Source: Sphingomonadaceae bacterium
Lineage (GTDB): Bacteria > Pseudomonadota > Alphaproteobacteria > Sphingomonadales > Sphingomonadaceae
Direction of reading: 5' to 3'
Assembly: GCA_016000085.1 (NCBI GenBank)
Contig: JAECRT010000014.1
Span: 1-64,000, forward strand
Length of the DNA stretch: 64,000 nt
The position numbers and the translations under genes are program-made. The notes under the pieces are model-generated. The model saw only the letters and a program-made list of their open reading frames with translations, was not told the origin of the DNA and made no database searches. Positions 1 through 64,000 of this stretch are shown piece after piece; positions within the stretch are counted from its first letter, which is position 1; the number at the start of each line of letters is the position of its first letter.

Positions 1-887
1 ACATAGCTGACTGCTGGCACCCACGCATAATAGGCTTTGTCCTTGCCGCCCATGGCGTCGCCCAGAAAGCCGCCCAGCAACACGCCCGCCACGCCGCCGA
101 TCAGCAGCAGACCGCCCAGAAACTGACCTGCCCCCATGATATCCAGGCCAAAGCTGCGCATCAGCAGGCTCGGCAACCAGAAGGCGACCCCATAACCGCA
201 CATCGAACTACAGGCGGCGCCCAGTGCCAACAGCCAGAAGCTGCGCTTGGCCGCCAATATGCCGAACACCGCGGACACCGGCACGGCGTCCGCCGCCTGA
301 ATCGGCCGCGCGGGTTCCCGCACGACGAGCCGGAAAATGGGCGCGATAAGAATGCCCAATATGCCCACAGCGATGAAGGCTGTCCGCCATTCCACCGTCT
401 GCGCGATATAGCCACCCAGCAATACGCCGCCCGCTGATCCCAGCGGGATACCCAGCGAATAGATGGACAGCGCCCGCGCCCGCTGATGCGCGGGGAAATA
501 GTCGGAGATCACGGCGTAGGATGGCGCCACGCCACCCGCTTCGCCCACACCCACACCGATGCGGAATAGGAACATCTGCGTGAAGCTGTTCGCCACCCCG
601 CAAAGCGCGGTGAAGCCGCTCCAGATCGCGAGACTGACCGTGATAACCCATGTTCGACTGGTTCTGTCAGCCAACAACGCCAGCGGGATCGCCAGCGTCG
701 AATAGAGCAGCGCGAAAGCGATTCCGCCCAGCGCACCAAGCTGGGTATCCGTCAGCCCCAACTCCGCCTTGATCGGCCCGGCCAGGATGCCCAGGATCTG
801 CCGGTCCAGAAAGTTGAACGTATAGACCAGCAGCAGCATGGCCAGCACGACGCCGCGATAGGCGGGGGAGACGGAACGGTCGATCAT
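1..887 (-). CDS. MFS transporter, partial (C-terminus beyond window start)
   Basis: The ORF track misses this gene because it runs off the window edge. Reading the minus strand from ATG at 887 gives an uninterrupted frame starting MIDRSVSPAYRGVVLAML. It contains the NFLDRQILGILAGPIK segment typical of spinster-like sphingomonad major facilitator proteins, then alternating hydrophobic helices (ALLYSTLAIPLALLADRT, FRIGVGVGEAGGVAPSY). About 295 residues are visible out of an expected 420-450, so the last helices are missing. It probably sits in the inner membrane and moves a small organic acid or pathway substrate. It is divergent from nothing nearby; its start lies 119 bp from the stop of the following TonB receptor gene on the same strand, so it may be transcribed downstream of that receptor. 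The substrate is not predictable from sequence. Confidence 0.85.
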   Translation of the reverse strand, partial: MIDRSVSPAYRGVVLAMLLLVYTFNFLDRQILGILAGPIKAELGLTDTQLGALGGIAFALLYSTLAIPLALLADRTSRTWVITVSLAIWSGFTALCGVANSFTQMFLFRIGVGVGEAGGVAPSYAVISDYFPAHQRARALSIYSLGIPLGSAGGVLLGGYIAQTVEWRTAFIAVGILGILIAPIFRLVVREPARPIQAADAVPVSAVFGILAAKRSFWLLALGAACSSMCGYGVAFWLPSLLMRSFGLDIMGAGQFLGGLLLIGGVAGVLLGGFLGDAMGGKDKAYYAWVPAVSY

Positions 888-1005
888 ATGTTTGTACCCA
901 TCTCCGCTCGGTTCGCGCTTGTCGAGAACAAGACGTGCGAAGCGTCTCTCCAGGCTAGCTTAAAGCAAAATCGCGAGGCCCGAACCGACCGGAGATGGGC
1001 GTGGA

Positions 1006-3312
1006 TCAGAACTTCACCGTGCCGGTCACGAAGACCTGCCGGGGATTGCCATAGAAAGCAGTCAACACGCCTTCACGGCCCAGCGTCGAAAGGCCCGCTG
1101 CCGACTGATAATTGTAGCCCGACGTGATATAATGTTTGTCAGTCAGGTTCTTGCCGTGCAGCCCCAGCGAGTAATGGTCATCGGCCGAAGTCCAGACGAT
1201 ACTCGCATCCCACAGGGCATAGCCAGGCTGATCGAGCGCGGGAATGGGCACTTCAAATTGATGGGTCAGGCTACGATAGGACAGAGTGCTGGACAGGTCG
1301 AGCGACCCGCCCGCCATCGCCACGCCGCCGCTCAGCGTTCCCGACAGCGTCCATTTGGGCGTATTCTGGAAGGTACGGATGTCCGAAACGTCGATCCCGG
1401 TCGGGCCGATGAAGCGCTTATATTTCGCGTCCACATAGCCCAGAGCGCCCACGAAGCGCAGGTTCGACCCGGCCCCGGCAAAGTCGCGCGCGAGCAGGGC
1501 GTTTGCCTCTACCTCCACACCCTTGATATCCGCCTTGGCCGCGTTGGTGGTGATGCCGCAGAAACTCTGTATCCCGCCCACAGTGCAGCCGACCGAGCCA
1601 GGAATCTGCACATCCTTGTAATTGGCGTAGAAGCCCGCAACGCTCAGGCTCAGGCGACGATCGAACATCGACCCCTTATAACCAACCTCATAGCTGTCGA
1701 CCTTTTCCGGGTCGAACGAGAGGAAGTCGTAAATTTCCTGATAGCTGCGCACCCCGTCATTATTGCTGTCGGGCGCCGACGATCCCGATCCGCGAGGATC
1801 GAAGCCGCCGCCCTTGAACCCCTTGCTGTACGACGCATAGACCATCTGGTCCTGCGCAGGCTTGTAGCTCAACGAGGCACGCGGCGTGAATTCCTTGAAC
1901 GTGCGATCGCCGCGGAAATTGGTCGCCGTTGCAATCACGATCGGGTCGACGCCACCGAATTCCGGTGATGTGCCGGTAATGCGGTTCTGCTTCAGGATAT
2001 AGGCCGAACGCTTGTCATTAGTATAGCGCCCGCCAACCGACAGGCTGATCTGGTCGGTAAAGTCGAACGTGAAATCGCCAAACACCGACCATGTGTCGGT
2101 CCGCACGTCACCGGCAGTATAGCCGTTAAGCCCTGGCAAGCCGATGGTCGCACCGGTCAGGCCCAGCAACACATCAAAGGATGTCGCTGCCCTCGCGTCG
2201 AGATAGTAAAAGCCCAGCAATCCCTTCACCCGGTCGCTTTCATAGAGAAGCTGCCATTCCTGGCTCAGTTGCTCGTTGCGATAGACTGCCGGAACGTCGA
2301 CATCGACTGCAGGCAGCGCGTCGAAATCGATGGGGGTGAAGCTGGTGTCTTTGCGCCATGCGCTGATCGACCGCAGCGTGAAATTTTCGGACAGTTCCGC
2401 CGTGATGTTCATCGCCAGCCCATAGGCCTTCACATCCTGCTTCGGATTATTAAGACCGGCGCGGGTATCGAACACATCGTCCAGCACGGGCGCGCCCGAA
2501 ATCAGCCCCGGAATCAGGCGATGACCGTTGCGGGCATTGGACTTGTCGCGGGTATAGTCGCCTGAAATGCGGATCAGCACCGGTTGGCCATTGCCGCCAA
2601 TTTCCAGCGTGCCACGCCCGGCCCAGACATCCTTGTTGTAATTGTCGATCCCCAGCGTGAGATTCTCGCCAAAGCCACCGCGCGATAGCCGTGCGACCGA
2701 TCCACCGACGCGGATCAGGTCGCTGATCGGGGTGCTGACGGTCAGAACGCCGTCTGCCTGGTCATAGCTGCCATAGGTGCCGCGCAGCTTCACCGAAAAC
2801 TGATCGGGGAGCGACTTCGTCACATATTTGACTGCGCCGCCGATCGTGTTTCGGCCATAAAGCGTACCCTGGGGGCCACGCAGCACTTCAATCCGATCGA
2901 CATCGTAAATGTCCAGCACCGAAGCCTGCGGACGGTTGAGATAGACGTCATCCAGATAGATGCCGATACCCGCCTCGAACCCCGGCACCGGGTCTTGTTG
3001 GCCCACACCGCGGATGAAGGCGGTCAACGTCGAATTGGTGCCGCGCGAATTTTCCAGCGTGGTATTGGGGGTGACGTTGGAGATGTCGGTGATGTCGATC
3101 GCCCCACTGCGCTCAAGCGCTTCGCCGGAAAACGCGCTTACTGCAATCGGCACATCGAGCAGCTTTTCCTCGCGGCGACGGGCAGTGACGACGATATCAG
3201 TGCCGGTATCGGCCGAAGGTCCGCTATCCTGCGCCAGGACGGGCAGCGCGACGAAACTACCCCAGGCGGCGGAGGCAAGAGCAAGGGCGCGAATAGTGTT
3301 ATGGGCCTTCAT
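1006..3312 (-). CDS. TonB-dependent outer-membrane receptor 1
   Basis: This is a 768-residue outer-membrane receptor that would import a substrate using TonB energy. The ORF track starts at 3534, but ATG at 3312 is preceded by AGGAGAGG and opens a signal peptide (MKAHNTIRALALASAAW...VLAQ), so I chose it. The TonB box region reads DIVVTARRREE. The plug domain has the usual VLRGPQGTLYGRNTIGGAV motif, and the protein ends in an aromatic beta-strand (FVTGTVKF). There is no N-terminal signalling (STN) domain and no FecI/FecR pair nearby. It is divergent from a TetR gene across a 160-bp region that holds a perfect inverted repeat, so local control by that TetR protein is likely. The ligand is unknown; the family in sphingomonads is often linked to aromatic or terpenoid compounds rather than siderophores. 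Confidence 0.93.
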   Translation of the reverse strand: MKAHNTIRALALASAAWGSFVALPVLAQDSGPSADTGTDIVVTARRREEKLLDVPIAVSAFSGEALERSGAIDITDISNVTPNTTLENSRGTNSTLTAFIRGVGQQDPVPGFEAGIGIYLDDVYLNRPQASVLDIYDVDRIEVLRGPQGTLYGRNTIGGAVKYVTKSLPDQFSVKLRGTYGSYDQADGVLTVSTPISDLIRVGGSVARLSRGGFGENLTLGIDNYNKDVWAGRGTLEIGGNGQPVLIRISGDYTRDKSNARNGHRLIPGLISGAPVLDDVFDTRAGLNNPKQDVKAYGLAMNITAELSENFTLRSISAWRKDTSFTPIDFDALPAVDVDVPAVYRNEQLSQEWQLLYESDRVKGLLGFYYLDARAATSFDVLLGLTGATIGLPGLNGYTAGDVRTDTWSVFGDFTFDFTDQISLSVGGRYTNDKRSAYILKQNRITGTSPEFGGVDPIVIATATNFRGDRTFKEFTPRASLSYKPAQDQMVYASYSKGFKGGGFDPRGSGSSAPDSNNDGVRSYQEIYDFLSFDPEKVDSYEVGYKGSMFDRRLSLSVAGFYANYKDVQIPGSVGCTVGGIQSFCGITTNAAKADIKGVEVEANALLARDFAGAGSNLRFVGALGYVDAKYKRFIGPTGIDVSDIRTFQNTPKWTLSGTLSGGVAMAGGSLDLSSTLSYRSLTHQFEVPIPALDQPGYALWDASIVWTSADDHYSLGLHGKNLTDKHYITSGYNYQSAAGLSTLGREGVLTAFYGNPRQVFVTGTVKF

Positions 3313-3383
3313 CGGTCGGTCCTCTCCTGAAAAAAGCAGCGCCCGATCTGTCAGGTCGCTCATGTTGATTGATTCGATAATGA

Positions 3384-3405
3384 AAGTTGAACCATCTTTC
3401 AACTT
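3384..3405. promoter_or_regulatory. Perfect inverted repeat, probable TetR operator
   Basis: AAGTTGAA-N6-TTCAACTT is a perfect 8-bp inverted repeat in the divergent region between the TonB receptor (start 3312) and the TetR gene (start 3473). Its size and position match operators of TetR-family repressors, which usually bind such repeats between themselves and a divergent target. Binding is inferred, not shown. Confidence 0.6.
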
Positions 3406-3472
3406 CAAATAAGAGAATGGTGACGCAAGCCCATAACTGCGGCAAAAAGAACACAGGATTTCAGGAGTAGTG

Positions 3473-4087
3473 ATGACCGGGCAAGAAGCCGCAAAGGACG
3501 ACAAGACGCCCAGAACCCCGCGCGGGGAACGCACCCGTCGCGCCCTGTTGTCGGCCGCTGCCGAAGAATTTGGCGAGAAGGGATTTCATGATGGGTCGAT
3601 CAGCGGCATCACCCGACGGGCGGGCTGTGCGCTGGGCAGTTTTTACACCTATTTCGATACTAAGGACGATATCTTTCGCGCGTTGGTGGCTGATATGTCG
3701 GGCCAGGTTCGCGATTATGTGACCCCTCGCATCGCGCAGGCGCGCGATGGCATCGACGCGGAACGGATCGGTCTTCTGAGCTTCCTGGAATTTGCCCGCG
3801 CCCACAAGGAAATCTATCGAATCATCGACGAAGCGGAATTTGTCGATCAGGCCGCCTACCGCGCTCATTACGAGAATACCGCCAGCCGCATGGCGGCGCG
3901 CTTGTCTGGGGCGGCGGAACGCGGCGACGTCCGCGCGGACGTGGAAGAAGTCCATGCCTGGGCCATCATGGGCATGAACGTGTTCCTGGGCCTGCGCTAC
4001 GGCGTCTGGGACGACAGCCGCCCCGCCGAGGAAATAGCAGCGATCGCCAATGCGCTGGTGGAGAAGGGCATAGGGAAGCGAGGTTGA
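3473..4087 (+). CDS. TetR/AcrR family transcriptional regulator 1
   Basis: The protein is 204 residues. The N-terminal TetR helix-turn-helix is clear: TRRALLSAAAEEFGEKGFHDGSISGITRRAGCALGSFYTYFDTKDDIF, about residues 20-65. The C-terminal part is the variable ligand-binding and dimer domain. The ORF track uses a GTG at 3470; I prefer ATG at 3473 because AGGAG lies five bases upstream of it, and GTG would be too close. It is divergent from TonB receptor 1 and probably represses that receptor through the palindrome at 3384-3405. The ligand is probably a pathway compound but cannot be read from the sequence. Confidence 0.88.
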   Translation: MTGQEAAKDDKTPRTPRGERTRRALLSAAAEEFGEKGFHDGSISGITRRAGCALGSFYTYFDTKDDIFRALVADMSGQVRDYVTPRIAQARDGIDAERIGLLSFLEFARAHKEIYRIIDEAEFVDQAAYRAHYENTASRMAARLSGAAERGDVRADVEEVHAWAIMGMNVFLGLRYGVWDDSRPAEEIAAIANALVEKGIGKRG

Positions 4088-4151
4088 GAGGTTATGCCCG
4101 GTCGACCACCCGCCGCCAGGGCATGGAATGGCATTATCCTGACATCACCTC

Positions 4152-4637
4152 TTAGCCAACACCATCTGTCCGCGTATCGGTGATCCGCACGACCCGGTTG
4201 CTGAACTTCACGGTACGAACCGCGAGCGAGGTTTCGATATGATAAACCCCCGTCAGCGCCAATATGTGGCCAGAAGTGACTCCATGAAAACTGTCGAGAT
4301 CATCATAGAGGCACGTCGCCATGATGTTGAACGGCCCCAATGTAATCATGACGGATTTGACCATAGGGATGTGCGCTATATCGCGAGCGATCTGACGCAC
4401 CTGAGCCACATCGGCCTGGATGGCGATAAAGGCGATATTGGTGGCTTTGTCCAGCTTGAGCCCTGTCAGCGCAGTAAAGGCGATCAGGCCATCCTGCTGC
4501 AACCGCTTGATCCGCCCACGAACCGTACCCTCATTGACGCCCAGGTCGACGGCAATCTTGCGATTGGAAACGCGGGCATCCTGCGCCAGTATCGCGATTA
4601 ACTGGCGATCCAGGTCATCGAGATCGGGTCGCTTCAT
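4152..4637 (-). CDS. Lrp/AsnC family regulator, B-type (array position 4)
   Basis: A 161-residue Lrp/AsnC protein. It has the N-terminal winged HTH (LDDLDRQLIAILAQDARVSNRKIAVDLGVNEGTVRGRIKRLQQDGLI, residues 6-53) followed by a RAM (ligand and oligomer) domain. It overlaps the preceding A-type gene by four bases (ATGA), which implies translational coupling. It resembles the B-type protein at 5252-5740 (VSNR/ISNR, EGTVRGRIKRLQ/EGTIRTRIKRLQ) more than its own upstream partner. Lrp proteins act as DNA-binding dimers or octamers that sense amino acids or small acids. Paired expression suggests it forms a hetero-oligomer with the gene at 4634-5113. It converges on the TetR gene. Confidence 0.9.
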   Translation of the reverse strand: MKRPDLDDLDRQLIAILAQDARVSNRKIAVDLGVNEGTVRGRIKRLQQDGLIAFTALTGLKLDKATNIAFIAIQADVAQVRQIARDIAHIPMVKSVMITLGPFNIMATCLYDDLDSFHGVTSGHILALTGVYHIETSLAVRTVKFSNRVVRITDTRTDGVG

Positions 4638-5113
4638 ACAAGCCTCTTTCTGTCGATCGGTGCCGTATCGAGGCCATATTTTACGATGTCGAGGCCAATT
4701 GCGGGAGTCATTGAGCGGACGCCGGACACCTGCGACAATTTTTCGGTGATGAGGGGCGACAACTCCTCCATGTCCCGCAGGGCGAGCAACAGGCTGATTT
4801 CGTAGCGGCCCGTGACGAGATGCGCGGCAAAAACCTCGCGAAAATCCGCCAGTTCTTCGGCAACCTCCAAAGCAGGCCGTCCGCTGACCTCTACTGCCAG
4901 ATGGATCAGGACATGATAGTCATGCACCGCAAAATCGGACACGGCAACGACGCGCAATACGCCCGCCTCCTCCATCCGGCGAATGCGGGTCGATACGGTC
5001 GAGGCGATCAGTTTCAGGGATTCCGCAATCTGCTGATTGGTCGCCCGGCCATTCTGCCGCAACTGTTCGACGATTTTTCGGTCGGTTTCGTCAAACGCGA
5101 ACGTCTCATGCAT
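4634..5113 (-). CDS. Lrp/AsnC family regulator, A-type (array position 3)
   Basis: A 159-residue Lrp/AsnC protein with HTH motif FDETDRKIVEQLRQNGRATNQQIAESLKLIASTVSTRIRRMEEAGVLR at about residues 7-54 and a C-terminal RAM domain (GRYEISLLLALRD). The NGRATNQ signature and the VVAVSDF segment group it with the A-type proteins at 5737 and 62021. Its stop overlaps the start of the B-type gene at 4637. A gap of 138 bp separates it from the previous pair, room for its own promoter. The effector is unknown. Confidence 0.9.
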   Translation of the reverse strand: MHETFAFDETDRKIVEQLRQNGRATNQQIAESLKLIASTVSTRIRRMEEAGVLRVVAVSDFAVHDYHVLIHLAVEVSGRPALEVAEELADFREVFAAHLVTGRYEISLLLALRDMEELSPLITEKLSQVSGVRSMTPAIGLDIVKYGLDTAPIDRKRLV

Positions 5114-5251
5114 AGGACTACTCTATTTCCCTTCCGGCAGCGGTCTTGCCAGCAAAGAAGCGGCAGGTCGAATCCAAAGCGCTTCCCGCAACGCCGCTCA
5201 ACCGATAAGCGCCGAATGGCGGATCGATGGTCTTTTGCAGGATGTCGCCCG

Positions 5252-5740
5252 TCAGTCGATGGCGGCGATGCGCGTGATTTTCGCCACACCGGCCTCATAT
5301 TTCAGATTATGTACCGAGATAGAGGTTTCCACTCGCTGGATGCCCGGCATGCTACGGATCTGTTCGACCACCAGCTCATTGAGCTGCTCGATATTGGTGA
5401 ACAGCCCCATCGCCAGCAGGTTGAAGCGACCAAGTAGCAGCACGACGCAGTTGATTTCCGGCATCATCTTGAGCCGCGCGGCGACTTCGGTGACGCGCGA
5501 AGGATCGGCGTCGATGCCGAGCATGCACAGGTTCGGCGATCCCGCCATCCGAAAATCGGTGACGACGGTGAACTGGATCAGCCCCTCATTCTGCAAGCGC
5601 TTGATGCGGGTGCGGATGGTCCCTTCCGTCACGCCCAGTTCGGCCGCGATCGCACGGTTGGAAATGCGCGCATCAAGCGCAAGCTTGCTGACGATCTTGT
5701 GATCGAGCGCGTCCAGCCGCTGCCAACTGGTATCGGTCAC
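5252..5740 (-). CDS. Lrp/AsnC family regulator, B-type (array position 2)
   Basis: A 162-residue Lrp/AsnC protein. The winged HTH is LDALDHKIVSKLALDARISNRAIAAELGVTEGTIRTRIKRLQNEGLI (residues 9-56) and the RAM domain follows, with the GRFNLLAMGLF turn replacing the usual G-hydrophobic-DLLL signature. It overlaps the upstream A-type gene by four bases (5737-5740), so the two are translationally coupled. It belongs to the same subgroup as the gene at 4152-4637, indicating that the pair has been duplicated. It probably acts with its partner on nearby catabolic promoters; that is inference from position. Confidence 0.9.
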   Translation of the reverse strand: MTDTSWQRLDALDHKIVSKLALDARISNRAIAAELGVTEGTIRTRIKRLQNEGLIQFTVVTDFRMAGSPNLCMLGIDADPSRVTEVAARLKMMPEINCVVLLLGRFNLLAMGLFTNIEQLNELVVEQIRSMPGIQRVETSISVHNLKYEAGVAKITRIAAID

Positions 5741-6219
5741 AGCGGCGCCACGTTAAATTCATATTTCGCAATGTCGACGGCGATCCCGGCGTCGATCTGG
5801 GCTACGCCGGCGATGCTGCCGATATGGTCGTAGAGAAATTGCTGCACTTCGGAAAAGTCATGCAGAGCGACGAGCAGTTCGATGTCGTGACGCCCATTCA
5901 TGATGTTGACGCTCAGCACTTCGGGGAATTTGGCGAGGTCATGGCCGACCGCCTGAACGCTGCGCGCCTGCACCTTTACGCCGACGGCGATGATGACATT
6001 ATAGCCCAGCGCGGCAAAATCCGTGACGGCAACCACACGCATGGCGCGCGCATCCTCCATCTTTTGCAAACGGGCCGAAACGGTCGCGGCGGTTATCGAC
6101 AATTGTTTGGCAATATCCTGATTGGTCGTGCGGCCATTGGTACGAAGAATATCGATGATGCTATTATCAAGCGCATCCAAGGAAGACGGTGTCAGCGACC
6201 GCCCGCTTCTAATCTGCAT
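5737..6219 (-). CDS. Lrp/AsnC family regulator, A-type (array position 1)
   Basis: A 160-residue Lrp/AsnC protein: HTH LDALDNSIIDILRTNGRTTNQDIAKQLSITAATVSARLQKMEDA (residues 14-57) and a RAM domain with the typical GRHDIELLVALHD signature. It is the first gene of the four-gene regulator array. By my hand alignment it is about three quarters identical to the solo gene at 62021-62503, and both share the ends MQIRSGR and EFNVAPL. It lies 178 bp downstream of the thiolase gene on the same strand, so it may have its own promoter in that gap. Confidence 0.92.
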   Translation of the reverse strand: MQIRSGRSLTPSSLDALDNSIIDILRTNGRTTNQDIAKQLSITAATVSARLQKMEDARAMRVVAVTDFAALGYNVIIAVGVKVQARSVQAVGHDLAKFPEVLSVNIMNGRHDIELLVALHDFSEVQQFLYDHIGSIAGVAQIDAGIAVDIAKYEFNVAPL

Positions 6220-6397
6220 TCCCTACCGCCTCCATTTGCGGGCCAAGCATAGCGCGCAGAAATGCAGCGCGCCAGACTTGATGCTCGTTCATCGCGCAAC
6301 CGTGGAAGCATCAAGCCGCCAGGCCCAGCCGGGAAACAGCCTCGGTTCTGGCATAACATGGCGGCCATTGTTGTTCTTCACTGCTGCATAGGTCGGC

Positions 6398-7564
6398 TCA
6401 CAGCGCCTCGACGATCGTGACGTTGGCGATGCCGCCGCCCTCGCACATGGTCTGTAGCCCATAGCGCTTGCCCTGCGCACGCAAGGCATGAACCAGCGTC
6501 GTCATCAGCTTCGTGCCCGTAGCACCCAGCGGATGGCCCAACGCGATCGCGCCGCCATGGATGTTGAGTTTCGCCGGGTCGGCGCCGATCGCCTTCAACC
6601 AGGCCATGGGGATGGAAGCGAAAGCCTCGTTCACTTCGAACAGGTCGATATCTTCCAGCTTCAAGCCCGATCGTTCGAAGGCGCGACGCGTGGCGGGGAT
6701 CGGTTCTTCCAGCATGATGACGGGATCGCCCGCGGTCACGGTCAGGTTCACGATCCGGGCGATGGGAGTAAGATTGTGACGCTTGAGCGCAGCTTCGTTG
6801 GCGACCAGCACGCCGGACGCCCCATCGGTCATCTGGCTGGCATTGCCCGCTGTGATGGTGCCGTTCTCGACGAGCGTTTTGAGTGAGGCCAGCGCGTCCA
6901 TCGAGCTATCTGCCCGTACGCCTTCATCATGGATCACGGTGCCTTCGGGCGTCGTAAACGGCACGATTTCGCCCGCAAAGGCCCCAGACGCGATGGCGGC
7001 CGCCGCCTTGCGGTGACTGTCGAGCGCATAGGCATCCATGTCCTCGCGACTAAAACCATATTTGTTCGCGATCGCCTGTGCGCCGTGAAACTGGCTGAAT
7101 TCCTTGACGCCATAGCGCTGCTGGATGCTGCGGGGCCATGGCCCCTCACCCATGCCTGCCTGCGCATGGAGCGTGTAGTTGGAACCCATGGGGACGCGGG
7201 TCATGCTTTCCGCGCCCGCCGCGATCACCAGATCCTGCGTGCCGGACATGACGGCCTGCGCCGCGAAATGCAGCGCCTGCTGGGACGATCCGCACTGCCG
7301 GTCGATGGTGACGGCGGGCACGCTGTCGGGCAAGGACGACGCCAGCACCACGTTGCGGCCAAAGGCGAAGGACTGTTCCCCACCCTGCGTCACGCAGCCC
7401 AGGATCAGATCGTCGATCGCAGCCGGATCGACCCCCGAGCGCGCAACCAGTGCGTCGACCACCGCGGCGCCCAGATCAGCGGGATGAACCCCCGCGAACG
7501 CGCCCTTGCGCTTGCCGCCCGCCGTGCGCGCGGCTTCCACGATATAGGCTTGGGTCATCGTCAT
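6398..7564 (-). CDS. Acetyl-CoA acyltransferase (thiolase)
   Basis: A 388-residue thiolase of normal length with all three catalytic elements: nucleophilic Cys91 in DRQCGSSQQA, His344 in IALGHPLGATGTK and Cys374 in TMCEGGGIANV. It would cleave 3-ketoacyl-CoA with CoA (cytoplasm, beta-oxidation direction) or condense acetyl-CoA units. ATG at 7564 has AGGAG six bases upstream. It starts 35 bp after the PQQ dehydrogenase stop on the same strand, so the two are probably co-transcribed. The complete active site contrasts with the thiolase-like protein at 42622, which lacks the GHP histidine; this one is therefore the better candidate for the true thiolytic step of the pathway. Confidence 0.93.
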   Translation of the reverse strand: MTMTQAYIVEAARTAGGKRKGAFAGVHPADLGAAVVDALVARSGVDPAAIDDLILGCVTQGGEQSFAFGRNVVLASSLPDSVPAVTIDRQCGSSQQALHFAAQAVMSGTQDLVIAAGAESMTRVPMGSNYTLHAQAGMGEGPWPRSIQQRYGVKEFSQFHGAQAIANKYGFSREDMDAYALDSHRKAAAAIASGAFAGEIVPFTTPEGTVIHDEGVRADSSMDALASLKTLVENGTITAGNASQMTDGASGVLVANEAALKRHNLTPIARIVNLTVTAGDPVIMLEEPIPATRRAFERSGLKLEDIDLFEVNEAFASIPMAWLKAIGADPAKLNIHGGAIALGHPLGATGTKLMTTLVHALRAQGKRYGLQTMCEGGGIANVTIVEAL

Positions 7565-7599
7565 ACTCTCCTGAAATTGGCGGAATGCTTGGCGCGCCT

Positions 7600-9693
7600 C
7601 TATTTCACAGCGGCGTTCTGGCCATGGCGGGCAACCCAGTCGGCATTGTTGCGCCGGATATATTGGCGCAGCCCCGCGAGTTCGGCATCGTCAAACTCCT
7701 CGAAGCGCGGCATGCCATTGGGCACCAGCGCTCCATCACGAACGACCGTTGCAAAGGTGGCCGGATCGAGCGGCACTGGCGATGCGCGCAGATCCGGCGC
7801 ATTACCGGCCGCGATAACATCGACGCCGTGGCATACCGCGCAATGGCGGGCAAAGGTCAACATGCCGCGCGCCTCCAGGGCCGCATCGGGCTTGAAGGCC
7901 GGGTCGGTCGCCGGGACGAGAGGCGCTGCCTCCGACCGGGGCAGCATCGCCTTGCCGTCGATCGCGAAGGTCAGGATGCGGCGCGCCTGCGTGCGATAGT
8001 CGATGCTGACCGGCAGCAGCGCGCCAAACGCCGCGCCGCTGGTGCCCATGCCAGTGATGACCGTTACATATTGCTTGCCCTTGACCGCATAGCTGATCGG
8101 CGGCGCGGTCACGGGCGCCTGCGCAGCGAAACTCCATAATTGTTTGCCGCTGTCGGCCGCATAAGCGTTGAACTGGCCGTCGATCCGACCCTGAAAGACA
8201 AGATTGCCCGCAGTCGTCATCACCCCGCCATTCCACGGTCCCGGCGTGCGTACCTTCCACGCCGCGCGCTGGCGCACCGGATCCCATGCCACCAATGCGC
8301 TGGTCGCATTGGTCGGCCCAGCATCCTTGACCACGAAATTGGGGATCGCCGCGCCGTCCACCGCATTGCCCGGCGCACGCACCCAGTTAGCCTTGGTGAT
8401 GCCGACGTCGTTATAGCTGGTCGCCATTTCGATCGCCGGGATGAAGACGAGGCCAGCGCCGGGATTATACGCCATCGGCAGCCATGTATGCGCGCCGACC
8501 GGACCGGGCCACATCGTGAAGGTCTTGCCATCGGGATAGCGCGCGTCGGGGTCTTCGACCGGACGCCCGGTCTTGAGGTCGATGCGCTTGGCCCAACTGA
8601 CCTTGACGAAGGGTTCTGCGGAGATCAGCTTTCCATTGGTCCGGTCGATGACATAGAAAAAGCCGTTCTTCGGCGCCGTCATCAGCACATTGCGGACCTT
8701 CCCGTCGATGGTGAGATCGGCCAGTTCCATATCCATCGAAGCGTTATAATCCCAGCTTTCGCCCGGATTGACCTGATAATGCCATTTATACTGGCCGGTC
8801 TTGGCGTCGAGCGCCACGACCGAAGCAAGGAACAGATTGTCGCCCTTGCCCGCGCTGCGCACCTTGTGGTTCCAGGGCGATCCATTGCCGACCCCCAGGA
8901 TGATCGAGTCCGTGCTGGCATCATAGGTCATCGCGTTCCACACGGTGCCGCCGCCGCCATATTTCCACCAGTCGCCAGCCCAGCTTCGCGCCGCCATTTC
9001 CATGGCCTTGCTCTCAAACCCGTCCTTCGGATTGCCCGGCACCGTATGGAACCGCCAAAGCTGCTTGCCGGTCTTGGCGTCATAGGTCGTCACATAGCCG
9101 CGCACCGAACTGACGTCCCCGCCACCGAAACCGATAATCACCTTGCCCGCGAAATAACGGGGCGGGCCGCTGATGAAGCTGGCATTGTCGAGCGGCAGCG
9201 TGCGGGAAGACCAGGCCAGTTGCCCGGTGGCCGCATCAATCGCCAGCAACCGTCCGTCATGAGTGCCGACGAATATCCTGCCCTCACCATAGGCAAGGCC
9301 ACGTATGCCCCAGCCCTGCCGCAGCTTGCGGCCCGACGCTTCGGCGGCTTTGCTGTCATATTCCCACAACAGCTTGCCCGTGGCCGCGTCGATCGCGCGC
9401 ACAACGCTATAGCCAGTGGCGGTGTACAGCACGCCATCAATGGCCAGCGGCGCGGACACGCTGTTCTGCGCGGGCAGGTCCATCGACCAGACAAGGCCCA
9501 GCTTGCCCACATTGCCACTGTCTATGTCACGAAGCGGGCTGAAATGCTGTTCACCGCCGGTGCGTCCGAAGCCGGCCCAATTATTGGGGTCGAGCGCGGC
9601 GTCGGTAGTATCTCGCACAGCGGGCGTACAGCTGAAAAGGAGCATGGCCATCGCCGCAAGCCCTCCCACAAAACTGGCCTTGTGACGCCGCAT
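7600..9693 (-). CDS. PQQ-dependent alcohol dehydrogenase with C-terminal cytochrome c domain (quinohemoprotein)
   Basis: A 697-residue periplasmic enzyme that would oxidise an alcohol to an aldehyde or ketone and pass electrons through its own heme. The N-terminus has a lipobox-like end (AMLLFSC, Cys22), suggesting a lipoprotein. Residues 35-575 form the eight-bladed PQQ propeller, with catalytic Asp315 in GESWDYN. The C-terminal domain has heme motif CAVCHG (Cys618, Cys621, His622) and a likely Met661 ligand in NGMPRF. Two departures stand out. The adjacent-cysteine disulfide seen over PQQ in most alcohol dehydrogenases is absent: the aligned stretch reads RKLRQGWGIRGLAY. Residue +2 from the catalytic Asp is Asn317, not the Asp typical of lanthanide enzymes. 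It is likely in an operon with the thiolase. Confidence 0.93.
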   Translation of the reverse strand: MRRHKASFVGGLAAMAMLLFSCTPAVRDTTDAALDPNNWAGFGRTGGEQHFSPLRDIDSGNVGKLGLVWSMDLPAQNSVSAPLAIDGVLYTATGYSVVRAIDAATGKLLWEYDSKAAEASGRKLRQGWGIRGLAYGEGRIFVGTHDGRLLAIDAATGQLAWSSRTLPLDNASFISGPPRYFAGKVIIGFGGGDVSSVRGYVTTYDAKTGKQLWRFHTVPGNPKDGFESKAMEMAARSWAGDWWKYGGGGTVWNAMTYDASTDSIILGVGNGSPWNHKVRSAGKGDNLFLASVVALDAKTGQYKWHYQVNPGESWDYNASMDMELADLTIDGKVRNVLMTAPKNGFFYVIDRTNGKLISAEPFVKVSWAKRIDLKTGRPVEDPDARYPDGKTFTMWPGPVGAHTWLPMAYNPGAGLVFIPAIEMATSYNDVGITKANWVRAPGNAVDGAAIPNFVVKDAGPTNATSALVAWDPVRQRAAWKVRTPGPWNGGVMTTAGNLVFQGRIDGQFNAYAADSGKQLWSFAAQAPVTAPPISYAVKGKQYVTVITGMGTSGAAFGALLPVSIDYRTQARRILTFAIDGKAMLPRSEAAPLVPATDPAFKPDAALEARGMLTFARHCAVCHGVDVIAAGNAPDLRASPVPLDPATFATVVRDGALVPNGMPRFEEFDDAELAGLRQYIRRNNADWVARHGQNAAVK

Positions 9694-9808
9694 ATAACCT
9701 TCCCCTTGCTCTTATCGTCCCTCAGATAACCCGGCACGGACCAGCGCGCGCCTGTCAAAGCTGTTAGTCGCCGTCCTGTCCAAAAAGCCTAGTCTGGAAT
9801 CAGATGGG
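9694..9808. other. Intergenic region between PQQ dehydrogenase and IS left end
   Basis: About 115 bp that must hold the promoter of the minus-strand PQQ dehydrogenase operon, unless the IS has separated it. GGAAGG precedes the start codon at 9693. No convincing promoter or operator was recognised. Confidence 0.4.
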
Positions 9809-9821
9809 GTGGTTGCCGCCC
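9809..9821 (+). repeat. Left subterminal inverted repeat of the IS
   Basis: GTGGTTGCCGCCC, perfectly complementary to the copy at 11182-11194. Confidence 0.85.
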
Positions 9822-9889
9822 TCCCCAGACGGCATCGCAATGTGCCAAAGAAGTGGTGTTGAGACCACTGAGCGGAAAGGACGGCAACC

Positions 9890-10921
9890 GTGACAAAAGA
9901 TACGATGATCGGGGTGGATTTGGCAAAGAATGTCTTTCAGCTGCACGGCGCGTCGATGACGGGGCAGATGCAGTTCCGTAAGAAGCTATCACGACAAGGT
10001 TTTTTCAAGTTCATGGCCGAGCAGCCTCCAGCGGTGGTCGTAATGGAGGCCTGTGGCAGCGCGCATTACTGGGCCCGCGAGATGACCCGGCTTGGCCACG
10101 AGGTGAAGCTGATTGCGCCGCATTACGTGAAGCCGTTTGTGAAACGGCAGAAGAACGACGCGGCAGATGCCGAGGCCATCGTGATCGCGGCCCAACGGCC
10201 TGAAATGCGCTTCGTCGATCCGAAGTCTGCAGAGCAGCAAAGCCGGGCTATTTTGTTTCGGGCTCGAGAACGGCTCGTCCACCAGCGCACCGAACTGGTC
10301 AACGCCCTCCGGGCTTGCCTCTATGAATATGGCCACGTTGTTCCTCAGGGGATCCATCAGATCAGGCGGATCGCAGAGATCCTGGACGCACCGAACAGCG
10401 ACTTGCCCGATTTGATGCGCGAGGAATGCCGAGATTTGCTTGAACAGATTGCCGAAAAGACAGTCCGCATCGATGCCCGGACTGGCAAGATCAAGGCACA
10501 GACGGCTGAAGGCGACATGGCGCGGCGCTTGCAGACAATCCCCGGTGTTGGACCTTTGACGGCCTTGGCCGTCGAAGCCTTCGCTCCGCCGATGGAAAAC
10601 TTCCGGTGTGGCCGCGACTTCGCTGCCTGGCTCGGTCTCGTTCCCCGCCAGTTCTCATCCGGCGGCAAGGAGCGGCTCGGGCGCATTTCGAAGGCAGGAC
10701 AGCCCGATATCCGCAGGCTGCTGATTATCGGGGCGATGTCGCGCCTGAACTGGCTGGGCCGCAAATCAATCCCGGAAGGTTCGTGGCTGGCGCGCATAGC
10801 TGCGCGAAAGCCAAGGATGATCGTGGCGATCGCTTTGGCCAACAAGATGGCGCGGACGATCTGGGCCATGCTGACGAAGAATGAGGATTATCGAGTTCCG
10901 GCGCAGGTGCCAGCAGCATGA
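9890..10921 (+). CDS. IS110-family transposase (DEDD recombinase)
   Basis: A 343-residue, apparently intact transposase. The N-terminal RuvC-like DEDD domain shows Asp10 (IGVDLAKNVFQLHG), Glu53 (VVVMEACGSAHYW), Asp90 and Asp93 (KNDAADAEAI). The C-terminal Tnp_IS116/IS110/IS902 domain shows IPGVGPLTALAVEAF and FAAWLGLVPRQFSSGGKERLG, which carries the conserved serine region. In this family the recombinase works with a structured RNA encoded at the element end. The start used is GTG at 9890 with GGAAAGGA upstream; ATG at 9905 is the alternative. No frameshift or internal stop, so the element could be active. Confidence 0.95.
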   Translation: MTKDTMIGVDLAKNVFQLHGASMTGQMQFRKKLSRQGFFKFMAEQPPAVVVMEACGSAHYWAREMTRLGHEVKLIAPHYVKPFVKRQKNDAADAEAIVIAAQRPEMRFVDPKSAEQQSRAILFRARERLVHQRTELVNALRACLYEYGHVVPQGIHQIRRIAEILDAPNSDLPDLMREECRDLLEQIAEKTVRIDARTGKIKAQTAEGDMARRLQTIPGVGPLTALAVEAFAPPMENFRCGRDFAAWLGLVPRQFSSGGKERLGRISKAGQPDIRRLLIIGAMSRLNWLGRKSIPEGSWLARIAARKPRMIVAIALANKMARTIWAMLTKNEDYRVPAQVPAA

Positions 10922-11181
10922 TCAACATGCCGCAAAATCAGCCTGCCGTCGGATAATGGGGGGTGAAAGAAGGCGACGACCCGAATGGGCAAAATGATCG
11001 AACAGATCTGGAGCAGGAAAACCAGTTGATTTCTATGAGCCGTGGAGCTCGAGAATCAGATTTGGACCTGGTCCGCAGATCACCATACCGGCCAGCGGCT
11101 TCTGGAATGCCGCATTATACAGGCCTTACAGAAGACCGCACTCGATCACTCGCGCATCGGACCAGAAACTTCTTGCACCGC
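10922..11181 (+). ncRNA. Candidate bridge (seeker) RNA region of the IS
   Basis: About 260 bp between the transposase stop and the right inverted repeat contain no credible gene; the ORFs in the track here have no family resemblance. In IS1111-group elements this 3' noncoding end encodes the RNA that guides target and donor recognition. Small inverted repeats such as GCGGC-N9-GCCGC around 11096 fit stem-loops, but I could not fold the whole region. The exact RNA ends are not determined. Confidence 0.5.
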
Positions 11182-11194
11182 GGGCGGCAACCAC
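11182..11194 (+). repeat. Right subterminal inverted repeat of the IS
   Basis: GGGCGGCAACCAC, the exact reverse complement of the left copy at 9809-9821. Confidence 0.85.
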
Positions 11195-11220
11195 AGAAGA
11201 AATCGGGCTGGAGAGGATAG

Positions 11221-11751
11221 ATGACGGAACGCGCGGCCAGCAGGATCGTCCAGAATGCCTATGTCGTGCGCGATCTGGAGCAGGGATGCGCCCGCCTGCA
11301 CGCGCTGTTCGGCATCGGCCCGTTCGTGGGCGGGGTCGAGGTGGTGCTCAACGATCATCGCTATCGTGGCGCACCCGCCGCTCCGATCCGGCTGCGCGGC
11401 GTGTTTGTCCAGTCAGGCGACCTCAATATCGAATTGATGGAAATATTGTCGGCCAGCCCCAGCGCTTTTCACGACATGTTCGAAAAGGGCGAGGAGGGAC
11501 TGCATCATGTGGCGATGTTCAGCGACGATTATGATGCCGAAAAGGCGCGCTGGATCGCCGCCGGGCATGATGTGGTCAGCGAATTCACGACCGATTTCGG
11601 TGCCGACATCTGTTATATCGACGCGCGCGATACGCTGGGCCATTTCATCGAACTTTATCCCGAACATCCGATCATTCGGGCCATGTATGCCCAGACAATC
11701 GAAGAAGCGCGCGACTGGGACGGTCGCCAATTGATCGTCCCCTGGCGCTGA
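11221..11751 (+). CDS. VOC superfamily protein 1 (glyoxalase/methylmalonyl-CoA epimerase-like)
   Basis: A 176-residue vicinal-oxygen-chelate protein. The two halves start at IVQNAYVVRDLEQGCARLHALFGIGPF and EEGLHHVAMFSDDYDAEKARW, with an ELYPE glutamate near the end that fits a metal ligand, as do the histidines in LHHVAM. Such proteins bind a divalent metal and isomerise, hydrate or cleave small oxygenated compounds. The family is too broad to name a substrate. It resembles the minus-strand VOC protein at 12262-12789 (both have MFxxGxEGLHHVA). The IS right end lies only about 20-26 bp upstream of the start codon, so its native promoter may be displaced. The second VOC gene follows 33 bp later. 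Confidence 0.85.
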   Translation: MTERAASRIVQNAYVVRDLEQGCARLHALFGIGPFVGGVEVVLNDHRYRGAPAAPIRLRGVFVQSGDLNIELMEILSASPSAFHDMFEKGEEGLHHVAMFSDDYDAEKARWIAAGHDVVSEFTTDFGADICYIDARDTLGHFIELYPEHPIIRAMYAQTIEEARDWDGRQLIVPWR

Positions 11752-11784
11752 CACATCCCTTTTTCCCTCGCGAAAGGCCTACCC

Positions 11785-12243
11785 ATGATCGACCTGCAAC
11801 GTTTCCACCACACCGGCATGGCCGTGGCCGACATAGATGATGCAATGGCCCTGTTCGGCCCCGCGCTGGGACTGACATGGGCGCCGGTGCGGCATTTCGA
11901 TCCCCTGCCCTTCTGGACGCCGGAGGCTGGATCGCATGAAGTGGATGTCAAGGCGACCTATTCGCTGGGCGGGCCACATCATCTGGAACTGGTACAAGGC
12001 ACCGGCCCATTCTACGACCCGCAGCGCGCGCCCGACGCCCGCCATATCGGCGTGTGGGTCGACAACCTGACCGCCGAGACAACGCGGCTTGTCGGTGAGG
12101 GCTGGACGGTGCTGGCGGCCGGTGCCTCGCCAGAGGAAGGCTATGGCATGATCGCCTATGTCTCCCCGCCGGTGCCGGGGCTGCTGGTCGAACTCATATC
12201 CACGGACCTGAAACCCGTGATCGACGACTGGCTGGGTGAATAG
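11785..12243 (+). CDS. VOC superfamily protein 2 (glyoxalase-like)
   Basis: A 152-residue VOC protein, with first half LQRFHHTGMAVADIDDAMALFGPALGLTW and second half ARHIGVWVDNLTAETTRLVGEGWTV, ending GLLVELIST. His residues in RFHHTG and HHLELV and the C-terminal Glu are plausible metal ligands. It is a different subtype from its neighbour (lactoylglutathione lyase/Glyoxalase_4 type). It is in the same transcription unit as VOC protein 1 and converges on VOC protein 3. Reaction unknown; an isomerase or decarboxylase step in the surrounding pathway is plausible. Confidence 0.82.
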   Translation: MIDLQRFHHTGMAVADIDDAMALFGPALGLTWAPVRHFDPLPFWTPEAGSHEVDVKATYSLGGPHHLELVQGTGPFYDPQRAPDARHIGVWVDNLTAETTRLVGEGWTVLAAGASPEEGYGMIAYVSPPVPGLLVELISTDLKPVIDDWLGE

Positions 12244-12252
12244 CTTCCTGGG

Positions 12253-12284
12253 TCCGAGGCATTACCCTAGCGTAATGTCTCGGA
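12253..12284. terminator. Bidirectional hairpin between convergent VOC genes
   Basis: TCCGAGGCATTAC pairs with GTAATGTCTCGGA around a six-base loop, with a single G-U wobble. It overlaps the last codons of the minus-strand VOC gene and follows the plus-strand gene by 9 bp. No long T-run follows, so termination strength is uncertain. Confidence 0.5.
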
Positions 12285-12789
12285 TCAGGTCACGGCCATC
12301 GAAACCGACCGACGCCTGCTTGACGAAGTCATAAAAGCCGGTGAGCACGGGCATGGCTTCATATAGCTCGATCATGTGGCCGTAGCGCGCAACCGCGTCC
12401 ATCATCAGGAAACGAAAGCCATCGTTCATCTCCGCCGCCAGTGCCGTGGTGAACCCCGCTTGTTCGCACGCGATGCGGGCGGCCTCCAGATCGTCAACGA
12501 TCACCGCGACGTGATGCAAGCCTTCCTGCCCCTGCGCGAACATATCCCGAAACACGGACGGGCCGTCATTATTCTGCTGCACGAACTCGATCATGAGGTC
12601 GTTCCACTGACCATAGGCCGAACTATGGTCCAGAAACACCTGCTGGTCGCGATGCAGGCAGCTTTTGAGCGGAATATTGTCGGCCACGAAATAGGGACCG
12701 GAACCGAAAGTTGCAGCATGCGCCATCGCAGCGACGCGTGCATCCTCGACGAAATAGGCGATCTGGCGAATGGGGAGTCCAGCGATCAT
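12262..12789 (-). CDS. VOC superfamily protein 3
   Basis: A 175-residue VOC protein related to VOC protein 1: PIRQIAYFVEDARVAAMAHAATFGSGPYF opens the first half and QEGLHHVAVIVDDLEAARIACEQAGF the second, with IELYEA near the end. The His and Glu positions fit metal binding. Its ATG overlaps the stop of the EthD gene by four bases (ATGA), so it is coupled to that gene and to the GMC oxidoreductase upstream. Likely acts on a product of that oxidoreductase; substrate unknown. Confidence 0.85.
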   Translation of the reverse strand: MIAGLPIRQIAYFVEDARVAAMAHAATFGSGPYFVADNIPLKSCLHRDQQVFLDHSSAYGQWNDLMIEFVQQNNDGPSVFRDMFAQGQEGLHHVAVIVDDLEAARIACEQAGFTTALAAEMNDGFRFLMMDAVARYGHMIELYEAMPVLTGFYDFVKQASVGFDGRDLIRDITLG

Positions 12790-13160
12790 GCCGTCATACC
12801 CCCCGCCGCGCGTATCGCCGCCAAATCGGATTGATGCTCTTCCACGAAGAACATCCGGTTGTGCGATCGATCAAACAACCGCTCCTCATCCGCCGCGATC
12901 TCCGCCGCCGGGCCGGGTTCGCGCAGAACGGCCAGCGTCCGGTCATACGCGTCACGATCGGCGAACCCTATTTCCAACACCACATCATAAGGCTTGTCCG
13001 CCGCCTCGTCCGCAGGATGCAGGTAGCGACGCACATAACGCAGCGCGCCCTGGGCAAGATATGTCTCGCCGATGCGGGCGTGAACCGTTTCATAATGCGC
13101 GATGAACGCCTCCATCGAGAGGCCCGGCTTGCGCTTGAGCAAGGTGATGGTGCTGAACAT
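12786..13160 (-). CDS. EthD-domain protein
   Basis: A 124-residue dimeric alpha-beta barrel protein. The start MFSTITLLKRKPGLSMEAFIAHYETVHA matches the EthD family (first found beside an ether-degrading P450). The histidine of the YETVHA segment is the conserved one in this fold. The molecular role of EthD proteins is unsettled; some act as small dehydratases, decarboxylases or cyclases. The gene lies 3 bp after the GMC oxidoreductase stop and overlaps the VOC 3 start, giving a tight three-gene operon. Confidence 0.8.
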   Translation of the reverse strand: MFSTITLLKRKPGLSMEAFIAHYETVHARIGETYLAQGALRYVRRYLHPADEAADKPYDVVLEIGFADRDAYDRTLAVLREPGPAAEIAADEERLFDRSHNRMFFVEEHQSDLAAIRAAGGMTA

Positions 13161-13163
13161 GGG

Positions 13164-14798
13164 TCAGGCCGCGACCGGCTGGCGGGCATCCGCCGCGATC
13201 AGGCTGGCCGCGTGCCAGGCCAGCGCCATGGCGGGACCGTTGGTATTGCCCGACACCGGCGAAGGCATGACCGAGCAATCGACCACGCGCAGCCCCTGTA
13301 CGCCGCGCACGCGCAGCCGCTCGTCCACCACCGCTGCATTGTCGTTGCCCATCCGGCATGTCGCAACCGCATGCGTGCCGCACAGCGACAGGCGACGGAA
13401 GGCAGTGAGTATCTGATCGTCGCTTTCACACGCGACACCCGGCACCAGTTCCTCCCCCACATAGCGGGTCAGCGCGGGCTGCTGCATATATCGGCGCATA
13501 TAGCGGACCATCGCGATCGCGGCATGTTCGTCCTCCGGCGTCGTCAGCCAGTTGGGCGTGATGACCGGCGGTGCGTCAGGGTCTGCCGAACGCAGCATCA
13601 CGCTGCCCTCGCTGGTCAGGCGCAACAACTGCCCGTACATCGTCAGACCCGGCAATCGTTCCACATCGGCCAGCGGCACCGGGAAATTGTCATCGCCCCG
13701 CGCAAAGGTGAACGCGCCCATATAAAGTTGGGCATCGGGTCGATCGACCTGTGGTTCGGTGCGCACGAACGCGCCGACCTCGAACGGACCGGTCGCCATC
13801 GGCCCCTTGTGCGTCGTGAAATATTGCAGGACGCTGGCCATCAGGCCCAATCCGTGGAACCGCCGGTTGATGCCAGGATCACCCTTTAGCCGATAGGGAA
13901 TCGAAAAGCCCAGATGCTCGCGCATCCGCGATCCAACATCGGGGCTGTCGACCACCACGTCGATACCGAAGGACCGCAGCCTATCGGCCGGTCCGATGCC
14001 GGAAAGCTGCAAAATCTTCGGGCTGTTGATCGCACCGGCCGACACGATCACCTCTCTCTTGCAATGGAAGGTCAGCGCTTCCTTCCCCCGACGCCCTGCC
14101 ACGCCGGTCGCCACGCCATTTTCGACGATCACCCGCTCGACCAATATCCCCGGCTCTATCCTGAGATTGCGCCGCTTGCGGGCGGGATCGAGGAAAACGA
14201 CTGCCGCGCTCTGGCGGCGACCATTTTTGATATTATGCGCGTAATAACCGACGCCTTCCTGATCCTCGCGGTTGAGATCCTCCTTGCGCTGAAGGCCCAT
14301 CTGCTCGCCCGCCTCGATCAGCGCTTCGGCCACGGGATAGCGGAACTGTCCGGTGCTGATATGCACCGGCCCGCCTGCACCGCGCTGGTCGTCGGCGCCC
14401 AGTTCATGATCCTCGATCGCCATGAAGGCCTGTTTCATCGTCGGCCACCCCCAGCCGGTCGCGCCCTTTGTTTCCCAGTCCGCATAATCCTCTGGCTGGC
14501 CGCGCACATAGATCATGCCGTTGATCGAGCTGGAGCCGCCCAGCACCTTGCCGCGTATCCATATTTCGGAAGCGGGCATGCCCGGTTCGCGCGGCTGGTC
14601 GACCGGATAATGCCAGGCATGATTGGGATCGAGCACCAGCTTGCCGATCCCCTTTGGCATGTGGATCAGGAAGCTACTGTCCCTGCCGCCTGCTTCCAGC
14701 AGCAGCACGCTGTTGCGGGGGTCGGCGGACAGACGTTCGGCCAGAACGCAACCGGCCGATCCTGCGCCGATGATGATATAGTCGAAAGACTCAGCCAA
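13164..14798 (-). CDS. GMC-family FAD-dependent oxidoreductase (choline dehydrogenase-like)
   Basis: A 544-residue flavoprotein. It has the FAD-binding GxGxxG motif (FDYIIIGAGSAGCVLAERLS, residues 5-24), the GMC signature RGKVLGGSSSINGMIYVRG and the C-terminal active site: His476 in GTHAVATCRMG and the Asn in VSGNTNGPAMALA. It would oxidise an alcohol to an aldehyde or ketone, with electrons going to a quinone or other acceptor. The start is TTG at 14798 with AGGAG about 10 bases upstream; no ATG fits. It heads the operon GMC-EthD-VOC and is divergent from TonB receptor 2. Relatives act on polyethylene glycol, choline and terpene alcohols, so the substrate cannot be fixed. Confidence 0.92.
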   Translation of the reverse strand: MAESFDYIIIGAGSAGCVLAERLSADPRNSVLLLEAGGRDSSFLIHMPKGIGKLVLDPNHAWHYPVDQPREPGMPASEIWIRGKVLGGSSSINGMIYVRGQPEDYADWETKGATGWGWPTMKQAFMAIEDHELGADDQRGAGGPVHISTGQFRYPVAEALIEAGEQMGLQRKEDLNREDQEGVGYYAHNIKNGRRQSAAVVFLDPARKRRNLRIEPGILVERVIVENGVATGVAGRRGKEALTFHCKREVIVSAGAINSPKILQLSGIGPADRLRSFGIDVVVDSPDVGSRMREHLGFSIPYRLKGDPGINRRFHGLGLMASVLQYFTTHKGPMATGPFEVGAFVRTEPQVDRPDAQLYMGAFTFARGDDNFPVPLADVERLPGLTMYGQLLRLTSEGSVMLRSADPDAPPVITPNWLTTPEDEHAAIAMVRYMRRYMQQPALTRYVGEELVPGVACESDDQILTAFRRLSLCGTHAVATCRMGNDNAAVVDERLRVRGVQGLRVVDCSVMPSPVSGNTNGPAMALAWHAASLIAADARQPVAA

Positions 14799-14861
14799 AA
14801 TAGCTTCTCCTCTCCATTGTTATAGCGACATCATCGGGCGGCACAGGCTTCTGTCAGCTAG

Positions 14862-14899
14862 TCTAAACATCAGGCCCGTCTTCTAAAATTAGATCAGGC
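14862..14899. promoter_or_regulatory. Direct repeats in the divergent GMC/TonB receptor promoter region
   Basis: Two copies of TCTAAA followed by ATCAGGC occur 20 bp apart (TCTAAACATCAGGC at 14862 and TCTAAA...ATCAGGC at 14882-14899). The spacing of two helical turns and the position in a 220-bp divergent intergenic region are what one expects for an activator or repressor site. The repeats are short, so this is tentative. Confidence 0.3.
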
Positions 14900-15018
14900 T
14901 ATTTTATTATCCCTGTGACCCTAGCGTTTTGTTGAGGTTGTGAGTGACCATCCGCTGAGCATAACATTCGTTACAAATACAGCATGGCGACTGATATAAA
15001 AGCAACAGGGAGAGAGTA

Positions 15019-17307
15019 ATGACCGACAGGAAAACCACGCCGTTATTGGGCCTATTGAACGGCTGCGCTTTACCGGTTCTGGCCTGTGCCGCCTTTGTCG
15101 CGCCCGCCAGCGCCCAGGATACCCCTGCCGCGCCGCAGATGGAAACCAGCCAGATTCAGGACATTGTCGTCACCGCACGACGCCGCGACGAGACGCTTCA
15201 GCAAACCCCGATTGCAATTACGGCCTTCTCACCGGACCAGCTTGAAAACAAGGCCGCGATCAACATCGGCGATCTTCAGGGTGCTGCCCCCAACGTCCTC
15301 ATCACCAACCAGAATAGCGGCGCGGCCGCCGCCAACGTGTCCATCCGTGGCCTGACCTTTGCCGACGTCGAAAAATCCTTCGAACCGACGGTCGGCGTCG
15401 TCGTGGATGGCGTGTTCATCGGCACCAACACGGGGCAATTTTTCGACTTTTTCGACATCAGCCAGATCGAAGTGCTGCGCGGGCCACAGGGCACCCTGTT
15501 CGGCCGCAACACGATCGGCGGCGTCATCAACATCCGTCGGACGCGCCCGACGGGCGAATTTGGCGGCAAGTTCGAAGTCAGCTACGGCAATTATGATTCA
15601 TGGGCCGGACGCGCAGTCGTCAACGTGCCGATCATCGACGGTGTGCTGGCCGCCAAGGCATTCTACTTCCACAACCAGAGCGATGGCTATTATCACAACG
15701 CCATCCGCAACAAGCGCGTGGGCAAGAGCAACAACGAGAATTTCGGCGCCAGCTTCCTGTTCACCCCGTCGAGCAATTTCGACGCACTGCTGACCCTGGA
15801 AAAGCAGGTGCAGGATTTCGAACCGGTCAATTCCAGCCTGTCCAACAGCAGCGAAGCCTTCTGCAACCAGGCGATCCTTGACGCAGTAATCGGAGCGCCC
15901 GGTCTGGTCGCCGCGGCGCCCGCCAACGAGTGCAACCGGAACACGACCAACGATCTCTACACCGTTTTTGGCAGCCCGACCCATTCCCACTATACCGCGC
16001 CTGCCGCAACATTGGAGATGAATCTGGACCTGGGCGGCGTCAAGCTGACGTCGATCACCGGCTATCGCAAATCGGATGAAAACCAGACGCAGGATTTCGA
16101 CTCGACCAGCGCCAATCTCTATTATGTCCGCCGCGTACAGGACTTCCGCCAGTTCAGTCAGGAACTGCGCGCAGCGGGGAAAATCAGCGATGGGTTCGAT
16201 TATGTCGTCGGCGCTTATTTCTACGATTCCAAATATCACCTGACACAGGAAACCACCTTTGCGACCTTCCCCGCGCCAACGCAGGTCGTGACGGGCACGT
16301 CGCAATCCTACGCCTTCTTCGGCGACTTCAACATGCAACTGATCGACAAGGTTCGCCTGTCCTTCGGTGGCCGCTGGACGCATGACAAAAAGACCAACGA
16401 GAATTTCGTCGCGCCCAATCAGTTCCCCAAGGCGGATTATTCGGGCAGCAAGTTCACGCCCAAGGTCGGGCTGGACTTTCGCCCCAATGACGACCTGATG
16501 CTCTATGCGTCATGGTCGCGCGGCTATCGTTCGGGCGGCCTGTCGGGTCGTGGCCAGACGCTGATTTCGTCCACCACCCCCTATGGCGCGGAGACGGTGG
16601 ATTCCTACGAAGTCGGCTTCAAAAGCGCCTTCCTGGACAAGCGCCTGTTGTTCAACGTCGCCGGTTTCTATTCCGATTACAGCGATCTTCAGCAGAATAC
16701 GACGATCCCCATCTCCGGCGGCATCGGCAACGAGACGGTCGTGACCAATGTCGGATCGGCGCGGATCAAGGGGATCGAGGCGGAATTGACGGCCAAGCCG
16801 GTTCCCGGCCTGACGCTCACCGCCTCGCTCGGGCTGTTGCGTTCGAAGTTCAAGAACTTCATCACGCAGGCGCCGGTCGGAGGAGTGCTGACGACCTTCG
16901 ATTATTCGGCCAATCACCTGATCTACAACCCGCGCGAAACCCTGTCGCTGACCGCCGACTATGCCGTGCCGCTCAGCTTCGGCGAAGCGAAATTCAACGT
17001 CAGCTATCGGAACATAGCGCCCTATGACCAGCAAATTTCGCTCGGGCCGACGACCACCAACAGCAGCGGCATCGTGATCGTGGGCGGCAATGATCCGCGC
17101 GTGCGCTCCGATCGGCAGGGGTTGCTCGACGCCAGCGCCACGCTGGAATTCGACCTCAATGGCCACAAGGCGCGGGTGACGGCCTATGGCCGCAACCTGG
17201 CCAACGATCGCGGCCCCAACGCGGCCCTGACCGTCGCGGGCCTCTTCTCCTTCTCGTCGGCGCGCGAACCGCGCACCTATGGTCTGCAACTGGGCTTCCA
17301 GTTCTAG
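15019..17307 (+). CDS. TonB-dependent outer-membrane receptor 2
   Basis: A 762-residue TonB-dependent receptor. A signal peptide ends at AAFVAPASAQ (about residue 33), followed by a TonB box-like IQDIVVTARRRDE. The plug domain contains SQIEVLRGPQGTLFGRNTIGGV, and the barrel ends in the aromatic strand YGLQLGFQF. ATG at 15019 has GGGAGAGAG upstream. It lacks an STN domain. It is monocistronic, with a strong terminator directly after it, and is divergent from the GMC oxidoreductase operon. It would import a hydrophobic pathway substrate; ligand unknown. Confidence 0.93.
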   Translation: MTDRKTTPLLGLLNGCALPVLACAAFVAPASAQDTPAAPQMETSQIQDIVVTARRRDETLQQTPIAITAFSPDQLENKAAINIGDLQGAAPNVLITNQNSGAAAANVSIRGLTFADVEKSFEPTVGVVVDGVFIGTNTGQFFDFFDISQIEVLRGPQGTLFGRNTIGGVINIRRTRPTGEFGGKFEVSYGNYDSWAGRAVVNVPIIDGVLAAKAFYFHNQSDGYYHNAIRNKRVGKSNNENFGASFLFTPSSNFDALLTLEKQVQDFEPVNSSLSNSSEAFCNQAILDAVIGAPGLVAAAPANECNRNTTNDLYTVFGSPTHSHYTAPAATLEMNLDLGGVKLTSITGYRKSDENQTQDFDSTSANLYYVRRVQDFRQFSQELRAAGKISDGFDYVVGAYFYDSKYHLTQETTFATFPAPTQVVTGTSQSYAFFGDFNMQLIDKVRLSFGGRWTHDKKTNENFVAPNQFPKADYSGSKFTPKVGLDFRPNDDLMLYASWSRGYRSGGLSGRGQTLISSTTPYGAETVDSYEVGFKSAFLDKRLLFNVAGFYSDYSDLQQNTTIPISGGIGNETVVTNVGSARIKGIEAELTAKPVPGLTLTASLGLLRSKFKNFITQAPVGGVLTTFDYSANHLIYNPRETLSLTADYAVPLSFGEAKFNVSYRNIAPYDQQISLGPTTTNSSGIVIVGGNDPRVRSDRQGLLDASATLEFDLNGHKARVTAYGRNLANDRGPNAALTVAGLFSFSSAREPRTYGLQLGFQF

Positions 17308-17330
17308 ACGATCCTCATCCCTCCCCCCTG

Positions 17331-17365
17331 AATGAGCGGTGCGCCAAACGCACCGCTCATTTTTT
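17331..17365. terminator. Strong bidirectional Rho-independent terminator
   Basis: AATGAGCGGTGCG and CGCACCGCTCATT form a perfect 13-bp stem with a CCAAA loop, followed by TTTTT. It ends TonB receptor 2 and overlaps the stop codon of the convergent ABM gene, so it probably serves both. Confidence 0.9.
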
Positions 17366-17729
17366 ATGCGCCTTGGCCGTCGATCCGCACGCCAAAGATG
17401 GTGGCACGCGGGAAACCCTCTGCCGTATAAACAGGCTCAACCTCGTCCGCGCGGTATAGCTTGACGTCGAAGCCGGTCATAGGGAAGGTTTCCAGATGCG
17501 CGCGCATCGCCTGATAGGACGGATCGCGGAAATGCGCGCCCAGATCGGTTTCGCTTTCCCATTCCTCGAACACATGCAGCACGCCCGGCTCCAACGGATC
17601 GACCGACCAATCATAGCTGACGCAGCCCTTTTCCTGCCGACTGGCAAGGATATGCTCGCGCCCGCCGGTTATGATCCCGGCACAGATGTCGCCTTCAAAT
17701 TCGATCCTTCCGGCAATCAATATGCGCAT
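17364..17729 (-). CDS. Antibiotic biosynthesis monooxygenase (ABM) domain protein
   Basis: A 121-residue protein starting MRILIAGRIEFEGDICAG. The ORF track extends it to 17840, but ATG at 17729 has GAGGAG at good distance and matches the family start. The core (SRQEKGCVSYDWSVDPLEPGVLHVFEEWESETDLGAHF) is the ABM dimeric alpha-beta barrel, often a quinol monooxygenase or peroxide-dependent oxidase without cofactor. It is divergent from a TetR gene. The longer ORF's N-terminus has no family features. Function beyond the fold is not determined. Confidence 0.82.
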   Translation of the reverse strand: MRILIAGRIEFEGDICAGIITGGREHILASRQEKGCVSYDWSVDPLEPGVLHVFEEWESETDLGAHFRDPSYQAMRAHLETFPMTGFDVKLYRADEVEPVYTAEGFPRATIFGVRIDGQGA

Positions 17730-17857
17730 CGTCTTCTCCTCTTTCCAAGAAGGCGGAAGAGAACGGATTGCGGGCATGCAAGCATCTGGTGGAAAGCATA
17801 GTCTGAAGGCGGACGTCAGGAAACACAGGGATGCCGGCACAATTGCTAGACCGTGCG

Positions 17858-17879
17858 AAACCCGCCTATAATGGGGTTT
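17858..17879. promoter_or_regulatory. Inverted repeat upstream of TetR regulator 2
   Basis: AAACCC-N10-GGGTTT lies 21 bp before the preferred TetR start at 17900, in the divergent region shared with the ABM gene. It is a plausible autoregulatory operator; the six-base arms make chance occurrence possible. Confidence 0.35.
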
Positions 17880-17899
17880 GCATACCGGAAGACTATCAC

Positions 17900-18484
17900 A
17901 TGCCTGCCCCCGTCGATCATGAGGCCCGCCGCCGCCATATCGCGGAAATCGCCGCCGATCTGATTGCGCAGGGCGGCATGGAAAATGCGACGATCCGCAG
18001 CGTGGCCGCCGCTGCGGGCTACAGCACCGCGATCGTCACTCATTATTTCGCGCATAAGCGCGAATTGCTGTTCTGGGCCTATCGCGCGGCGGCTCACTCC
18101 ACCCAGCGTCGCTTCGATGCGGCACAGGCCGCCGATCCCGATGATCTGTTCGCGGCCCTACAGGCATTCCTGCCCGATACACCGGAAGGCGTCCGAGCGT
18201 GGCGGGTCTATTTCGCCTTCTGGAGCGCGACGATCAGCGACCCGGAAATGGCCGCCGAACAACAATGGTGGCAGGCCAACGCCCTGTCCATCATCGGCGC
18301 CGTCGCCATCCGCCAGCATGGCGCGATCGCGCAACCGGATCACGTCGCCCGCATGCTGCTGACCACGGTACAGGGCATCGCAACGCAGGCTGCGTTGGAT
18401 CAGGCCCATTGGAGCGCGCAACGACAGCACAGGCTGCTGGAGCTTCAGGTCGCCGCCATCCTGCGCCATGCAAACGAGCCGTAG
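17900..18484 (+). CDS. TetR/AcrR family regulator 2 (BetI-like)
   Basis: A 194-residue TetR protein from ATG at 17900 (the track's 17831 start adds 23 residues with no family match). The HTH is RRRHIAEIAADLIAQGGMENATIRSVAAAAGYSTAIVTHYFAHKRELL. The C-terminal domain (RAWRVYFAFWSATISDPEMAAEQQWW) resembles BetI-type ligand domains. It is divergent from the ABM gene and lies 94 bp upstream of the SDR-SnoaL-SnoaL-reductase operon on the same strand, so either may be its target. Confidence 0.88.
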   Translation: MPAPVDHEARRRHIAEIAADLIAQGGMENATIRSVAAAAGYSTAIVTHYFAHKRELLFWAYRAAAHSTQRRFDAAQAADPDDLFAALQAFLPDTPEGVRAWRVYFAFWSATISDPEMAAEQQWWQANALSIIGAVAIRQHGAIAQPDHVARMLLTTVQGIATQAALDQAHWSAQRQHRLLELQVAAILRHANEP

Positions 18485-18578
18485 GCCAGCCTTACCTGCT
18501 TTAAGTGATAGTCGGGATCAGCCCGCCCATGCTCTAGCCTTTCCGGCGGACAGAACAAGTACCGGAGAGAAACGCGAC

Positions 18579-19325
18579 ATGGGCAGAGTAGCGGGCAAGG
18601 TCGCCCTCATAACCGGCGGCGCGTCAGGGCTGGGCGCGGCGGACGCCCGCCTGCTGGCGGCACAGGGTGCGCAGGTCGTCATTACCGATGTTCAGGAAGC
18701 GCTCGGCCAGGAAACGGCTGCAACCATTCCCGGCGCGCTGTTCCTGAAGCATGACGTCCGCAACGAAGCCCAATGGCAGGATGTGATCGCGCGGACGATC
18801 GCCCATTTCGGCAAGCTGGATGTGCTGGTCAACAATGCTGGCCTCGTCCGCTTCGGCACGATCGAAGAGTCCACGCTGGCGGATTTCCGTTTCCAGATCG
18901 ACGTGATGCTGGATGGCTGCTTCCTGGGCTGCAAGTCGGCCATCCCTTTCATGACCAAGACTGGTGGCGGATCTATCATTAACGTGGCCTCCGTAGCCGC
19001 GCTGAAAGGGATCAGCACGATACCAGCCTATTCCGCAGCGAAAGCGGGCATCATCGCCATGACCCGCAGCGTCGCCGTCCATTGCCAGGAGCAGGGCTAT
19101 CGCATCCGCGTGAACGCGATCGCGCCGGGCGCGCATGACACACCGATGACGCAGCAGGCGCTGGCGCAACTGCCCGCCGACGCCGCCGGCCTCGATCAGG
19201 TGAACGCGCAGGGCCAGGGCCAGCCCGAGGATGTCGCCAATCTCGTCCTGTTCCTCGCCTCCGAAGAATCGCGCCAGATCACCGGCACCCACATCGTCAT
19301 CGACAATGGGGAAACGATGGCGTGA
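18579..19325 (+). CDS. Short-chain dehydrogenase/reductase 1
   Basis: A 248-residue classical SDR. It has the nucleotide-binding GGASGLGAADARLL motif, the NNAG motif (LDVLVNNAGLV), catalytic Ser before the tyrosine and Tyr-X3-Lys (AYSAAKAG), and the usual C-terminal TGTHIVIDNGE. It would oxidise a secondary alcohol or reduce a ketone with NAD(P); the sequence resembles the 3-alpha/20-beta-hydroxysteroid dehydrogenase type, which is a loose guide only. ATG at 18579 with GGAGAG upstream is preferred over the track's 18468. The stop overlaps the GTG of the next gene (GTGA). Confidence 0.9.
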   Translation: MGRVAGKVALITGGASGLGAADARLLAAQGAQVVITDVQEALGQETAATIPGALFLKHDVRNEAQWQDVIARTIAHFGKLDVLVNNAGLVRFGTIEESTLADFRFQIDVMLDGCFLGCKSAIPFMTKTGGGSIINVASVAALKGISTIPAYSAAKAGIIAMTRSVAVHCQEQGYRIRVNAIAPGAHDTPMTQQALAQLPADAAGLDQVNAQGQGQPEDVANLVLFLASEESRQITGTHIVIDNGETMA

Positions 19326-19885
19326 GCGACAGGCCAGACCCTTCCGGCGGCGACCCCCATTCCACCGCTACCGACAAGGCGATCGATGCTGTCCTTTCAC
19401 GCCAGCAGATCGCCGACCTGACGATGGCCTATTGCCGTGGCGTGGACCGCGCAGACGAAGCTTTGTTGAAAAGCATCTTCCATGACGACAGCGTCGTCGT
19501 GAGCGGCGCGTTCAACGGCAATGGCCAGCAATTCGCGACCGAAATCTGCGGTATTGTTAGAGCGGTGTTCGATCAGACCTTTCATTCGATCGCAAATCAA
19601 TGGATCGAAGTGACCGGCGATACCGCCGTTGGCGAAACCTATGTCATCGCCGTCTCGTCCATGACGGACCTGGAAATGGGCAAGTCGGAAATGCTGTCCG
19701 GTGGGCGCTATCTGGATCGCTTCAGTCGGCGCGAAGGCGTGTGGAAATTTGCCGCGCGCACTTTCGTCAGCGACTGGAGCCGCGTCGACAAAACCAGTTG
19801 CGACATGAATGGCGGTCCGGGCGCGTCGTCTGATTTACAGGGCAAGCAAGGCCCCGATGATCCCGTCTATGCCATGTGGAACTAG
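19322..19885 (+). CDS. SnoaL-like (NTF2-fold) protein 1
   Basis: A 187-residue protein of the SnoaL/NTF2-like alpha+beta barrel family (SRQQIADLTMAYCRGVDRADEALLKSIFHDDS, then a barrel ending EGVWKFAARTFVSDW). Family members act as dehydratases, isomerases or cyclases without a cofactor. It starts at GTG overlapping the SDR stop, so translation is coupled. Strikingly, most of it matches the second half of the fused protein at 52948-54048 (RQQIADLTMAYCRGVDRADE and FHSIANQWIEVTGDTAVGET shared), so the two derive from one recent ancestor. Probably acts on the product of the adjacent SDR. Confidence 0.85.
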   Translation: MSDRPDPSGGDPHSTATDKAIDAVLSRQQIADLTMAYCRGVDRADEALLKSIFHDDSVVVSGAFNGNGQQFATEICGIVRAVFDQTFHSIANQWIEVTGDTAVGETYVIAVSSMTDLEMGKSEMLSGGRYLDRFSRREGVWKFAARTFVSDWSRVDKTSCDMNGGPGASSDLQGKQGPDDPVYAMWN

Positions 19886-19894
19886 GATGCAGAA

Positions 19895-20449
19895 ATGACA
19901 GGAAGTGAACCGATGAACCTGGAAGCCGAAATCCGTGATCTGGCCGCCCGTCGTGACATTCACAAGGCGATCTTCGCTTACATGCGTGGTCAGGATCGAC
20001 TGGACCATGACTTGCAGATGACCGCCTTTCATACCGATTCCGACGTCGATTGCGGCCTGCTGCGCGGGGGACCAAAGGCCTATACTGACTTTGCCCAGGC
20101 TTTCCTTGCCGGGATGGGCGGCAGCCAGCATCTGGTCGGCCAGATCGACCTGGAGGTTGATGCAGAGGCAGGCACCGGCAGCGGCGAGGTCTATTTTTTC
20201 GCCTGGCACCGTCAGTTCGAGGATGGCGAGGAATTCGACCTGTTCATGGCTGGCCGGTATATCGACGAATATACGTATAAGGACGGGAAATGGGCGATCC
20301 AGCGCCGTCGCGAACTGATCGACTGGGCGCGCAAGGATGCGCCGAGCGACGCCTTCATGGCGGGTATGCCGCTCATTCATCTGCCGGGCCGCAACGGCGC
20401 GGATTTCAGCCAGACGCTCGACTGGGCGTCGGGCACATCGGGACGCTGA
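19895..20449 (+). CDS. SnoaL-like (NTF2-fold) protein 2
   Basis: A 184-residue SnoaL/NTF2-type protein. The N-terminal helices read EIRDLAARRDIHKAIFAYMRGQDRLDHDLQMTAFHTDS, followed by beta-strands with YFFAWHRQF and WAIQRRRELIDWAR. It starts 9 bp after SnoaL 1 with AGGA upstream of the ATG. It is clearly distinct in sequence from SnoaL 1, so the two may form a heteromer or catalyse separate steps. Cofactor-free isomerase, dehydratase or hydrolase activity is typical of the fold; the substrate is unknown. Confidence 0.82.
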   Translation: MTGSEPMNLEAEIRDLAARRDIHKAIFAYMRGQDRLDHDLQMTAFHTDSDVDCGLLRGGPKAYTDFAQAFLAGMGGSQHLVGQIDLEVDAEAGTGSGEVYFFAWHRQFEDGEEFDLFMAGRYIDEYTYKDGKWAIQRRRELIDWARKDAPSDAFMAGMPLIHLPGRNGADFSQTLDWASGTSGR

Positions 20450-20454
20450 CAGAC

Positions 20455-21465
20455 ATGCCCATCAACCGCCGTTTCCTCCTCACCGCACGCCCCGACGGCA
20501 TGATCAGACCGGACGATTTCACGCTCGTCGACGAACCCGTCCCCGCCATCGGTCCCGACCAGATACTCGTCCGCAATCATTATGCCTCGCTCGACCCGGC
20601 CATTCGCGGCTGGCTGGACGACGTGCCCAGCTACCTGCCGCCCGTCGCGCTGGGTGATGCGGTGCGTGCCACTACGGTCGGCGTGGTCGAAGCCAGCAAT
20701 CTGGAGGGCTTTGCGCCTGGCGACTGGGTCATGGGCCTCAACAAGATCGAGCATTATTCGGTCGCGCAAAAGGGTGGTTTCACCAGCCCGATCGACGCCA
20801 CCCTCGTCCCGTCCGTCACCAACTATCTGTCCGTGATGGGCGCCGTTGGTCTGACCGCCTATTTCGGGGTGAACGACATATTGAAGCCCCAATCCGGCGA
20901 AACCTTCCTGATCAGCGGCGCGGCAGGCGCGGTCGGATCACTGGCGGGGCAATTGGGCAGGCTGGCCGGTGCGCGGGTCGTCGGCATTGCTGGAGGACCG
21001 GAAAAATGCCGCCGTCTGATCGAGGATTATGGTTTTGACGCGGCGGTCGATTATCGCGGCAAAGATGCCGAGGCGCTCGCCGCCGCGATCGGCAAAGCCT
21101 GCCCGGACGGTATCGATCTGGTGTTCGAGAATGTCGGCGGTATCGGCCTCGACGCGACGCTGGATCATATCAATGCCCATGCCCGGATCGGCCTGTGCGG
21201 CCTGATCTCCGAATATAATGGCGCGCCCTATGGCACGCGCAACCTGTGGAAGCTGATCGCACGCATGGCCACCATCCGCGGCTTCCTGATCAGCGAATTT
21301 CTCGACCGCTTCAACGAGGGCGGCATGGCGATGGCCAAGCTGGTCGGCGAAGGCAAGCTGCGCTTCGACGAGCATATCGACGAGGGGATCGACAATGCCT
21401 TCCCGGCCTTCCTTCGCCTGTTCGAGGGCAGCAATCAGGGCAAGATGATATTGAAACTGGTGTAA
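20455..21465 (+). CDS. Zinc-independent medium-chain NADP-dependent oxidoreductase 1 (PTGR/CurA-like)
   Basis: A 336-residue medium-chain reductase of the prostaglandin reductase/leukotriene B4 dehydrogenase group, which reduces alpha,beta-unsaturated ketones or acids with NADPH. The signature RGWLDDVPSYLPPV, the Rossmann motif SGAAGAVGSLAGQLGRLAGA and the NVGG segment are present; zinc-ligand cysteines are absent. ATG at 20455 follows the SnoaL 2 stop by 5 bp; the track's 20290 start overlaps the previous gene. It ends the SDR-SnoaL-SnoaL-reductase operon and converges with a paralogue at 21469 with a gap of only 3 bp. Confidence 0.9.
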   Translation: MPINRRFLLTARPDGMIRPDDFTLVDEPVPAIGPDQILVRNHYASLDPAIRGWLDDVPSYLPPVALGDAVRATTVGVVEASNLEGFAPGDWVMGLNKIEHYSVAQKGGFTSPIDATLVPSVTNYLSVMGAVGLTAYFGVNDILKPQSGETFLISGAAGAVGSLAGQLGRLAGARVVGIAGGPEKCRRLIEDYGFDAAVDYRGKDAEALAAAIGKACPDGIDLVFENVGGIGLDATLDHINAHARIGLCGLISEYNGAPYGTRNLWKLIARMATIRGFLISEFLDRFNEGGMAMAKLVGEGKLRFDEHIDEGIDNAFPAFLRLFEGSNQGKMILKLV

Positions 21466-21468
21466 TCG

Positions 21469-22458
21469 CTACAATCGTAGTACTTGCTTCCCCCGGTTCG
21501 CGCCCGTGAACAGACGCGCCAGCGCCGCCGGGGCATTTTCCAGACCTTCCACCACGTCCATCTGCCATTTGATCCGGCCTGCCAATGCCAGCGCAGCGAG
21601 CCGTGCGCGTATCGCAGGCCATTCAGCTTCATGGTCCAGCACGATGAACCCGCCCATCGTTGCGCGGCGCAGGATCAGGTTGAAATAATTGGCAGGTCCG
21701 GCGATCTTGCCCCCTTGCTCATAGCGGCTGATACCCCCGCACAGCACGACCCGCGCACCGATCGCCAGCCGCGCCAGCATCGCGTCCAGCACATCGCCCC
21801 CGACATTGTCATAGATGACATCGATGCCCTTGGGCGCCAGCGCCTTCAACTGCCCGGATATATCGCCCGCCTTATAGTCGATCGCCGCATCGAACCCGGC
21901 TTCTTCGACCAGCCAGGCGCATTTTTCCGCGCCACCGGCAATGCCGATCACCTGGCATCCTGCGATCTTCGCCAACTGCCCCGCCACCGATCCGGTAGCC
22001 CCCGCCGCACCCGACACCACGACCGTATCGCCCGCCACCGGACGCCCGATCCGATGCAGGCCGACCCAGGCGGTCAGCCCCGGTATGCCCAGCAACCCCA
22101 GCATGGCCTCCGGCGGCAAATCGGCATGGCACAGGTCAAAGCCCGCCCCGTCGCTCACCAGCGCCTCGGTCCAGCCGGTCATGCCGGTGACCATCGCACC
22201 AACCGGAAACTTGCCGCCCTCACTCGCGATCACCTCCGCCACGCCCATGCCGCGCATGACGTCGCCCATCTCGATCGGCGCGACATAGCCGCCGAAATTC
22301 TCCATCCATCCCTTCTGCGCCGGTTCAAAACCCAGCCATCGTGTCGCCAGCAGCATCTGGCCGGGACCGGGCGCTGGCATTGGCACATCGACCATCGCGA
22401 AATCGGTGGCCGCAACCGGCCGACCGATCGGGCGATCGGCAAGGACAAGCTGGCGCAT
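21469..22458 (-). CDS. Medium-chain NADP-dependent oxidoreductase 2 (PTGR/CurA-like)
   Basis: A 329-residue zinc-free medium-chain reductase, paralogous to the convergent gene at 20455. It shows VSGAAGATGSVAGQLAKIAGC, the nucleotide-binding IGIAGGAEKCAWLV and the NVGG motif. The start at 22458 overlaps the stop of the acyl-CoA dehydrogenase gene (ATGA); the track's longer start would overlap it further. It is the last gene of the Rieske-kinase-dehydrogenase-reductase operon, so it may reduce an enone or enoyl product of that series. Confidence 0.9.
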   Translation of the reverse strand: MRQLVLADRPIGRPVAATDFAMVDVPMPAPGPGQMLLATRWLGFEPAQKGWMENFGGYVAPIEMGDVMRGMGVAEVIASEGGKFPVGAMVTGMTGWTEALVSDGAGFDLCHADLPPEAMLGLLGIPGLTAWVGLHRIGRPVAGDTVVVSGAAGATGSVAGQLAKIAGCQVIGIAGGAEKCAWLVEEAGFDAAIDYKAGDISGQLKALAPKGIDVIYDNVGGDVLDAMLARLAIGARVVLCGGISRYEQGGKIAGPANYFNLILRRATMGGFIVLDHEAEWPAIRARLAALALAGRIKWQMDVVEGLENAPAALARLFTGANRGKQVLRL

Positions 22459-23648
22459 CAGTGCCCCGCGTTGGCGCGTTTGATCTTCTTGGCGAGGCTC
22501 CATTTATGCACCTCAGTCGGGCCGTCATAGATACGGAAGGCGCGAATTTCGCGGAACACCTGCTCGACCATCGTATCCTGCGTGACGCCGGTGCCACCCA
22601 TCACCTGAATGCAGCGGTCAGCGACCCGGAACAGCGCTTCGGACACGGCAACCTTCGCCATGGAACTCTCCGTCGTGCCAAGCTGGCCGCTGTCCAGCAC
22701 ATCGGCGCACCAGTCGATGATGAGTTCGCATTGCTTTAGGTCGATCAGATTGTCCGCCAGCGGGAACCCCACGCCTTCATGGTCGATCAGCGGCTTGCCG
22801 AATGCCTTGCGCTTGCACGCATAGGCCGACGCAATTTCCTGCGCGCGAATGCACGCGCCCAACCAGCGCATGCAATGGGTCAGCCGCGCGGGGCTCAGGC
22901 GGATTTGCGCATAGTCGAATCCCTGGTGCAATTCCCCCAGCACCTGATCGGCGGACACACGCAGATTGTCGATCGCGATCACCGAATGCCCGCCGGGCAT
23001 CGATCCGTCCAGCGTGTCCATCACCCGCTCGATACGGATCGCCGGATCGGGCAGGTCGACCAGAAACATCGTCGCCGCCATCTTCTCCGCCGTGCCGCTA
23101 TTGGCCATGATGATGCCGACCTTGGCGCCCTTGGCCCCGGTGATGAACGCCTTGCGGCCGTTGATGACCCAATGGTCGCCATCCTGCACGGCGGTCGTCT
23201 TCATCATCGACGGGTCGGCGCCTGCGCCGTCATCCTCCGCCGGTTCGGTCATGAAGAAGGCGGAGCGCGCCTCGCCCCGGTGCATGGGGCTAAGAAAATG
23301 ATCCTTCTGCGCCTGCGTGCCGACCTTGCCGATCAGGTACATATTCCCCTCGTCCGGCGCGGCAGTGTTAAGCGCCGTGGGGCCAAGGATGGACAGTCCC
23401 GATTTCTTGAGCACGAGCGCGGTTTCGCGATGGGTCAAATGCCCGCCTTCGGGCAGGACATGCGGCGTCATCAGCCCGGCCGCGCGTGCCTTTTCGCGCA
23501 TCTCCGCGACCAGTTCCTCCGTAGGGCCATGCGCGTCCTGACGCGGGTCTTTCTCATAGGGGATGATCGTTTCCCGCACGAAGGCCTCGACCCGCGCGGC
23601 AAGATCGGCCGCGCGCTGTGTCGGCGCGGGATGGGGAGCGGTAATCAT
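22458..23648 (-). CDS. Acyl-CoA dehydrogenase, ACAD10/ACAD11-like
   Basis: A 396-residue acyl-CoA dehydrogenase-fold flavoprotein. ATG at 23648 is chosen over the track's 23876 because residues before it match no family. The middle has the FAD/substrate region SAFFMTEPAEDDGAGADP and the C-terminus reads YDGPTEVHKWSLAKK, where Asp stands in the place of the usual catalytic Glu, as in ACAD10/ACAD11 (DGPDEVH). In animals that type is fused to a kinase domain and handles 4-hydroxyacyl-CoA by phosphorylation and elimination. Here a separate APH-like kinase gene lies 8 bp upstream, so the two probably perform the same two-step dehydration (inference from family and linkage). Confidence 0.92.
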   Translation of the reverse strand: MITAPHPAPTQRAADLAARVEAFVRETIIPYEKDPRQDAHGPTEELVAEMREKARAAGLMTPHVLPEGGHLTHRETALVLKKSGLSILGPTALNTAAPDEGNMYLIGKVGTQAQKDHFLSPMHRGEARSAFFMTEPAEDDGAGADPSMMKTTAVQDGDHWVINGRKAFITGAKGAKVGIIMANSGTAEKMAATMFLVDLPDPAIRIERVMDTLDGSMPGGHSVIAIDNLRVSADQVLGELHQGFDYAQIRLSPARLTHCMRWLGACIRAQEIASAYACKRKAFGKPLIDHEGVGFPLADNLIDLKQCELIIDWCADVLDSGQLGTTESSMAKVAVSEALFRVADRCIQVMGGTGVTQDTMVEQVFREIRAFRIYDGPTEVHKWSLAKKIKRANAGH

Positions 23649-23655
23649 GGAAATA

Positions 23656-24729
23656 TCAGTCCTTTCGTTCCGCCATGGCGCGGGCGAGGCCGGCCAGTTC
23701 GGGCAATGTATCGACCAGGCTGGCTGCCTCTGGTGAAGAGGCCGTGCCGCGCGCCATCCGCCCCTTGATGCCGTGGATGATCGCGGCAAAGCGGAACATG
23801 TTGAAGACGAGGTAGAAGGACAGATTGTCGATCCCCGCCCTGCCCGTTCGCGCGCAATAGGCGGCCACATAGGCATCCTGCGCAGGGATGTTCAGCGCGG
23901 CCAGGTCCGCGCCCTTGAACCCGCCGATGATATGCGGCGGCAGATGGTACATCATCAGATGATAGGTGAAATCGGCGAGCGGATGACCCAGCGTCGATAG
24001 CTCCCAGTCGAGTACGGCCAGTATCTTCGGCTCGGTCGCATGCCAGATCATGTTGTCGGCGCGGAAATCGCCATGCACGATCCCGCTGTCGTCGCCTGCC
24101 GGGATATGCGCGGGCAGCCACTCGACCAGCCAGTCCATATCGTCCAGCCGACCGGCCTCGACATCCTCGCCATATTGGCGCGACCAGCGCCCCACCTGCC
24201 GCTCGAAATAATTGCCCGCCCGCCCATAGTCGCCAAGGCCGATCGCGTCCGCATCGAACCCGTGCAACCGGGCGATGGCGGCATTCATCGCGTCAAAATA
24301 GGCCGGGCGCTCGTCGGCGCTCAGGCCCGGCAAGGTCGAATCCCAGAAGATGCGTCCTTCGACCATCTCCATCAGGTAGAACGCCGTGCCAACGATCTCC
24401 TCATCCTCGCACAGCGCATAGGCATGGGCGACGGGAAAGCCCGCCGCGCCCAGCGCACTGATGACACGATATTCCCGCTCGATCGCGTGCGCGCCCTTCA
24501 ACAGCTTGCCGGGCGGCTTGCGGCGCATCACATATTTGGCGCCCGGCGTAATCAGCTTGTAGGTCGGATTGGACTGGCCACCCTTGAACTGTTCGACCGT
24601 GGGCGGGCCAGCAAAGCCCGCCACATGGCTTTCCATCCACTGGGTCAGCCGCTCGACATCGAAGCCATGCCCCTGCCGGATCGCGCCCGACCCGGCGAAG
24701 CGCTGCTGCGCGGTCCCGGTCATCGTCAT
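23656..24729 (-). CDS. APH-family phosphotransferase, ACAD10/11 kinase-domain-like
   Basis: A 357-residue aminoglycoside-phosphotransferase-fold kinase. Visible motifs are the P-loop-like QFKGGQSNPTYKL, Lys in MRRKPPGKLL, catalytic HGD (His219-Gly220-Asp221 in GIVHGDFRADNMIW) and the metal-binding Asp241 in LDWELSTLGHPLADF. This is the type fused to acyl-CoA dehydrogenase in ACAD10 and ACAD11, where it phosphorylates a hydroxyl on the acyl chain. It overlaps the Rieske gene stop (ATGA at 24726-24729) and precedes the dehydrogenase by 8 bp, so three steps are coupled: hydroxylation, phosphorylation and elimination/oxidation. Antibiotic resistance is unlikely in this context. Confidence 0.9.
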   Translation of the reverse strand: MTMTGTAQQRFAGSGAIRQGHGFDVERLTQWMESHVAGFAGPPTVEQFKGGQSNPTYKLITPGAKYVMRRKPPGKLLKGAHAIEREYRVISALGAAGFPVAHAYALCEDEEIVGTAFYLMEMVEGRIFWDSTLPGLSADERPAYFDAMNAAIARLHGFDADAIGLGDYGRAGNYFERQVGRWSRQYGEDVEAGRLDDMDWLVEWLPAHIPAGDDSGIVHGDFRADNMIWHATEPKILAVLDWELSTLGHPLADFTYHLMMYHLPPHIIGGFKGADLAALNIPAQDAYVAAYCARTGRAGIDNLSFYLVFNMFRFAAIIHGIKGRMARGTASSPEAASLVDTLPELAGLARAMAERKD

Positions 24730-26153
24730 TCCGCGTCGATGAATTTCATCAACGTATTCTGGAACTGGCGGATCTGGATTTCCTGATAATTGGCCAGTTG
24801 CACTTCACCATTGGCAGAGCTTTTCAGCCCCTGCTGCACGAAGGGCAAATTCTCCATATCCTGCTCGAACACGTCGCCCAATATGCCGATCTCGGCCGCT
24901 TCGCTCCATTTCTGGTCGTCGGTCAGGAAGTGCATGGGCGGACATTTGGGCGGCGTTTCACCCGGCGGCGTGCGCGTAAGGATGCGAACCTCCATCAGGC
25001 AATGGTCGACATCGTGCCACGGACGCCAGCGATAGACGATGTTCGGCTGAAACCCGGCCCACGGACTGTAGTTGGGGAAGATATTATAGAGCAGCGCGTC
25101 CATCATCTCACTGTCCGACGCGAAGCTGATGTCCTGCCCGAACATCTTGCTGGTCGTTTCGCGCAGGCTTTCGCCCAACGCGGCGCGCGCCGTCATCCCC
25201 TCCGGCACCTTGACGTTGTAGCCACCCTCGGGCTGCTCGTCATAATTGTCGGACGAGCGGCCATTATATTTGACGAATTCGTCGACGATCCATTGCTGCG
25301 CCTTCCCTTCCGGGTCGATATGCGGAGACATGGTGCCAAAAGGCGTGACCGTCAGGTTCGTATAATCGCCATAGATATTATACATCGAATTGGCGTCGCC
25401 GGTGAACGGCAGCAATTGCGGGTGCGTAACAACCGTGTGCCAGCTTTCCATGAAAGCCTCCATCACCACCTTCCAATTGGCCGGAACTACCTTGCCAACC
25501 CAGATGACGGTCGTGCATTCCTCATGCTTCCAGCGCTGGAAATGTTCGGGGATCGGCGCCAGATATTCCTCAAGACTTGGCCCTTCGGCGGCCTCGCGAA
25601 TGAAGATATAGCCGCCCCATTGGCCGACCGACACTTCCGGCAGCGCCATTTTCTCGTCCGACAGATGCGAAAAATCCCAGCGGCATGGAATCTGTTTCAT
25701 CGACCCGTCCATGTTCCAGGTAAAGCCGTGGAATGGACATTGCAGCTCGCCCGCCCAGCCGCTTTCCAGCTTCAGCTTGCGGCCGCGATGCAGGCAGACA
25801 TTGTAGAAGGCGCGGACAGACATATCCTCCTGCCGTACGATGATGAAGGACTTGCCGACATTTTCGTACACCGCATAATCGCCAGGTTCGGACAACTCCT
25901 CCTCGCGCACGGCGAACTGCCACACCTTGGGCCACATTTTCTGCTTTTCCAGCTCGAAAAAGGCCGGATCGGTGTAGCGCGACGCGGGAATCGGGTCAGA
26001 TCCCAGATTTTCATACACATCCTGATACAGGAACTCAGGCACCTCGTTGGTGTCCTCCAGCGCCAGGTCGCGATAGGACGTGCCGGGGCAGCGGGGCAGT
26101 GGTTCTCCCTTGATCTGCGGCGGGGCTTTGATCTGGGGATCGGCGTCAGCCAT
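24726..26153 (-). CDS. Rieske non-heme iron oxygenase, alpha subunit 1
   Basis: A 475-residue aromatic-ring-hydroxylating-type oxygenase. Rieske cluster ligands are Cys120/His122 (NVCLHRG) and Cys139/His142 (QCPFHG). The mononuclear iron site is in AFMESWHTVVTHP (His239, His244), with Glu236 where naphthalene dioxygenase has the bridging Asp. It inserts oxygen (mono- or dihydroxylation) using electrons from a ferredoxin and reductase. No small beta subunit accompanies it, so it is probably a homotrimeric type. It heads an operon with kinase, ACAD10/11-like enzyme and reductase, and is divergent from reductase 3/Rieske 2. ATG at 26153 has AGGAG 11 bases upstream. Confidence 0.93.
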   Translation of the reverse strand: MADADPQIKAPPQIKGEPLPRCPGTSYRDLALEDTNEVPEFLYQDVYENLGSDPIPASRYTDPAFFELEKQKMWPKVWQFAVREEELSEPGDYAVYENVGKSFIIVRQEDMSVRAFYNVCLHRGRKLKLESGWAGELQCPFHGFTWNMDGSMKQIPCRWDFSHLSDEKMALPEVSVGQWGGYIFIREAAEGPSLEEYLAPIPEHFQRWKHEECTTVIWVGKVVPANWKVVMEAFMESWHTVVTHPQLLPFTGDANSMYNIYGDYTNLTVTPFGTMSPHIDPEGKAQQWIVDEFVKYNGRSSDNYDEQPEGGYNVKVPEGMTARAALGESLRETTSKMFGQDISFASDSEMMDALLYNIFPNYSPWAGFQPNIVYRWRPWHDVDHCLMEVRILTRTPPGETPPKCPPMHFLTDDQKWSEAAEIGILGDVFEQDMENLPFVQQGLKSSANGEVQLANYQEIQIRQFQNTLMKFIDAE

Positions 26154-26343
26154 AGTCTCGAATCTCCTCTTCCTTGACCCAACCTATCGAATCTTCTGCC
26201 AATCATGACCTATGGATTGCATCAGGCGATCAAAAGGCAGGCCAAGGGCAAGATGGCCGGACCTAGCGGTAGTGACAGGGAAGCGCGAACCGCCTGCCCC
26301 CTTATCATTCCGCGGCCGGCCACGACCGGCATGAGGGAGAGAC

Positions 26344-27357
26344 ATGACCGGCATCAATCGCAAAATCACGCTGGCGCGGCGTCCAACCGGGCTTCCCCAA
26401 GCGGATGACTTCCACTTGCAGGAAGCCCCGCTACCGCCTGTGGCTGATGGCGCCATGCTCGTCCGCAATCGGGTGTTCGCGATCGATGCGGCCATCCGGG
26501 GGTTTCTGGACGACCGGCCCAGCTATCTTCCGCCGCTGGCGATCGGCGACCCCATTCGCGGCATGGCGCTGGGCGAAGTGGTGGACAGTCGCCTGCCCGG
26601 CTTTGCAGTCGGCGATACTATCCGTGCGCTCGCGGCATGGGAAGAATATAGCGTGCTGGGCGCCGACGCGCTGGGCCTGGAAAAATGCGACTGCCCCGAT
26701 CGGGATGCCCTGTCGCTCTACATGGGCACGCTCGGCCCCTCTGGCCTGACCGCCTATGTCGGCCTGTTCGCCATCGGCCGTATCAAGCCGGGTGATACCG
26801 TCGCGATCAGCGCGGCGGCGGGTGCGGTCGGCAATGTCGCTGGCCAGATCGCGCGCCTGGCCGGTTGCCGCACCATTGGCGTCACCAGTTCACCCGACAA
26901 GGTCGCGCTATGCCGCGACCTGGGTTTTGACGCGGTGATCGACTATAAAGCGCCCGGCACGCTGGACGAAAAGATTGCCGCCGCCGCCCCGCAGGGGATC
27001 GACGTTTATTTCGACAATGTCGGCGGCGAGATACTCGACGCGATACTGCCTCATCTGGCCGATCACGGCCGGGTCGTCATTTGCGGGATGATCGCCAACT
27101 ATAATCATGCCGACGAACAATATCCGATCCGCAACCTGTGGCAGTTGCTGGTGAAGCGCGCGACGATGCAGGGTTTCCTCACCTATGAACATCCAGAGTT
27201 TCTGGGCGAGGCGCAGTCGCGTATCAGTAACTGGGTAAAATCGGGCGACTTGCGCCCCTTGGAAAATATCACGCACGGGCTGGAAGCCGCACCGGACGCG
27301 CTCATTCGTTTGATGAGCGGCAAGACTACCGGCAAGACCATCGTCTGCCTGCCCTGA
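26344..27357 (+). CDS. Medium-chain NADP-dependent oxidoreductase 3 (PTGR/CurA-like)
   Basis: A 337-residue zinc-free medium-chain reductase. It has RGFLDDRPSYLPPLAIGDPIRGMA, the Rossmann motif SAAAGAVGNVAGQIARLAGC and YFDNVGGEILDA. GGGAGAG precedes ATG at 26344. It lies 14 bp upstream of the Rieske oxygenase 2 gene, so the two are in one operon. It likely saturates a C=C conjugated to a carbonyl before or after ring hydroxylation. It is one of four paralogues in the window, similar in length but divergent enough to suggest separate substrates. Confidence 0.9.
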   Translation: MTGINRKITLARRPTGLPQADDFHLQEAPLPPVADGAMLVRNRVFAIDAAIRGFLDDRPSYLPPLAIGDPIRGMALGEVVDSRLPGFAVGDTIRALAAWEEYSVLGADALGLEKCDCPDRDALSLYMGTLGPSGLTAYVGLFAIGRIKPGDTVAISAAAGAVGNVAGQIARLAGCRTIGVTSSPDKVALCRDLGFDAVIDYKAPGTLDEKIAAAAPQGIDVYFDNVGGEILDAILPHLADHGRVVICGMIANYNHADEQYPIRNLWQLLVKRATMQGFLTYEHPEFLGEAQSRISNWVKSGDLRPLENITHGLEAAPDALIRLMSGKTTGKTIVCLP

Positions 27358-27371
27358 GGAGAGAGAAGCAC

Positions 27372-28550
27372 ATGGGCTATCATGATATAATCGGCGACGA
27401 AGCGGCCAGAATGCTGGACTTCGTTGAAAATGGCACCACCGACTGCGCCGAAGACACGATGCAGGTGCCCTCCACCGCCTATACCGACACCGGCTGGTTC
27501 GACCGGGAAATGTCGGAAATCTTCCTGAAATTGCCCTTGCTGGCCGCACTGACCGCCGAAATGCCCAACCCCGGCGACTATAAGGCGATGGATCTGATGG
27601 GCAAACCCATCCTGATTACCCGTCGCAATGACGGGTCGGTCACGGCGATGTACAATGTCTGCTCGCATCGCGGCATGATCCTGAAACCCGAAGGCCATGG
27701 TAATGCGAAGCGTTTTTCCTGCCCCTATCATGCCTGGACCTTCGCCAATGACGGCAAGCTGATCGGCGTCGCCGAACCCCAGAAGTTCGGCGCGATCTGC
27801 AAGGAAGACCATAACCTGACCACCCTGCCCTGCGCAGAGGCGGGCGGCATCATCTGGGTCAGCCTGGACCCCAATGCCGACATGGACATCGGCAAGCATC
27901 TGGGCGGCATGCTCGATGACCTTAACGCCTATGAGCTGGACAAATGGCATTTCTGCGGATCGCGGCGCATTTACGGCGCCAATTGGAAGATCGCCTATGA
28001 CGGCTATCTGGAGGGCTATCATTTCGCGGCGGCTCATCCCGAAACCATTCATCCGCGCACCTTCAGCAACATCATGAGCTTTACCGCCTATGGCCCGCAT
28101 TTGCGCGTGGGCTATCCGCAGGTGCGCATCAAGGAAGCGCTGGGCGCATTGCCGCGCGAGACATGGGGCAGCCATGAGAATGAAGGCTATGACTTTGTTC
28201 GCACCATCTTCCCCAATGTCAGCGTCTTTTTCGCTCCCGAAATCACGCAGGTCGCGCAACTGATCCCCGGCCCGACGCCGGACAAGAATATGACCAACCT
28301 GCTGTTCATCCGTCGCCAGGGGCCAAAGGACGATGCCGACGCCGCCGCCATCGAAGGCATGATGGACTGGCTGCGCGACGTCGTCGATGTGGAGGATTAT
28401 GGCGTCGGCCTGCAAGTGCAGAAGGGTATGGAATCGGGCGCCCGCCCGAACATCACCTTCGGTCGCAACGAGCGCGGGAACCAGTATTTCCACCGCTATA
28501 TCGACTATTATCTGAACGACGACCCGGACAAGACGCCCCCGGTCCTGTGA
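27372..28550 (+). CDS. Rieske non-heme iron oxygenase, alpha subunit 2
   Basis: A 392-residue Rieske oxygenase. The cluster ligands are Cys97/His99 (YNVCSHRG) and Cys117/His120 (SCPYHAW). The iron site is in DGYLEGYHFAAAHPE (His217, His222), with Glu in the bridging position before the first His. It is shorter than the other three Rieske proteins in the window and belongs to a different branch. No beta subunit, ferredoxin or reductase is beside it. It forms a two-gene unit with reductase 3. The reaction is a hydroxylation of a cyclic substrate; regiochemistry is not predictable. Confidence 0.92.
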   Translation: MGYHDIIGDEAARMLDFVENGTTDCAEDTMQVPSTAYTDTGWFDREMSEIFLKLPLLAALTAEMPNPGDYKAMDLMGKPILITRRNDGSVTAMYNVCSHRGMILKPEGHGNAKRFSCPYHAWTFANDGKLIGVAEPQKFGAICKEDHNLTTLPCAEAGGIIWVSLDPNADMDIGKHLGGMLDDLNAYELDKWHFCGSRRIYGANWKIAYDGYLEGYHFAAAHPETIHPRTFSNIMSFTAYGPHLRVGYPQVRIKEALGALPRETWGSHENEGYDFVRTIFPNVSVFFAPEITQVAQLIPGPTPDKNMTNLLFIRRQGPKDDADAAAIEGMMDWLRDVVDVEDYGVGLQVQKGMESGARPNITFGRNERGNQYFHRYIDYYLNDDPDKTPPVL

Positions 28551-28556
28551 TAATGA

Positions 28557-28580
28557 TGGCTCCTGCGAAAGCAGGAGCCA
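28557..28580. terminator. GAAA-tetraloop hairpin between convergent genes
   Basis: TGGCTCCTGC-GAAA-GCAGGAGCCA is a perfect 10-bp stem 7 bp after the Rieske 2 stop and 5 bp from the convergent SDR stop. No T-run follows. Such CCTGCGAAAGCAGG palindromes recur in sphingomonad intergenic regions, so it may be a repeat-family element doubling as a terminator. Confidence 0.6.
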
Positions 28581-28584
28581 ACTG

Positions 28585-29364
28585 TTAGACGCCCATCATT
28601 CCTGCCGTCGACGCGCCGTCGATCGCATATTCCGCGCCAGAGATGAACGCCGCGTCGTCCGACGCAAGGAAAGACACCAGCGCCGCGACCTCCCCCACCT
28701 GGGCCATGCGGCGCAGCGGGGACATGCCCTGATAGGCGGCCAACGCACCGGCACTATCGGGGGACTTGTCGATGATCGCCTGGATCATTTCGGTCTGCAC
28801 GACGCCCGGCAGAATCGCGTTGCAGCGGATCTTCATCCCTTCGTTCGCACAGTGCATCGCCGTCGACTTGGACAGCGCCAGCACCGCCCCCTTGGTGGTT
28901 GAATAGGCAACGAAATTGCCCATCGCCTTATGCGCGCTCATCGAACTGTTGATGATGATCGAACCGATGGCTCCACCCGGATTGTCGCGCATCAGGCGGA
29001 CGGCGGCCTGCGCGGTCAGCATCACGCCGGTCAGGTTGACGTCCAGCAGGCCGTTCCAGTCGTCGAGCGCGATCTTTTCCACGCTGCTGTCGCCGCGCTC
29101 CATCCCCGCATTGGCGAAGGCGATGTCGAGGTGGCCAAAGTCGGCCCGCACCATCGCATCGAAGCGCGCCCAGTCGGCAGGCTCCTGCACCCGGCTCTTG
29201 AAGAAAGTCGCGCCGGTCGCGGCAGTGATCGCGGCAGCGGCGGCCTCGTTCGATCCCGTGAAGATCACCTTCGCGCCGTCAGCGGACAGGCGCTCCACGG
29301 TCGCCTTGCCGATGCCCGATGTGCCGCCAGTGACCAGGGCGACCTTGCCCGACAAATTGCTCAT
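28585..29364 (-). CDS. Short-chain dehydrogenase/reductase 2
   Basis: A 259-residue classical SDR: cofactor motif TGGTSGIGKATVERL, modified NNAG (IAFANAGME), catalytic Tyr and Lys in AYSTTKGA, and the C-terminal SGAEYAIDGAS. It would interconvert an alcohol and a ketone with NAD(P). It lies downstream of SnoaL 3 (100 bp) and TonB receptor 3 on the same strand. AGAGGAT lies about 10 bases before the ATG. Substrate unknown. Confidence 0.9.
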   Translation of the reverse strand: MSNLSGKVALVTGGTSGIGKATVERLSADGAKVIFTGSNEAAAAAITAATGATFFKSRVQEPADWARFDAMVRADFGHLDIAFANAGMERGDSSVEKIALDDWNGLLDVNLTGVMLTAQAAVRLMRDNPGGAIGSIIINSSMSAHKAMGNFVAYSTTKGAVLALSKSTAMHCANEGMKIRCNAILPGVVQTEMIQAIIDKSPDSAGALAAYQGMSPLRRMAQVGEVAALVSFLASDDAAFISGAEYAIDGASTAGMMGV

Positions 29365-29463
29365 GTGCTTGTGATCCTCTTGCCTGATTACGCTTGTCTT
29401 CTACCATCATGGCAAGGGTTGCGTCCTTTGCCGCCTGCCACAAATCGCAGGCCGCAAAAAAGG

Positions 29464-29889
29464 TCAGGCGTCGACGAGCGTTCCGGTCGCGCGACAGATG
29501 GCTGCGGTGTCAAAATAATAGGGCGTGATGCCGCTGAACTTGCCGTCGCGCAGATGGAAAACCTCGCAAAGTGGCATTTCCAGCCGCTGGCCATTATGGC
29601 GCGAGGTGGCATGAAAGGAGAGCAGGACGACGATATTGTCCTGCGACACCGCTATATCCTTATAGTCGAGCGAAGGATCTTCCCAGAAGGCGAAGACCTT
29701 CGTGAAAAGTTCCTGCAACGCACCCTTGCCCTCATACACGCCGCCAAACGGCAGGCTTTCCGCCTCGACGATACGAAAATCGTCCGTCAGCAGCGCCTCC
29801 ACCTCGTCCCACTTGCCCGCGCCGGTCAACGCATAGAGATGTTCGACCAGGCCTTTGGTGGCGGCGTAGCGTTCGGCGTCCATAGTCAT
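29464..29889 (-). CDS. SnoaL-like (NTF2-fold) protein 3
   Basis: A 141-residue NTF2/SnoaL-type protein: TKGLVEHLYALTGAGKWDEVEALLTDDFRIVEAESLPFGGVYEGKGAL is the helical N-terminal half with the conserved Asp-Asp and glycine turns, and CEVFHLRDGKFSGITPYYFD is the C-terminal sheet. It belongs to the shorter, ketosteroid isomerase-like subtype, unlike SnoaL 1 and 2. It lies 52 bp after TonB receptor 3 with a hairpin in between that may lower its expression relative to the receptor. Reaction unknown; isomerisation or dehydration is typical. Confidence 0.82.
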   Translation of the reverse strand: MTMDAERYAATKGLVEHLYALTGAGKWDEVEALLTDDFRIVEAESLPFGGVYEGKGALQELFTKVFAFWEDPSLDYKDIAVSQDNIVVLLSFHATSRHNGQRLEMPLCEVFHLRDGKFSGITPYYFDTAAICRATGTLVDA

Positions 29890-29903
29890 ATCCCTGTGAA
29901 GAA

Positions 29904-29933
29904 AGGGGCGCCTTCCCTATGGAAAGCGCCCCT
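29904..29933 (-). terminator. Hairpin between TonB receptor 3 and SnoaL 3
   Basis: AGGGGCGC and GCGCCCCT pair, with an inner TTCC/GGAA pairing, 8 bp after the receptor stop. On the minus strand it is followed by TTTCTTC. It may act as a terminator or as an attenuator that lets part of the transcription through to SnoaL 3. Confidence 0.6.
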
Positions 29934-29940
29934 GCCAGTG

Positions 29941-32406
29941 TCAGAATTTGGTCGAAAGCTGGAGCATGACGGTGCGCGGCAACGTCCCGAAGCCAAGCTG
30001 GTCGGCATGCGCCGGAGTCAGCCCACCCGATGCGCCGCCGGTCGACGGACCATCCACCGCGCCGGTCACATAGAAGCGATTGGTCAGATTCTTGCCGATC
30101 AGCGCAATCTGCCAGCGCTCATCCTCCGCTCCCAGACGAATACCCGCATCGATCGACACATAGCTGCTCTGTTTGGAATCGAGGCTGCCGAAGCCCGACG
30201 CCAGATAGGAGTCGCTGTAGCGAGCGTCCGCGTTGAAGCCGAGCATCATGCCGTTCCCCATCGTCATGTCATAGGCAAAGCCCAGCGTGCCCGTCCATTC
30301 CGGCGCGACCGACAGCGGCTGGCCTTTCAGGTTCTGGCGTTGCGCCGTACCGACAGTCACATTGCAGCCTTCCGACTGGCTCTGGCCCGCATAGCAGGGC
30401 GCATCGGGGAAGTCGGTGTAGCGGGCGCGGTTATAGTTGATCGAGCCATGGAGGTTGAGGCCCAACAGGTTGCGCGGCGCATATTCAAACTCCAGCTCCA
30501 CGCCCTTTGTGCGCGCGTCGGCGGTCAGGGTCTGGAACGCGAAGATCGGCGAGTTGAAGAAATCGATCTGAAGGTTGCTGTAGCCATAGCTGTACAGGCC
30601 CAGGTTCAGGCGCAACTGGTTGTCCAGCAGGGTCGACTTGATACCCGCCTCGAACCCGCTCGCCTTTTCCGGGTCGAAGGTCAGATCGTCGAACGGGACG
30701 CTCGACAGCTTGGAATTGATGCCGCCGTTCGAAAAGCCGCCCGACTTGTACGCGGTCTTGAACGCGCCATAGACCAGGAATTCGCGATTGGGCTTCCATG
30801 TGATCGTCGCTTCGGGCGACCAGTTGTTGAAGGTCTGGTTAGCGGTCACGACCCCCAGGCCATCGGGATCATCCTGCGGACGGAAGACCGAGGTCAAGCC
30901 AGGATTATTATAGGGCTGGGTGAAGAAGCTGTCCTTCGTCTCATGCGTGTAACGCGCGCCACCGGCGATTTCGACCGTGGGCACCACTTTCCATGTCACC
31001 TGCGCGAAGGCGGCGATCGTTTCGCCGTTCGTGAAGCTGGTCTTGCGCGTGGCGAGAAATTCATCTTCGGGCGCGGCGGCGCTGTTGGTCAGGCCAGCCA
31101 GCACGATATACTGGTCAAAGGTCCGCTTGGTCTTCTGATACAATCCGCCGACCATCAGGTTGATCGGCGCATCGAACGTCGTCAGCGCGCGAAATTCCGA
31201 TGAGAAAGCATGATAGGTCGAATTTTCCGTCGCCCAGTTGGACGCGGGGCTGGACTGGAAGTCGCAAGCGCAGGCCCAGCGGTTATTGTTCCAGTTATAG
31301 TTGGTGACGGACGTGAGCGTCACATCATCCATTTCATAATTGAGGTTCGCCGTGACCGCCCAGGATTTGTAGCGGTTATAAAGGCTGCCATCGTCCTTGG
31401 CGAAAGGGATGTTGGCGGCGAATTCGGCCGGCAGCTTGTTCTGATGACCGACAAAGTCGCGCTGACAGGTATAGCCGGTCAGCTGGCTGACACCGCCGTT
31501 CGGGCAATTGAACGCCACATAGTTCCAGCTGTTGTTATTGGTCTTGCTATAGGTGCCCGACCCCTTGACCGTGGCGGTGAAACGATCGGTCGGTTCCCAT
31601 TTCAGGGTGATGCGACCCAGCAATTCCTTTTCGCCGGGCTGGTCTTCGGGCGCCGGGTTGGACACGACACTTCCCGCCGTGCCGGTCGCCACGTCCAGGG
31701 TCGCGTAGTTGAACGGGGTGGAGACGTTCTTGTAATAGCCTTCATACATTTTCGACGCGCGCACCGCGACGCGAATACCCAGCGTATCGGTCAATGGGCC
31801 TGAAGCGACACCTTCCAATTGCACCTGCTGCGCGTTGAATTCATAACCAGCCTTGGCTTTGAACTCCGGCGTGCTGGTCGGATCGGCGCTGGTCAGCGAA
31901 ATCACGCCCGCCGTGGCATTCTTGCCGAAGAACAGAGCCTGCGGCCCCTTGAGGATTTCGACCCCGCCCAGATCGAAGAAGCCTTCGTTGATGATGCGGC
32001 CCTGACCATAATAGACGCCGTCGACGACGACCGCGACCGACTGTTCGATACCGATCGAGGTCGAGGACGAGCCGATGCCGCGCAGGGTGAGCTGCGCGCC
32101 CGAACCGTTCGATGCGCGCCCGACATTGAGGTTGGGCGTGCGCGCCGCGATCTTCTCGATCGAGGTCAGATCCTGCTTGTTGATGAGTTCGGCGGACAGC
32201 GCGGTGACGGCCACGGGCACGTCCTGCACACTTTCCGCGCGCTTGCGGGCCGTGACGACGATGTCGGTCAAGCCGCCCTGCGCTGGCTCAGCGGCGGCCT
32301 GTGGCGCGGCCACGTCCTGGGCCATGGCAGGAACGGCAATCGCCAGCGTAAGCGCGAGCACGCTTCCGCTCAGCTTCAGGCCCTGACGGCTGATTGCAAA
32401 ATCCAT
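29941..32406 (-). CDS. TonB-dependent outer-membrane receptor 3
   Basis: An 821-residue TonB-dependent receptor. The track's 32736 start is too long; ATG at 32406 opens a signal peptide (LKLSGSVLALTLAIAVPAMAQ) with AGGAGGGGAG upstream. TonB box-like DIVVTARKRAES follows. The plug has GGVEILKGPQALFFGKNATAGV, with QALFFGKN in place of the usual QGTLFGRN, a variant of the sphingomonad plug motif. The barrel ends TVMLQLSTKF. It is divergent from the SDR 3/SDR 4 operon and followed by SnoaL 3 and SDR 2. Ligand unknown. Confidence 0.93.
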   Translation of the reverse strand: MDFAISRQGLKLSGSVLALTLAIAVPAMAQDVAAPQAAAEPAQGGLTDIVVTARKRAESVQDVPVAVTALSAELINKQDLTSIEKIAARTPNLNVGRASNGSGAQLTLRGIGSSSTSIGIEQSVAVVVDGVYYGQGRIINEGFFDLGGVEILKGPQALFFGKNATAGVISLTSADPTSTPEFKAKAGYEFNAQQVQLEGVASGPLTDTLGIRVAVRASKMYEGYYKNVSTPFNYATLDVATGTAGSVVSNPAPEDQPGEKELLGRITLKWEPTDRFTATVKGSGTYSKTNNNSWNYVAFNCPNGGVSQLTGYTCQRDFVGHQNKLPAEFAANIPFAKDDGSLYNRYKSWAVTANLNYEMDDVTLTSVTNYNWNNNRWACACDFQSSPASNWATENSTYHAFSSEFRALTTFDAPINLMVGGLYQKTKRTFDQYIVLAGLTNSAAAPEDEFLATRKTSFTNGETIAAFAQVTWKVVPTVEIAGGARYTHETKDSFFTQPYNNPGLTSVFRPQDDPDGLGVVTANQTFNNWSPEATITWKPNREFLVYGAFKTAYKSGGFSNGGINSKLSSVPFDDLTFDPEKASGFEAGIKSTLLDNQLRLNLGLYSYGYSNLQIDFFNSPIFAFQTLTADARTKGVELEFEYAPRNLLGLNLHGSINYNRARYTDFPDAPCYAGQSQSEGCNVTVGTAQRQNLKGQPLSVAPEWTGTLGFAYDMTMGNGMMLGFNADARYSDSYLASGFGSLDSKQSSYVSIDAGIRLGAEDERWQIALIGKNLTNRFYVTGAVDGPSTGGASGGLTPAHADQLGFGTLPRTVMLQLSTKF

Positions 32407-32433
32407 GATATCCAAACTCCCCTCCTGATGGTT

Positions 32434-32451
32434 CGCCGCGTTGATGCGGCG
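32434..32451 (-). promoter_or_regulatory. Inverted repeat in the leader of TonB receptor 3
   Basis: CGCCGC-N6-GCGGCG, a perfect 6-bp repeat, lies 28-45 bp upstream of the receptor start codon in a 217-bp divergent region. It could be an operator or an RNA hairpin in the 5' leader. GC-rich composition raises the chance of coincidence. Confidence 0.3.
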
Positions 32452-32623
32452 TGACCGAAATCGATATATTTTGATGGCGGGCATTGTTCTTTTCTGGCTG
32501 CACCCGCCGATAATCCACCAATGCACCCGCGCTCCGATCTGGTCACCCTGTGAAAAGCTGCAGGTGTTGCTTCGCCGACATAGCGGGACAACAACCGTCA
32601 CACGCGAACAAGAGGATGAGGAT

Positions 32624-33427
32624 ATGAGCACAGGCCGTCTGGACGGAAGAATTGCCCTGGTTTCCGGTGGCTTGCGTGGCATCGGCCGCGCCATTTGCGA
32701 GTGCCTGTCCGCCGACGGCGCGACCACGATCATCACTGATCTGGATGCCGAAGACAGCCCGCAGGTCGCGCAGGCGCTGGAAGCTATCGGAAACGCCAGC
32801 TACATCGCTCTCGACGCGACGCAGGAGGATGCCTGGATCGCGGCCCGCGCCCGGATCGAGCGGGACCATGGGCATCTGGACATATTGGTGAACAACGTCG
32901 GATCGGATCTGACCGGCAAGGTGCAGGATCTGGCGCTGGCCGACTGGCGGCGGCTGATGACGCTCAATGTCGACACCGTCTTCCTGGGAACCAAGACGTT
33001 CCAGCCGCTCCTGGCCAAAGCGGGCGCAAATACGCCCTACGGCTCCAGCATCGTCAATGTCAGCTCGATCATGGGGCTGGTCGGCATGGGCGACGTATCG
33101 GCCTATAATGCCTCCAAAGGCGCCGTCAGGCTCTTTTCCAAGTCCAACGCGCTGGAGTTTGCCGACGCGGGCGTCCCCATCCGCGTCAACAGCATCCATC
33201 CCGGCTTCGTCGAAACCCCGTTGTTGCATCAGGGCATGGAGCGCTGGGCGGCCCGCGACGGCTGCACGGCGCAGGAACTGATCGACGCCATGGCGGAAAC
33301 CACGCCGATCAAACGGCTCGCCCAACCCATCGAAATCGGCAAGGTCGTCGCCTTCCTCGCCAGCGATGACGCCAGCTACATGACGGGCAGCGAAGTCGTG
33401 GTCGATGGCGGCTGGACCGCCCGCTAA
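32624..33427 (+). CDS. Short-chain dehydrogenase/reductase 3
   Basis: A 267-residue classical SDR from ATG at 32624 (GAGGATGAGGAT upstream). The track's 32441 start adds 61 residues unrelated to the family. Motifs: SGGLRGIGRAICE for the cofactor, LVNNVGSD for NNAG, AYNASKGA with catalytic Tyr and Lys, and MTGSEVVVDGGW at the end. It lies 23 bp upstream of SDR 4 in one operon, divergent from TonB receptor 3. The two SDRs are similar enough (NS[IV]HPG, TGSE-V-DGG) to be an old duplication. Confidence 0.9.
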   Translation: MSTGRLDGRIALVSGGLRGIGRAICECLSADGATTIITDLDAEDSPQVAQALEAIGNASYIALDATQEDAWIAARARIERDHGHLDILVNNVGSDLTGKVQDLALADWRRLMTLNVDTVFLGTKTFQPLLAKAGANTPYGSSIVNVSSIMGLVGMGDVSAYNASKGAVRLFSKSNALEFADAGVPIRVNSIHPGFVETPLLHQGMERWAARDGCTAQELIDAMAETTPIKRLAQPIEIGKVVAFLASDDASYMTGSEVVVDGGWTAR

Positions 33428-33450
33428 CCTCCTATCGAAAAGGATTATCT

Positions 33451-34233
33451 ATGCCGAATTTCGACCTGGCCGGCGCCGTAGCGCTGGTTTCCGGCGCCAC
33501 CGGCGGCATCGGCCGCGCGACGTGCGAAGCATTGGCCGAGGCGGGGGCCACCGTCATTGCAACAGACCTGGCCGACAGTGCTACAATAGCGGGCGTCGCC
33601 GATTATCGCAGGCTGGATGTTACGGACGAGGAAAACTGGGCCGCCGTGATCGACCATATCGAAGCCACGCATGGCCGGCTGGACATATTGGTCAATAATG
33701 CGGGCATTTCCGTAACCAACAGCATCGCCAGCACCACGCTCGCCGAATTTCGCAAATGCATGGCGATCAACGTCGAGGGGGTGTTCTTAGGAACCCGCGC
33801 CGCACAGGAATTGCTCGCGCGCAGCGGTAAAGACCGCAAGGGCGGCTCCTCGATCGTCAACCTGTCGTCCGTCGGCGGCCTGCGCGGGTCCGCGCTCATG
33901 GCCACCTATTGCGCCAGCAAGGGTGCGGTGAAGCTGTTCAGCAAGAGCGCGGGACTGGAGTTCGCGATGATGGGCTTGCCGATCCGCGTCAACAGCGTCC
34001 ATCCCGGTGGCATCGACACCAACATGATGGATACGATCTACGCCCGCTATGTCGATGATGGCCTGTTTCCCGACGAAGCGACCGCCCGCGCCACTGTCTC
34101 GGCCAATCACGCCATGGGCCGCATGGGCGATCCGGACGAAATCGCCGCGGGTATCGTCTATCTCTCCACCCCGGCCGCCAGTTTCATGACCGGATCGGAA
34201 CTGGTGATCGATGGTGGCATGACGGCGAAATGA
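33451..34233 (+). CDS. Short-chain dehydrogenase/reductase 4
   Basis: A 260-residue classical SDR. Cofactor motif SGATGGIGRATCEAL, NNAGISVT, catalytic TYCASKGA and C-terminal FMTGSELVIDGGM are all present. It is paired with SDR 3 and followed by a perfect hairpin terminator. The acidic residue after beta-2 (IATDLAD) suggests NAD rather than NADP, a family rule of thumb. Two adjacent SDRs may act on different hydroxyls of one polycyclic substrate (inference). Confidence 0.9.
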   Translation: MPNFDLAGAVALVSGATGGIGRATCEALAEAGATVIATDLADSATIAGVADYRRLDVTDEENWAAVIDHIEATHGRLDILVNNAGISVTNSIASTTLAEFRKCMAINVEGVFLGTRAAQELLARSGKDRKGGSSIVNLSSVGGLRGSALMATYCASKGAVKLFSKSAGLEFAMMGLPIRVNSVHPGGIDTNMMDTIYARYVDDGLFPDEATARATVSANHAMGRMGDPDEIAAGIVYLSTPAASFMTGSELVIDGGMTAK

Positions 34234-34240
34234 GCAAAAC

Positions 34241-34265
34241 GCCCTCTCCCTGCGCGGGAGAGGGC
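34241..34265. terminator. Hairpin terminator between SDR 4 and convergent ABM gene
   Basis: GCCCTCTCCC and GGGAGAGGGC form a perfect 10-bp stem with a TGCGC loop, 7 bp after the SDR 4 stop and 10 bp from the ABM stop. There is no T-run on the plus strand. Confidence 0.65.
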
Positions 34266-34275
34266 GCAAAGGGCA

Positions 34276-34575
34276 TCAGATGCTCAGCCGCTGCGAACCT
34301 GTCACCTGATGGATTTGCACGTCGTTACTGAACTTCCCTGCAAAATCCTCCAGCAGCGCGGCGATCGCAGGCAGCGCGAGATGCGTGTCGAGCGCCGCCT
34401 GGTCGCGCCACCCCTCCATCGCCATGATGACGCCCCGCTCCGCATCCTCCATCGCCATATGATAGAATATGCAGCCGTCCTCGGCGCGCGATGGCTCGCA
34501 CAGCGCCTTGAGCCGCGCATATAGCGCGGGCAGCGTGTCCGCGTCGGTGAAAATCTGTCCGGTGATAACGATCAT
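34276..34575 (-). CDS. ABM-type putative quinol monooxygenase
   Basis: A 99-residue dimeric alpha-beta barrel protein (MIVITGQIFTDADTLPALYARLKAL, then GCIFYHMAMEDAERGVIMAMEGWRDQAALDTHL), matching the YgiN-like ABM family. Such proteins oxidise quinols or other small cyclic compounds or act as chaperones for reactive intermediates. It is the last gene in the ligase-SnoaL-ABM unit, 16 bp after SnoaL 4. It is of a different subtype from the ABM protein at 17364. Confidence 0.82.
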   Translation of the reverse strand: MIVITGQIFTDADTLPALYARLKALCEPSRAEDGCIFYHMAMEDAERGVIMAMEGWRDQAALDTHLALPAIAALLEDFAGKFSNDVQIHQVTGSQRLSI

Positions 34576-34591
34576 CGGTCTGCCCCTTCGC

Positions 34592-35014
34592 TCAGGTCTG
34601 ATGAATGATCGTGAAGCTGCGGCTTTGCAGGAACCACGCCCCGTCCCGCTTCACCAGCCTGTCATTATAGCAGGCCCGCGCCCGCTTATCCTTGAGCGTT
34701 TCCGGCTCCTCATAGACTTCCGAAATATAGGTCCGCGCGTGCGCAACATCCCCATCCACCTGGATCATGCCCACGGTCACAAGGAAGCTCAATTTGGGAT
34801 AATGCGGCATCGCCCCGCGCCACAGCGCGACGATCGCCTCCTTGCCCTCGACGATCCCCAGTTCGGGATAATGCGACAGATCCCAGTGGCTGTCCTCCAC
34901 CCAGATCGAGGCCCATAGTTCCTCGTCCACGCGATTGACCGCGTCGGCATATGTTTCCAGCACCTCGCGGATCGCCATGCGATCCTCCAGCGGCCCGGTG
35001 AAATTGGCGGTCAT
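34592..35014 (-). CDS. SnoaL-like (NTF2-fold) protein 4
   Basis: A 140-residue SnoaL/NTF2-type protein. EDRMAIREVLETYADAVNRVDEELWASIWVEDSHWDLSHYP is the typical helical start, and GAWFLQSRSFTIIH the last strand. It closely resembles SnoaL 5 at 50994-51395 in layout (DRxAIxxVLxxYADxVNxxDxxLWxS). AGGAGAG lies upstream of ATG 35014. It follows the ligase gene by 77 bp on the same strand. Substrate unknown; an isomerase or dehydratase acting near the CoA-activation step is plausible. Confidence 0.83.
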   Translation of the reverse strand: MTANFTGPLEDRMAIREVLETYADAVNRVDEELWASIWVEDSHWDLSHYPELGIVEGKEAIVALWRGAMPHYPKLSFLVTVGMIQVDGDVAHARTYISEVYEEPETLKDKRARACYNDRLVKRDGAWFLQSRSFTIIHQT

Positions 35015-35091
35015 GCGATACGCTCTCCTGTTCTAGCTTTGAATCAGGCTATGCGTTCGGCGCGCGCCCGTGACCTGCCGGAAACAGGAGG

Positions 35092-36621
35092 TCAGCGAAA
35101 TTCGTCGCGCAGCACCCGCCGCAATATCTTGCCCGATGGGTTGCGCGGCAGGCTGTCGCGGAAATCCACGCTCTTGGGCGCTTTGTACGCCGCTATCCGC
35201 TCCCGCGCCCAGGCGATCAGAGCGGCCGGATCGGGCGCCTCGCCCTCCACGGCCACGACGATCGCTTTCACCGCCTCGCCCCATTTCACGTCCGGCACGC
35301 CGATCACCGCAACGTCGCTGACCTGCGGGTGACTGTAGAGCGCATTCTCGACTTCTGCCGGATAGACATTCTCGCCACCGGTGATGATCATGTCTTTTAT
35401 GCGGTCCGCCAGATAGAGGTAGCCATCCGCGTCCATCGTCCCCGCGTCACCCGTCCGCATCCAGCCATCGGCGTCGATCGTCTCCGCTGTCGCCTCTGGC
35501 CGCTCATAATAGCCGATCATGTTCGCCGCAGATCGCACCGCGATCTCGCCCACTTCGCCGCGCGGCACTTCCGCGCCCGCCTCGTCGATGATCCGCACCT
35601 CGACGCCCGGCAAGGGCACGCCGATCCCCCGCATCCGCGCATTGCCGTCCGGATCATGATCCTCCGGCGGCAGCCCCACAATAGTCCCGGCGGTTTCCGT
35701 CATGCCGTACATCTGCGCAAAGCCGCAGCCGAACACTGCGATCGCTTGTCGCATCAGGTCCAGCGGAATGGCCGAGCCGCCATAGCAGATCGTCTTGAGG
35801 AAACTGAAATCGGTCCTCGCCGCATCGGGATGGTCGCACACGATCCGCATCGCGGTGGGCACCATCATGATCTTCGTGATCCGGTGTTCGGTCAGCAGGC
35901 CCAGCACCTTGTGCGGATCGAACTCACTGACCACCACGCCTTTGCCGCCATGTTGCAGCGACCACAGTCCCCATCCCGACCCGCTGATATGGAAAATCGG
36001 CATCGCGATCAGCGCGACATCCTGCGCGCTCCAGCGATTCCATTCGGGCATGACCGCATCCGGCGTATCCTGCCGCAACGCCAGCAGGCTGCGGTTGGTC
36101 AGCATCGCGCCCTTGGGATTGCCGGTCGTGCCGGAGGTGTAGAGCTGCAACACAGGTTCGTCATAGCCCGCGTCCCTGTGCGGATCGGTCGCCGCCTGCA
36201 TGTCGCGCCAAGCCGAAAAATCTTCCTGCCCCTCGACCGGCCGCGTCGTCAAAATCCTATAGTCCCCACCGGCGTCCAGCCGGTCGAGAAATTCCGGGTC
36301 GGTCACTATCAGCCTGGGTTTGCAGTCGCCGACTATATAGGCGACCTCCGGTGTCGCCAGCCGCCAGTTGATCGGCACCAGCACGACGCCTGCTTTTGCA
36401 GCGCCCAGCCAATATTCGAAATAGAGATCGCTGTTCTTGCCCAGAAATGCGATTCGAGCGCCAGCGGGCAGCCCCATCGCAATCAGACCGCTGGCCACGC
36501 GACTGGCATTGTCATCCAGCGCCGCGTAACGGCTGTCCCGCCCCTCGAACGTCAAGGCAATGGCGTCGGCCCGCAGCTTTGCGTGGGAACGGACGAGGTC
36601 GGCGAGAACGGGCTTGCCCAT
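35092..36621 (-). CDS. AMP-forming acyl-CoA ligase (ANL superfamily)
   Basis: A 509-residue adenylate-forming ligase that would activate a carboxylic acid as its CoA thioester using ATP. Motifs: phosphate loop LYTSGTTGNPKGAML, YGMTETAG, the GDAG-containing hinge region WMRTGDAGTMDADGYLYLADR, GGENVYPAEVE, and the A10 lysine motif LPRNPSGKILRRVL. Length and arrangement fit FadD3/FadD-type ligases that activate cyclic or steroid-derived acids as well as fatty acids; the exact acid is not predictable. AGGAG precedes ATG 36621. It heads a three-gene unit and is divergent from SDR 5. Confidence 0.93.
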   Translation of the reverse strand: MGKPVLADLVRSHAKLRADAIALTFEGRDSRYAALDDNASRVASGLIAMGLPAGARIAFLGKNSDLYFEYWLGAAKAGVVLVPINWRLATPEVAYIVGDCKPRLIVTDPEFLDRLDAGGDYRILTTRPVEGQEDFSAWRDMQAATDPHRDAGYDEPVLQLYTSGTTGNPKGAMLTNRSLLALRQDTPDAVMPEWNRWSAQDVALIAMPIFHISGSGWGLWSLQHGGKGVVVSEFDPHKVLGLLTEHRITKIMMVPTAMRIVCDHPDAARTDFSFLKTICYGGSAIPLDLMRQAIAVFGCGFAQMYGMTETAGTIVGLPPEDHDPDGNARMRGIGVPLPGVEVRIIDEAGAEVPRGEVGEIAVRSAANMIGYYERPEATAETIDADGWMRTGDAGTMDADGYLYLADRIKDMIITGGENVYPAEVENALYSHPQVSDVAVIGVPDVKWGEAVKAIVVAVEGEAPDPAALIAWARERIAAYKAPKSVDFRDSLPRNPSGKILRRVLRDEFR

Positions 36622-36715
36622 ATGCGGAAAATCTCTCCTGGCGTTATCGGCCCGTCATAGGTGACGGCACGCCACTGCGCCCCTGTCAATTTCATTGGTT
36701 CTGCGCCTTCAATGG

Positions 36716-36728
36716 CCAACACTGTTGG
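36716..36728. promoter_or_regulatory. Short perfect palindrome in the ligase/SDR 5 divergent region
   Basis: CCAACA-C-TGTTGG is a 13-bp perfect palindrome midway between the divergent ligase and SDR 5 start codons. It is a possible operator for a dimeric regulator; no regulator gene is adjacent. Confidence 0.4.
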
Positions 36729-36814
36729 AAACACCAGTGCCACACATAACGGCATCAGCTAGATAACCAGCCTGATATAGGCCGAAGCACCGGCGGACCG
36801 AGAGGAGCGATGAT

Positions 36815-37576
36815 ATGGATCTGGGATTGAAGGGCCGCAAGGCCATCCTCGCGGGCGCCAATGCCAGCATGGGCCTCGCCGTGGCGCGGGTTCTGGCCGC
36901 GGAAGGCTGCGAAATCGCCCTGTGCGGCCGCACGCAAGGCAAGGTCGATAACGCCGTCGCCGAACTGTCCGCCTTGGGCGTGCGCGCGTTCGGCGCCTCC
37001 GTCGACGTCACCGACGCCGATGCCTTTCCGGCGTGGATCGCGCAGGCCACCCAGGAACTTGGCGGATGCGACATTTTCATATCCTTCGTATCGGTCAACC
37101 CCGGCGCGGACACGGTGGATGGCTGGAACACAGTGTTCAACGGCGACATCCTGCCCCTCGTCCGCGGCATACAGGCGGCGATGCCGGCGCTGGAACAGTC
37201 CGACGCGGGTTCAATCGTCACCATTTCCTCCACCGGCGCGGTAGAAGAATTCATGGGGCCACAACCCTATAATGCGCTGAAGGCCGCCATCATCAACTAC
37301 AGCGCCGCGCTGGCGCAGAAACATGCCGCCCAGGGCATCCGCGTTAACTGCGTGACCCCAGGCCCGGTCTTCACCGCCGATGGCCCGTGGCAATATATCA
37401 AGGACAATATGGCGGAATTCCACGATTCGATCCTGCAACAGATTCCGTTCGGTCGCATGGGCACCGGCGAGGAAATCGGCAAGGCCATCGCCTTCATCGC
37501 CTCCCCCGCCTGCCGCTACATGACCGGTGCGAATATTCGGATCGACGGGTCGATGACCAAGGGCGTATCGTTCTAA
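36815..37576 (+). CDS. Short-chain dehydrogenase/reductase 5, divergent NNAG region
   Basis: A 253-residue SDR. The cofactor motif is altered (LAGANASMGLAVARVL), and where the structural NNAG motif should be the sequence reads DIFISFVSVNPGA. The catalytic centre is intact: SSTGAVEEFMGPQPYNALKAA with Tyr-X3-Lys. C-terminus MTGANIRIDGS is typical. GAGAGGAG lies upstream of ATG 36815. It is followed 16 bp later by a ThuA-like gene. The changed NNAG suggests altered substrate or cofactor geometry but not loss of activity; NAD(P) alcohol dehydrogenase remains the best call. Confidence 0.87.
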   Translation: MDLGLKGRKAILAGANASMGLAVARVLAAEGCEIALCGRTQGKVDNAVAELSALGVRAFGASVDVTDADAFPAWIAQATQELGGCDIFISFVSVNPGADTVDGWNTVFNGDILPLVRGIQAAMPALEQSDAGSIVTISSTGAVEEFMGPQPYNALKAAIINYSAALAQKHAAQGIRVNCVTPGPVFTADGPWQYIKDNMAEFHDSILQQIPFGRMGTGEEIGKAIAFIASPACRYMTGANIRIDGSMTKGVSF

Positions 37577-37592
37577 AAGAGAGGATGCGGGC

Positions 37593-38348
37593 ATGAACGA
37601 GCATCCCAAGCGGATCGACTGCGTCCTGATTGCGGGCGGCCTTTATCACGATATCGACTTCGCCCGGCTTGAGTTGCTCAAACTGCTGGGAGAGGATGAG
37701 CGAATTCGTACCCGCGTGTTCGAAAATTACGACAATATCGACGCGATCACGCAGGCCGACTTCCTCATTACATACACCTGCGACGTCGTGCCGTCGCTCG
37801 GCGCGCAGGAAGCGCTGCGGGACTGGGTGAAGGGCGGTGGACGCTGGTATGCGTTGCACGGCACCAACTCGGTCCTGCGCCTGTTCGAAAACGGCCTCTA
37901 TGGCAGCCCGCGATGGGCGCCACTGTTCATGGAGACACTGGGCAGCCAGTTTATCGCCCATCCCCCGATTGCACCCTATAGCGTGACCGTCGCCGACCCG
38001 AACCATCCGATCACACGGGGCATCGAACCGTTCGAAACGACCGACGAACTCTATCTGATGGAGTGCCACGGCGACCTGCACGTCCTGCTCGAAACCGAAT
38101 TTGCAGGCGAAGCGACCGGCTTCGACGAAGATCTGTGGGCGCAGGACAAGCACCCCGTCCTCTACATCAAGAAGCAGGACAAAGGCGCCGTTCTCTACAA
38201 TACGCTTGGCCATTGCCGGGGCCATTACGACATGCAGCCGCATCTCGATTACTGGCCCACAGTCGACCGTTGCGCCTGGGATCTGCCGGTCTTTTACGAC
38301 CTGCTGCGGCGCGGGATCGACTGGGCTAAACAGGGCGGCGCGGCTTAG
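37593..38348 (+). CDS. ThuA-like domain protein (class I amidotransferase-like fold)
   Basis: A 251-residue ThuA-family protein. It opens RIDCVLIAGGLYHDIDFARLELLKLL and has the FLITYTCDVVP and GGGRWYALHGTNSV segments expected for the glutamine-amidotransferase-like fold, then HPITRGIEPFETTDELYLME, a ThuA hallmark. The canonical role is in trehalose/disaccharide utilisation, but ThuA-like proteins also occur in sphingomonad catabolic clusters with no known reaction. GAGAGGA precedes ATG 37593. It forms an operon with SDR 5. No cysteine nucleophile elbow is evident, so amidotransferase activity is unlikely. Confidence 0.83.
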   Translation: MNEHPKRIDCVLIAGGLYHDIDFARLELLKLLGEDERIRTRVFENYDNIDAITQADFLITYTCDVVPSLGAQEALRDWVKGGGRWYALHGTNSVLRLFENGLYGSPRWAPLFMETLGSQFIAHPPIAPYSVTVADPNHPITRGIEPFETTDELYLMECHGDLHVLLETEFAGEATGFDEDLWAQDKHPVLYIKKQDKGAVLYNTLGHCRGHYDMQPHLDYWPTVDRCAWDLPVFYDLLRRGIDWAKQGGAA

Positions 38349-38349
38349 G

Positions 38350-38715
38350 TCAGACCAGCGCCTTGACCGGCAGATGCTCCATCCCAGGCGCCTCGTCCGG
38401 CACGGCAACCTCTATCCATCCATCGTCCGACTCGCGCCATGGGAACAGCTTGAGCGGCTTGTAGCCCGTCCCGCCCAGACATTCGCCACTCTCCAATTTG
38501 AACCGCGCACCGTGCAGCGGGCACATCACCGATCCGCGCCTGACCTTCCCACCAGGCGCCAGTTCGGCGGCGGCATGGGTGCAGCGGTTGATGATCGCAT
38601 GGACGATCCCCTCCTCACGGCAGAGGAACAGGGGCCAACGATTGACGACGAACGGCAGCATTGCCTTTTCTTCAATGTCCGATGCCTGGACGACCCGATG
38701 ATATGTTTCGCTCAT
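38350..38715 (-). CDS. Rieske-type [2Fe-2S] ferredoxin
   Basis: A 121-residue Rieske ferredoxin. Cluster ligands are Cys and His in NRCTHAAAEL and in VMCPLHGARF, spaced as usual, followed by the FKLESGECLGGTGYKPLKLF proline-loop region. ATG at 38715 (MSETYHRVVQASDI) is chosen; the track's 38850 start adds 45 unrelated residues. It is the only stand-alone electron carrier seen in the window and may serve some or all of the four Rieske oxygenases. No ferredoxin reductase was found, so that must be elsewhere. It converges on ThuA and is divergent from reductase 4. Confidence 0.9.
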   Translation of the reverse strand: MSETYHRVVQASDIEEKAMLPFVVNRWPLFLCREEGIVHAIINRCTHAAAELAPGGKVRRGSVMCPLHGARFKLESGECLGGTGYKPLKLFPWRESDDGWIEVAVPDEAPGMEHLPVKALV

Positions 38716-38839
38716 TATGCTGGAAACCTGCCTCTCTATGTTTTTGCGTCTGGCCCGCGCTGGGGCGTCGGGCAATTGATGCTTTTCATAGCTGCATGAC
38801 AGGTCGGGACAAAGCATGGCAGCTATAGGAAAGAAGAGG

Positions 38840-39853
38840 ATGACCGGCATGAACCGTTTCTGGAAACTGGAAGCCTATCCCGATGGCACCGACTTCGCAT
38901 CGGGCATCAAATTGCGCGAAGAGGCCATACCCGAAATCGGTGAGAACCAATTGCTGGTGCGCAACCTGTGGCTGTCGCTGGACGCGGGCACCCGCATGTG
39001 GCTGACCCCACGAACGGACAGCTATATGGACCCCACGCCGCTGGGCAGCAAGATCATCGGCTTCGTGCTGGGTCAGGTCGTGGAATCGCGCCACGCCGGG
39101 TATAAAGCAGGCGATATCGTCCGCGCCTATGGCCAGTGGGCCGACTATAGCGTCCTCTATCCCGACATGGGCGACATCTGGATTGTCGACGACATCCCCG
39201 ACATGCGTCAGCATTTCGCCGTACTTGGTCCCAATGGCTGGACTGCCTATGTGGGCCTGACCGAATATGGCAAGGTTCGTCCCGGCGAAACCGTGCTTGT
39301 CTCTGCCGCCGCTGGTGCGACCGGGCTGCTGGCGGCGCAATTCGCCAAGGCCATGGGATGCCGTGTCATCGGCATTGCCGGCGGTCCGGAAAAATGCGCG
39401 CTGCTGACCGGCCGCTACGGCCTTGCTGCCGCGATAGACTATAAATCCGAAGATCTGGCCACGCGCCTCACGGCGCTTGCGCCAGGCGGGATCGACTGTT
39501 TCTTCGATTGCGTCGGTGGTGACACGCTGGACACCGCTCTGCCCGCCATGGCGATGAACGGCCGGATCGCAATCTGTGGCCTGATTTCCACCTATGACAG
39601 GGCGGAGCGGGTCGGCCCGCATAATTTCGACCTGATCCTGATGAAGCGGCTGACGGTCGCGGGCTTCTTTTCGCCCGACTTCTATTTCCGCGGAGGTGAA
39701 ATCAACCGCCTGACCGCACCATGGCTGGAATCCGGCATCGTCGATATGGATTTCGACGTCACCAAGGGTCTGGAAGAGACGCTGAACGCCTATGGCAAGC
39801 TGTTTTCGGGTGGTAACACCGGCAAGGTCATGGTGGACCTTACCAGCCTGTAG
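38840..39853 (+). CDS. Medium-chain NADP-dependent oxidoreductase 4 (PTGR/CurA-like)
   Basis: A 337-residue zinc-free medium-chain reductase with Rossmann motif VSAAAGATGLLAAQFAKAMGC, IGIAGGPEKCALL and FFDCVGGDTLDTAL. It differs from the other three early on (LDAGTRMWLTPRTDSYMDP instead of GWLDD-PSYLPP), so its substrate pocket probably differs. ATG at 38840 follows GGAAAGAAGAGG; the track start at 38816 and ATG 38849 are alternatives. It is divergent from the ferredoxin gene and converges with acyl-CoA dehydrogenase 2. Confidence 0.9.
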   Translation: MTGMNRFWKLEAYPDGTDFASGIKLREEAIPEIGENQLLVRNLWLSLDAGTRMWLTPRTDSYMDPTPLGSKIIGFVLGQVVESRHAGYKAGDIVRAYGQWADYSVLYPDMGDIWIVDDIPDMRQHFAVLGPNGWTAYVGLTEYGKVRPGETVLVSAAAGATGLLAAQFAKAMGCRVIGIAGGPEKCALLTGRYGLAAAIDYKSEDLATRLTALAPGGIDCFFDCVGGDTLDTALPAMAMNGRIAICGLISTYDRAERVGPHNFDLILMKRLTVAGFFSPDFYFRGGEINRLTAPWLESGIVDMDFDVTKGLEETLNAYGKLFSGGNTGKVMVDLTSL

Positions 39854-39861
39854 AGGGTTGC

Positions 39862-39882
39862 GCGGCGGCTTCAGGCCGCCGC
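39862..39882. terminator. Hairpin between convergent reductase 4 and acyl-CoA dehydrogenase genes
   Basis: GCGGCGGC-TTCAG-GCCGCCGC is a perfect 8-bp stem starting 8 bp after the reductase stop and overlapping the last codons of the dehydrogenase gene. No T-run follows. Confidence 0.5.
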
Positions 39883-40959
39883 CATGGCCTCATATCGCCG
39901 CAATTCCCAGTCACTGTCGCCCAACAGCGACGCCAGCAACATCACGCGCTTGAACGCCTGCCCGACCATCAGTTCCTCGGTCGTGCCGATGCCGCCATGC
40001 AATTGTACCGCATCCTCGCCCAGCGCCATCGCATTTGCACTGATATAGGCTTTTGACCCGGTAATCGCGGCCGCGCGACCTGCATCCTCACGACGCGTCG
40101 CCGCCGCGCGATAGAGCTGCGAACGGCTAAGTTCCAGCCGCGCATAATTGTCCGCCATCCGATGTTGGATCGCCTGGAATGCCCCGATCTGCTGGCCGAA
40201 TTGCCTGCGCGTCTTGATATAATCGAGTGTCGCATCGAACATCATGGTCATCAACCCGACCAGCTCTGCGCAAATCGCCAACCGCGCATCAAGCAATACG
40301 TCGTCCAGTGCCTGCTGCCCGCCCGCCATGCGTTCCGCCGGAACATTGTTCAGCGTCAGGTCGGTCGCGCTGGACCCGTCGGTCATGCGATAGTTGCGCC
40401 GGCCTAGGCCCGGAGCATCGGCCCGCACAAGAAAAAGCCCCATTGCGCCTGTCTCGTCGATCGCCGAGATGACGAAGACATCGGCAAAGCTGCCCCCAAG
40501 CGCCATCTGCTTGGCGCCGTTCAGTACTGCCCCGGTCGCACGGGTCGCTACCCTGTCCTGATTGAAGCGCGCTTCATGCTCGCCACAAGCGAGACTGGCC
40601 ATCGATTCGCCGGTTGCCAGGCGTGGCAGCCAATCGGCCTTCTGCGCATCGGTCCCCGCATTTTCGATGATGCCACCTGCCAGAAGAATGACCGGCAGCA
40701 ACGGTTCGACGGCAACGGCGCGGCCCATAGCCTCCATAACCGTTATCAGTTCAACGCTACCGCCGCCAAAGCCGCCAAATTCCTCGGCAAAGGGAAAGGC
40801 GAGCAAACCCGTCTCAGCCAGCGTTGCCCAGCCTTTTGGACAAAAACCATGCGTTTCGCGGACATAGCTCAGCCGTTTGGCGGGATCGTAGCGCTCGCCC
40901 GCGAATTTTTCGATGAGGTTGCGGAGGAGAGCCTGCTCCTCGTTGAGATCGAAATTCAA
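39871..40959 (-). CDS. Acyl-CoA dehydrogenase, short (beta-like) subunit type
   Basis: A 362-residue acyl-CoA dehydrogenase-fold protein starting at TTG (40959) with GAGGGG upstream. The N-terminal helical domain (FDLNEEQALLRNLIEKFAGERY), the KQMALGGSFADVFVISA middle domain and the RRQFGQQIGAFQAIQHRMAD and QLHGGIGTTEELMVGQ C-terminal motifs are present. The catalytic Glu region (YEGT) and GGTNE motif of complete enzymes are missing; it resembles the non-catalytic or partner chain of heterotetrameric steroid-type dehydrogenases. The full-length enzyme at 43774 is a possible partner (inference). Confidence 0.88.
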   Translation of the reverse strand: MNFDLNEEQALLRNLIEKFAGERYDPAKRLSYVRETHGFCPKGWATLAETGLLAFPFAEEFGGFGGGSVELITVMEAMGRAVAVEPLLPVILLAGGIIENAGTDAQKADWLPRLATGESMASLACGEHEARFNQDRVATRATGAVLNGAKQMALGGSFADVFVISAIDETGAMGLFLVRADAPGLGRRNYRMTDGSSATDLTLNNVPAERMAGGQQALDDVLLDARLAICAELVGLMTMMFDATLDYIKTRRQFGQQIGAFQAIQHRMADNYARLELSRSQLYRAAATRREDAGRAAAITGSKAYISANAMALGEDAVQLHGGIGTTEELMVGQAFKRVMLLASLLGDSDWELRRYEAMAAA

Positions 40960-41067
40960 GCTGCCCCCTCACTTCTATATCTATGGTGCATGGATGAAAG
41001 GGTAGTCCGCGCTGGGCTGAAGCCCGCCTGCGTTTTCCGATAGTTTGTGAAAATATGACCGGATGGG

Positions 41068-41085
41068 CCTAGTAGTAGTACTAGG
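41068..41085. promoter_or_regulatory. lux-box-like palindrome upstream of the LuxR-type regulator
   Basis: CCTAGT-AGTAGT-ACTAGG is an 18-bp palindrome with perfect 6-bp arms, in the 173-bp divergent region between the acyl-CoA dehydrogenase (start 40959) and the LuxR gene (start about 41133). Its length matches the 18-20-bp sites bound by LuxR-type dimers. Autoregulation or control of either neighbour is inferred. Confidence 0.55.
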
Positions 41086-41132
41086 TTTTGCTCGACTTGA
41101 TCCATAGTGGGTTGCGGCGTAGTCTCCGGCCC

Positions 41133-42023
41133 ATGGAGAGATCAGGCGACATTTCAGCCGTCTGCTCGAACGATGGCGGAACCCCGACAGAGATCGGCAC
41201 CGACATAGGTTCCCGCAGGCATGTTCCCACCGCGATTGCGACGCCGGCAGATATTTTGCCCGCCGCAATGGCCCTGCGCGACATTGCCATGGAAATCGGT
41301 AACTTCCGGGTTGCCGCCTGCGCCAATATCGCGTCGAAAATGCCGATGTGCGACGCGGATGGCAATATCCTTGCCCATACCGTGTTCGGTTGGCCGTCTT
41401 CGAAAGAGCAATGGTGGAAGAAGCCGCTGCTCGCGCTCACGTCGCCCCTGCCATTCGCTTGCCGTTACGAAAGCGATCCGTTCTGGGTCAACGCCGCTGG
41501 CATTCATACCCGCGCCCACAACCCACTTCTGGGCAAGATCGACCTCTCGCATTTCAGCGAACTGGTGAACGCCCGCGCCGTCATCGTCGTGCCGATCCAC
41601 CTGCCCTTCGGCCAGATCGGCGCGGTCAGCTTTTCCCCGCTGGATGACGGCCGTGAAGACTTGTCCCGCGAATTTGATCTTTATGCCGATCAGCTGGAAT
41701 ATCACAGTCGCCGCTTCATCGGCGGCTACTCGCGCGTCACCAGTCAGCGCCCGTGGATTCCCACCAACTGTCGCCTGTCAAAGCGAGAAGTCGAGTGCTT
41801 GCGCTGGGCTGCGGTCGGTAAGACCGATGTCGAGATCGCGATGATTCTGGCACGCAGCTGCGCCACGGTTCGCTTCCATATTCACAATGCCGCAACCAAG
41901 CTGGAAGCGGTGAACCGCAGCCAGACGGTCTTCAAGGCCACGCAGCTTGGCTATCTGGGTAGCGTCGCCACAGTAAGCACGCCCCACAGCCTCGACATGA
42001 TGGGTGCGGTGACGCCGCTTTAG
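41133..42023 (+). CDS. LuxR-family transcriptional regulator (no LuxI partner in window)
   Basis: A roughly 296-residue protein with an N-terminal domain that resembles an autoinducer/ligand-binding fold (GNFRVAACANIASKMPMCDADGNIL, then ARAVIVVPIHLPFGQIGAVSFSPLD) and a C-terminal LuxR HTH: CRLSKREVECLRWAAVGKTDVEIAMILARSCATVRFHIHNAATKLEAVNRSQTVFKATQLGYL. The track starts at TTG 41088; ATG 41133 is used here because the extra 15 residues look unrelated, though neither has a clear ribosome site. No LuxI synthase is present in the window, so this may be a LuxR solo that reads a catabolic compound. It is followed by a strong terminator. Confidence 0.85.
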   Translation: MERSGDISAVCSNDGGTPTEIGTDIGSRRHVPTAIATPADILPAAMALRDIAMEIGNFRVAACANIASKMPMCDADGNILAHTVFGWPSSKEQWWKKPLLALTSPLPFACRYESDPFWVNAAGIHTRAHNPLLGKIDLSHFSELVNARAVIVVPIHLPFGQIGAVSFSPLDDGREDLSREFDLYADQLEYHSRRFIGGYSRVTSQRPWIPTNCRLSKREVECLRWAAVGKTDVEIAMILARSCATVRFHIHNAATKLEAVNRSQTVFKATQLGYLGSVATVSTPHSLDMMGAVTPL

Positions 42024-42050
42024 GCGCAGGTCCACCCAAATTAGAGGGAA

Positions 42051-42085
42051 AAAACCCGCCCGGCATTGTTCGCGGCGGGCTTTTT
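42051..42085 (+). terminator. Rho-independent terminator after the LuxR-type gene
   Basis: CCCGCC pairs with GGCGGG around a 13-base loop, followed by CTTTTTC; the AAAA before the stem can pair with the T-run. It lies 28 bp after the stop codon. Confidence 0.85.
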
Positions 42086-42160
42086 CTTACCCGCCCGCCT
42101 CACCCGTTTTCGATAACCTATGCTTTCTTACAGCAGCTTTTGCGCGTCTGCATTTCCATA

Positions 42161-42179
42161 GTCGTTACAGACAAACGAC
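42161..42179 (+). promoter_or_regulatory. Inverted repeat in the leader of the OB-fold/thiolase operon
   Basis: GTCGTT-N7-AACGAC, a perfect 6-bp repeat, ends about 15 bp before the proposed start codon at 42195. It may be an operator or a hairpin next to the ribosome site. Confidence 0.4.
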
Positions 42180-42194
42180 AAATGGAGCGGAGCA

Positions 42195-42629
42195 ATCACC
42201 GACCTCGCCAGCCTTGAAAGGGTTCCCGTCGCGGAAGGCATATTCGATGCGACCGCGCAGCCACACTTGATCGGCGGGCGGGATCGCGAAACCGGCCGCA
42301 TCGTCTTTCCCTGCCCCATCGGCGATCCGCGCTTCGATGCCGTCGATCTGCCGTCACGCGGGCATATCTGGTCCTGGACGATCCAGCGTTACCGCCCCAA
42401 AAGCCCTCCCTATATCGGGCCAGAGGCGTTCGAACCTTTCGCTATCGGCTACGTCGAACTGCCCGGTTCAGTCATCGTCGAAACCCCGCTGACCGGCATC
42501 CCGTTCGACGCGATCCGCATCGGCATGGAAATGGAAACCGTGATCATCCCCATCGCCACAGACGCCGCGGGGCGTACCGTCGTCACCTATGCCTTCGCCC
42601 CCGTGGATGAGGATAAAGCCCATGGCTGA
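42195..42629 (+). CDS. OB-fold (DUF35/ChsH2-like) protein with apparent ATC start
   Basis: A DUF35-type OB-fold protein that normally partners with a thiolase-like enzyme. The track begins at TTG 42267, but the frame is open to 42162, and the family-typical N-terminus (TDLASLERVPVAEGIFDATAQPHLIGGRD) is present upstream. The only start that fits is ATC at 42195, preceded by GGAGCGGAG; no in-frame ATG or GTG exists. The zinc-ribbon cysteines usual near residues 25-45 are missing (LIGGRDRETGRIVFPCPIGD), while the OB-fold part (GHIWSWTIQRYRPKSPPY, FAIGYVELPG) is intact. It overlaps the thiolase-like gene by 8 bp, which implies a joint complex. Confidence 0.85.
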   Translation: MTDLASLERVPVAEGIFDATAQPHLIGGRDRETGRIVFPCPIGDPRFDAVDLPSRGHIWSWTIQRYRPKSPPYIGPEAFEPFAIGYVELPGSVIVETPLTGIPFDAIRIGMEMETVIIPIATDAAGRTVVTYAFAPVDEDKAHG

Positions 42630-43767
42630 TGTCTTCATCGTCGGCGTCGGCATCCATCCCTTCGGCCGCACCGACGGCCTTTCGGGCCTGCAACAGGGCG
42701 CCTATGCCGCGCGACAGGCCATGGCCGACGCGGGTGTTGAGTGGAAAGACATCCAGTTCGGCTTCGGCGGCTCCGATGCGTCGGGCAATGCTGATACGAT
42801 CGTCAACGAACTGGGCCTGACCGGCTTGCCCTTCATCAACGTCAAAAATGGTTGCGCCACCGGCGGATCGGCCATGATCGGCGCCTGGCAGGGCATTGCA
42901 TCGGGCCAATACGACATCGGCATGGCGCTCGGTTTCGACAAGCATCCGCGCGGCGCTTTCAACGCCATGCCCGCCGAATACAGCCTGCCTGACTGGTATG
43001 GATCGGTCGGCATGATGGTGACGACCCAGTTTTTCGCGATGAAGCTGCAACGCTATATGGAGCATCATGGCATCACCAGCCAGTCGCTGGGCCGCGTGTC
43101 GGAAAAGGCGTTCAACAACGCCGTCCATGCCGACCATGCCTGGCGTCGCGCGCCGGTGGACATCGACACCATCCTGAACAGCCAGATGATCAACGATCCG
43201 CTGACCAAATATATGTTCTGTTCACCCGCGGAGGGCGGCGTCGCCCTGATCCTGGCGAGCGAGAAGAAGGCCCGCGAACTCGGCCGGACCAGCGTGCGCG
43301 TCAAGGCTGCCGCCGTCCGCACCCGACCGCCCGGATCGTTCGAGGTGTTCGCCCCCTGCCTGGACATCGTGCGCGGTGGCGCGCCCACTCTGCTGGCATC
43401 GGCCGCCGCTTATGAAATGGCGGGTGTCGGCCCCGAAGATATCGACGTCGCCCAGCTGCAAGACACGGAGTCCGGCGCGGAGATCATGCACATGGCCGAA
43501 AATGGCTTCTGCGCCGACGGCGCGCAGGAAGAATGGCTGGCCGAAGGCTGGACGCAGGTCGGCGGCAAGCTGCCGGTGAATACCGATGGCGGATGCCTTG
43601 CCTGTGGCGAGCCGATCGGCGCGTCGGGCCTGCGGCAGGTCTATGAAAATGTCGTGCAGTTGCGGGGTCTGGGCGGCGGCCGTCAGGTTCCCGGCGACCC
43701 CAAGACCGCCTACACCCATGTCTATGGCGCGCCCGGCATTTCCGGTGTGACCATCCTCCAGCGCTGA
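42622..43767 (+). CDS. Thiolase-like protein (SCP-x/Ltp type), probable retro-aldolase or non-decarboxylating partner
   Basis: A 381-residue thiolase-superfamily protein from ATG 42622 (the track's 42589 lies inside the OB-fold gene). Cys78 in VKNGCATGGSA occupies the nucleophile region. The usual GHP histidine is Glu330 (CLACGEPIGASGLRQ), so the classical thiolytic mechanism is doubtful. This pattern occurs in lipid-transfer-type thiolases that pair with DUF35 proteins; the known Ltp2/ChsH2 complex cleaves steroid side chains as an aldolase. The 8-bp overlap with the OB-fold gene supports such a complex. The product would be a short acyl-CoA or aldehyde plus a ketone; the exact reaction is inferred. 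Confidence 0.87.
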   Translation: MADVFIVGVGIHPFGRTDGLSGLQQGAYAARQAMADAGVEWKDIQFGFGGSDASGNADTIVNELGLTGLPFINVKNGCATGGSAMIGAWQGIASGQYDIGMALGFDKHPRGAFNAMPAEYSLPDWYGSVGMMVTTQFFAMKLQRYMEHHGITSQSLGRVSEKAFNNAVHADHAWRRAPVDIDTILNSQMINDPLTKYMFCSPAEGGVALILASEKKARELGRTSVRVKAAAVRTRPPGSFEVFAPCLDIVRGGAPTLLASAAAYEMAGVGPEDIDVAQLQDTESGAEIMHMAENGFCADGAQEEWLAEGWTQVGGKLPVNTDGGCLACGEPIGASGLRQVYENVVQLRGLGGGRQVPGDPKTAYTHVYGAPGISGVTILQR

Positions 43768-43773
43768 CGGCCT

Positions 43774-44982
43774 ATGGACCTTCATTTCACCCCCCAGGAC
43801 GAAGCCTTCCGTGCCGAAGTGCGCGCCTTTCTGGATGAGCAGTTGCCCGACCATCTGCGTGCGGGCATGCGCGCCACCCCGACCGTCTTCGTCGAACCGG
43901 ACATCGGTCGCGAATGGCAGGCGATCCTGCATGCCAAAGGCTGGCTCGCCTACAACTGGCCGGCCGATTGCGGCGGCACCGGCTGGACCATGACCCAGCG
44001 CTACATCTTTGAGAAAGAATGCGCGCTGGCCGACGCGCCCAGCCTGCCGGTGCTCAGTCTCAAGCTGCTCGGCCCGGTGATCTGCCGCTTCGGCACACCG
44101 GAGCAGAAAGCGACCCTGCTGCCGCGCATATTGGATGGCACCGATTATTGGTGCCAGGGGTTTTCGGAACCGGGCGCAGGATCAGACCTTGCCAACCTCA
44201 AAAGCAAGGCGGAGCGCAAAGGCGATCATTATCTGATCAACGGCCGCAAGCTGTGGACCACCCACGCTCAACATGCGACCCATATCTTCTGCCTGCTGCG
44301 CACCGATCCCACCGCCAAGCCGCAGGCGGGCATCAGCTTCATTCTGGTCGATATGAACCAGCCCGGCGTCGAAGTTCGCCCGATCATCGGCCTGGCTGGC
44401 GACCATGAAGTCAACGAGGTCTTTCTCGACGATGTCATCGTCCCGCTCGACAATCTGGTGGGTGAGGAAGAGGGCGGCTGGACGATTGCCAAATTCCTGC
44501 TGGAAAATGAGCGCGGGGGCGCCTGCCATGCGCCCAAACTCCTGTCCGATCTTCAAAAACTGCGCAAGGCTGCCGGTGGTGAGCCAGATGGACTGGGTGG
44601 AAACATGGCCGACGACGGCGCCTTCATGACCGCGATCGGGCGCACCGAACTGGAGGCGCAGGCGCTGGAGATGACCGAACTGCGCATTCTGGCCGAAATG
44701 GCCAAGGGGCTGCCTCCGGGGCCGCAAACGTCGCTGTGCAAGATGGTCGCATCCACCCTGCGCCAGCAGGTCGATGGCCTCGCCTTACGGCTGTACGGCT
44801 ATGCCGGCCTTGCGCTGGAGGAACAACGCCCTCTCTACGGCAATGGCGCGCCTGAGCCGCTGCGCGACAAGGCCGCGCAGGTCGCCTCGCCGCGTTATCT
44901 CAACAGCCGGGCCTGGACAATCTTTGGCGGGACGAACGAGGTCCAGCGCACTATCATCGCCAAAACGGTGCTGGGTCTTTGA
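43774..44982 (+). CDS. Acyl-CoA dehydrogenase, full-length
   Basis: A 402-residue acyl-CoA dehydrogenase. The N-terminal domain (HFTPQDEAFRAEVRAFLDEQLP), FAD/substrate loop CQGFSEPGAGSDLANL and INGRKLWTTHAQHATHIFCLLRT are typical. The C-terminus is WTIFGGTNEVQRTIIAKTVL, where Gly stands at the YEGT glutamate position, as in the subgroup that uses a different base. That subgroup includes the larger chain of steroid side-chain dehydrogenases. It lies 6 bp after the thiolase-like gene and 30 bp before the E1 alpha gene, in one operon. It probably creates the enoyl-CoA whose hydrated form the OB-fold/thiolase pair would cleave (inference). Confidence 0.92.
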   Translation: MDLHFTPQDEAFRAEVRAFLDEQLPDHLRAGMRATPTVFVEPDIGREWQAILHAKGWLAYNWPADCGGTGWTMTQRYIFEKECALADAPSLPVLSLKLLGPVICRFGTPEQKATLLPRILDGTDYWCQGFSEPGAGSDLANLKSKAERKGDHYLINGRKLWTTHAQHATHIFCLLRTDPTAKPQAGISFILVDMNQPGVEVRPIIGLAGDHEVNEVFLDDVIVPLDNLVGEEEGGWTIAKFLLENERGGACHAPKLLSDLQKLRKAAGGEPDGLGGNMADDGAFMTAIGRTELEAQALEMTELRILAEMAKGLPPGPQTSLCKMVASTLRQQVDGLALRLYGYAGLALEEQRPLYGNGAPEPLRDKAAQVASPRYLNSRAWTIFGGTNEVQRTIIAKTVLGL

Positions 44983-45012
44983 CCTGCGACACTATCATGG
45001 GAGACGGACGAC

Positions 45013-45975
45013 ATGCAGCTTAGCCGCGAAGCCCTGTTACAGGCCTATCGCCAGATGAAGACGATCCGCATGTTTGAGGATCGGCTGCATGACGAGATCG
45101 CGCTCGGCGAAATCGCTGGCTTCACCCACCTCTATGCGGGTCAGGAAGCGTGCGCCGTGGGCGTGTGCGAACATCTCGATGCACAGGATTTCATCATTTC
45201 CACCCATCGGGGCCATGGTCATTGCATCGCCAAGGGCTGCGATGTGGTCGACATGATGAAGGAAATCTACGGCTCCAGCGAAGGCCTGTGCAAGGGCAAG
45301 AGCGGCTCCATGCACATTGCCGACGTGACCAGGGGCATGTTGGGCGCCAACGGCATCGTCGGCGCGGGCGCCCCCATCGCGGTGGGCGCTGGCATCACCG
45401 CCAAGGGCACGGGTAACGTCTCCATCGCCTTTTCGGGTGATGGCGCCTGCAACCAGGGCACGACCTTCGAAGCGATGAACATGGCGGTGGTGCTGAAGCT
45501 GCCCGTCATCTTCGTGTTCGAAAACAACCATTATTCCGAACATACCGGCGAATCCTACGCCGTGGGCGCGGAGAGCATGACCGTGCGTGCCGCCGCCTTC
45601 GGCATGAAGGCGATCAAGGCCAACGGCATCGACTTCTTCTCGGTCTATGAGGGGATGCGCGAGGTGATCGACTATTGCAAGGCAGGCAACGGTCCCGCCT
45701 CCATCGAACTGGATACCGAACGCTTCTTCGGACATTTCGAGGGCGATCCTCAGCGTTATCGCGGCAAGGGCGAACTGGATCGGCTGCGCGAGGAGCGCGA
45801 CTGCCTCAAGGTTTTTCGGACCAAAGTGACCGAAGCCAAACTGCTCGAAGGCGCAGACCTCGACAGGCTGGATGACGAGGTGACGGCCCTGATCGACCGC
45901 GCGGTGGCGGAATCCAAGACCGCGACCCGGCCCACTGCCGACCACGTCCTTGAAGACGTGTACATCAGCTACTGA
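45013..45975 (+). CDS. 2-oxoacid (pyruvate/acetoin-type) dehydrogenase E1 component, alpha subunit
   Basis: A 320-residue ThDP-dependent E1 alpha. The ThDP-magnesium motif is FSGDGACNQGTTFEAMNMAVVLKLPVIFVFENN. The STHRGHGHCIAKG and GKSGSMHIAD segments are as in acetoin and pyruvate dehydrogenase alpha chains. It decarboxylates a 2-oxoacid (or cleaves acetoin) and passes the acyl group to E2. Upstream GGGAGACG fits ATG 45013. It is followed by E1 beta (18 bp) and E2 (6 bp). Short length and sequence favour the acetoin-dehydrogenase branch, but the location in a catabolic operon leaves the substrate open. Confidence 0.92.
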   Translation: MQLSREALLQAYRQMKTIRMFEDRLHDEIALGEIAGFTHLYAGQEACAVGVCEHLDAQDFIISTHRGHGHCIAKGCDVVDMMKEIYGSSEGLCKGKSGSMHIADVTRGMLGANGIVGAGAPIAVGAGITAKGTGNVSIAFSGDGACNQGTTFEAMNMAVVLKLPVIFVFENNHYSEHTGESYAVGAESMTVRAAAFGMKAIKANGIDFFSVYEGMREVIDYCKAGNGPASIELDTERFFGHFEGDPQRYRGKGELDRLREERDCLKVFRTKVTEAKLLEGADLDRLDDEVTALIDRAVAESKTATRPTADHVLEDVYISY

Positions 45976-45993
45976 CGCGAAAGATCGAATATC

Positions 45994-47010
45994 ATGGCAA
46001 TGAAAATGATCCGCGACGTCATTCGCGACACGATCGATGAGGAAATGGCGCGTGACGACAGCGTCATCATGCTGGGCGAAGATATCGTCGGCGGCATGGG
46101 ATCGCCCGGTGGCCCGGAAGCCATTGGTGGCATCTGGGGGACATCGGGCGGGCTATGGGCCAAATATGGTTCCGACCGGGTGATCGACACCCCGATTTCG
46201 GAAAGCGCCATCATCGGCGCGGCGGCGGGTGCGTCGCTCACCGGCAAACGCGCCATCGCCGAAATCATGTTCGCCGACTTCATCGGCGTCTGCATGGACC
46301 AGATCTGGAATCAGGTCGCCAAGTTCCGCTACATGTTCGGCGGCAAGACCAAATGCCCCATCGTCATCCGCATGCCCTATGGCGCTGGCTACAACGCCGC
46401 GCCCCAGCATAGCCAGTCGATCCACGCGATGGTTACCGCCATGCCGGGGCTAAAGGTCGTGATGCCCTCGACCGCGGCCGATACCAAGGGGCTGCTGGCG
46501 CAGGCGATCCGCGACGACGATCCGGTGATCTTTCTGGAGCATAAAGCGCTTTACGGCGTGAAGGGTGAAGTGCCGGACGGCGACTATCTCATCCCCTTCG
46601 GCCATGCGCGACAGGTGACGCAGGGCGACGATGTCACCATCCTCGCCACCGGCATGATGGTGGGTTTCGCCGAAAAGGCGGCGGCGCAACTGGCGCAGGA
46701 CGGCATCGGTTGCGACCTTCTGGACCTGCGCACCACCAGTCCCCTGGACGAAGAAGCGATCCTCGACAGCGTGGAGCGCACCGGACGCCTGCTGATCGTC
46801 GATGAATCGCCCCCCCGGTGCAGCTTCGCCACCGACCTGTCGGCGCTGGTCGCGCAAAAGGCCTTCTCCAGCCTGCGCGCCCCGATCGAGATGATTACCG
46901 GCCCGCACAGCCCGGTGCCGTTCGCCCGCGAACTTGAAACCGCCTACCTCCCTTCGCCCGAGAAAATCGTGGCGGCGGCGGTCAAGGCCATGTCCTACCG
47001 CAGGGGTTAA
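45994..47010 (+). CDS. 2-oxoacid dehydrogenase E1 component, beta subunit
   Basis: A 338-residue E1 beta (transketolase pyrimidine-binding fold plus C-terminal domain). Motifs: SVIMLGEDIVGGMGSPGGPEAIGG, RVIDTPISESAIIGAAAGAS, and FADFIGVCMDQIWNQVAKFRYM; the C-terminal domain carries VTILATGMMVGFAEKAA and LLDLRTTSPLDEEAI. It forms the alpha2beta2 E1 with the preceding gene. The first residues MAMKMIRD give two possible ATGs; the first at 45994 is used. Part of the operon 42195-48495. Confidence 0.92.
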   Translation: MAMKMIRDVIRDTIDEEMARDDSVIMLGEDIVGGMGSPGGPEAIGGIWGTSGGLWAKYGSDRVIDTPISESAIIGAAAGASLTGKRAIAEIMFADFIGVCMDQIWNQVAKFRYMFGGKTKCPIVIRMPYGAGYNAAPQHSQSIHAMVTAMPGLKVVMPSTAADTKGLLAQAIRDDDPVIFLEHKALYGVKGEVPDGDYLIPFGHARQVTQGDDVTILATGMMVGFAEKAAAQLAQDGIGCDLLDLRTTSPLDEEAILDSVERTGRLLIVDESPPRCSFATDLSALVAQKAFSSLRAPIEMITGPHSPVPFARELETAYLPSPEKIVAAAVKAMSYRRG

Positions 47011-47016
47011 ACGATA

Positions 47017-48495
47017 ATGGCCAATCTGCGCGCATTCGCCATGCCCAAATGGGGCATCGAAATGACCGAGGGCGTCGTTGCCGAATGGATGGTCGCCGAA
47101 GGGCAACCATTCAAGAAGGGCGACACCCTCGCGCTCATCGAAACCGACAAGATCACCAATGAAGTCGAGGCCGAGGCCGACGGCATGTTCCCCCGCCTGC
47201 TGGCGGAAAAGGGCGGCACCTATCAGGTCGGCGAGTTGATCGCGGTCCTGACCGGCGCAGACGAACAGCCGTCCGCTGATGAAGTGGAAGCGTTCGTCGC
47301 CGGGTTCAGGCCCGCGGACGCCAAACCTGCGTCCAAGGCGGCGGAAGCATCGCCACCCCCCCCGTCCGCAGGCTATGGACAGCCAGCCGCATCGCCTCCA
47401 CCGCCACCGCCCGTCGTCAGCATCGCTGCTGACGCCAATATCAGCCCCGCTGCGCGCGCATTCGCCGAACAGCAGGGCGTCGATATCGCGGATATAGCCG
47501 GCTCAGGCCCGAATGGCCGCATCACCTTGCAGGATGTGCAGCAGGCCAGCCTCCCCCCGGTTGCGGTCGGCGGCGGCGCGGCAGTCGACCTGACCCCGAT
47601 CGGCAATGCGCTGGGCGATGCCTATGCCAGCCCGCTCGCAAAAAGGCTCGCGGTCCAGCACAAGGTCGATCTGTCCGCCTTGACTGGCACAGGTCCAAAG
47701 GGACGCATCTGCAAGGCTGACGTCATGTCGCGGGTGAAGCCGGAGCTTCCCCTCGCGGCGGCCCCGTCATCCCCTGCCCCCGCGACACCGATGGCCTTCG
47801 CGCGGTCCGCGCCGGGCACGGCCGAAATCGTCAAGATGACGCCGATGCGCAAGGCGATCGCCAAGGCGCTCAGCCACAGCAAATCGACCATCCCGCATTT
47901 CTACCTGCGCTCGAAAGTCAGGATCGATGCGATCCTGGGCCTGCGCGCACAGGCGAAGGCGGCGACTGGCGAAGCGCCCAGCATCAACGATTATATCGTG
48001 CGCGCCTGCGGTCTGGCGCTGGCGCGCCATCCCGACGTCAATGTGCAGGTCCATGGCGACGAGATTCACCGCTTCGGCAGCGCCGACATCGCGGTGGCGG
48101 TCGCCACGGACAAAGGCCTCATCACGCCGATCGTCAAGGGCGCCGATACGCTATCGGTCGCCGCCATCTCGCGCGAGGTCAAGGCGCTGGCGGAGAAGGC
48201 CCGCACCGGAAAGCTCCAGCCCGATGAGTTTCAGGGCGGAAGTTTCTCGGTCAGCAATCTGGGCATGTTCGGCATCGATCAGTTCGATGCGATCATCAAC
48301 CCGCCCCAGGGCGCGATATTGGCGGTGGGTGCGGGCACCCGCCAGCCGATCGAGATTGGCAACGCACTGGGTTTCGCCACGATCGTCGAAATGTCGCTCA
48401 GCTGCGACCATCGCGCGATCGACGGCGCGGTCGGCGCAGACTTCATGCGGACGCTGAAGGGGTTGATCGAAGACCCCACGCTGCTGACGGCGTGA
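47017..48495 (+). CDS. 2-oxoacid dehydrogenase E2 component with two peripheral-subunit-binding domains
   Basis: A 492-residue dihydrolipoamide acyltransferase. Domains in order: lipoyl domain with Lys45 (LIETDKITNEVEA), a Pro/Ala-rich linker (residues 100-138), a first peripheral-subunit-binding domain (ISPAARAFAEQQGVDIADIAGSGPNGR, 142-176), a second one (ASPLAKRLAVQHKVDLSALTGTGPKGR, 204-238), and the catalytic domain (265-492) with His465/Asp469 in SCDHRAIDG. Most E2 proteins have one binding domain, so the tandem is unusual. No E3 (dihydrolipoamide dehydrogenase) gene follows; the cell's general E3 may be used. It ends the operon before a hairpin. Confidence 0.93.
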   Translation: MANLRAFAMPKWGIEMTEGVVAEWMVAEGQPFKKGDTLALIETDKITNEVEAEADGMFPRLLAEKGGTYQVGELIAVLTGADEQPSADEVEAFVAGFRPADAKPASKAAEASPPPPSAGYGQPAASPPPPPPVVSIAADANISPAARAFAEQQGVDIADIAGSGPNGRITLQDVQQASLPPVAVGGGAAVDLTPIGNALGDAYASPLAKRLAVQHKVDLSALTGTGPKGRICKADVMSRVKPELPLAAAPSSPAPATPMAFARSAPGTAEIVKMTPMRKAIAKALSHSKSTIPHFYLRSKVRIDAILGLRAQAKAATGEAPSINDYIVRACGLALARHPDVNVQVHGDEIHRFGSADIAVAVATDKGLITPIVKGADTLSVAAISREVKALAEKARTGKLQPDEFQGGSFSVSNLGMFGIDQFDAIINPPQGAILAVGAGTRQPIEIGNALGFATIVEMSLSCDHRAIDGAVGADFMRTLKGLIEDPTLLTA

Positions 48496-48502
48496 CCCAA
48501 AA

Positions 48503-48529
48503 GCGGGGGCTGTCCTACACGGCCCCCGC
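48503..48529 (+). terminator. Hairpin after the E2 gene
   Basis: GCGGGGGC pairs with GCCCCCGC, 8 bp after the E2 stop, with no T-run. The region to 48622 otherwise holds nothing recognisable; it separates two convergent operons. Confidence 0.4.
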
Positions 48530-48621
48530 CCCGGTACAAGCATACGCATAATCGGGACAGGCGAGCGAATAGGATCAGCCCGCCGCAACAAAATAACAAA
48601 ATTACCGGGAAATGTGCGAAG

Positions 48622-49419
48622 TTAAGGCCGAGCCGCCATCCACGCCCGGCTCGTCCGCATAAGCTCGACCGCTCGCAATCGCAGGTCGGGAAAGCCATCG
48701 CGCAGCGCCTTGGACCGCTCCTCGATCCCGATCGGCAAGCCGACCGGCAAAGCATCCAGCAGATCGCGGATCGCCAGCTCGCCCCGACCCAACGCCACCC
48801 GCCCGTCGATCGCTTCATCGATCACCGCATCGGCGTCAGTTACATCCACGCCCGGCATCGGCGCATCGCAAAGCTGCGCATAGCCCAACCACTCGACCGG
48901 CACCGCCGCGACATCCGCAACGGTCCCCCCTGATCGTGTCCAGTGCAGTGCGTCGATCAGCAAGCCCATATTCGGCGCGTCAATCTCGCGCAGGATCGCG
49001 CTTGCCTGACCGATAGTCTTGACCTCAGTGAACAGACCAAATTCCAGATTGATCCGAATATCCCCGCCCGCCGCATGTGCCATCAGCGCCGCCAGCTTAT
49101 CCCGTGTCGCCCCCGCATCCGGATCGCTGCTGACGCACAACACATTGCGCGCGCCCAGCTCCAGGCCGACATCGACGATCCGCAAATGCGCAGGATCGAG
49201 CGGACCCGGCTTGATCCACACCACCTCTATATCCAGCAGTCGCAGCCCGGTCGCCGCCAGCGCCGCCTTGACCCCACGGGTGGTCGCGGCGGTCCACTGG
49301 TCCGCCTCCATCCACATGCCGCCAAAATCGAATCCGGCATGGGCGGCCGCCTCAACCAGTTGCACGGGTGTCGCCTCGGGCATGATGCCCGCCGACATTG
49401 CAAGCGGGTGGCGGACCAT
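48622..49419 (-). CDS. Sugar phosphate isomerase/epimerase-like TIM-barrel protein (AP endonuclease 2 family)
   Basis: A 265-residue xylose-isomerase-like TIM-barrel protein. Recognisable segments are LVEAAAHAGFDFGGMWMEAD, LRLLDIEVVWIKPGP, INLEFGLFTEVKT with a likely metal-ligand Glu, and MGLLIDALHWTRSGG with Asp/His. The family binds divalent metals and isomerises or epimerises hydroxy-carbonyl compounds; some catabolic members are dehydratases. It starts 2 bp after the SDR 6 stop and is the last gene of the long minus-strand unit. It converges with the E2 operon. The substrate is not predictable. Confidence 0.85.
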   Translation of the reverse strand: MVRHPLAMSAGIMPEATPVQLVEAAAHAGFDFGGMWMEADQWTAATTRGVKAALAATGLRLLDIEVVWIKPGPLDPAHLRIVDVGLELGARNVLCVSSDPDAGATRDKLAALMAHAAGGDIRINLEFGLFTEVKTIGQASAILREIDAPNMGLLIDALHWTRSGGTVADVAAVPVEWLGYAQLCDAPMPGVDVTDADAVIDEAIDGRVALGRGELAIRDLLDALPVGLPIGIEERSKALRDGFPDLRLRAVELMRTSRAWMAARP

Positions 49420-49421
49420 CG

Positions 49422-50216
49422 TCAGCCCGCCGCCCCCGTCGCCGCAGTCACCGCGGCCTCAATCTCCGCCTTCGACGGATTGCCCCGCAGCGTCAGACCG
49501 CCATTTACCTGCATGTTCTGGCCGGTCATGAAACATTCGTCGCTGGCGAGCCAGACACAGCCCGCCGCGATATCCTCCATCGTGCCGTACCGACCGAGCG
49601 GATATCCTTTTTTGAAGGCATCCATCAGGCCCGGCACAGCGGCGGCATCGGCCGTCATGGGCGTTTCAGTGACGCCCGGCGAAATACTGTTCACGCGAAT
49701 GCCGCGCTCACCAAACTGGTTGGCGACGCTGCGGATCATATGATCGGTGCCAGCCTTGGTCGCCATATAGGCGTCGTGGTCATGAAACATGATCGTCGCG
49801 GTCGCCGAACTGACCTGGATGATCGACCCACCTTCCGTCATGGCCGGGATCAGCGCTTGCAGGAACTGGAACGGCCCACGCAGTTGCAGCGCGTACATCC
49901 GGTCGAATTCCTCATCGGTCGTTTCCAGGAAAGGCTTGAGCAATCCCCAACCGGTCGCGTTGACGGCAATATCCAGCCCACCCAGTTGCGCCTGACACGC
50001 CGCCACCATAGCGAAGATGCTGGCCCGGTCCGAAAAGTCGCATGACAGCGCCACGCCACCAATCTCGGTCGCCAGCGCCTCCAACACATCCATGCTCCGC
50101 CCGGCAACGGCGACCATCGCGCCCTCGGCCGCAAGGCGCCGGGCGATCGCCTGCCCCATATTGCCCACGCCCGCCGCGCCCACGACCAGAGCGCGCTTGC
50201 CGGCAAGCCGCCCCAT
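49422..50216 (-). CDS. Short-chain dehydrogenase/reductase 6
   Basis: A 264-residue SDR. Cofactor motif GAAGVGNMGQAIARRLAAEG (glycine spacing extended by two residues), NNAG replaced by VNATGWG, catalytic AYMATKAG, and MTGQNMQVNGGL at the end. The arrangement with the 1-bp overlap (TGATG) with SDR 7 implies translational coupling. It has the same extended cofactor loop type as SDR 7, so the two probably arose by duplication. Dehydrogenation of a hydroxylated intermediate is the likely role. Confidence 0.9.
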   Translation of the reverse strand: MGRLAGKRALVVGAAGVGNMGQAIARRLAAEGAMVAVAGRSMDVLEALATEIGGVALSCDFSDRASIFAMVAACQAQLGGLDIAVNATGWGLLKPFLETTDEEFDRMYALQLRGPFQFLQALIPAMTEGGSIIQVSSATATIMFHDHDAYMATKAGTDHMIRSVANQFGERGIRVNSISPGVTETPMTADAAAVPGLMDAFKKGYPLGRYGTMEDIAAGCVWLASDECFMTGQNMQVNGGLTLRGNPSKAEIEAAVTAATGAAG

Positions 50217-50980
50217 CAGACGAACTCCTCATCACGCGGCGCACGGCGCAGCGCCTGCCCGGCGGTCACGTCGATCCGCTGCCCGGTCACGAACGCCTCG
50301 TCGCTCGCCAGCCACAGCGCCGTATTGGCGATGTCCTCAACCGTGGGAAAACGCCCCAGCGGCATTTCCTTGAGGAACGCCTTCGTCACCGCCTCCATAG
50401 CGAAATAATCTTCGGTCATCGCGCTCTTGGTGAAACCGGGCGCCAGGCTGTTCACACGGATGCCCTTCTCGCCCAGTTCGTTGGCGGCCACCTTGACCAG
50501 CACGTCCGCGCCGCCCTTCGCCCCTGCATAAGCGCCGTAGCCATGTGCCTGCACCAGCACGGTCAGCGATGATGTCGTGATGATCGACCCGCCGCCCGTC
50601 ATGGCCCGCGCCATCTGCTTGATGAACAATCCGGTGCCGACAAAATGCACCTCGGACTGCTCGCGCAGCAATTCTGCGGTCGTGTCGATCACCGGCGCGG
50701 ATCCGCCAACCCCGGCAAAATTGATCGCGGCATCGAGCTTGCCATAGGTGTCGAGCGCCGTCTGCGCCAACGCCTCAAGCTGCGCTTCGTTCGTGATGTC
50801 GCACGCGACGGCGGTCGCGCCCAGATCGGCGGCCACCGCCTCGACGGCTTCCTTGCGCCGTGCCGCCAGCACCAGCCTCGCGCCCTCGGCCGCAAAGCGC
50901 CGCGCGGTGGCCGCGCCCATGCTGCGGGGGTCGGATGCGCCCAATATGATCGCAACCTTGCCGTCCAGACGTGCCATCAT
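50216..50980 (-). CDS. Short-chain dehydrogenase/reductase 7
   Basis: A 254-residue SDR: cofactor motif LGASDPRSMGAATARRFAAEG, INFAGVGG in the NNAG position, TSSLTVLVQAHGYGAYAGAKGG with catalytic Ser/Tyr/Lys, and VTGQRIDVTAGQ at the end. GGAGAGAC precedes ATG 50980. It follows SnoaL 5 by 13 bp and overlaps SDR 6. It is part of the minus-strand unit Rieske 3-SnoaL 5-SDR 7-SDR 6-isomerase, consistent with a dihydrodiol or hydroxyl dehydrogenase following oxygenation (inference). Confidence 0.9.
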   Translation of the reverse strand: MMARLDGKVAIILGASDPRSMGAATARRFAAEGARLVLAARRKEAVEAVAADLGATAVACDITNEAQLEALAQTALDTYGKLDAAINFAGVGGSAPVIDTTAELLREQSEVHFVGTGLFIKQMARAMTGGGSIITTSSLTVLVQAHGYGAYAGAKGGADVLVKVAANELGEKGIRVNSLAPGFTKSAMTEDYFAMEAVTKAFLKEMPLGRFPTVEDIANTALWLASDEAFVTGQRIDVTAGQALRRAPRDEEFV

Positions 50981-50993
50981 TGTCTCTCCAAGA

Positions 50994-51395
50994 TTAATAG
51001 TCTTCGCTGTTCAGCACCGTGAACCGGCGAAAGGAAAAGCCCCAGACGCCGTCGCGCTTGCGGTAATTGTCTTCATAGCAGCCATGGACCCGCATCCGCT
51101 TGCCATCCGCCGTCCTTGCGACTTCGCTGCTGTAGGAGCGGCCAGTGGCGCGATCACCCGCGATCGTCACTGCACCTTGCGACACCATCATGACGACGAA
51201 GGGGAAACCGGCCATCGCTTCAGCCCACGCTGCGGCAATGGCATCGCGGCCCAGCACCGGATCTGGACCGAACAGAAACCACTCGCCCTCCTGGTCCCAA
51301 GTAGACGACCACAACGCCGCGTCGCGCTGGTTCACGCCATCGGCATAGCGCGCCAGCACGTCATTGATGGCCACCCGATCCTCAAACAGCGACAT
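50994..51395 (-). CDS. SnoaL-like (NTF2-fold) protein 5
   Basis: A 133-residue SnoaL/NTF2-type protein (EDRVAINDVLARYADGVNQRDAALWSSTWDQEGEWFLFGPD, last strand WGFSFRRFTVLN). Its ATG overlaps the stop of the Rieske 3 gene by one base (TGATG), so the two are co-translated. It is the closest relative in the window of SnoaL 4. In ring-hydroxylating systems, an NTF2-fold protein next to the alpha subunit is often the oxygenase beta subunit; this protein could be that structural partner instead of an enzyme. Which role holds is open. Confidence 0.83.
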   Translation of the reverse strand: MSLFEDRVAINDVLARYADGVNQRDAALWSSTWDQEGEWFLFGPDPVLGRDAIAAAWAEAMAGFPFVVMMVSQGAVTIAGDRATGRSYSSEVARTADGKRMRVHGCYEDNYRKRDGVWGFSFRRFTVLNSEDY

Positions 51396-52729
51396 CAGTC
51401 CGCATCCAACGGCAGATTGCCATGAATGCCGCAGGCATCGTTGAGCAGTTCGTGGAACCGCTGGATACGCTTTTCCTGCCCCGAAATCGTCCCGCCCTTA
51501 TAGCCCATCGAATGCAGACCCTGCTGCTGGCCGACGGCGACAGACATGTCCTGATCCGCGACAAAGCCCAAAGTCTTGTCGCCATAGATCACGACTTCCC
51601 GTTCGGCCGGGGCAAAGGGAACGACGCCGACCGGAGTTACCACTTCCTTGCGCCCCGTGACCGGCGGCATCATGTACCAATGGTCGAAAATGCATTTTTC
51701 CGGGTCGGTGGGATGCGGTTCGGACCGCAATATCTGGAAGCCATCCGGGCTCATCGTCATCGTCGTATTGGGCCACAGCGTGTAATGATAATAGTCGGTC
51801 AGCATGCTGTCGGTCATCGTTTCGAAATGACGATAGCCACGTTCCGGCCCCAGCCGCCGCTTGGCCTGCTGGATCGCCACCCGCGCTTCTGTCGCGCGAT
51901 CGGTGAAATCGGCGGGGTCCAAGCCCCATTCGCGCAACGCATCCTCGACCAGCGGCTGCATCGCATCCGGATAGTCGAGCCGCTTGGACGGGTGGCACCC
52001 CTTCTGCACCATGCGATTGTGGCCGCTGGGGTACATTTCAAAGCTGGTGTCAGTATATTCGTCGTCGATAAAGCTCGCCAGTTCGGGGTGAAGCGTGGGC
52101 AGGTGATAGCTTTCGTTGAAATTGTCGCGAATGATCTTCCAGTTGCAGGGGATTTCGCAGCGCACATCCAGCACCCGCGTCATCGCCTCCATCTGATAGC
52201 CCGCCAGTTGCTCGGTCAGGGGCGCCAGCCATTGGTGCAGCGGCGTGGCGTCCTTATCCATGTTGAACCAGACGAACGGTCCCCAGGTGCCGACCGCGAT
52301 CTCGGTCAGATGCGCCTTGCCGCAAGGGTTGCCGCCGGGAAAATCCTCAGCATCCTGCGCGAACAGCAACGTGCCGTCCTTGCCGAACTGCCAGCCATGA
52401 TAGGAACAGGTAATCCGTTCGCTGCTGCCCATGTCGGACCATAGCAGCCGGTTGCCACGATGGACGCAGGCATTGAAGAAGGCCTTGATCGAGCCATCTT
52501 CCTGCCGGATCATGATGACGCTGTCGCGCATCAGGTTATGCGTGACCCAGTCGCCCGGCTCCTCAAGGTCTGCAAGCATCCCGCCGATATGCCAGACCTT
52601 GGCGAAGACATTGCGCCACTCAGCCCGTGCCCAGCTCTTGGAATAATAGCGTTCACCGGTTATCGGATCGCCGCGCACCGGAGGGTCAAAATCCGTCAGG
52701 GTACGCCCCAGAAAATGTTCTCTCGCCAC
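51395..52729 (-). CDS. Rieske non-heme iron oxygenase, alpha subunit 3
   Basis: A 444-residue Rieske oxygenase. I chose GTG at 52729 (MAREHFLGRTLTDFDPP) because AGAGGATAAGGG lies upstream and the length then matches the paralogue at 56423; the track's GTG 52783 adds 18 residues. Cluster ligands: Cys88/His90 (NACVHRG) and Cys108/His111 in TCSYHGW, where Ser replaces the usual Pro. Iron ligands His209 and His214 in NESYHLPTLH, with Glu in the bridging position. It shares RGDPITG, RQEDGSIKAF and FPxGNPCGK with Rieske 4, so they are paralogues. SnoaL 5 is coupled downstream. Confidence 0.92.
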   Translation of the reverse strand: MAREHFLGRTLTDFDPPVRGDPITGERYYSKSWARAEWRNVFAKVWHIGGMLADLEEPGDWVTHNLMRDSVIMIRQEDGSIKAFFNACVHRGNRLLWSDMGSSERITCSYHGWQFGKDGTLLFAQDAEDFPGGNPCGKAHLTEIAVGTWGPFVWFNMDKDATPLHQWLAPLTEQLAGYQMEAMTRVLDVRCEIPCNWKIIRDNFNESYHLPTLHPELASFIDDEYTDTSFEMYPSGHNRMVQKGCHPSKRLDYPDAMQPLVEDALREWGLDPADFTDRATEARVAIQQAKRRLGPERGYRHFETMTDSMLTDYYHYTLWPNTTMTMSPDGFQILRSEPHPTDPEKCIFDHWYMMPPVTGRKEVVTPVGVVPFAPAEREVVIYGDKTLGFVADQDMSVAVGQQQGLHSMGYKGGTISGQEKRIQRFHELLNDACGIHGNLPLDAD

Positions 52730-52868
52730 TGCCCTTATCCTCTTCCCAGCGCTTCTGGAGAGCGCGCGCGTGAATTGCTGCACCAGTAATTCTGCGCCAG
52801 TCTAGGCAATAGCGATTGGCTGCAAACCTCGGCTTTATATTAGGGTGCAGGGCGCGCTCATCGAGGCA

Positions 52869-52898
52869 AAGGCGCCTGCCGCACCGCAAGGGCGCCTT
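52869..52898 (-). terminator. Hairpin downstream of the fused SnoaL gene
   Basis: AAGGCGCC pairs with GGCGCCTT around a 14-base loop, 50 bp past the stop at 52948 on the minus strand, followed there by TTTGCC. It may separate the fused SnoaL gene from Rieske 3. The rest of 52730-52947 holds no gene and may carry the Rieske 3 promoter. Confidence 0.4.
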
Positions 52899-52947
52899 GA
52901 CCCGCGCGACACGATCGCAAAACCGGCATCAGGGCGGCGTAACCCGA

Positions 52948-54048
52948 TCATTGTCCCGCCCAGAAGGCATAGACTGGATCATTCTGCCCCCTGCACCCGT
53001 GCAGATCGAGCGGCGCATACATGCCGCCGGCCATCTGGCGCGTCGCGCGATCGACGCGGTGCCAATCCTCGACATAAATGCGCTCTGCAATTTTCCAAAT
53101 GCCCTCGCGTCGTTCGAACCGGTCGATATAACGGCCGCCGGAAAGCATCTCGCTTTGCCCATCACCTGTGCCGTGCGTGGTCGCTACTGCGAGGATATAG
53201 GTTTCCCCTACCGCCGTATCGCCGGTCACTTCGATCCACTGGTTCGCGATCGAGTGGAAAGTCTGCTCGAATGTCGCTTGAACGAAACGGCAAATCTCGC
53301 CCGCGAACGTTTGTCCGTTGCCGTTGACGATACCGCTCACGATCACGCTGTCATCATGAAAAATGCCGCGCAACAGGGGTTCATCGGCGCGATCGACGCC
53401 GCGACAATAGGCCATGGTCAGATCTGCAATCTGTTGCCGGGAAATGATCGCATCTGCGGCATCCGGGTCTATTATCGGGGTCACGGCTGCTCTTCCTCCA
53501 TTGATCGCGACATTGCGGGCCTTGGCAAGCGCGAGCAGGGCGATGCCCGCATCCCTCGGCCCCTGGCCTCCGCCGGGTACCTGATTGGTAAGCTGTCCAA
53601 GGGCCGGGGAATGAAATTCGCCCGGCCAGTTTGCATTGGTGTCCAGCACATAGGTGCGGTGCGACAGCCGCCACGCCCCGCCCCGTTTTTCATGTCGGTC
53701 CAGATATCGACCGCAAATAAGGCGCTGCCGCATGGTCCCATCGGGGTCAGCACTTTGGGCATAGGCAACCACATAGCTTTCGGACTTTGCCTTAGTGCCA
53801 TCGACCGCGATCCACATCTGGCCGGTCCGATGCAGCGTCACCGACTGGCCTGCCTGCGCGCCCGCCAATATCCCGGCAAATACCTTCGCCGAACCGCCAT
53901 AGAAGCGGTAATCGACCGTGGCGTCGGCATGATAGCAGTCCGCCAGTAGCCCCTCATCCGCCCGGTCCACCCCCCGGCTATGCTGCGCCAGGCGATTGCA
54001 GATCGCCTGAATGTCGCCGATGACGCCAAGGCTGTGTGGCCCGGTCAT
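52948..54048 (-). CDS. Fused double SnoaL/NTF2-domain protein
   Basis: A 366-residue protein made of two SnoaL-type domains. Domain 1 (about 10-160) reads IQAICNRLAQHSRGVDRADEGLLADCYHADATVDYRF... and ends RGGAWRLSHRTYVLDTN. Domain 2 (about 200-366) starts ISRQQIADLTMAYCRGVDRADEPLL and ends REGIWKIAERIYVEDW. Domain 2 is close to SnoaL 1 at 19322 across its whole length, including FHSIANQWIEVTGDTAVGETY. Both domains share the SRGVDRADE/CRGVDRADE helix. The linker is about 40 residues rich in Gly, Pro and Ala. AAGAGGTAAC precedes ATG 54048. It follows TonB receptor 4 by 36 bp. A fused heterodimer of isomerase/dehydratase units is a reasonable inference. Confidence 0.87.
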   Translation of the reverse strand: MTGPHSLGVIGDIQAICNRLAQHSRGVDRADEGLLADCYHADATVDYRFYGGSAKVFAGILAGAQAGQSVTLHRTGQMWIAVDGTKAKSESYVVAYAQSADPDGTMRQRLICGRYLDRHEKRGGAWRLSHRTYVLDTNANWPGEFHSPALGQLTNQVPGGGQGPRDAGIALLALAKARNVAINGGRAAVTPIIDPDAADAIISRQQIADLTMAYCRGVDRADEPLLRGIFHDDSVIVSGIVNGNGQTFAGEICRFVQATFEQTFHSIANQWIEVTGDTAVGETYILAVATTHGTGDGQSEMLSGGRYIDRFERREGIWKIAERIYVEDWHRVDRATRQMAGGMYAPLDLHGCRGQNDPVYAFWAGQ

Positions 54049-54084
54049 AATGTTACCTCTTCATACCGCATCGCCCTTCTCCGA

Positions 54085-56358
54085 TCAGAAGTTGAAGCTG
54101 GCGGATGCACCGAATTGGCGGGGCGGCGCATAGCCGGCGATGCCGCCATAGCCCGGAGAGTCATAGACAGTGGAGATGTAGCGCGTATCGAGCAGGTTCT
54201 TGGCCCACAGGCCGAAAGACCAGCGCTCGCCAGCCGGGCTATAGGTCAGCGTTGCATCGACGAGATGTGTGGGCTGGATCTTGGCGCGCGCCGTGTCGAG
54301 GATAGCGGTGTAATATTTGCTGCCAGTATAGGCATAGGTGAAATCGCTGACCAGCTTTGCGCCGTTCGCCAATGGAATGGCAAAGTTGGCGCCCAAGGTC
54401 GCGCTCCACTTAGGCGCGTTCTGCAAGCGATAGCCCTTCAGATCGAGCGTCGAGCCGGACACCGCATCCGTGTAGATGAAGCTCTTATATTTTGCATCGA
54501 GATAGGCGAGCGATGCGCGCAGCGTCAGTCCATCGACGGGAACCGCCGTGGTTTCGAACTCGAACCCCTTGATCTCCGACTTGCCCGCATTGAGGATGCG
54601 ATTGCCCTGGGTATTGGTATCCCTGTCGAAATAGATCTGCGCGACCTGCATGTCGCGGTAATTGGTGTAGAAAACGGCCAGGTTAGTACGCAGCCGCCGG
54701 TCGAGGAAATCGGCCTTCAGGCCAACCTCGAACGTATCGACGGTTTCGGGATCGAACGGATTGGCGCCATCGGCGGGTACGCCGACGCGGGCCGTGAAAC
54801 CTCCCGATTTAAACCCTCGCGCCCAGCTTGCGTAGACAAGGCGATGATCGCCCAGTTCATAATCCGCACCCAGTTTCCAACCGACATTGTTCCAGCTTTC
54901 CCGGCCGCCAGTCGTAAAACTGCCGATAACGGTATTGCCTTCACCGGTATAATTGGACCCTGTCGGATCGCCGATACTGGTAATCAGGCTCGGCGCAGAA
55001 ATCGTCCGTTCATGACTGTAGCGGATGCCAGCCTGTAATTTCAGACGATCGGTGGCCTGCCAATAACCTTGGGCAAAACCGGAAATCGAATAATTATCCT
55101 GGTCCTGAAGGTTGATCTGCAACAGCCCCGGAGCCGCGAATTGCAGGCGATAGGCCTGAATGTGATCATAGTGGTTCTTCAGGTAAAAAGCGCCCGCCAA
55201 CAGATCGATATCGTCGCTAATCGCGATGTTCGTGCGTAATTCCTGGCTGAATTGCCAGCCGCGCGTGCGCCTGTACGTGTCGTTCTTGAAATCGGGCGTG
55301 CCGTCCTGATCGGTATATTCGATCAGCTTGAATTTCTTGTAACCTGTAATCGAGGTCAGGTCACCGATCGGCGTATTGCGCCAGTTCATCGTCAAGCCAC
55401 CGGAATAGGTGTCCATATTCGATATGTCGGGGACGCTGTTGTTGGCGCTATAATATTTGTCCGGTGCGAAGCACTGGCCCCCGCCGGAACAAGGGCTGAT
55501 ATACATGCCTTTGTCGCCCGGCGCCTGATAGATGGCTTCACCAGCATAGGCGCCGCTGACGACGATCGGCGCGCCGTTGCGCGAAGCCACATATTCGCCC
55601 TGCAATGTCGCATCGAAGTCCGGCGCTGGCGTGAAACGCAGATAGGCGCGCACCGCATCCAGATTCTTAGACCCCATGTCCGATCCGTCGACGACGTTGG
55701 TTACCCAGCCTTCACGCTGGGTATGGATGGCCGCGATCTTGGCAGACAGGACATCCGCCACGATCGGCGCTTCTATTGATCCGGTTACGTCGAACCGATT
55801 GTAATTGCCGTACACCGCCTTGAAAGTGCCACCAAATTCACCCGTCGGTTGCTTGGTCACGACATTGATAACGCCGCCGGTCGTGTTTGCGCCGAACAAC
55901 GTACCCTGCGGTCCGCGCAAGACTTCGATCCGGTCGACATCGTACAGGTCCAGCAGCGCGCCCATGCTGAAGAACTGGGGAACGCCATCGACGACAATGG
56001 ATACGGTGTTGCCGGCATAGGGATCGGGTTCGATCACGCCGATGCCACGCACGGTAAAGACTGCACTTTGGGGGGTATTGGCAAAATTATCGATCTGAAC
56101 GTTCGGGATCGTCCCCTGAAGCGCCTGAAGGGTCGTCGCCTGCGCCGCGCCAAGGGCATCCCCGCCGATCGCCGTGACGGAGATAGGGACATCCTGCAAA
56201 TTTTCGGACTTCTTCTGCGCTGTTACGACAATGTCTTGAATACCGCCCTGATCCTGCGCGGCGGCTTGCGGCGCAGATACAATGCCACCGACAAACGCCA
56301 CCGTGGAAATTGTAGAGAATAATGGCGACAGGACGCCCTTGCCGAAAAATATAGTCAT
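54085..56358 (-). CDS. TonB-dependent outer-membrane receptor 4
   Basis: A 757-residue TonB-dependent receptor. ATG at 56358 is preferred over 56373 since GGGAGGA lies at correct distance. A signal peptide ends at APQAAAQ; the TonB box region is IQDIVVTAQKKSEN; the plug has DRIEVLRGPQGTLFGANTTGGV. The barrel ends FGASASFNF. It lies 64 bp after Rieske 4 on the same strand and is followed by the fused SnoaL gene, so an oxygenase and an uptake receptor are probably co-expressed. It lacks a signalling domain. Ligand unknown. Confidence 0.93.
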   Translation of the reverse strand: MTIFFGKGVLSPLFSTISTVAFVGGIVSAPQAAAQDQGGIQDIVVTAQKKSENLQDVPISVTAIGGDALGAAQATTLQALQGTIPNVQIDNFANTPQSAVFTVRGIGVIEPDPYAGNTVSIVVDGVPQFFSMGALLDLYDVDRIEVLRGPQGTLFGANTTGGVINVVTKQPTGEFGGTFKAVYGNYNRFDVTGSIEAPIVADVLSAKIAAIHTQREGWVTNVVDGSDMGSKNLDAVRAYLRFTPAPDFDATLQGEYVASRNGAPIVVSGAYAGEAIYQAPGDKGMYISPCSGGGQCFAPDKYYSANNSVPDISNMDTYSGGLTMNWRNTPIGDLTSITGYKKFKLIEYTDQDGTPDFKNDTYRRTRGWQFSQELRTNIAISDDIDLLAGAFYLKNHYDHIQAYRLQFAAPGLLQINLQDQDNYSISGFAQGYWQATDRLKLQAGIRYSHERTISAPSLITSIGDPTGSNYTGEGNTVIGSFTTGGRESWNNVGWKLGADYELGDHRLVYASWARGFKSGGFTARVGVPADGANPFDPETVDTFEVGLKADFLDRRLRTNLAVFYTNYRDMQVAQIYFDRDTNTQGNRILNAGKSEIKGFEFETTAVPVDGLTLRASLAYLDAKYKSFIYTDAVSGSTLDLKGYRLQNAPKWSATLGANFAIPLANGAKLVSDFTYAYTGSKYYTAILDTARAKIQPTHLVDATLTYSPAGERWSFGLWAKNLLDTRYISTVYDSPGYGGIAGYAPPRQFGASASFNF

Positions 56359-56422
56359 GATGATCCTCCCCATTGTGCCGGGTTTTGGTTATTGTTTTGG
56401 ATTGTGCGCTTTGCTGTTAAGC

Positions 56423-57763
56423 TCAGCGCCGCCCTTCGAGATAGTCGTTGAGAACTTCGTGAAAGTAGCGGACCCGCGTTTCCTGGCCGGTCAGATAGGC
56501 ATCCTCATAGCCACGCGAATACATGCCACGCTGCTGCCCTTCGGCGAGCATCATGTCCTGATAGACGATCTGCCCCTCAATTTCGGGCACCCCTCGGCCA
56601 TTATCGAACGCGCGACGCTCCATCTCCGCTTCCTTCATCGGTTGCGGACCGGCCATGATCGATTCCACGATCGTCTGCCCGGCCACCGGAAACGCCATGC
56701 ACCACAGGTCGAACGTGCATTTGTTCGGATCCATTGGGTGCGGTTCGGTGCGGAAGAACACCAAATTATCGGGCAGGAACGATATGGTGACGTTGGGAAA
56801 TATCACCGTGTGCGGACTGTCGGTGATTTCCTCGTCGCTCATATGTTCATAATGAACATAGCCACGCTCCTGCCAGAGCCGCCGCTTGGCCGCCTTCAGG
56901 TCCAGCCAGCCCTGCATCGCCTTCGTTTCATAATCGGGGTAGCTTTCGGGATCGATACCCCATTGGCGTAATATATGGTCGAAGGGATGCGGCGCGCCAT
57001 CGGGCAAGCGATCCGACAGGGACGGACGCATCGGCTGAACCGTGCGACCATGGCCATTGGGGTACATTTCATGCCGCGCGGTATCAACATCCTGGTCAAT
57101 CCATGGCGGCACTTGCGGATGCGCCGTACGCGTGTGGTAGCTTTCCGAAAAATTGTCGGTCGCGAACTTCCAGTTGGTGTCGAGATCGATCTTCATCCAA
57201 TAGACGCGAACAGCCGTGTCCATGGGATAATTTTTATAGATCTCCGGCATCGGCGACAGGTAATCGAGCAACTCCGGCGCAGCGTCATCCATCGTGTACC
57301 ATACGAACCCGCCCCAGGTCGCGCAGCGCAGTTCCTTCAATGTCAGTTTCCCACAGGGATTGCCCTGCGGAAAATCATGCGCGTCCTGCGCGTAATTGAG
57401 CACCCCGTCCTTGCCCCAGACCCAGCCATGATAAGGGCATTGGAAGCTGTCGGCCGCCGCACTGTCGCGCACCAGCTTCATCCCGCGATGGCGACAGCTA
57501 TTGTAGAAGGCCTTGATCGACCCATCTTCCTGCCGGACGCAGAAGACGCTTTCGTTCATGAAGTCGTGGACGACATAGTCGCCCGCTTCTTCCAGCTCTG
57601 CGGTGCGCCCGGCGACATGCCAGATGCGGGTCCACATATGGTCCCATTCGCGCTTCATAAAATCGACCGAGGTATAGCGATCGCCGGTAATCGGATCGCC
57701 GCGCAAATTCGACGCGTCCCGCCCGTCCAGGGTCAAGGGATGAATATCAGGCTGGCCCATCAT
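56423..57763 (-). CDS. Rieske non-heme iron oxygenase, alpha subunit 4
   Basis: A 446-residue Rieske oxygenase starting MMGQPDIHPLTLDG at 57763 (the track's 57805 start adds 14 residues; a second ATG is at 57760). Cluster ligands Cys90/His92 (NSCRHRG) and Cys109/His112 (QCPYHGW). Iron ligands His210 and His215 in SESYHTRTAH, with Glu in the bridging position. It is paralogous to Rieske 3. It is the first gene of the long minus-strand unit and lies 229 bp downstream of a TetR gene, with a palindrome at 57969 in its upstream region. Hydroxylation of a cyclic substrate is expected; the substrate is unknown. Confidence 0.92.
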   Translation of the reverse strand: MMGQPDIHPLTLDGRDASNLRGDPITGDRYTSVDFMKREWDHMWTRIWHVAGRTAELEEAGDYVVHDFMNESVFCVRQEDGSIKAFYNSCRHRGMKLVRDSAAADSFQCPYHGWVWGKDGVLNYAQDAHDFPQGNPCGKLTLKELRCATWGGFVWYTMDDAAPELLDYLSPMPEIYKNYPMDTAVRVYWMKIDLDTNWKFATDNFSESYHTRTAHPQVPPWIDQDVDTARHEMYPNGHGRTVQPMRPSLSDRLPDGAPHPFDHILRQWGIDPESYPDYETKAMQGWLDLKAAKRRLWQERGYVHYEHMSDEEITDSPHTVIFPNVTISFLPDNLVFFRTEPHPMDPNKCTFDLWCMAFPVAGQTIVESIMAGPQPMKEAEMERRAFDNGRGVPEIEGQIVYQDMMLAEGQQRGMYSRGYEDAYLTGQETRVRYFHEVLNDYLEGRR

Positions 57764-57968
57764 ATGTTCCCCATCGGTCCGGTGGCAATTCGGTTCTGCG
57801 GCCAAACGACGCCGTCAATGGCGTGGCCGCTGCGACTGGGCGACAGCGCGAAAGCGGCCCGGCACATCGCCAAGGGCCATTTTGCAAAAATGATGTTCGC
57901 CATGAAGACGCTCTCCTCCGCCGTTTTTCTGGAACGGTCAGCTTGTGAAGAGCATCATGCGTTAAATC

Positions 57969-57984
57969 GGTCGGACGTCCAACC
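57969..57984. promoter_or_regulatory. Palindrome upstream of Rieske 4, candidate TetR operator
   Basis: GGTCGGACGTCCAACC is a 16-bp palindrome with an uninterrupted 8-bp core (GGACGTCC) and only one mismatched pair. It lies between the TetR 3 stop (57992) and the Rieske 4 start (57763). The remaining 57764-57968 has no gene and probably carries the operon promoter. Confidence 0.45.
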
Positions 57985-57991
57985 TGACGAT

Positions 57992-58654
57992 TCAGCGAGG
58001 TTTGCTGGCAAGCCTCTCAAGGCCGGCAGCAAAGAAACGAATGGACGGATCTGACATTTCACGCAGCGAAGCTGTCGAATGGTGATCTCGGCTGAGATCG
58101 TCGAGAAAGCCTGGGTCCTGCACCATGAAAATCAACGCCGCCTCAATCAAATAAATGCCTGCAAGAATGTCTGCTTCATTTGTTCCCGGCATCAACATGG
58201 CAATACGCTTCTCGAACAAATTGCTCACTACGCTTAACTTCGCCAGGATGGGACGCAGTTCGGGCATCCGATACGAACTCATGAGATGCGAAGTCATAAC
58301 GACATAGTGCCGCAGATCATGTCCGGGCGTCGCAGCGATCGAAAGAAATGGCAGGACGAAAGCCGCCACGGTCTCTTCAATCGTCAGTTGCCGGAAGGCG
58401 GCGTCACGATCCGCCGCGTCAAAACTTGCTGCCACGGCCCCCAACAGATCGCCGATCTTCCGATCCATGGCAGCGCTGAAAATATCGTGCTTGTTGCCGA
58501 AATGATAGTGAACCAGACTCAGGCGCACATCCGCTTCGCAGGCGATGTCGCGAAGGGATGTGGCGTGATAGCCATGCTGTGCGAACAATATCTCGGAGGC
58601 GTCCAGTATCACCTTCCGTGTTTCAGCCCCTTTGAGGGATACGCGCACTGACAT
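57992..58654 (-). CDS. TetR/AcrR family transcriptional regulator 3
   Basis: A 220-residue TetR protein from ATG 58654 (MSVRVSLKGAETRK); the track's 58735 start and ATG 58669 are alternatives and the ribosome site is weak for all. The HTH is TRKVILDASEILFAQHGYHATSLRDIACEADVRLSLVHYHFGNKHDIF. The C-terminal domain has DLRHYVVMTSHLMSSYRMPELRPIL. It lies upstream of the Rieske 4 operon on the same strand, separated by a palindrome, so it may control that operon. The inducer is unknown. Confidence 0.9.
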   Translation of the reverse strand: MSVRVSLKGAETRKVILDASEILFAQHGYHATSLRDIACEADVRLSLVHYHFGNKHDIFSAAMDRKIGDLLGAVAASFDAADRDAAFRQLTIEETVAAFVLPFLSIAATPGHDLRHYVVMTSHLMSSYRMPELRPILAKLSVVSNLFEKRIAMLMPGTNEADILAGIYLIEAALIFMVQDPGFLDDLSRDHHSTASLREMSDPSIRFFAAGLERLASKPR

Positions 58655-58937
58655 GAATCTGTTCACCATCCAGATTTGGACTGCATGATAGCATGCGGGA
58701 AACTCGCAGCTATAATCGTATCGCCGGTTTGTCACGGCAAAGCTGAACTATGCACCAGAGCATCCAGCCTTATGGCGTTCGGTTCTGACGCAGCCGCTCG
58801 CGATCGAAGGCCTATCATTTCATCGGGCCAGATTTGTTGGACAGTTCCCTTCTCGAAATGGCCTGCCTTGCCTAGCGTTTCTGCGAGGTAGCAACTTTAC
58901 ATACTGTTTTCGCCGCGCACAGCCTTTAGTGAGGTGT
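58655..58937. other. Divergent intergenic region, TetR 3 and alpha/beta hydrolase
   Basis: About 280 bp that must carry promoters for both neighbours. The only pattern seen is GCATG-ATAG-CATGC at 58683-58696, too short to call an operator. No small ORF with a ribosome site or family resemblance was seen. Confidence 0.4.
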
Positions 58938-59768
58938 ATGCATAGAAATCCTAGGGTCGGCAGGGAGTGCGACGCCATTCCTTCCAAAACGACAGAGCCG
59001 ATCCTTCCACCGCATCGCTTGCTTACGCTTTGCGAACCATGGCGTTCCGGACTGGAAGCGCTGGGCTTGATAACGCTCGCGCCGTTCCTTGCGCTCGCGC
59101 CGCGAGGAGACGGCCACTGTGTGTTGGTTCTGCCCGGCTTTGCTACCGATGATCAAGCGACCACCTTGTTGCGGTTGTTTCTCGCCCAACGTGGTTATGA
59201 TGCGCGCGGCTGGGATCTAGGCTGGAACCTGGATCACAAAACAGTCGGCGAGCAAGGCGAGATCATCGGTGCGCGCATCGCGGCGCTCTACAAGGACAGT
59301 GGACGGACGGTCAGTCTGGTGGGCTGGAGCTTGGGCGGCGTAATCGCCCGCGAGGCAGCACGCCGCATGCCCGACGCGATACGAAACGTCATTACGCTGG
59401 GCAGTCCTTTTGCGGGCGATCCGAGCGCAAATGCGATCCGCGGATTATATGAGAGGCTGAGCGGCAACATCATCGATACGCCCGCGGTGCGCTTACGCTA
59501 TGCTCAGGGCGGCGAACTGCTTCCTGTGCCCGCCACTGCGGTATTCAGCCGAACTGACGGGATTGCCGCGTGGCAGAATTGTGTTGGCGCTGAAAGTGCG
59601 ACAAACGAAAATATCGAGGTGATTTCGAGCCATTTCGGGCTGGTGGCGAACCCCGCCGTGTTACACCTCGTCGCCGATCGGTTGGCCCAGCCCGAAGGCG
59701 AGTGGCGCCCCTTCGCCCGTCCTGACGCGATCTCATTTCTATATCCCGATGGACCAATGGTCATGTAA
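58938..59768 (+). CDS. Alpha/beta hydrolase (lipase/esterase-like)
   Basis: A hydrolase of about 276 residues. The nucleophile elbow is GWSLGGVIAREAARRMP (Ser in G-W-S-L-G); the oxyanion region is VLVLPGFATDD; the catalytic His is likely in EVISSHFGLVANPAV. It would cleave an ester, lactone or thioester in the cytoplasm. No signal peptide. The start is ATG 58938; the track's GTG at 58929 is an alternative. It stands alone and converges on the GNAT-PhaC-partner operon. Next to a Baeyer-Villiger-type monooxygenase it could open a lactone, but the genes are 4 kb apart and that is speculative. Confidence 0.87.
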   Translation: MHRNPRVGRECDAIPSKTTEPILPPHRLLTLCEPWRSGLEALGLITLAPFLALAPRGDGHCVLVLPGFATDDQATTLLRLFLAQRGYDARGWDLGWNLDHKTVGEQGEIIGARIAALYKDSGRTVSLVGWSLGGVIAREAARRMPDAIRNVITLGSPFAGDPSANAIRGLYERLSGNIIDTPAVRLRYAQGGELLPVPATAVFSRTDGIAAWQNCVGAESATNENIEVISSHFGLVANPAVLHLVADRLAQPEGEWRPFARPDAISFLYPDGPMVM

Positions 59769-59801
59769 GCTGGCTGGATCGGCCGACGAGCCTGTCCAGT
59801 T

Positions 59802-60344
59802 CTAACCCAGCCCATAGGCGAGATGATGGCCGTTCTGTCTCAGCACATCCATGCTGAGGATGGCGATGTCATGCTTTGTGCCTTCCGCGTCACGGACATG
59901 ATCGCGCAGCAAGGCCTCCGCGCGGAACCCCATCTCCTCAAATAGCGCGATCGTCCCCCGCTGCTCGGGTACGAGACGCACGATCAGTTTCTCGACGTCA
60001 TCCGCCAGAGCCAACGCGAATGCCTCCTGCATCAGCTTTCTACCAAGACCGGCCCCGCGTCGATCGGATGCCACTAATATGCGCATCTCGGCGACATGGG
60101 GTGACCAGCTCAGCACATCGCGAACAATAGCCGCGATGCCTACCAGCCGCCCTTCCGAGAAAGCAAGCAGACTATGAATGATGCCTCGTTCATTCTGCTC
60201 AATCCAGGCGGCAACAACCCTGTCGACGCGAATATCGCGCCGCAAGAAGAGCAGGTCTACTGGTGGCAATGCGGCGGCGAACGCGAGAATGTCGGCCGCA
60301 TCGTCCGCCAACATGGCGCGAACATCGAAGGTCTGTTCGTTCAT
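59802..60344 (-). CDS. GNAT-family N-acetyltransferase
   Basis: A protein of about 180 residues with the GNAT fold: LLAFSEGRLVGIAAIV, the acetyl-CoA-binding segment RILVASDRRGAGLGRKLMQEAFALA, and IALFEEMGFRAEALLRDHV. The start at 60344 (MNEQTFDVRA) is chosen; 60359 and 60380 are alternatives, the longest overlapping the PhaC-like stop at 60361. It lies directly after the PHA synthase-like gene and is probably co-transcribed. The acceptor (small molecule or protein) is unknown; a link to PHA metabolism is only positional. Confidence 0.83.
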   Translation of the reverse strand: MNEQTFDVRAMLADDAADILAFAAALPPVDLLFLRRDIRVDRVVAAWIEQNERGIIHSLLAFSEGRLVGIAAIVRDVLSWSPHVAEMRILVASDRRGAGLGRKLMQEAFALALADDVEKLIVRLVPEQRGTIALFEEMGFRAEALLRDHVRDAEGTKHDIAILSMDVLRQNGHHLAYGLG

Positions 60345-60360
60345 CGTCACCGCTTTCATC

Positions 60361-61446
60361 CTACACCGATCTTTTGCCAAGCCATGCGTCGATGGAGGGC
60401 CAAAGACGCCTTAACGCGCTGGCGCCCGCCACAACACTTACATGGCCTCCTTTGGTCAATATCTCTTCGCAATCGGTCGATCCGGTCATCGTCAGCAAGG
60501 GAGCTGCCGCCTCTCGCGCAACGACATGATCATGTTCAGCGACGATGCTGAGGATCGGCACCTTAATCGCCTTGAGGTCGACCTGCCTCTCTCCTACCTT
60601 CATCCGGCCGTTGAACAGCGCGTTATCCCACAGCAACTGTTTCACAATTTGCTGGAAATAGCGTCCCGGCATTGGCAGCGTTTCAGCCGCCCAGCGATCG
60701 AACATGCGATAGGATTTGACGAAATCGTCGTTCCACATATTGGTCCACAACTGTATCCTGCCCGCGGTACGGTTTGCCGGTCGCATAAGGTCAAAGGCGC
60801 CGAGCATCAGTTCGGGCGGAATGACACCCAATGAAGCAACGAGCTGATCGACATCGAAATGCGATTTGTCCGCCCAGGCTCGAAACAGGCGCATATGCTG
60901 AAAATCGATGGGCGTGGTGAAGCAGAGAAGGTTGGCGATCCGGCCAGGTTCGGCCAACGCAGCATAAAGCACCGCCAAGGTGCCACCCATGCAATAGCCG
61001 CTGAGCGTCAGTTCATCTTCGCCGGTTTCCCGTGCGATGCGTTCTGCACATTCAACAATGAAATCGAGTACATAATGCTCAAGCCCCAGATCGGCTTCGT
61101 CAGCCCGGGGTGGCATCCAGTCGAGCAGATAGATGTCGTAACCGCGCTGGAGCATGAACTCAAAGAAGCTCTGCCCGCTCGCCAGATCGAAGATATAGCC
61201 CCGATTGCTCGGTGGCGAGATCATCAGCAAAGGCACCCGGTACACCTCGTCAGCGACGGAGCGGTATCGATATAACGCCATGGTTCCGCGACGGGCCAAC
61301 AGATCGCTCGCCATCGCACCAACCGTTTGCCGCGGCGCTGTGAGGAATTCCAGGCCATTGATGTTGCGTTGAACGGCCCGCTCAATTTCATGACGAACAC
61401 GTTCTGCCACCGAGCCTGCCTCGCGAGAAGCGGACGCTTCGCTCAC
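60361..61446 (-). CDS. Class III-type polyhydroxyalkanoate synthase (PhaC-like)
   Basis: A 361-residue alpha/beta hydrolase-fold polymerase. The lipase-like box is GYCMGG with nucleophilic Cys152, and Asp306 (AEHDHVV) and His335 (GGHVSVV) complete the triad. The length is that of class III/IV synthases, shorter than class I enzymes. It polymerises hydroxyacyl-CoA into PHA, normally with a PhaE or PhaR subunit. GTG 61446 overlaps the stop of the upstream small gene (GTGA). It shares the operon with that partner and a GNAT gene. A non-polymerising hydrolase role cannot be excluded. Confidence 0.9.
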   Translation of the reverse strand: MSEASASREAGSVAERVRHEIERAVQRNINGLEFLTAPRQTVGAMASDLLARRGTMALYRYRSVADEVYRVPLLMISPPSNRGYIFDLASGQSFFEFMLQRGYDIYLLDWMPPRADEADLGLEHYVLDFIVECAERIARETGEDELTLSGYCMGGTLAVLYAALAEPGRIANLLCFTTPIDFQHMRLFRAWADKSHFDVDQLVASLGVIPPELMLGAFDLMRPANRTAGRIQLWTNMWNDDFVKSYRMFDRWAAETLPMPGRYFQQIVKQLLWDNALFNGRMKVGERQVDLKAIKVPILSIVAEHDHVVAREAAAPLLTMTGSTDCEEILTKGGHVSVVAGASALRRLWPSIDAWLGKRSV

Positions 61447-61805
61447 GCGGCCGGTTCCGCGGGTTTGCGGGTACGTCGCGGGCGATTAGCTGATGAAGGG
61501 CGCGCCTTTTCTTCTCCAGCGGCGGCCTCGACGAGTCTGTCGATCTTCTGCTCAATACGATCCAGCCTGTCGAGCGCCTCGCCCATTTGGACTTGCGTCG
61601 CAAATTGCATCGAGCGCACGAGGCGATCGAGATTATCTTCCACACCCTTGCGCGTTGCCAAGGACAGCTTTGTTGCCTTGCTCATCGAACCCGCGAAAGC
61701 CTCGTTGGTACTGAGCTTGGTCGAGAGATCGTTAAGCTGTCGCTCCCACAGGGAGATCATATTTTGCCAAGCCGCGACAGGATCAAAATCGTTCTGTTTT
61801 GCCAT
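61443..61805 (-). CDS. Small PhaE/PhaR-like subunit or phasin-like protein
   Basis: A 120-residue, highly helical protein: DPVAAWQNMISLWERQLNDLSTKLSTNEAFAGSMSKATKLSLATRKGVEDNLDRLVRSMQFAT, then a coiled-coil-like MGEALDRLDRIEQKIDRLVEAAAGEE, and a basic tail (RPRRTRKPAEP). It overlaps the PhaC-like gene by four bases. The W-x5-W-x-R start and amphipathic helices fit the PhaE/PhaR partner of class III/IV PHA synthases, but it is far shorter than the usual PhaE (about 350 residues) or PhaR (about 200). The name rests on linkage as much as on sequence. Confidence 0.75.
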   Translation of the reverse strand: MAKQNDFDPVAAWQNMISLWERQLNDLSTKLSTNEAFAGSMSKATKLSLATRKGVEDNLDRLVRSMQFATQVQMGEALDRLDRIEQKIDRLVEAAAGEEKARPSSANRPRRTRKPAEPAA

Positions 61806-61850
61806 GGGGCTACCTCTCCATCGTCCATCGTCGGCCGTGTGAGAAGTACT

Positions 61851-61909
61851 GGCAACCTAGCTAAAATATCAGGCTGCTCGCCCTCAAGTAGCCTATGGCT
61901 AGGGTTGCC
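61851..61909 (-). promoter_or_regulatory. Long imperfect inverted repeat in the leader of the PHA operon
   Basis: GGCAACCTAGC pairs with GCTAGGGTTGCC (one extra G) over 59 bp, and within it AGGCT pairs with AGCCT, so the whole segment can fold into one extended stem-loop. It lies 46 bp upstream of the PhaE-like start and 112 bp after the solo Lrp stop. It could be a terminator for the Lrp gene, a leader RNA structure, or an operator. No long T-run follows. Confidence 0.45.
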
Positions 61910-62020
61910 ATACATATTGAACTGATGAGATTGGCGGCGTTCTGGATTGCCGGACATCGCGCGCGAGCTCCACGACAGCATGAGCCAGCTTATCCAGGCA
62001 CGCCAAGCCTTCTTGCAGGC

Positions 62021-62503
62021 TCATAGAGGCGCAACATTGAACTCGAATTTCACGATATCGACCGCAATTCCCGGCGTTATGTGCATGACGCCTTCTATCC
62101 CGGCAATATGTTCAAACAGAAATGTCTGCACTTCGGAAAAGTCGTGCAGCGCTACCAGAAGTTCAATGTCATGATCACCGTTCATGATGTTTACACTGAG
62201 CACTTCGGGTAATTCGGCCAAATATCGCCCAACATCGCGGACATTGCGTCCCTGTACTTTTACACCCAGGGCAATAATGACGTTATAGCCATGGGCGGAA
62301 AAATCCGTGACCGCCACGACACGCATCACCCGCGCATCCTCCATTTTCTGAAGCCGTGCAGATACGGTTGCCGCCGTTACCGACAGTCGCTCAGCAATTT
62401 CCTGGTTTGTCGCACGACCATTAACCCGTAATATGTCAATGATGCTGGTATCGAGATTGTCCAGGGATGGGGTTCCCGATGTCCGCCCGCTTCTGATCTG
62501 CAT
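62021..62503 (-). CDS. Lrp/AsnC family regulator, solo A-type
   Basis: A 160-residue Lrp/AsnC protein: HTH LDNLDTSIIDILRVNGRATNQEIAERLSVTAATVSARLQKMEDA and RAM domain with NIMNGDHDIELLVALHDFSEV. By hand alignment about 122 of 160 positions match the array gene at 5737. Unlike the array copies, it has no B-type partner after it; a 59-bp inverted repeat and the PHA operon follow. It may therefore act alone or join B-type subunits made from the 4-6 kb array. Ligand unknown. Confidence 0.92.
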   Translation of the reverse strand: MQIRSGRTSGTPSLDNLDTSIIDILRVNGRATNQEIAERLSVTAATVSARLQKMEDARVMRVVAVTDFSAHGYNVIIALGVKVQGRNVRDVGRYLAELPEVLSVNIMNGDHDIELLVALHDFSEVQTFLFEHIAGIEGVMHITPGIAVDIVKFEFNVAPL

Positions 62504-62803
62504 TTAGCCCCATCCTTCCCCGAACCTGCCCCCGCCACGCGAACGCTTATGACAATTTGCCATAAGCCCATTCCGGTGGCCGAGCACGCACTAACCCTGT
62601 CCCTTTTGCGCAGGAAACTCGGATTTCGTCAAATATTCTACGATGAGGCAACATTGTAACAGTTTTATAAGCACAAATGCGTACTTTAACGCGAACATTA
62701 ATCCGCATGTGCGACAGGGGAATTTAAGAAAGAGCTACAGCACGCAGATCATAATGCACCGCTATATGGACTCGCTGATCGTGTCACATGCCAGCTTGGC
62801 GAA
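62504..62803. other. Intergenic region upstream of the solo Lrp gene
   Basis: About 300 bp, noticeably more AT-rich than its surroundings (for example ATGCGTACTTTAACGCGAACATTAATCC). The track's 62-residue ORF here has no family features or ribosome site. It likely carries the Lrp promoter; no tRNA or repeat was recognised. Confidence 0.4.
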
Positions 62804-62837
62804 GGGCGGCTGCACAGGAAAGAGTGTGTAGCCGCCC
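62804..62837 (-). terminator. Hairpin terminator of the flavin monooxygenase gene
   Basis: GGGCGGCTGCACA pairs with TGTGTAGCCGCCC through 13 positions with one G-T, around an 8-base loop, 8 bp after the stop codon. On the minus strand it is followed by TTCGCC, so the T-run is short. Confidence 0.65.
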
Positions 62838-62844
62838 TCCTGCG

Positions 62845-64000
62845 TCAGGGCAGCAACGCTGGTTCGTTGGCAGTCTCCAAGATATAATCCTGCCAAACGG
62901 GCGTGGCCATAGCGTCGGCAAACGCCTGATAGCTCCATGGCCAACTGGCGGGAACGCCCGTCGCATCCAGATACCAGCTGGAACAACCCGAACCAAAAAT
63001 GGTCGTCCGCGCCGCCGCCACACGTCGTGTCTCGTAGGCGCTGTGCGCCTCGGTGCTCGGCTCTACCGTCCTCAGCTTGCCTTCCCGCAGAGGCTGGAGC
63101 AGTTGCGCGATATATTCCCATTGCCGTTCGGCAATATCGATGAGAGAGAAATTGCCGACTGGACCAGTCGGGCCATTGAGCATGAAGAAGTTGGGGAACT
63201 GTGGGATCGTTACCGCATAATAGGCGGTAGGACGCGGCGACCAGACATCGTCCAACGACATTCCGTCCCGGCCCAGCACCGCAGTCGGCCGAATGAAGCG
63301 ATCGGCTTGAAAGCCCGTCGCCAACACCAGTGTATCCAACGGCTGCAAACGCCCATCCTTTAACCGGACACCCTCCGGCTCAATATGGGCGATGCCTTCG
63401 CGTTCCACCGTGACATTAGGTTCCTGCACCGCATCATAATAGCGCCAGGAATAAATGAGGCGCTTGCACGCTGCGCGATAATCAGGGCGCAACTTTTCCT
63501 TCAGTTCAGGATCGCGCACGCTGTTTTCGAGATTGTCGAGACACAACCCCTCGATCATAGCGATGTCTGGCCCATCGACATCGGTAATCGCGCGAGTGAA
63601 CCGGTGTATATTAGCCCAATATTCCTCGTCATAGCGGATCGCATCGATCAACGTCGGATCGCGGCGAAAAGCCTCGCGCTGTTCTTCGCTATAAGGGAAA
63701 TAGGGGACGGGCATGATCCATTGCGGCGACCGCTGAAAATGCACCAGCGCATCAGCGCGGTCATGCAAGGCTGTGATAATCTGGACGCCCGTGGATCCGT
63801 TGCCGACCACCCCGACGCGTGCGCCATCGATCCGCGCGTCATCCTGCCAGCGGGCGCTATGGAAGACATCGCCCGCAAAGCTATCGAGCCCGGGAATGTC
63901 GGGCATTTGGGGATGATGTAGCACGCCGGAGGCTGCAATGACGATATCAACCTCCACCGCCTCACCATTGGAAAGCCCCAATAGCCAGCAGGCACGCTCT
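62845..64000 (-). CDS. Baeyer-Villiger-type flavin monooxygenase, partial (N-terminus beyond window end)
   Basis: The frame is open to the window edge; the track's start at 63981 is a TTG inside the gene. About 385 C-terminal residues are visible of an expected 490-600. Seen are the Baeyer-Villiger motif FAGDVFHSARW (FxGxxxHxxxW, Ser in place of Thr), the NADPH-binding GVVGNGSTGVQI, LVLATGFQADRF and PTAYYAVTIPQFPNFFMLNGPTGP. The enzyme would insert oxygen next to a ketone to give an ester or lactone, using FAD and NADPH. The first FAD motif (GxGxxG) lies outside. A hairpin terminator follows the stop directly. Confidence 0.9.
   Translation of the reverse strand, partial: ERACWLLGLSNGEAVEVDIVIAASGVLHHPQMPDIPGLDSFAGDVFHSARWQDDARIDGARVGVVGNGSTGVQIITALHDRADALVHFQRSPQWIMPVPYFPYSEEQREAFRRDPTLIDAIRYDEEYWANIHRFTRAITDVDGPDIAMIEGLCLDNLENSVRDPELKEKLRPDYRAACKRLIYSWRYYDAVQEPNVTVEREGIAHIEPEGVRLKDGRLQPLDTLVLATGFQADRFIRPTAVLGRDGMSLDDVWSPRPTAYYAVTIPQFPNFFMLNGPTGPVGNFSLIDIAERQWEYIAQLLQPLREGKLRTVEPSTEAHSAYETRRVAAARTTIFGSGCSSWYLDATGVPASWPWSYQAFADAMATPVWQDYILETANEPALLP

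Follow-up and report, generated by a model that had tools for sequence, protein, structure and literature searches.

Genes for two diverged types of Lrp/AsnC regulator, A and B, form an established, conserved paired module. The conserved unit is the A-B pair and not the four-gene array in which two such pairs stand one behind the other in the window, the 64,000-nucleotide stretch of DNA that was analysed here (Sphingomonadaceae bacterium, contig JAECRT010000014.1). The pair recurs in 123 distinct loci, so the pairing goes beyond chance. How the two proteins work is a separate matter. Our best reading, which we consider probable, is that A and B act together as one mixed regulator, a heteromer.

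The A-B pair in the window and across genomes

The array lies on the minus strand at 4152-6219, in the order A1-B1-A2-B2 (Table 1). All four proteins carry an AsnC-type HTH in the N-terminal half (PF13404, 45-50 bits against a cut-off of 27) and a RAM/AsnC ligand domain in the C-terminal half (PF01037, 36-48 bits against a cut-off of 25; both from Pfam). Proteins of the same type are more alike (39% identity for A1/A2, 36% for B1/B2) than partners are (27% for A1/B1, 19% for A2/B2). Hence the A-B-A-B typing proposed in an earlier sequence-only reading is correct, with ORFs, domains and identities in agreement, and so is its remark that the B genes are closer to each other than to their A partners. 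The same reading had each pair overlapping by ATGA. An overlap of 4 nt is present in both pairs, but it is ATGA for A2/B2 only; for A1/B1 it is GTGA.

Table 1. Positions of the array genes and of related features in the window.
Feature	Position	Strand	Description
A1	5737..6219	-	Lrp/AsnC-type regulator, 160 aa, class-1 A
B1	5252..5740	-	Lrp/AsnC-type regulator, 162 aa, class-1 B; GTG start inside A1 stop
A2	4634..5113	-	Lrp/AsnC-type regulator, 159 aa, class-2 A
B2	4152..4637	-	Lrp/AsnC-type regulator, 161 aa, class-2 B; ATGA overlap with A2
A1 leader, promoter-proximal	6220..6283	-	S. lactosutens orthologue (L038) 81.5% identical over 65 nt
MFS gene 3'-end remnant	5128..5197	-	80-87% over 56-70 nt to L002, L115, L117, L156
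A5	62021..62503	-	class-1 A without intact B; 76% to A1
B5 relic, shortened	61950..62024	-	ATGA overlap with A5; about 25 codons remain
GTACGCAT	62677..62684	-	variant of candidate operator TTACGCAT, 181 nt upstream of A5

The motifs that had been read as marks of the two types hold up across the 123 distinct pairs. Of the A proteins, 74% have TNQ, 2% have SNR and 0% have EGT[VI]R; for the B proteins the shares are 1%, 98% and 97%, respectively. The columns that determine the type include positions in the HTH (G and Q in A, A and R in B).

A survey of sphingomonad genomes for the overlapping pair, as the sequence-only reading had suggested, finds it repeatedly. Over all fetched loci there are 148 A-B pairs (123 distinct). 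A comes before B in every one, and the start codon of B lies 4 nt inside the stop of A in 120. Loci were recruited mostly via A; a reverse search with B across the family served as a check. The 301 genomes of the same family that were searched are a sample with MAGs among them, in which weak members are lost to thresholds; here the A profile matches 57 genes, spread over 36 genomes, and the B profile 52 genes in 35, all within the 36 carriers of A. In the 36th genome (G318) a weaker B adjoins its A (locus L151). The objection that A and B might usually be found apart does not hold, as B sits directly downstream of 54 of the 57 family A genes. Because A and B are almost never apart, a coupled A/B module is supported. 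Beyond the family, relatives thin out, with 3 further genomes among 385 in the class and 1 among 399 in the phylum outside the family. Further relative loci occur in Nitrospirillum, Azospirillum, Caulobacter and Acidocella.

The genome of the window has 14 RAM-domain matches, made up of four A-B pairs (eight genes), one orphan A and five others. Two of the pairs lie outside the window, on contig C31 (L001:5983-6950) and contig C2 (L002:6188-7149). The remaining five Lrp genes are unpaired and have no Lrp neighbour.

In a single tree of both types, for which other Lrp proteins serve as the outgroup, A forms one clade (support 0.93) and B a separate one (support 0.97). The distances within the A tree are strongly correlated with those within the B tree (r=0.967; permutation maximum 0.22). 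Separate clades together with this correlation indicate that the genes of a pair travelled and duplicated together. Matching trees are also expected from plain linkage, and thus they support co-inheritance, not contact.

One mixed regulator or two

The A-B pair is almost always side by side and sits in catabolic clusters, which suggests a joint, mixed regulator. In the model we propose, A would supply one Lrp/AsnC-type subunit and B, translationally coupled to it, a second and diverged subunit. Through the RAM domains, the two would form a mixed dimer or a higher oligomer. This A/B complex would recognise an operator close to the pair and to the adjoining catabolic operon, and a metabolite of the pathway, acting as ligand, would switch the operon through the complex. 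The translational coupling, the ligand and the regulated genes are parts of the model that we infer.

Alternatively, A and B could be two separate homo-oligomeric regulators that are co-expressed for the same cluster, for example an activator and a repressor, or two regulators that respond to different metabolites. This is the main rival to the heteromer, and we consider it rather unlikely. Most studied Lrp proteins are homo-oligomers, from dimer to hexadecamer, that are made from one gene. HTH and RAM domains are complete in both A and B, hence each could form a homo-oligomer. Furthermore, the different residues at HTH positions would fit different DNA targets. However, two separate regulators do not readily account for a near-absolute co-occurrence with fixed order and overlap over wide divergence, nor for a natural ORF in which two Lrp units are fused.

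This fused ORF encodes 326 aa with two full Lrp units (L118:2430-3410, on G001:C1, a genome of the genus). In the tree its second half groups with B (0.97); the first half has no clear place there and is not clearly A. The ORF is a possible natural A-B fusion. It was seen once, and a search of 301 genomes at E 1e-35 yields no further fused A-B proteins. A known fusion of this type is the siroheme decarboxylase NirDL (PDB 4ch7).

The coevolution analysis is underpowered. In a mean-field DCA of the 123 concatenated pairs, the top-20 inter-protein coupling is 1.19 compared to 0.90-1.00 in within-clade shuffles, and at an effective number of 68 the couplings within and between the proteins rank about as by chance and make no structural sense. 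Single-chain AlphaFold models reach a pLDDT of 76 and 83 and a pTM of 0.51. In the model of B1 the predicted order of strands and helices fits, and its RAM domain matches DM1 at a TMt of 0.93. The best Foldseek matches are PH0140, PH1519, NMB0573 and E. coli AsnC; siroheme decarboxylases match much more weakly.

Catabolic clusters, orphan genes and a candidate operator

Judged by the position of the pairs, their most likely role is the control of acyl-CoA or steroid-like catabolic clusters. The pairs are often found on plasmids of sphingomonads. On annotated plasmids the neighbours are genes for acyl-CoA dehydrogenases, CoA transferases, SDRs, flavin reductases, 4-hydroxy-2-oxovalerate aldolase (dmpG), alkene reductase and TonB receptors. 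On pSHV1, one pair is near transposases instead of catabolic genes. The window itself encodes a thiolase, a PQQ dehydrogenase, TonB receptors, Rieske oxygenases and acyl-CoA dehydrogenases.

Class-2 pairs belong to a conserved cluster with an amidohydrolase-like gene, an SDR, an MFS transporter and two acyl-CoA dehydrogenase-like genes (names read from the sequence, not all of them run against the family library). This cluster resembles the bile-salt side-chain cluster of Sphingobium sp. Chol11 and Caenibius tardaugens. The carriers of pairs include steroid degraders by name or description, namely Chol11, S. estronivorans and Croceicoccus estronivorus. In the bile-salt cluster of Chol11, two contiguous Lrp/AsnC genes (NCHOL11_RS15865/RS15860) have been described in one sentence, which ties them to amino acid metabolism and defines no A/B family (PMC12882949). 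The likeness to our set is at the level of the strain, which has three A-B pairs here (L039, L042, L114). Around L114, the genes present fit a side-chain degradation cluster.

Unpaired genes are few: seven A and four B over the fetched loci. Every orphan-bearing genome that was checked (family genomes, G010 and strain ES2-1) has an intact pair as well. In the window, A5 is followed by the relic of a B gene. Over 156 nt, the DNA of the A5/B5 junction is 74% identical to that of S. lactosutens L044. B is complete in L044, and both loci have the same FAD monooxygenase-like gene as a neighbour. The relic implies that A5 lost its B. Hence any partner of A5 would now come from another locus. With tblastn no B relics are found behind orphan A genes; that of A5 is visible at the DNA level alone. 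Downstream of the B5 relic lie a small gene (61443-61805) and then a class III PhaC-like polyhydroxyalkanoate synthase gene (60361-61446), which scores below the cut-off of its family.

Orphans also occur elsewhere. On plasmid pNL2 of N. aromaticivorans (L167), a distance of 7 kb separates the two A-B pairs of a catabolic cluster. Plasmid p1 of Novosphingobium sp. ES2-1 (L168) has the same kind of cluster, in which the first pair has lost its B, and 6 kb lie between the orphan A and an intact pair. In genus g64, four genomes have a B gene without an A (L146-L149).

An orphan A in genomes that keep B elsewhere, and an A5 minus its own B, are circumstantial evidence for exchangeable subunits. 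In the strongest form of this idea, A and B would be obligate heteromers whose paralogues mix, for example A5 with B1 or B3. The result would be combinatorial regulators that act on many catabolic clusters through asymmetric operators. We hold this to be improbable.

One short word may serve as an operator. Of 28 class-1 A or orphan B genes, 11 have TTACGCA in the preceding 300 nt, where 0.9 are expected, a count that overstates independence because the sequences are related. Its place is mostly 172-185 nt before the start of class-1 A genes. On contig C31, the class-1 pair has TTACGCAT in its leader (L001:5780-5983). TTACGCA(T/A) lies upstream of class-1 A in L001, L009, L039, L041, L046, L153 and L159, and a similar word lies about 100-120 nt upstream of the orphan B genes in L146-L149. 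The word is absent from the A1 and A2 leaders in the window, and no dyad partner is clearly conserved. We treat TTACGCA as a candidate operator.

Origin of the array and comparison with known systems

The four-gene array is found in the genome of the window and in no other genome examined. The gap between B1 and A2 is 138 nt long and holds the 3'-end tail of an MFS transporter gene. This remnant matches four loci (L002, L115, L117, L156) at E 1e-13 to 4e-17, and in the same four the MFS gene lies directly upstream of an A2-type pair. In S. lactosutens, both types of pair are on one contig, on the same strand and in the same order, about 30 kb apart. The MFS tail in the gap and the spacing in S. 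lactosutens indicate that the array consists of two old pair classes that became juxtaposed. The class-1 pair (A1B1) and the class-2 pair (A2B2) were joined by a rearrangement, for instance a deletion, and the MFS remnant marks the junction that made the array. An IS110-family transposase gene is located close to the array (9890-10921) and is a possible agent of rearrangement.

The pairs in the window have closer relatives elsewhere in the genome than each other (A1-A3 83%, A2-A4 84%; 78-84% overall). The earlier suggestion that a coupled pair was duplicated as a unit is therefore right for the early divergence of the two pair classes and wrong for the local array. That the array is a recent local tandem duplication without functional meaning is extremely unlikely: four similar genes do follow each other on one strand, but the pairs are just 36-39% identical, their near relatives are elsewhere, and a foreign gene tail separates them, so that junction and trees rule it out.

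Lrp/AsnC (feast/famine) regulators share the HTH_AsnC and RAM domains with the proteins of the array. They come from a single gene, whereas here two diverged subunits are nearly always linked as a pair. Mixed assemblies of Lrp-type proteins do exist. FL11 and DM1 of Pyrococcus horikoshii form a hetero-octamer in vitro (PMC2995911). However, DM1 lacks an HTH and is a RAM protein on its own, while A and B both have an HTH and are encoded together. Lrp-fold proteins that occur as a pair or as a fusion are also known from AhbA/AhbB and NirDL, and the AhbA/AhbB heterodimer is proven (PMC4145669). As with A and B, the two diverged Lrp-fold proteins of AhbA/AhbB and NirDL/NirGH stem from adjacent or fused genes. 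In contrast to A and B, which lie in catabolic clusters, they are enzymes of haem or haem d1 synthesis.

This likeness, together with their appearance among the fold matches, raises the question of whether A/B merely resembles a regulator and could in fact be a siroheme decarboxylase-type enzyme (AhbA/AhbB, NirDLGH). There is hardly any chance of this. The NCBIfam models of AhbA/AhbB give 20-27 bits for A1 and B1, far under the required 125-140, and do not appear among the matches of A2 and B2. HTH_AsnC is well above its cut-off, and that of NirdL-like_HTH is not reached. The neighbourhoods examined are catabolic, with haem genes absent from the neighbour tables. Such an identity is largely refuted.

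Lrp/AsnC proteins are commonly regarded as homo-oligomers encoded by single genes. If the heteromer is true, A and B, widespread and almost never split, would represent a family of bacterial regulators that combine two different Lrp subunits. The pairs sit in often plasmid-borne clusters for steroid-like and acyl-CoA catabolism, the control of which is poorly known. With this pair, the old question of whether Lrp proteins form hetero-oligomers can be put to a direct test in bacteria.
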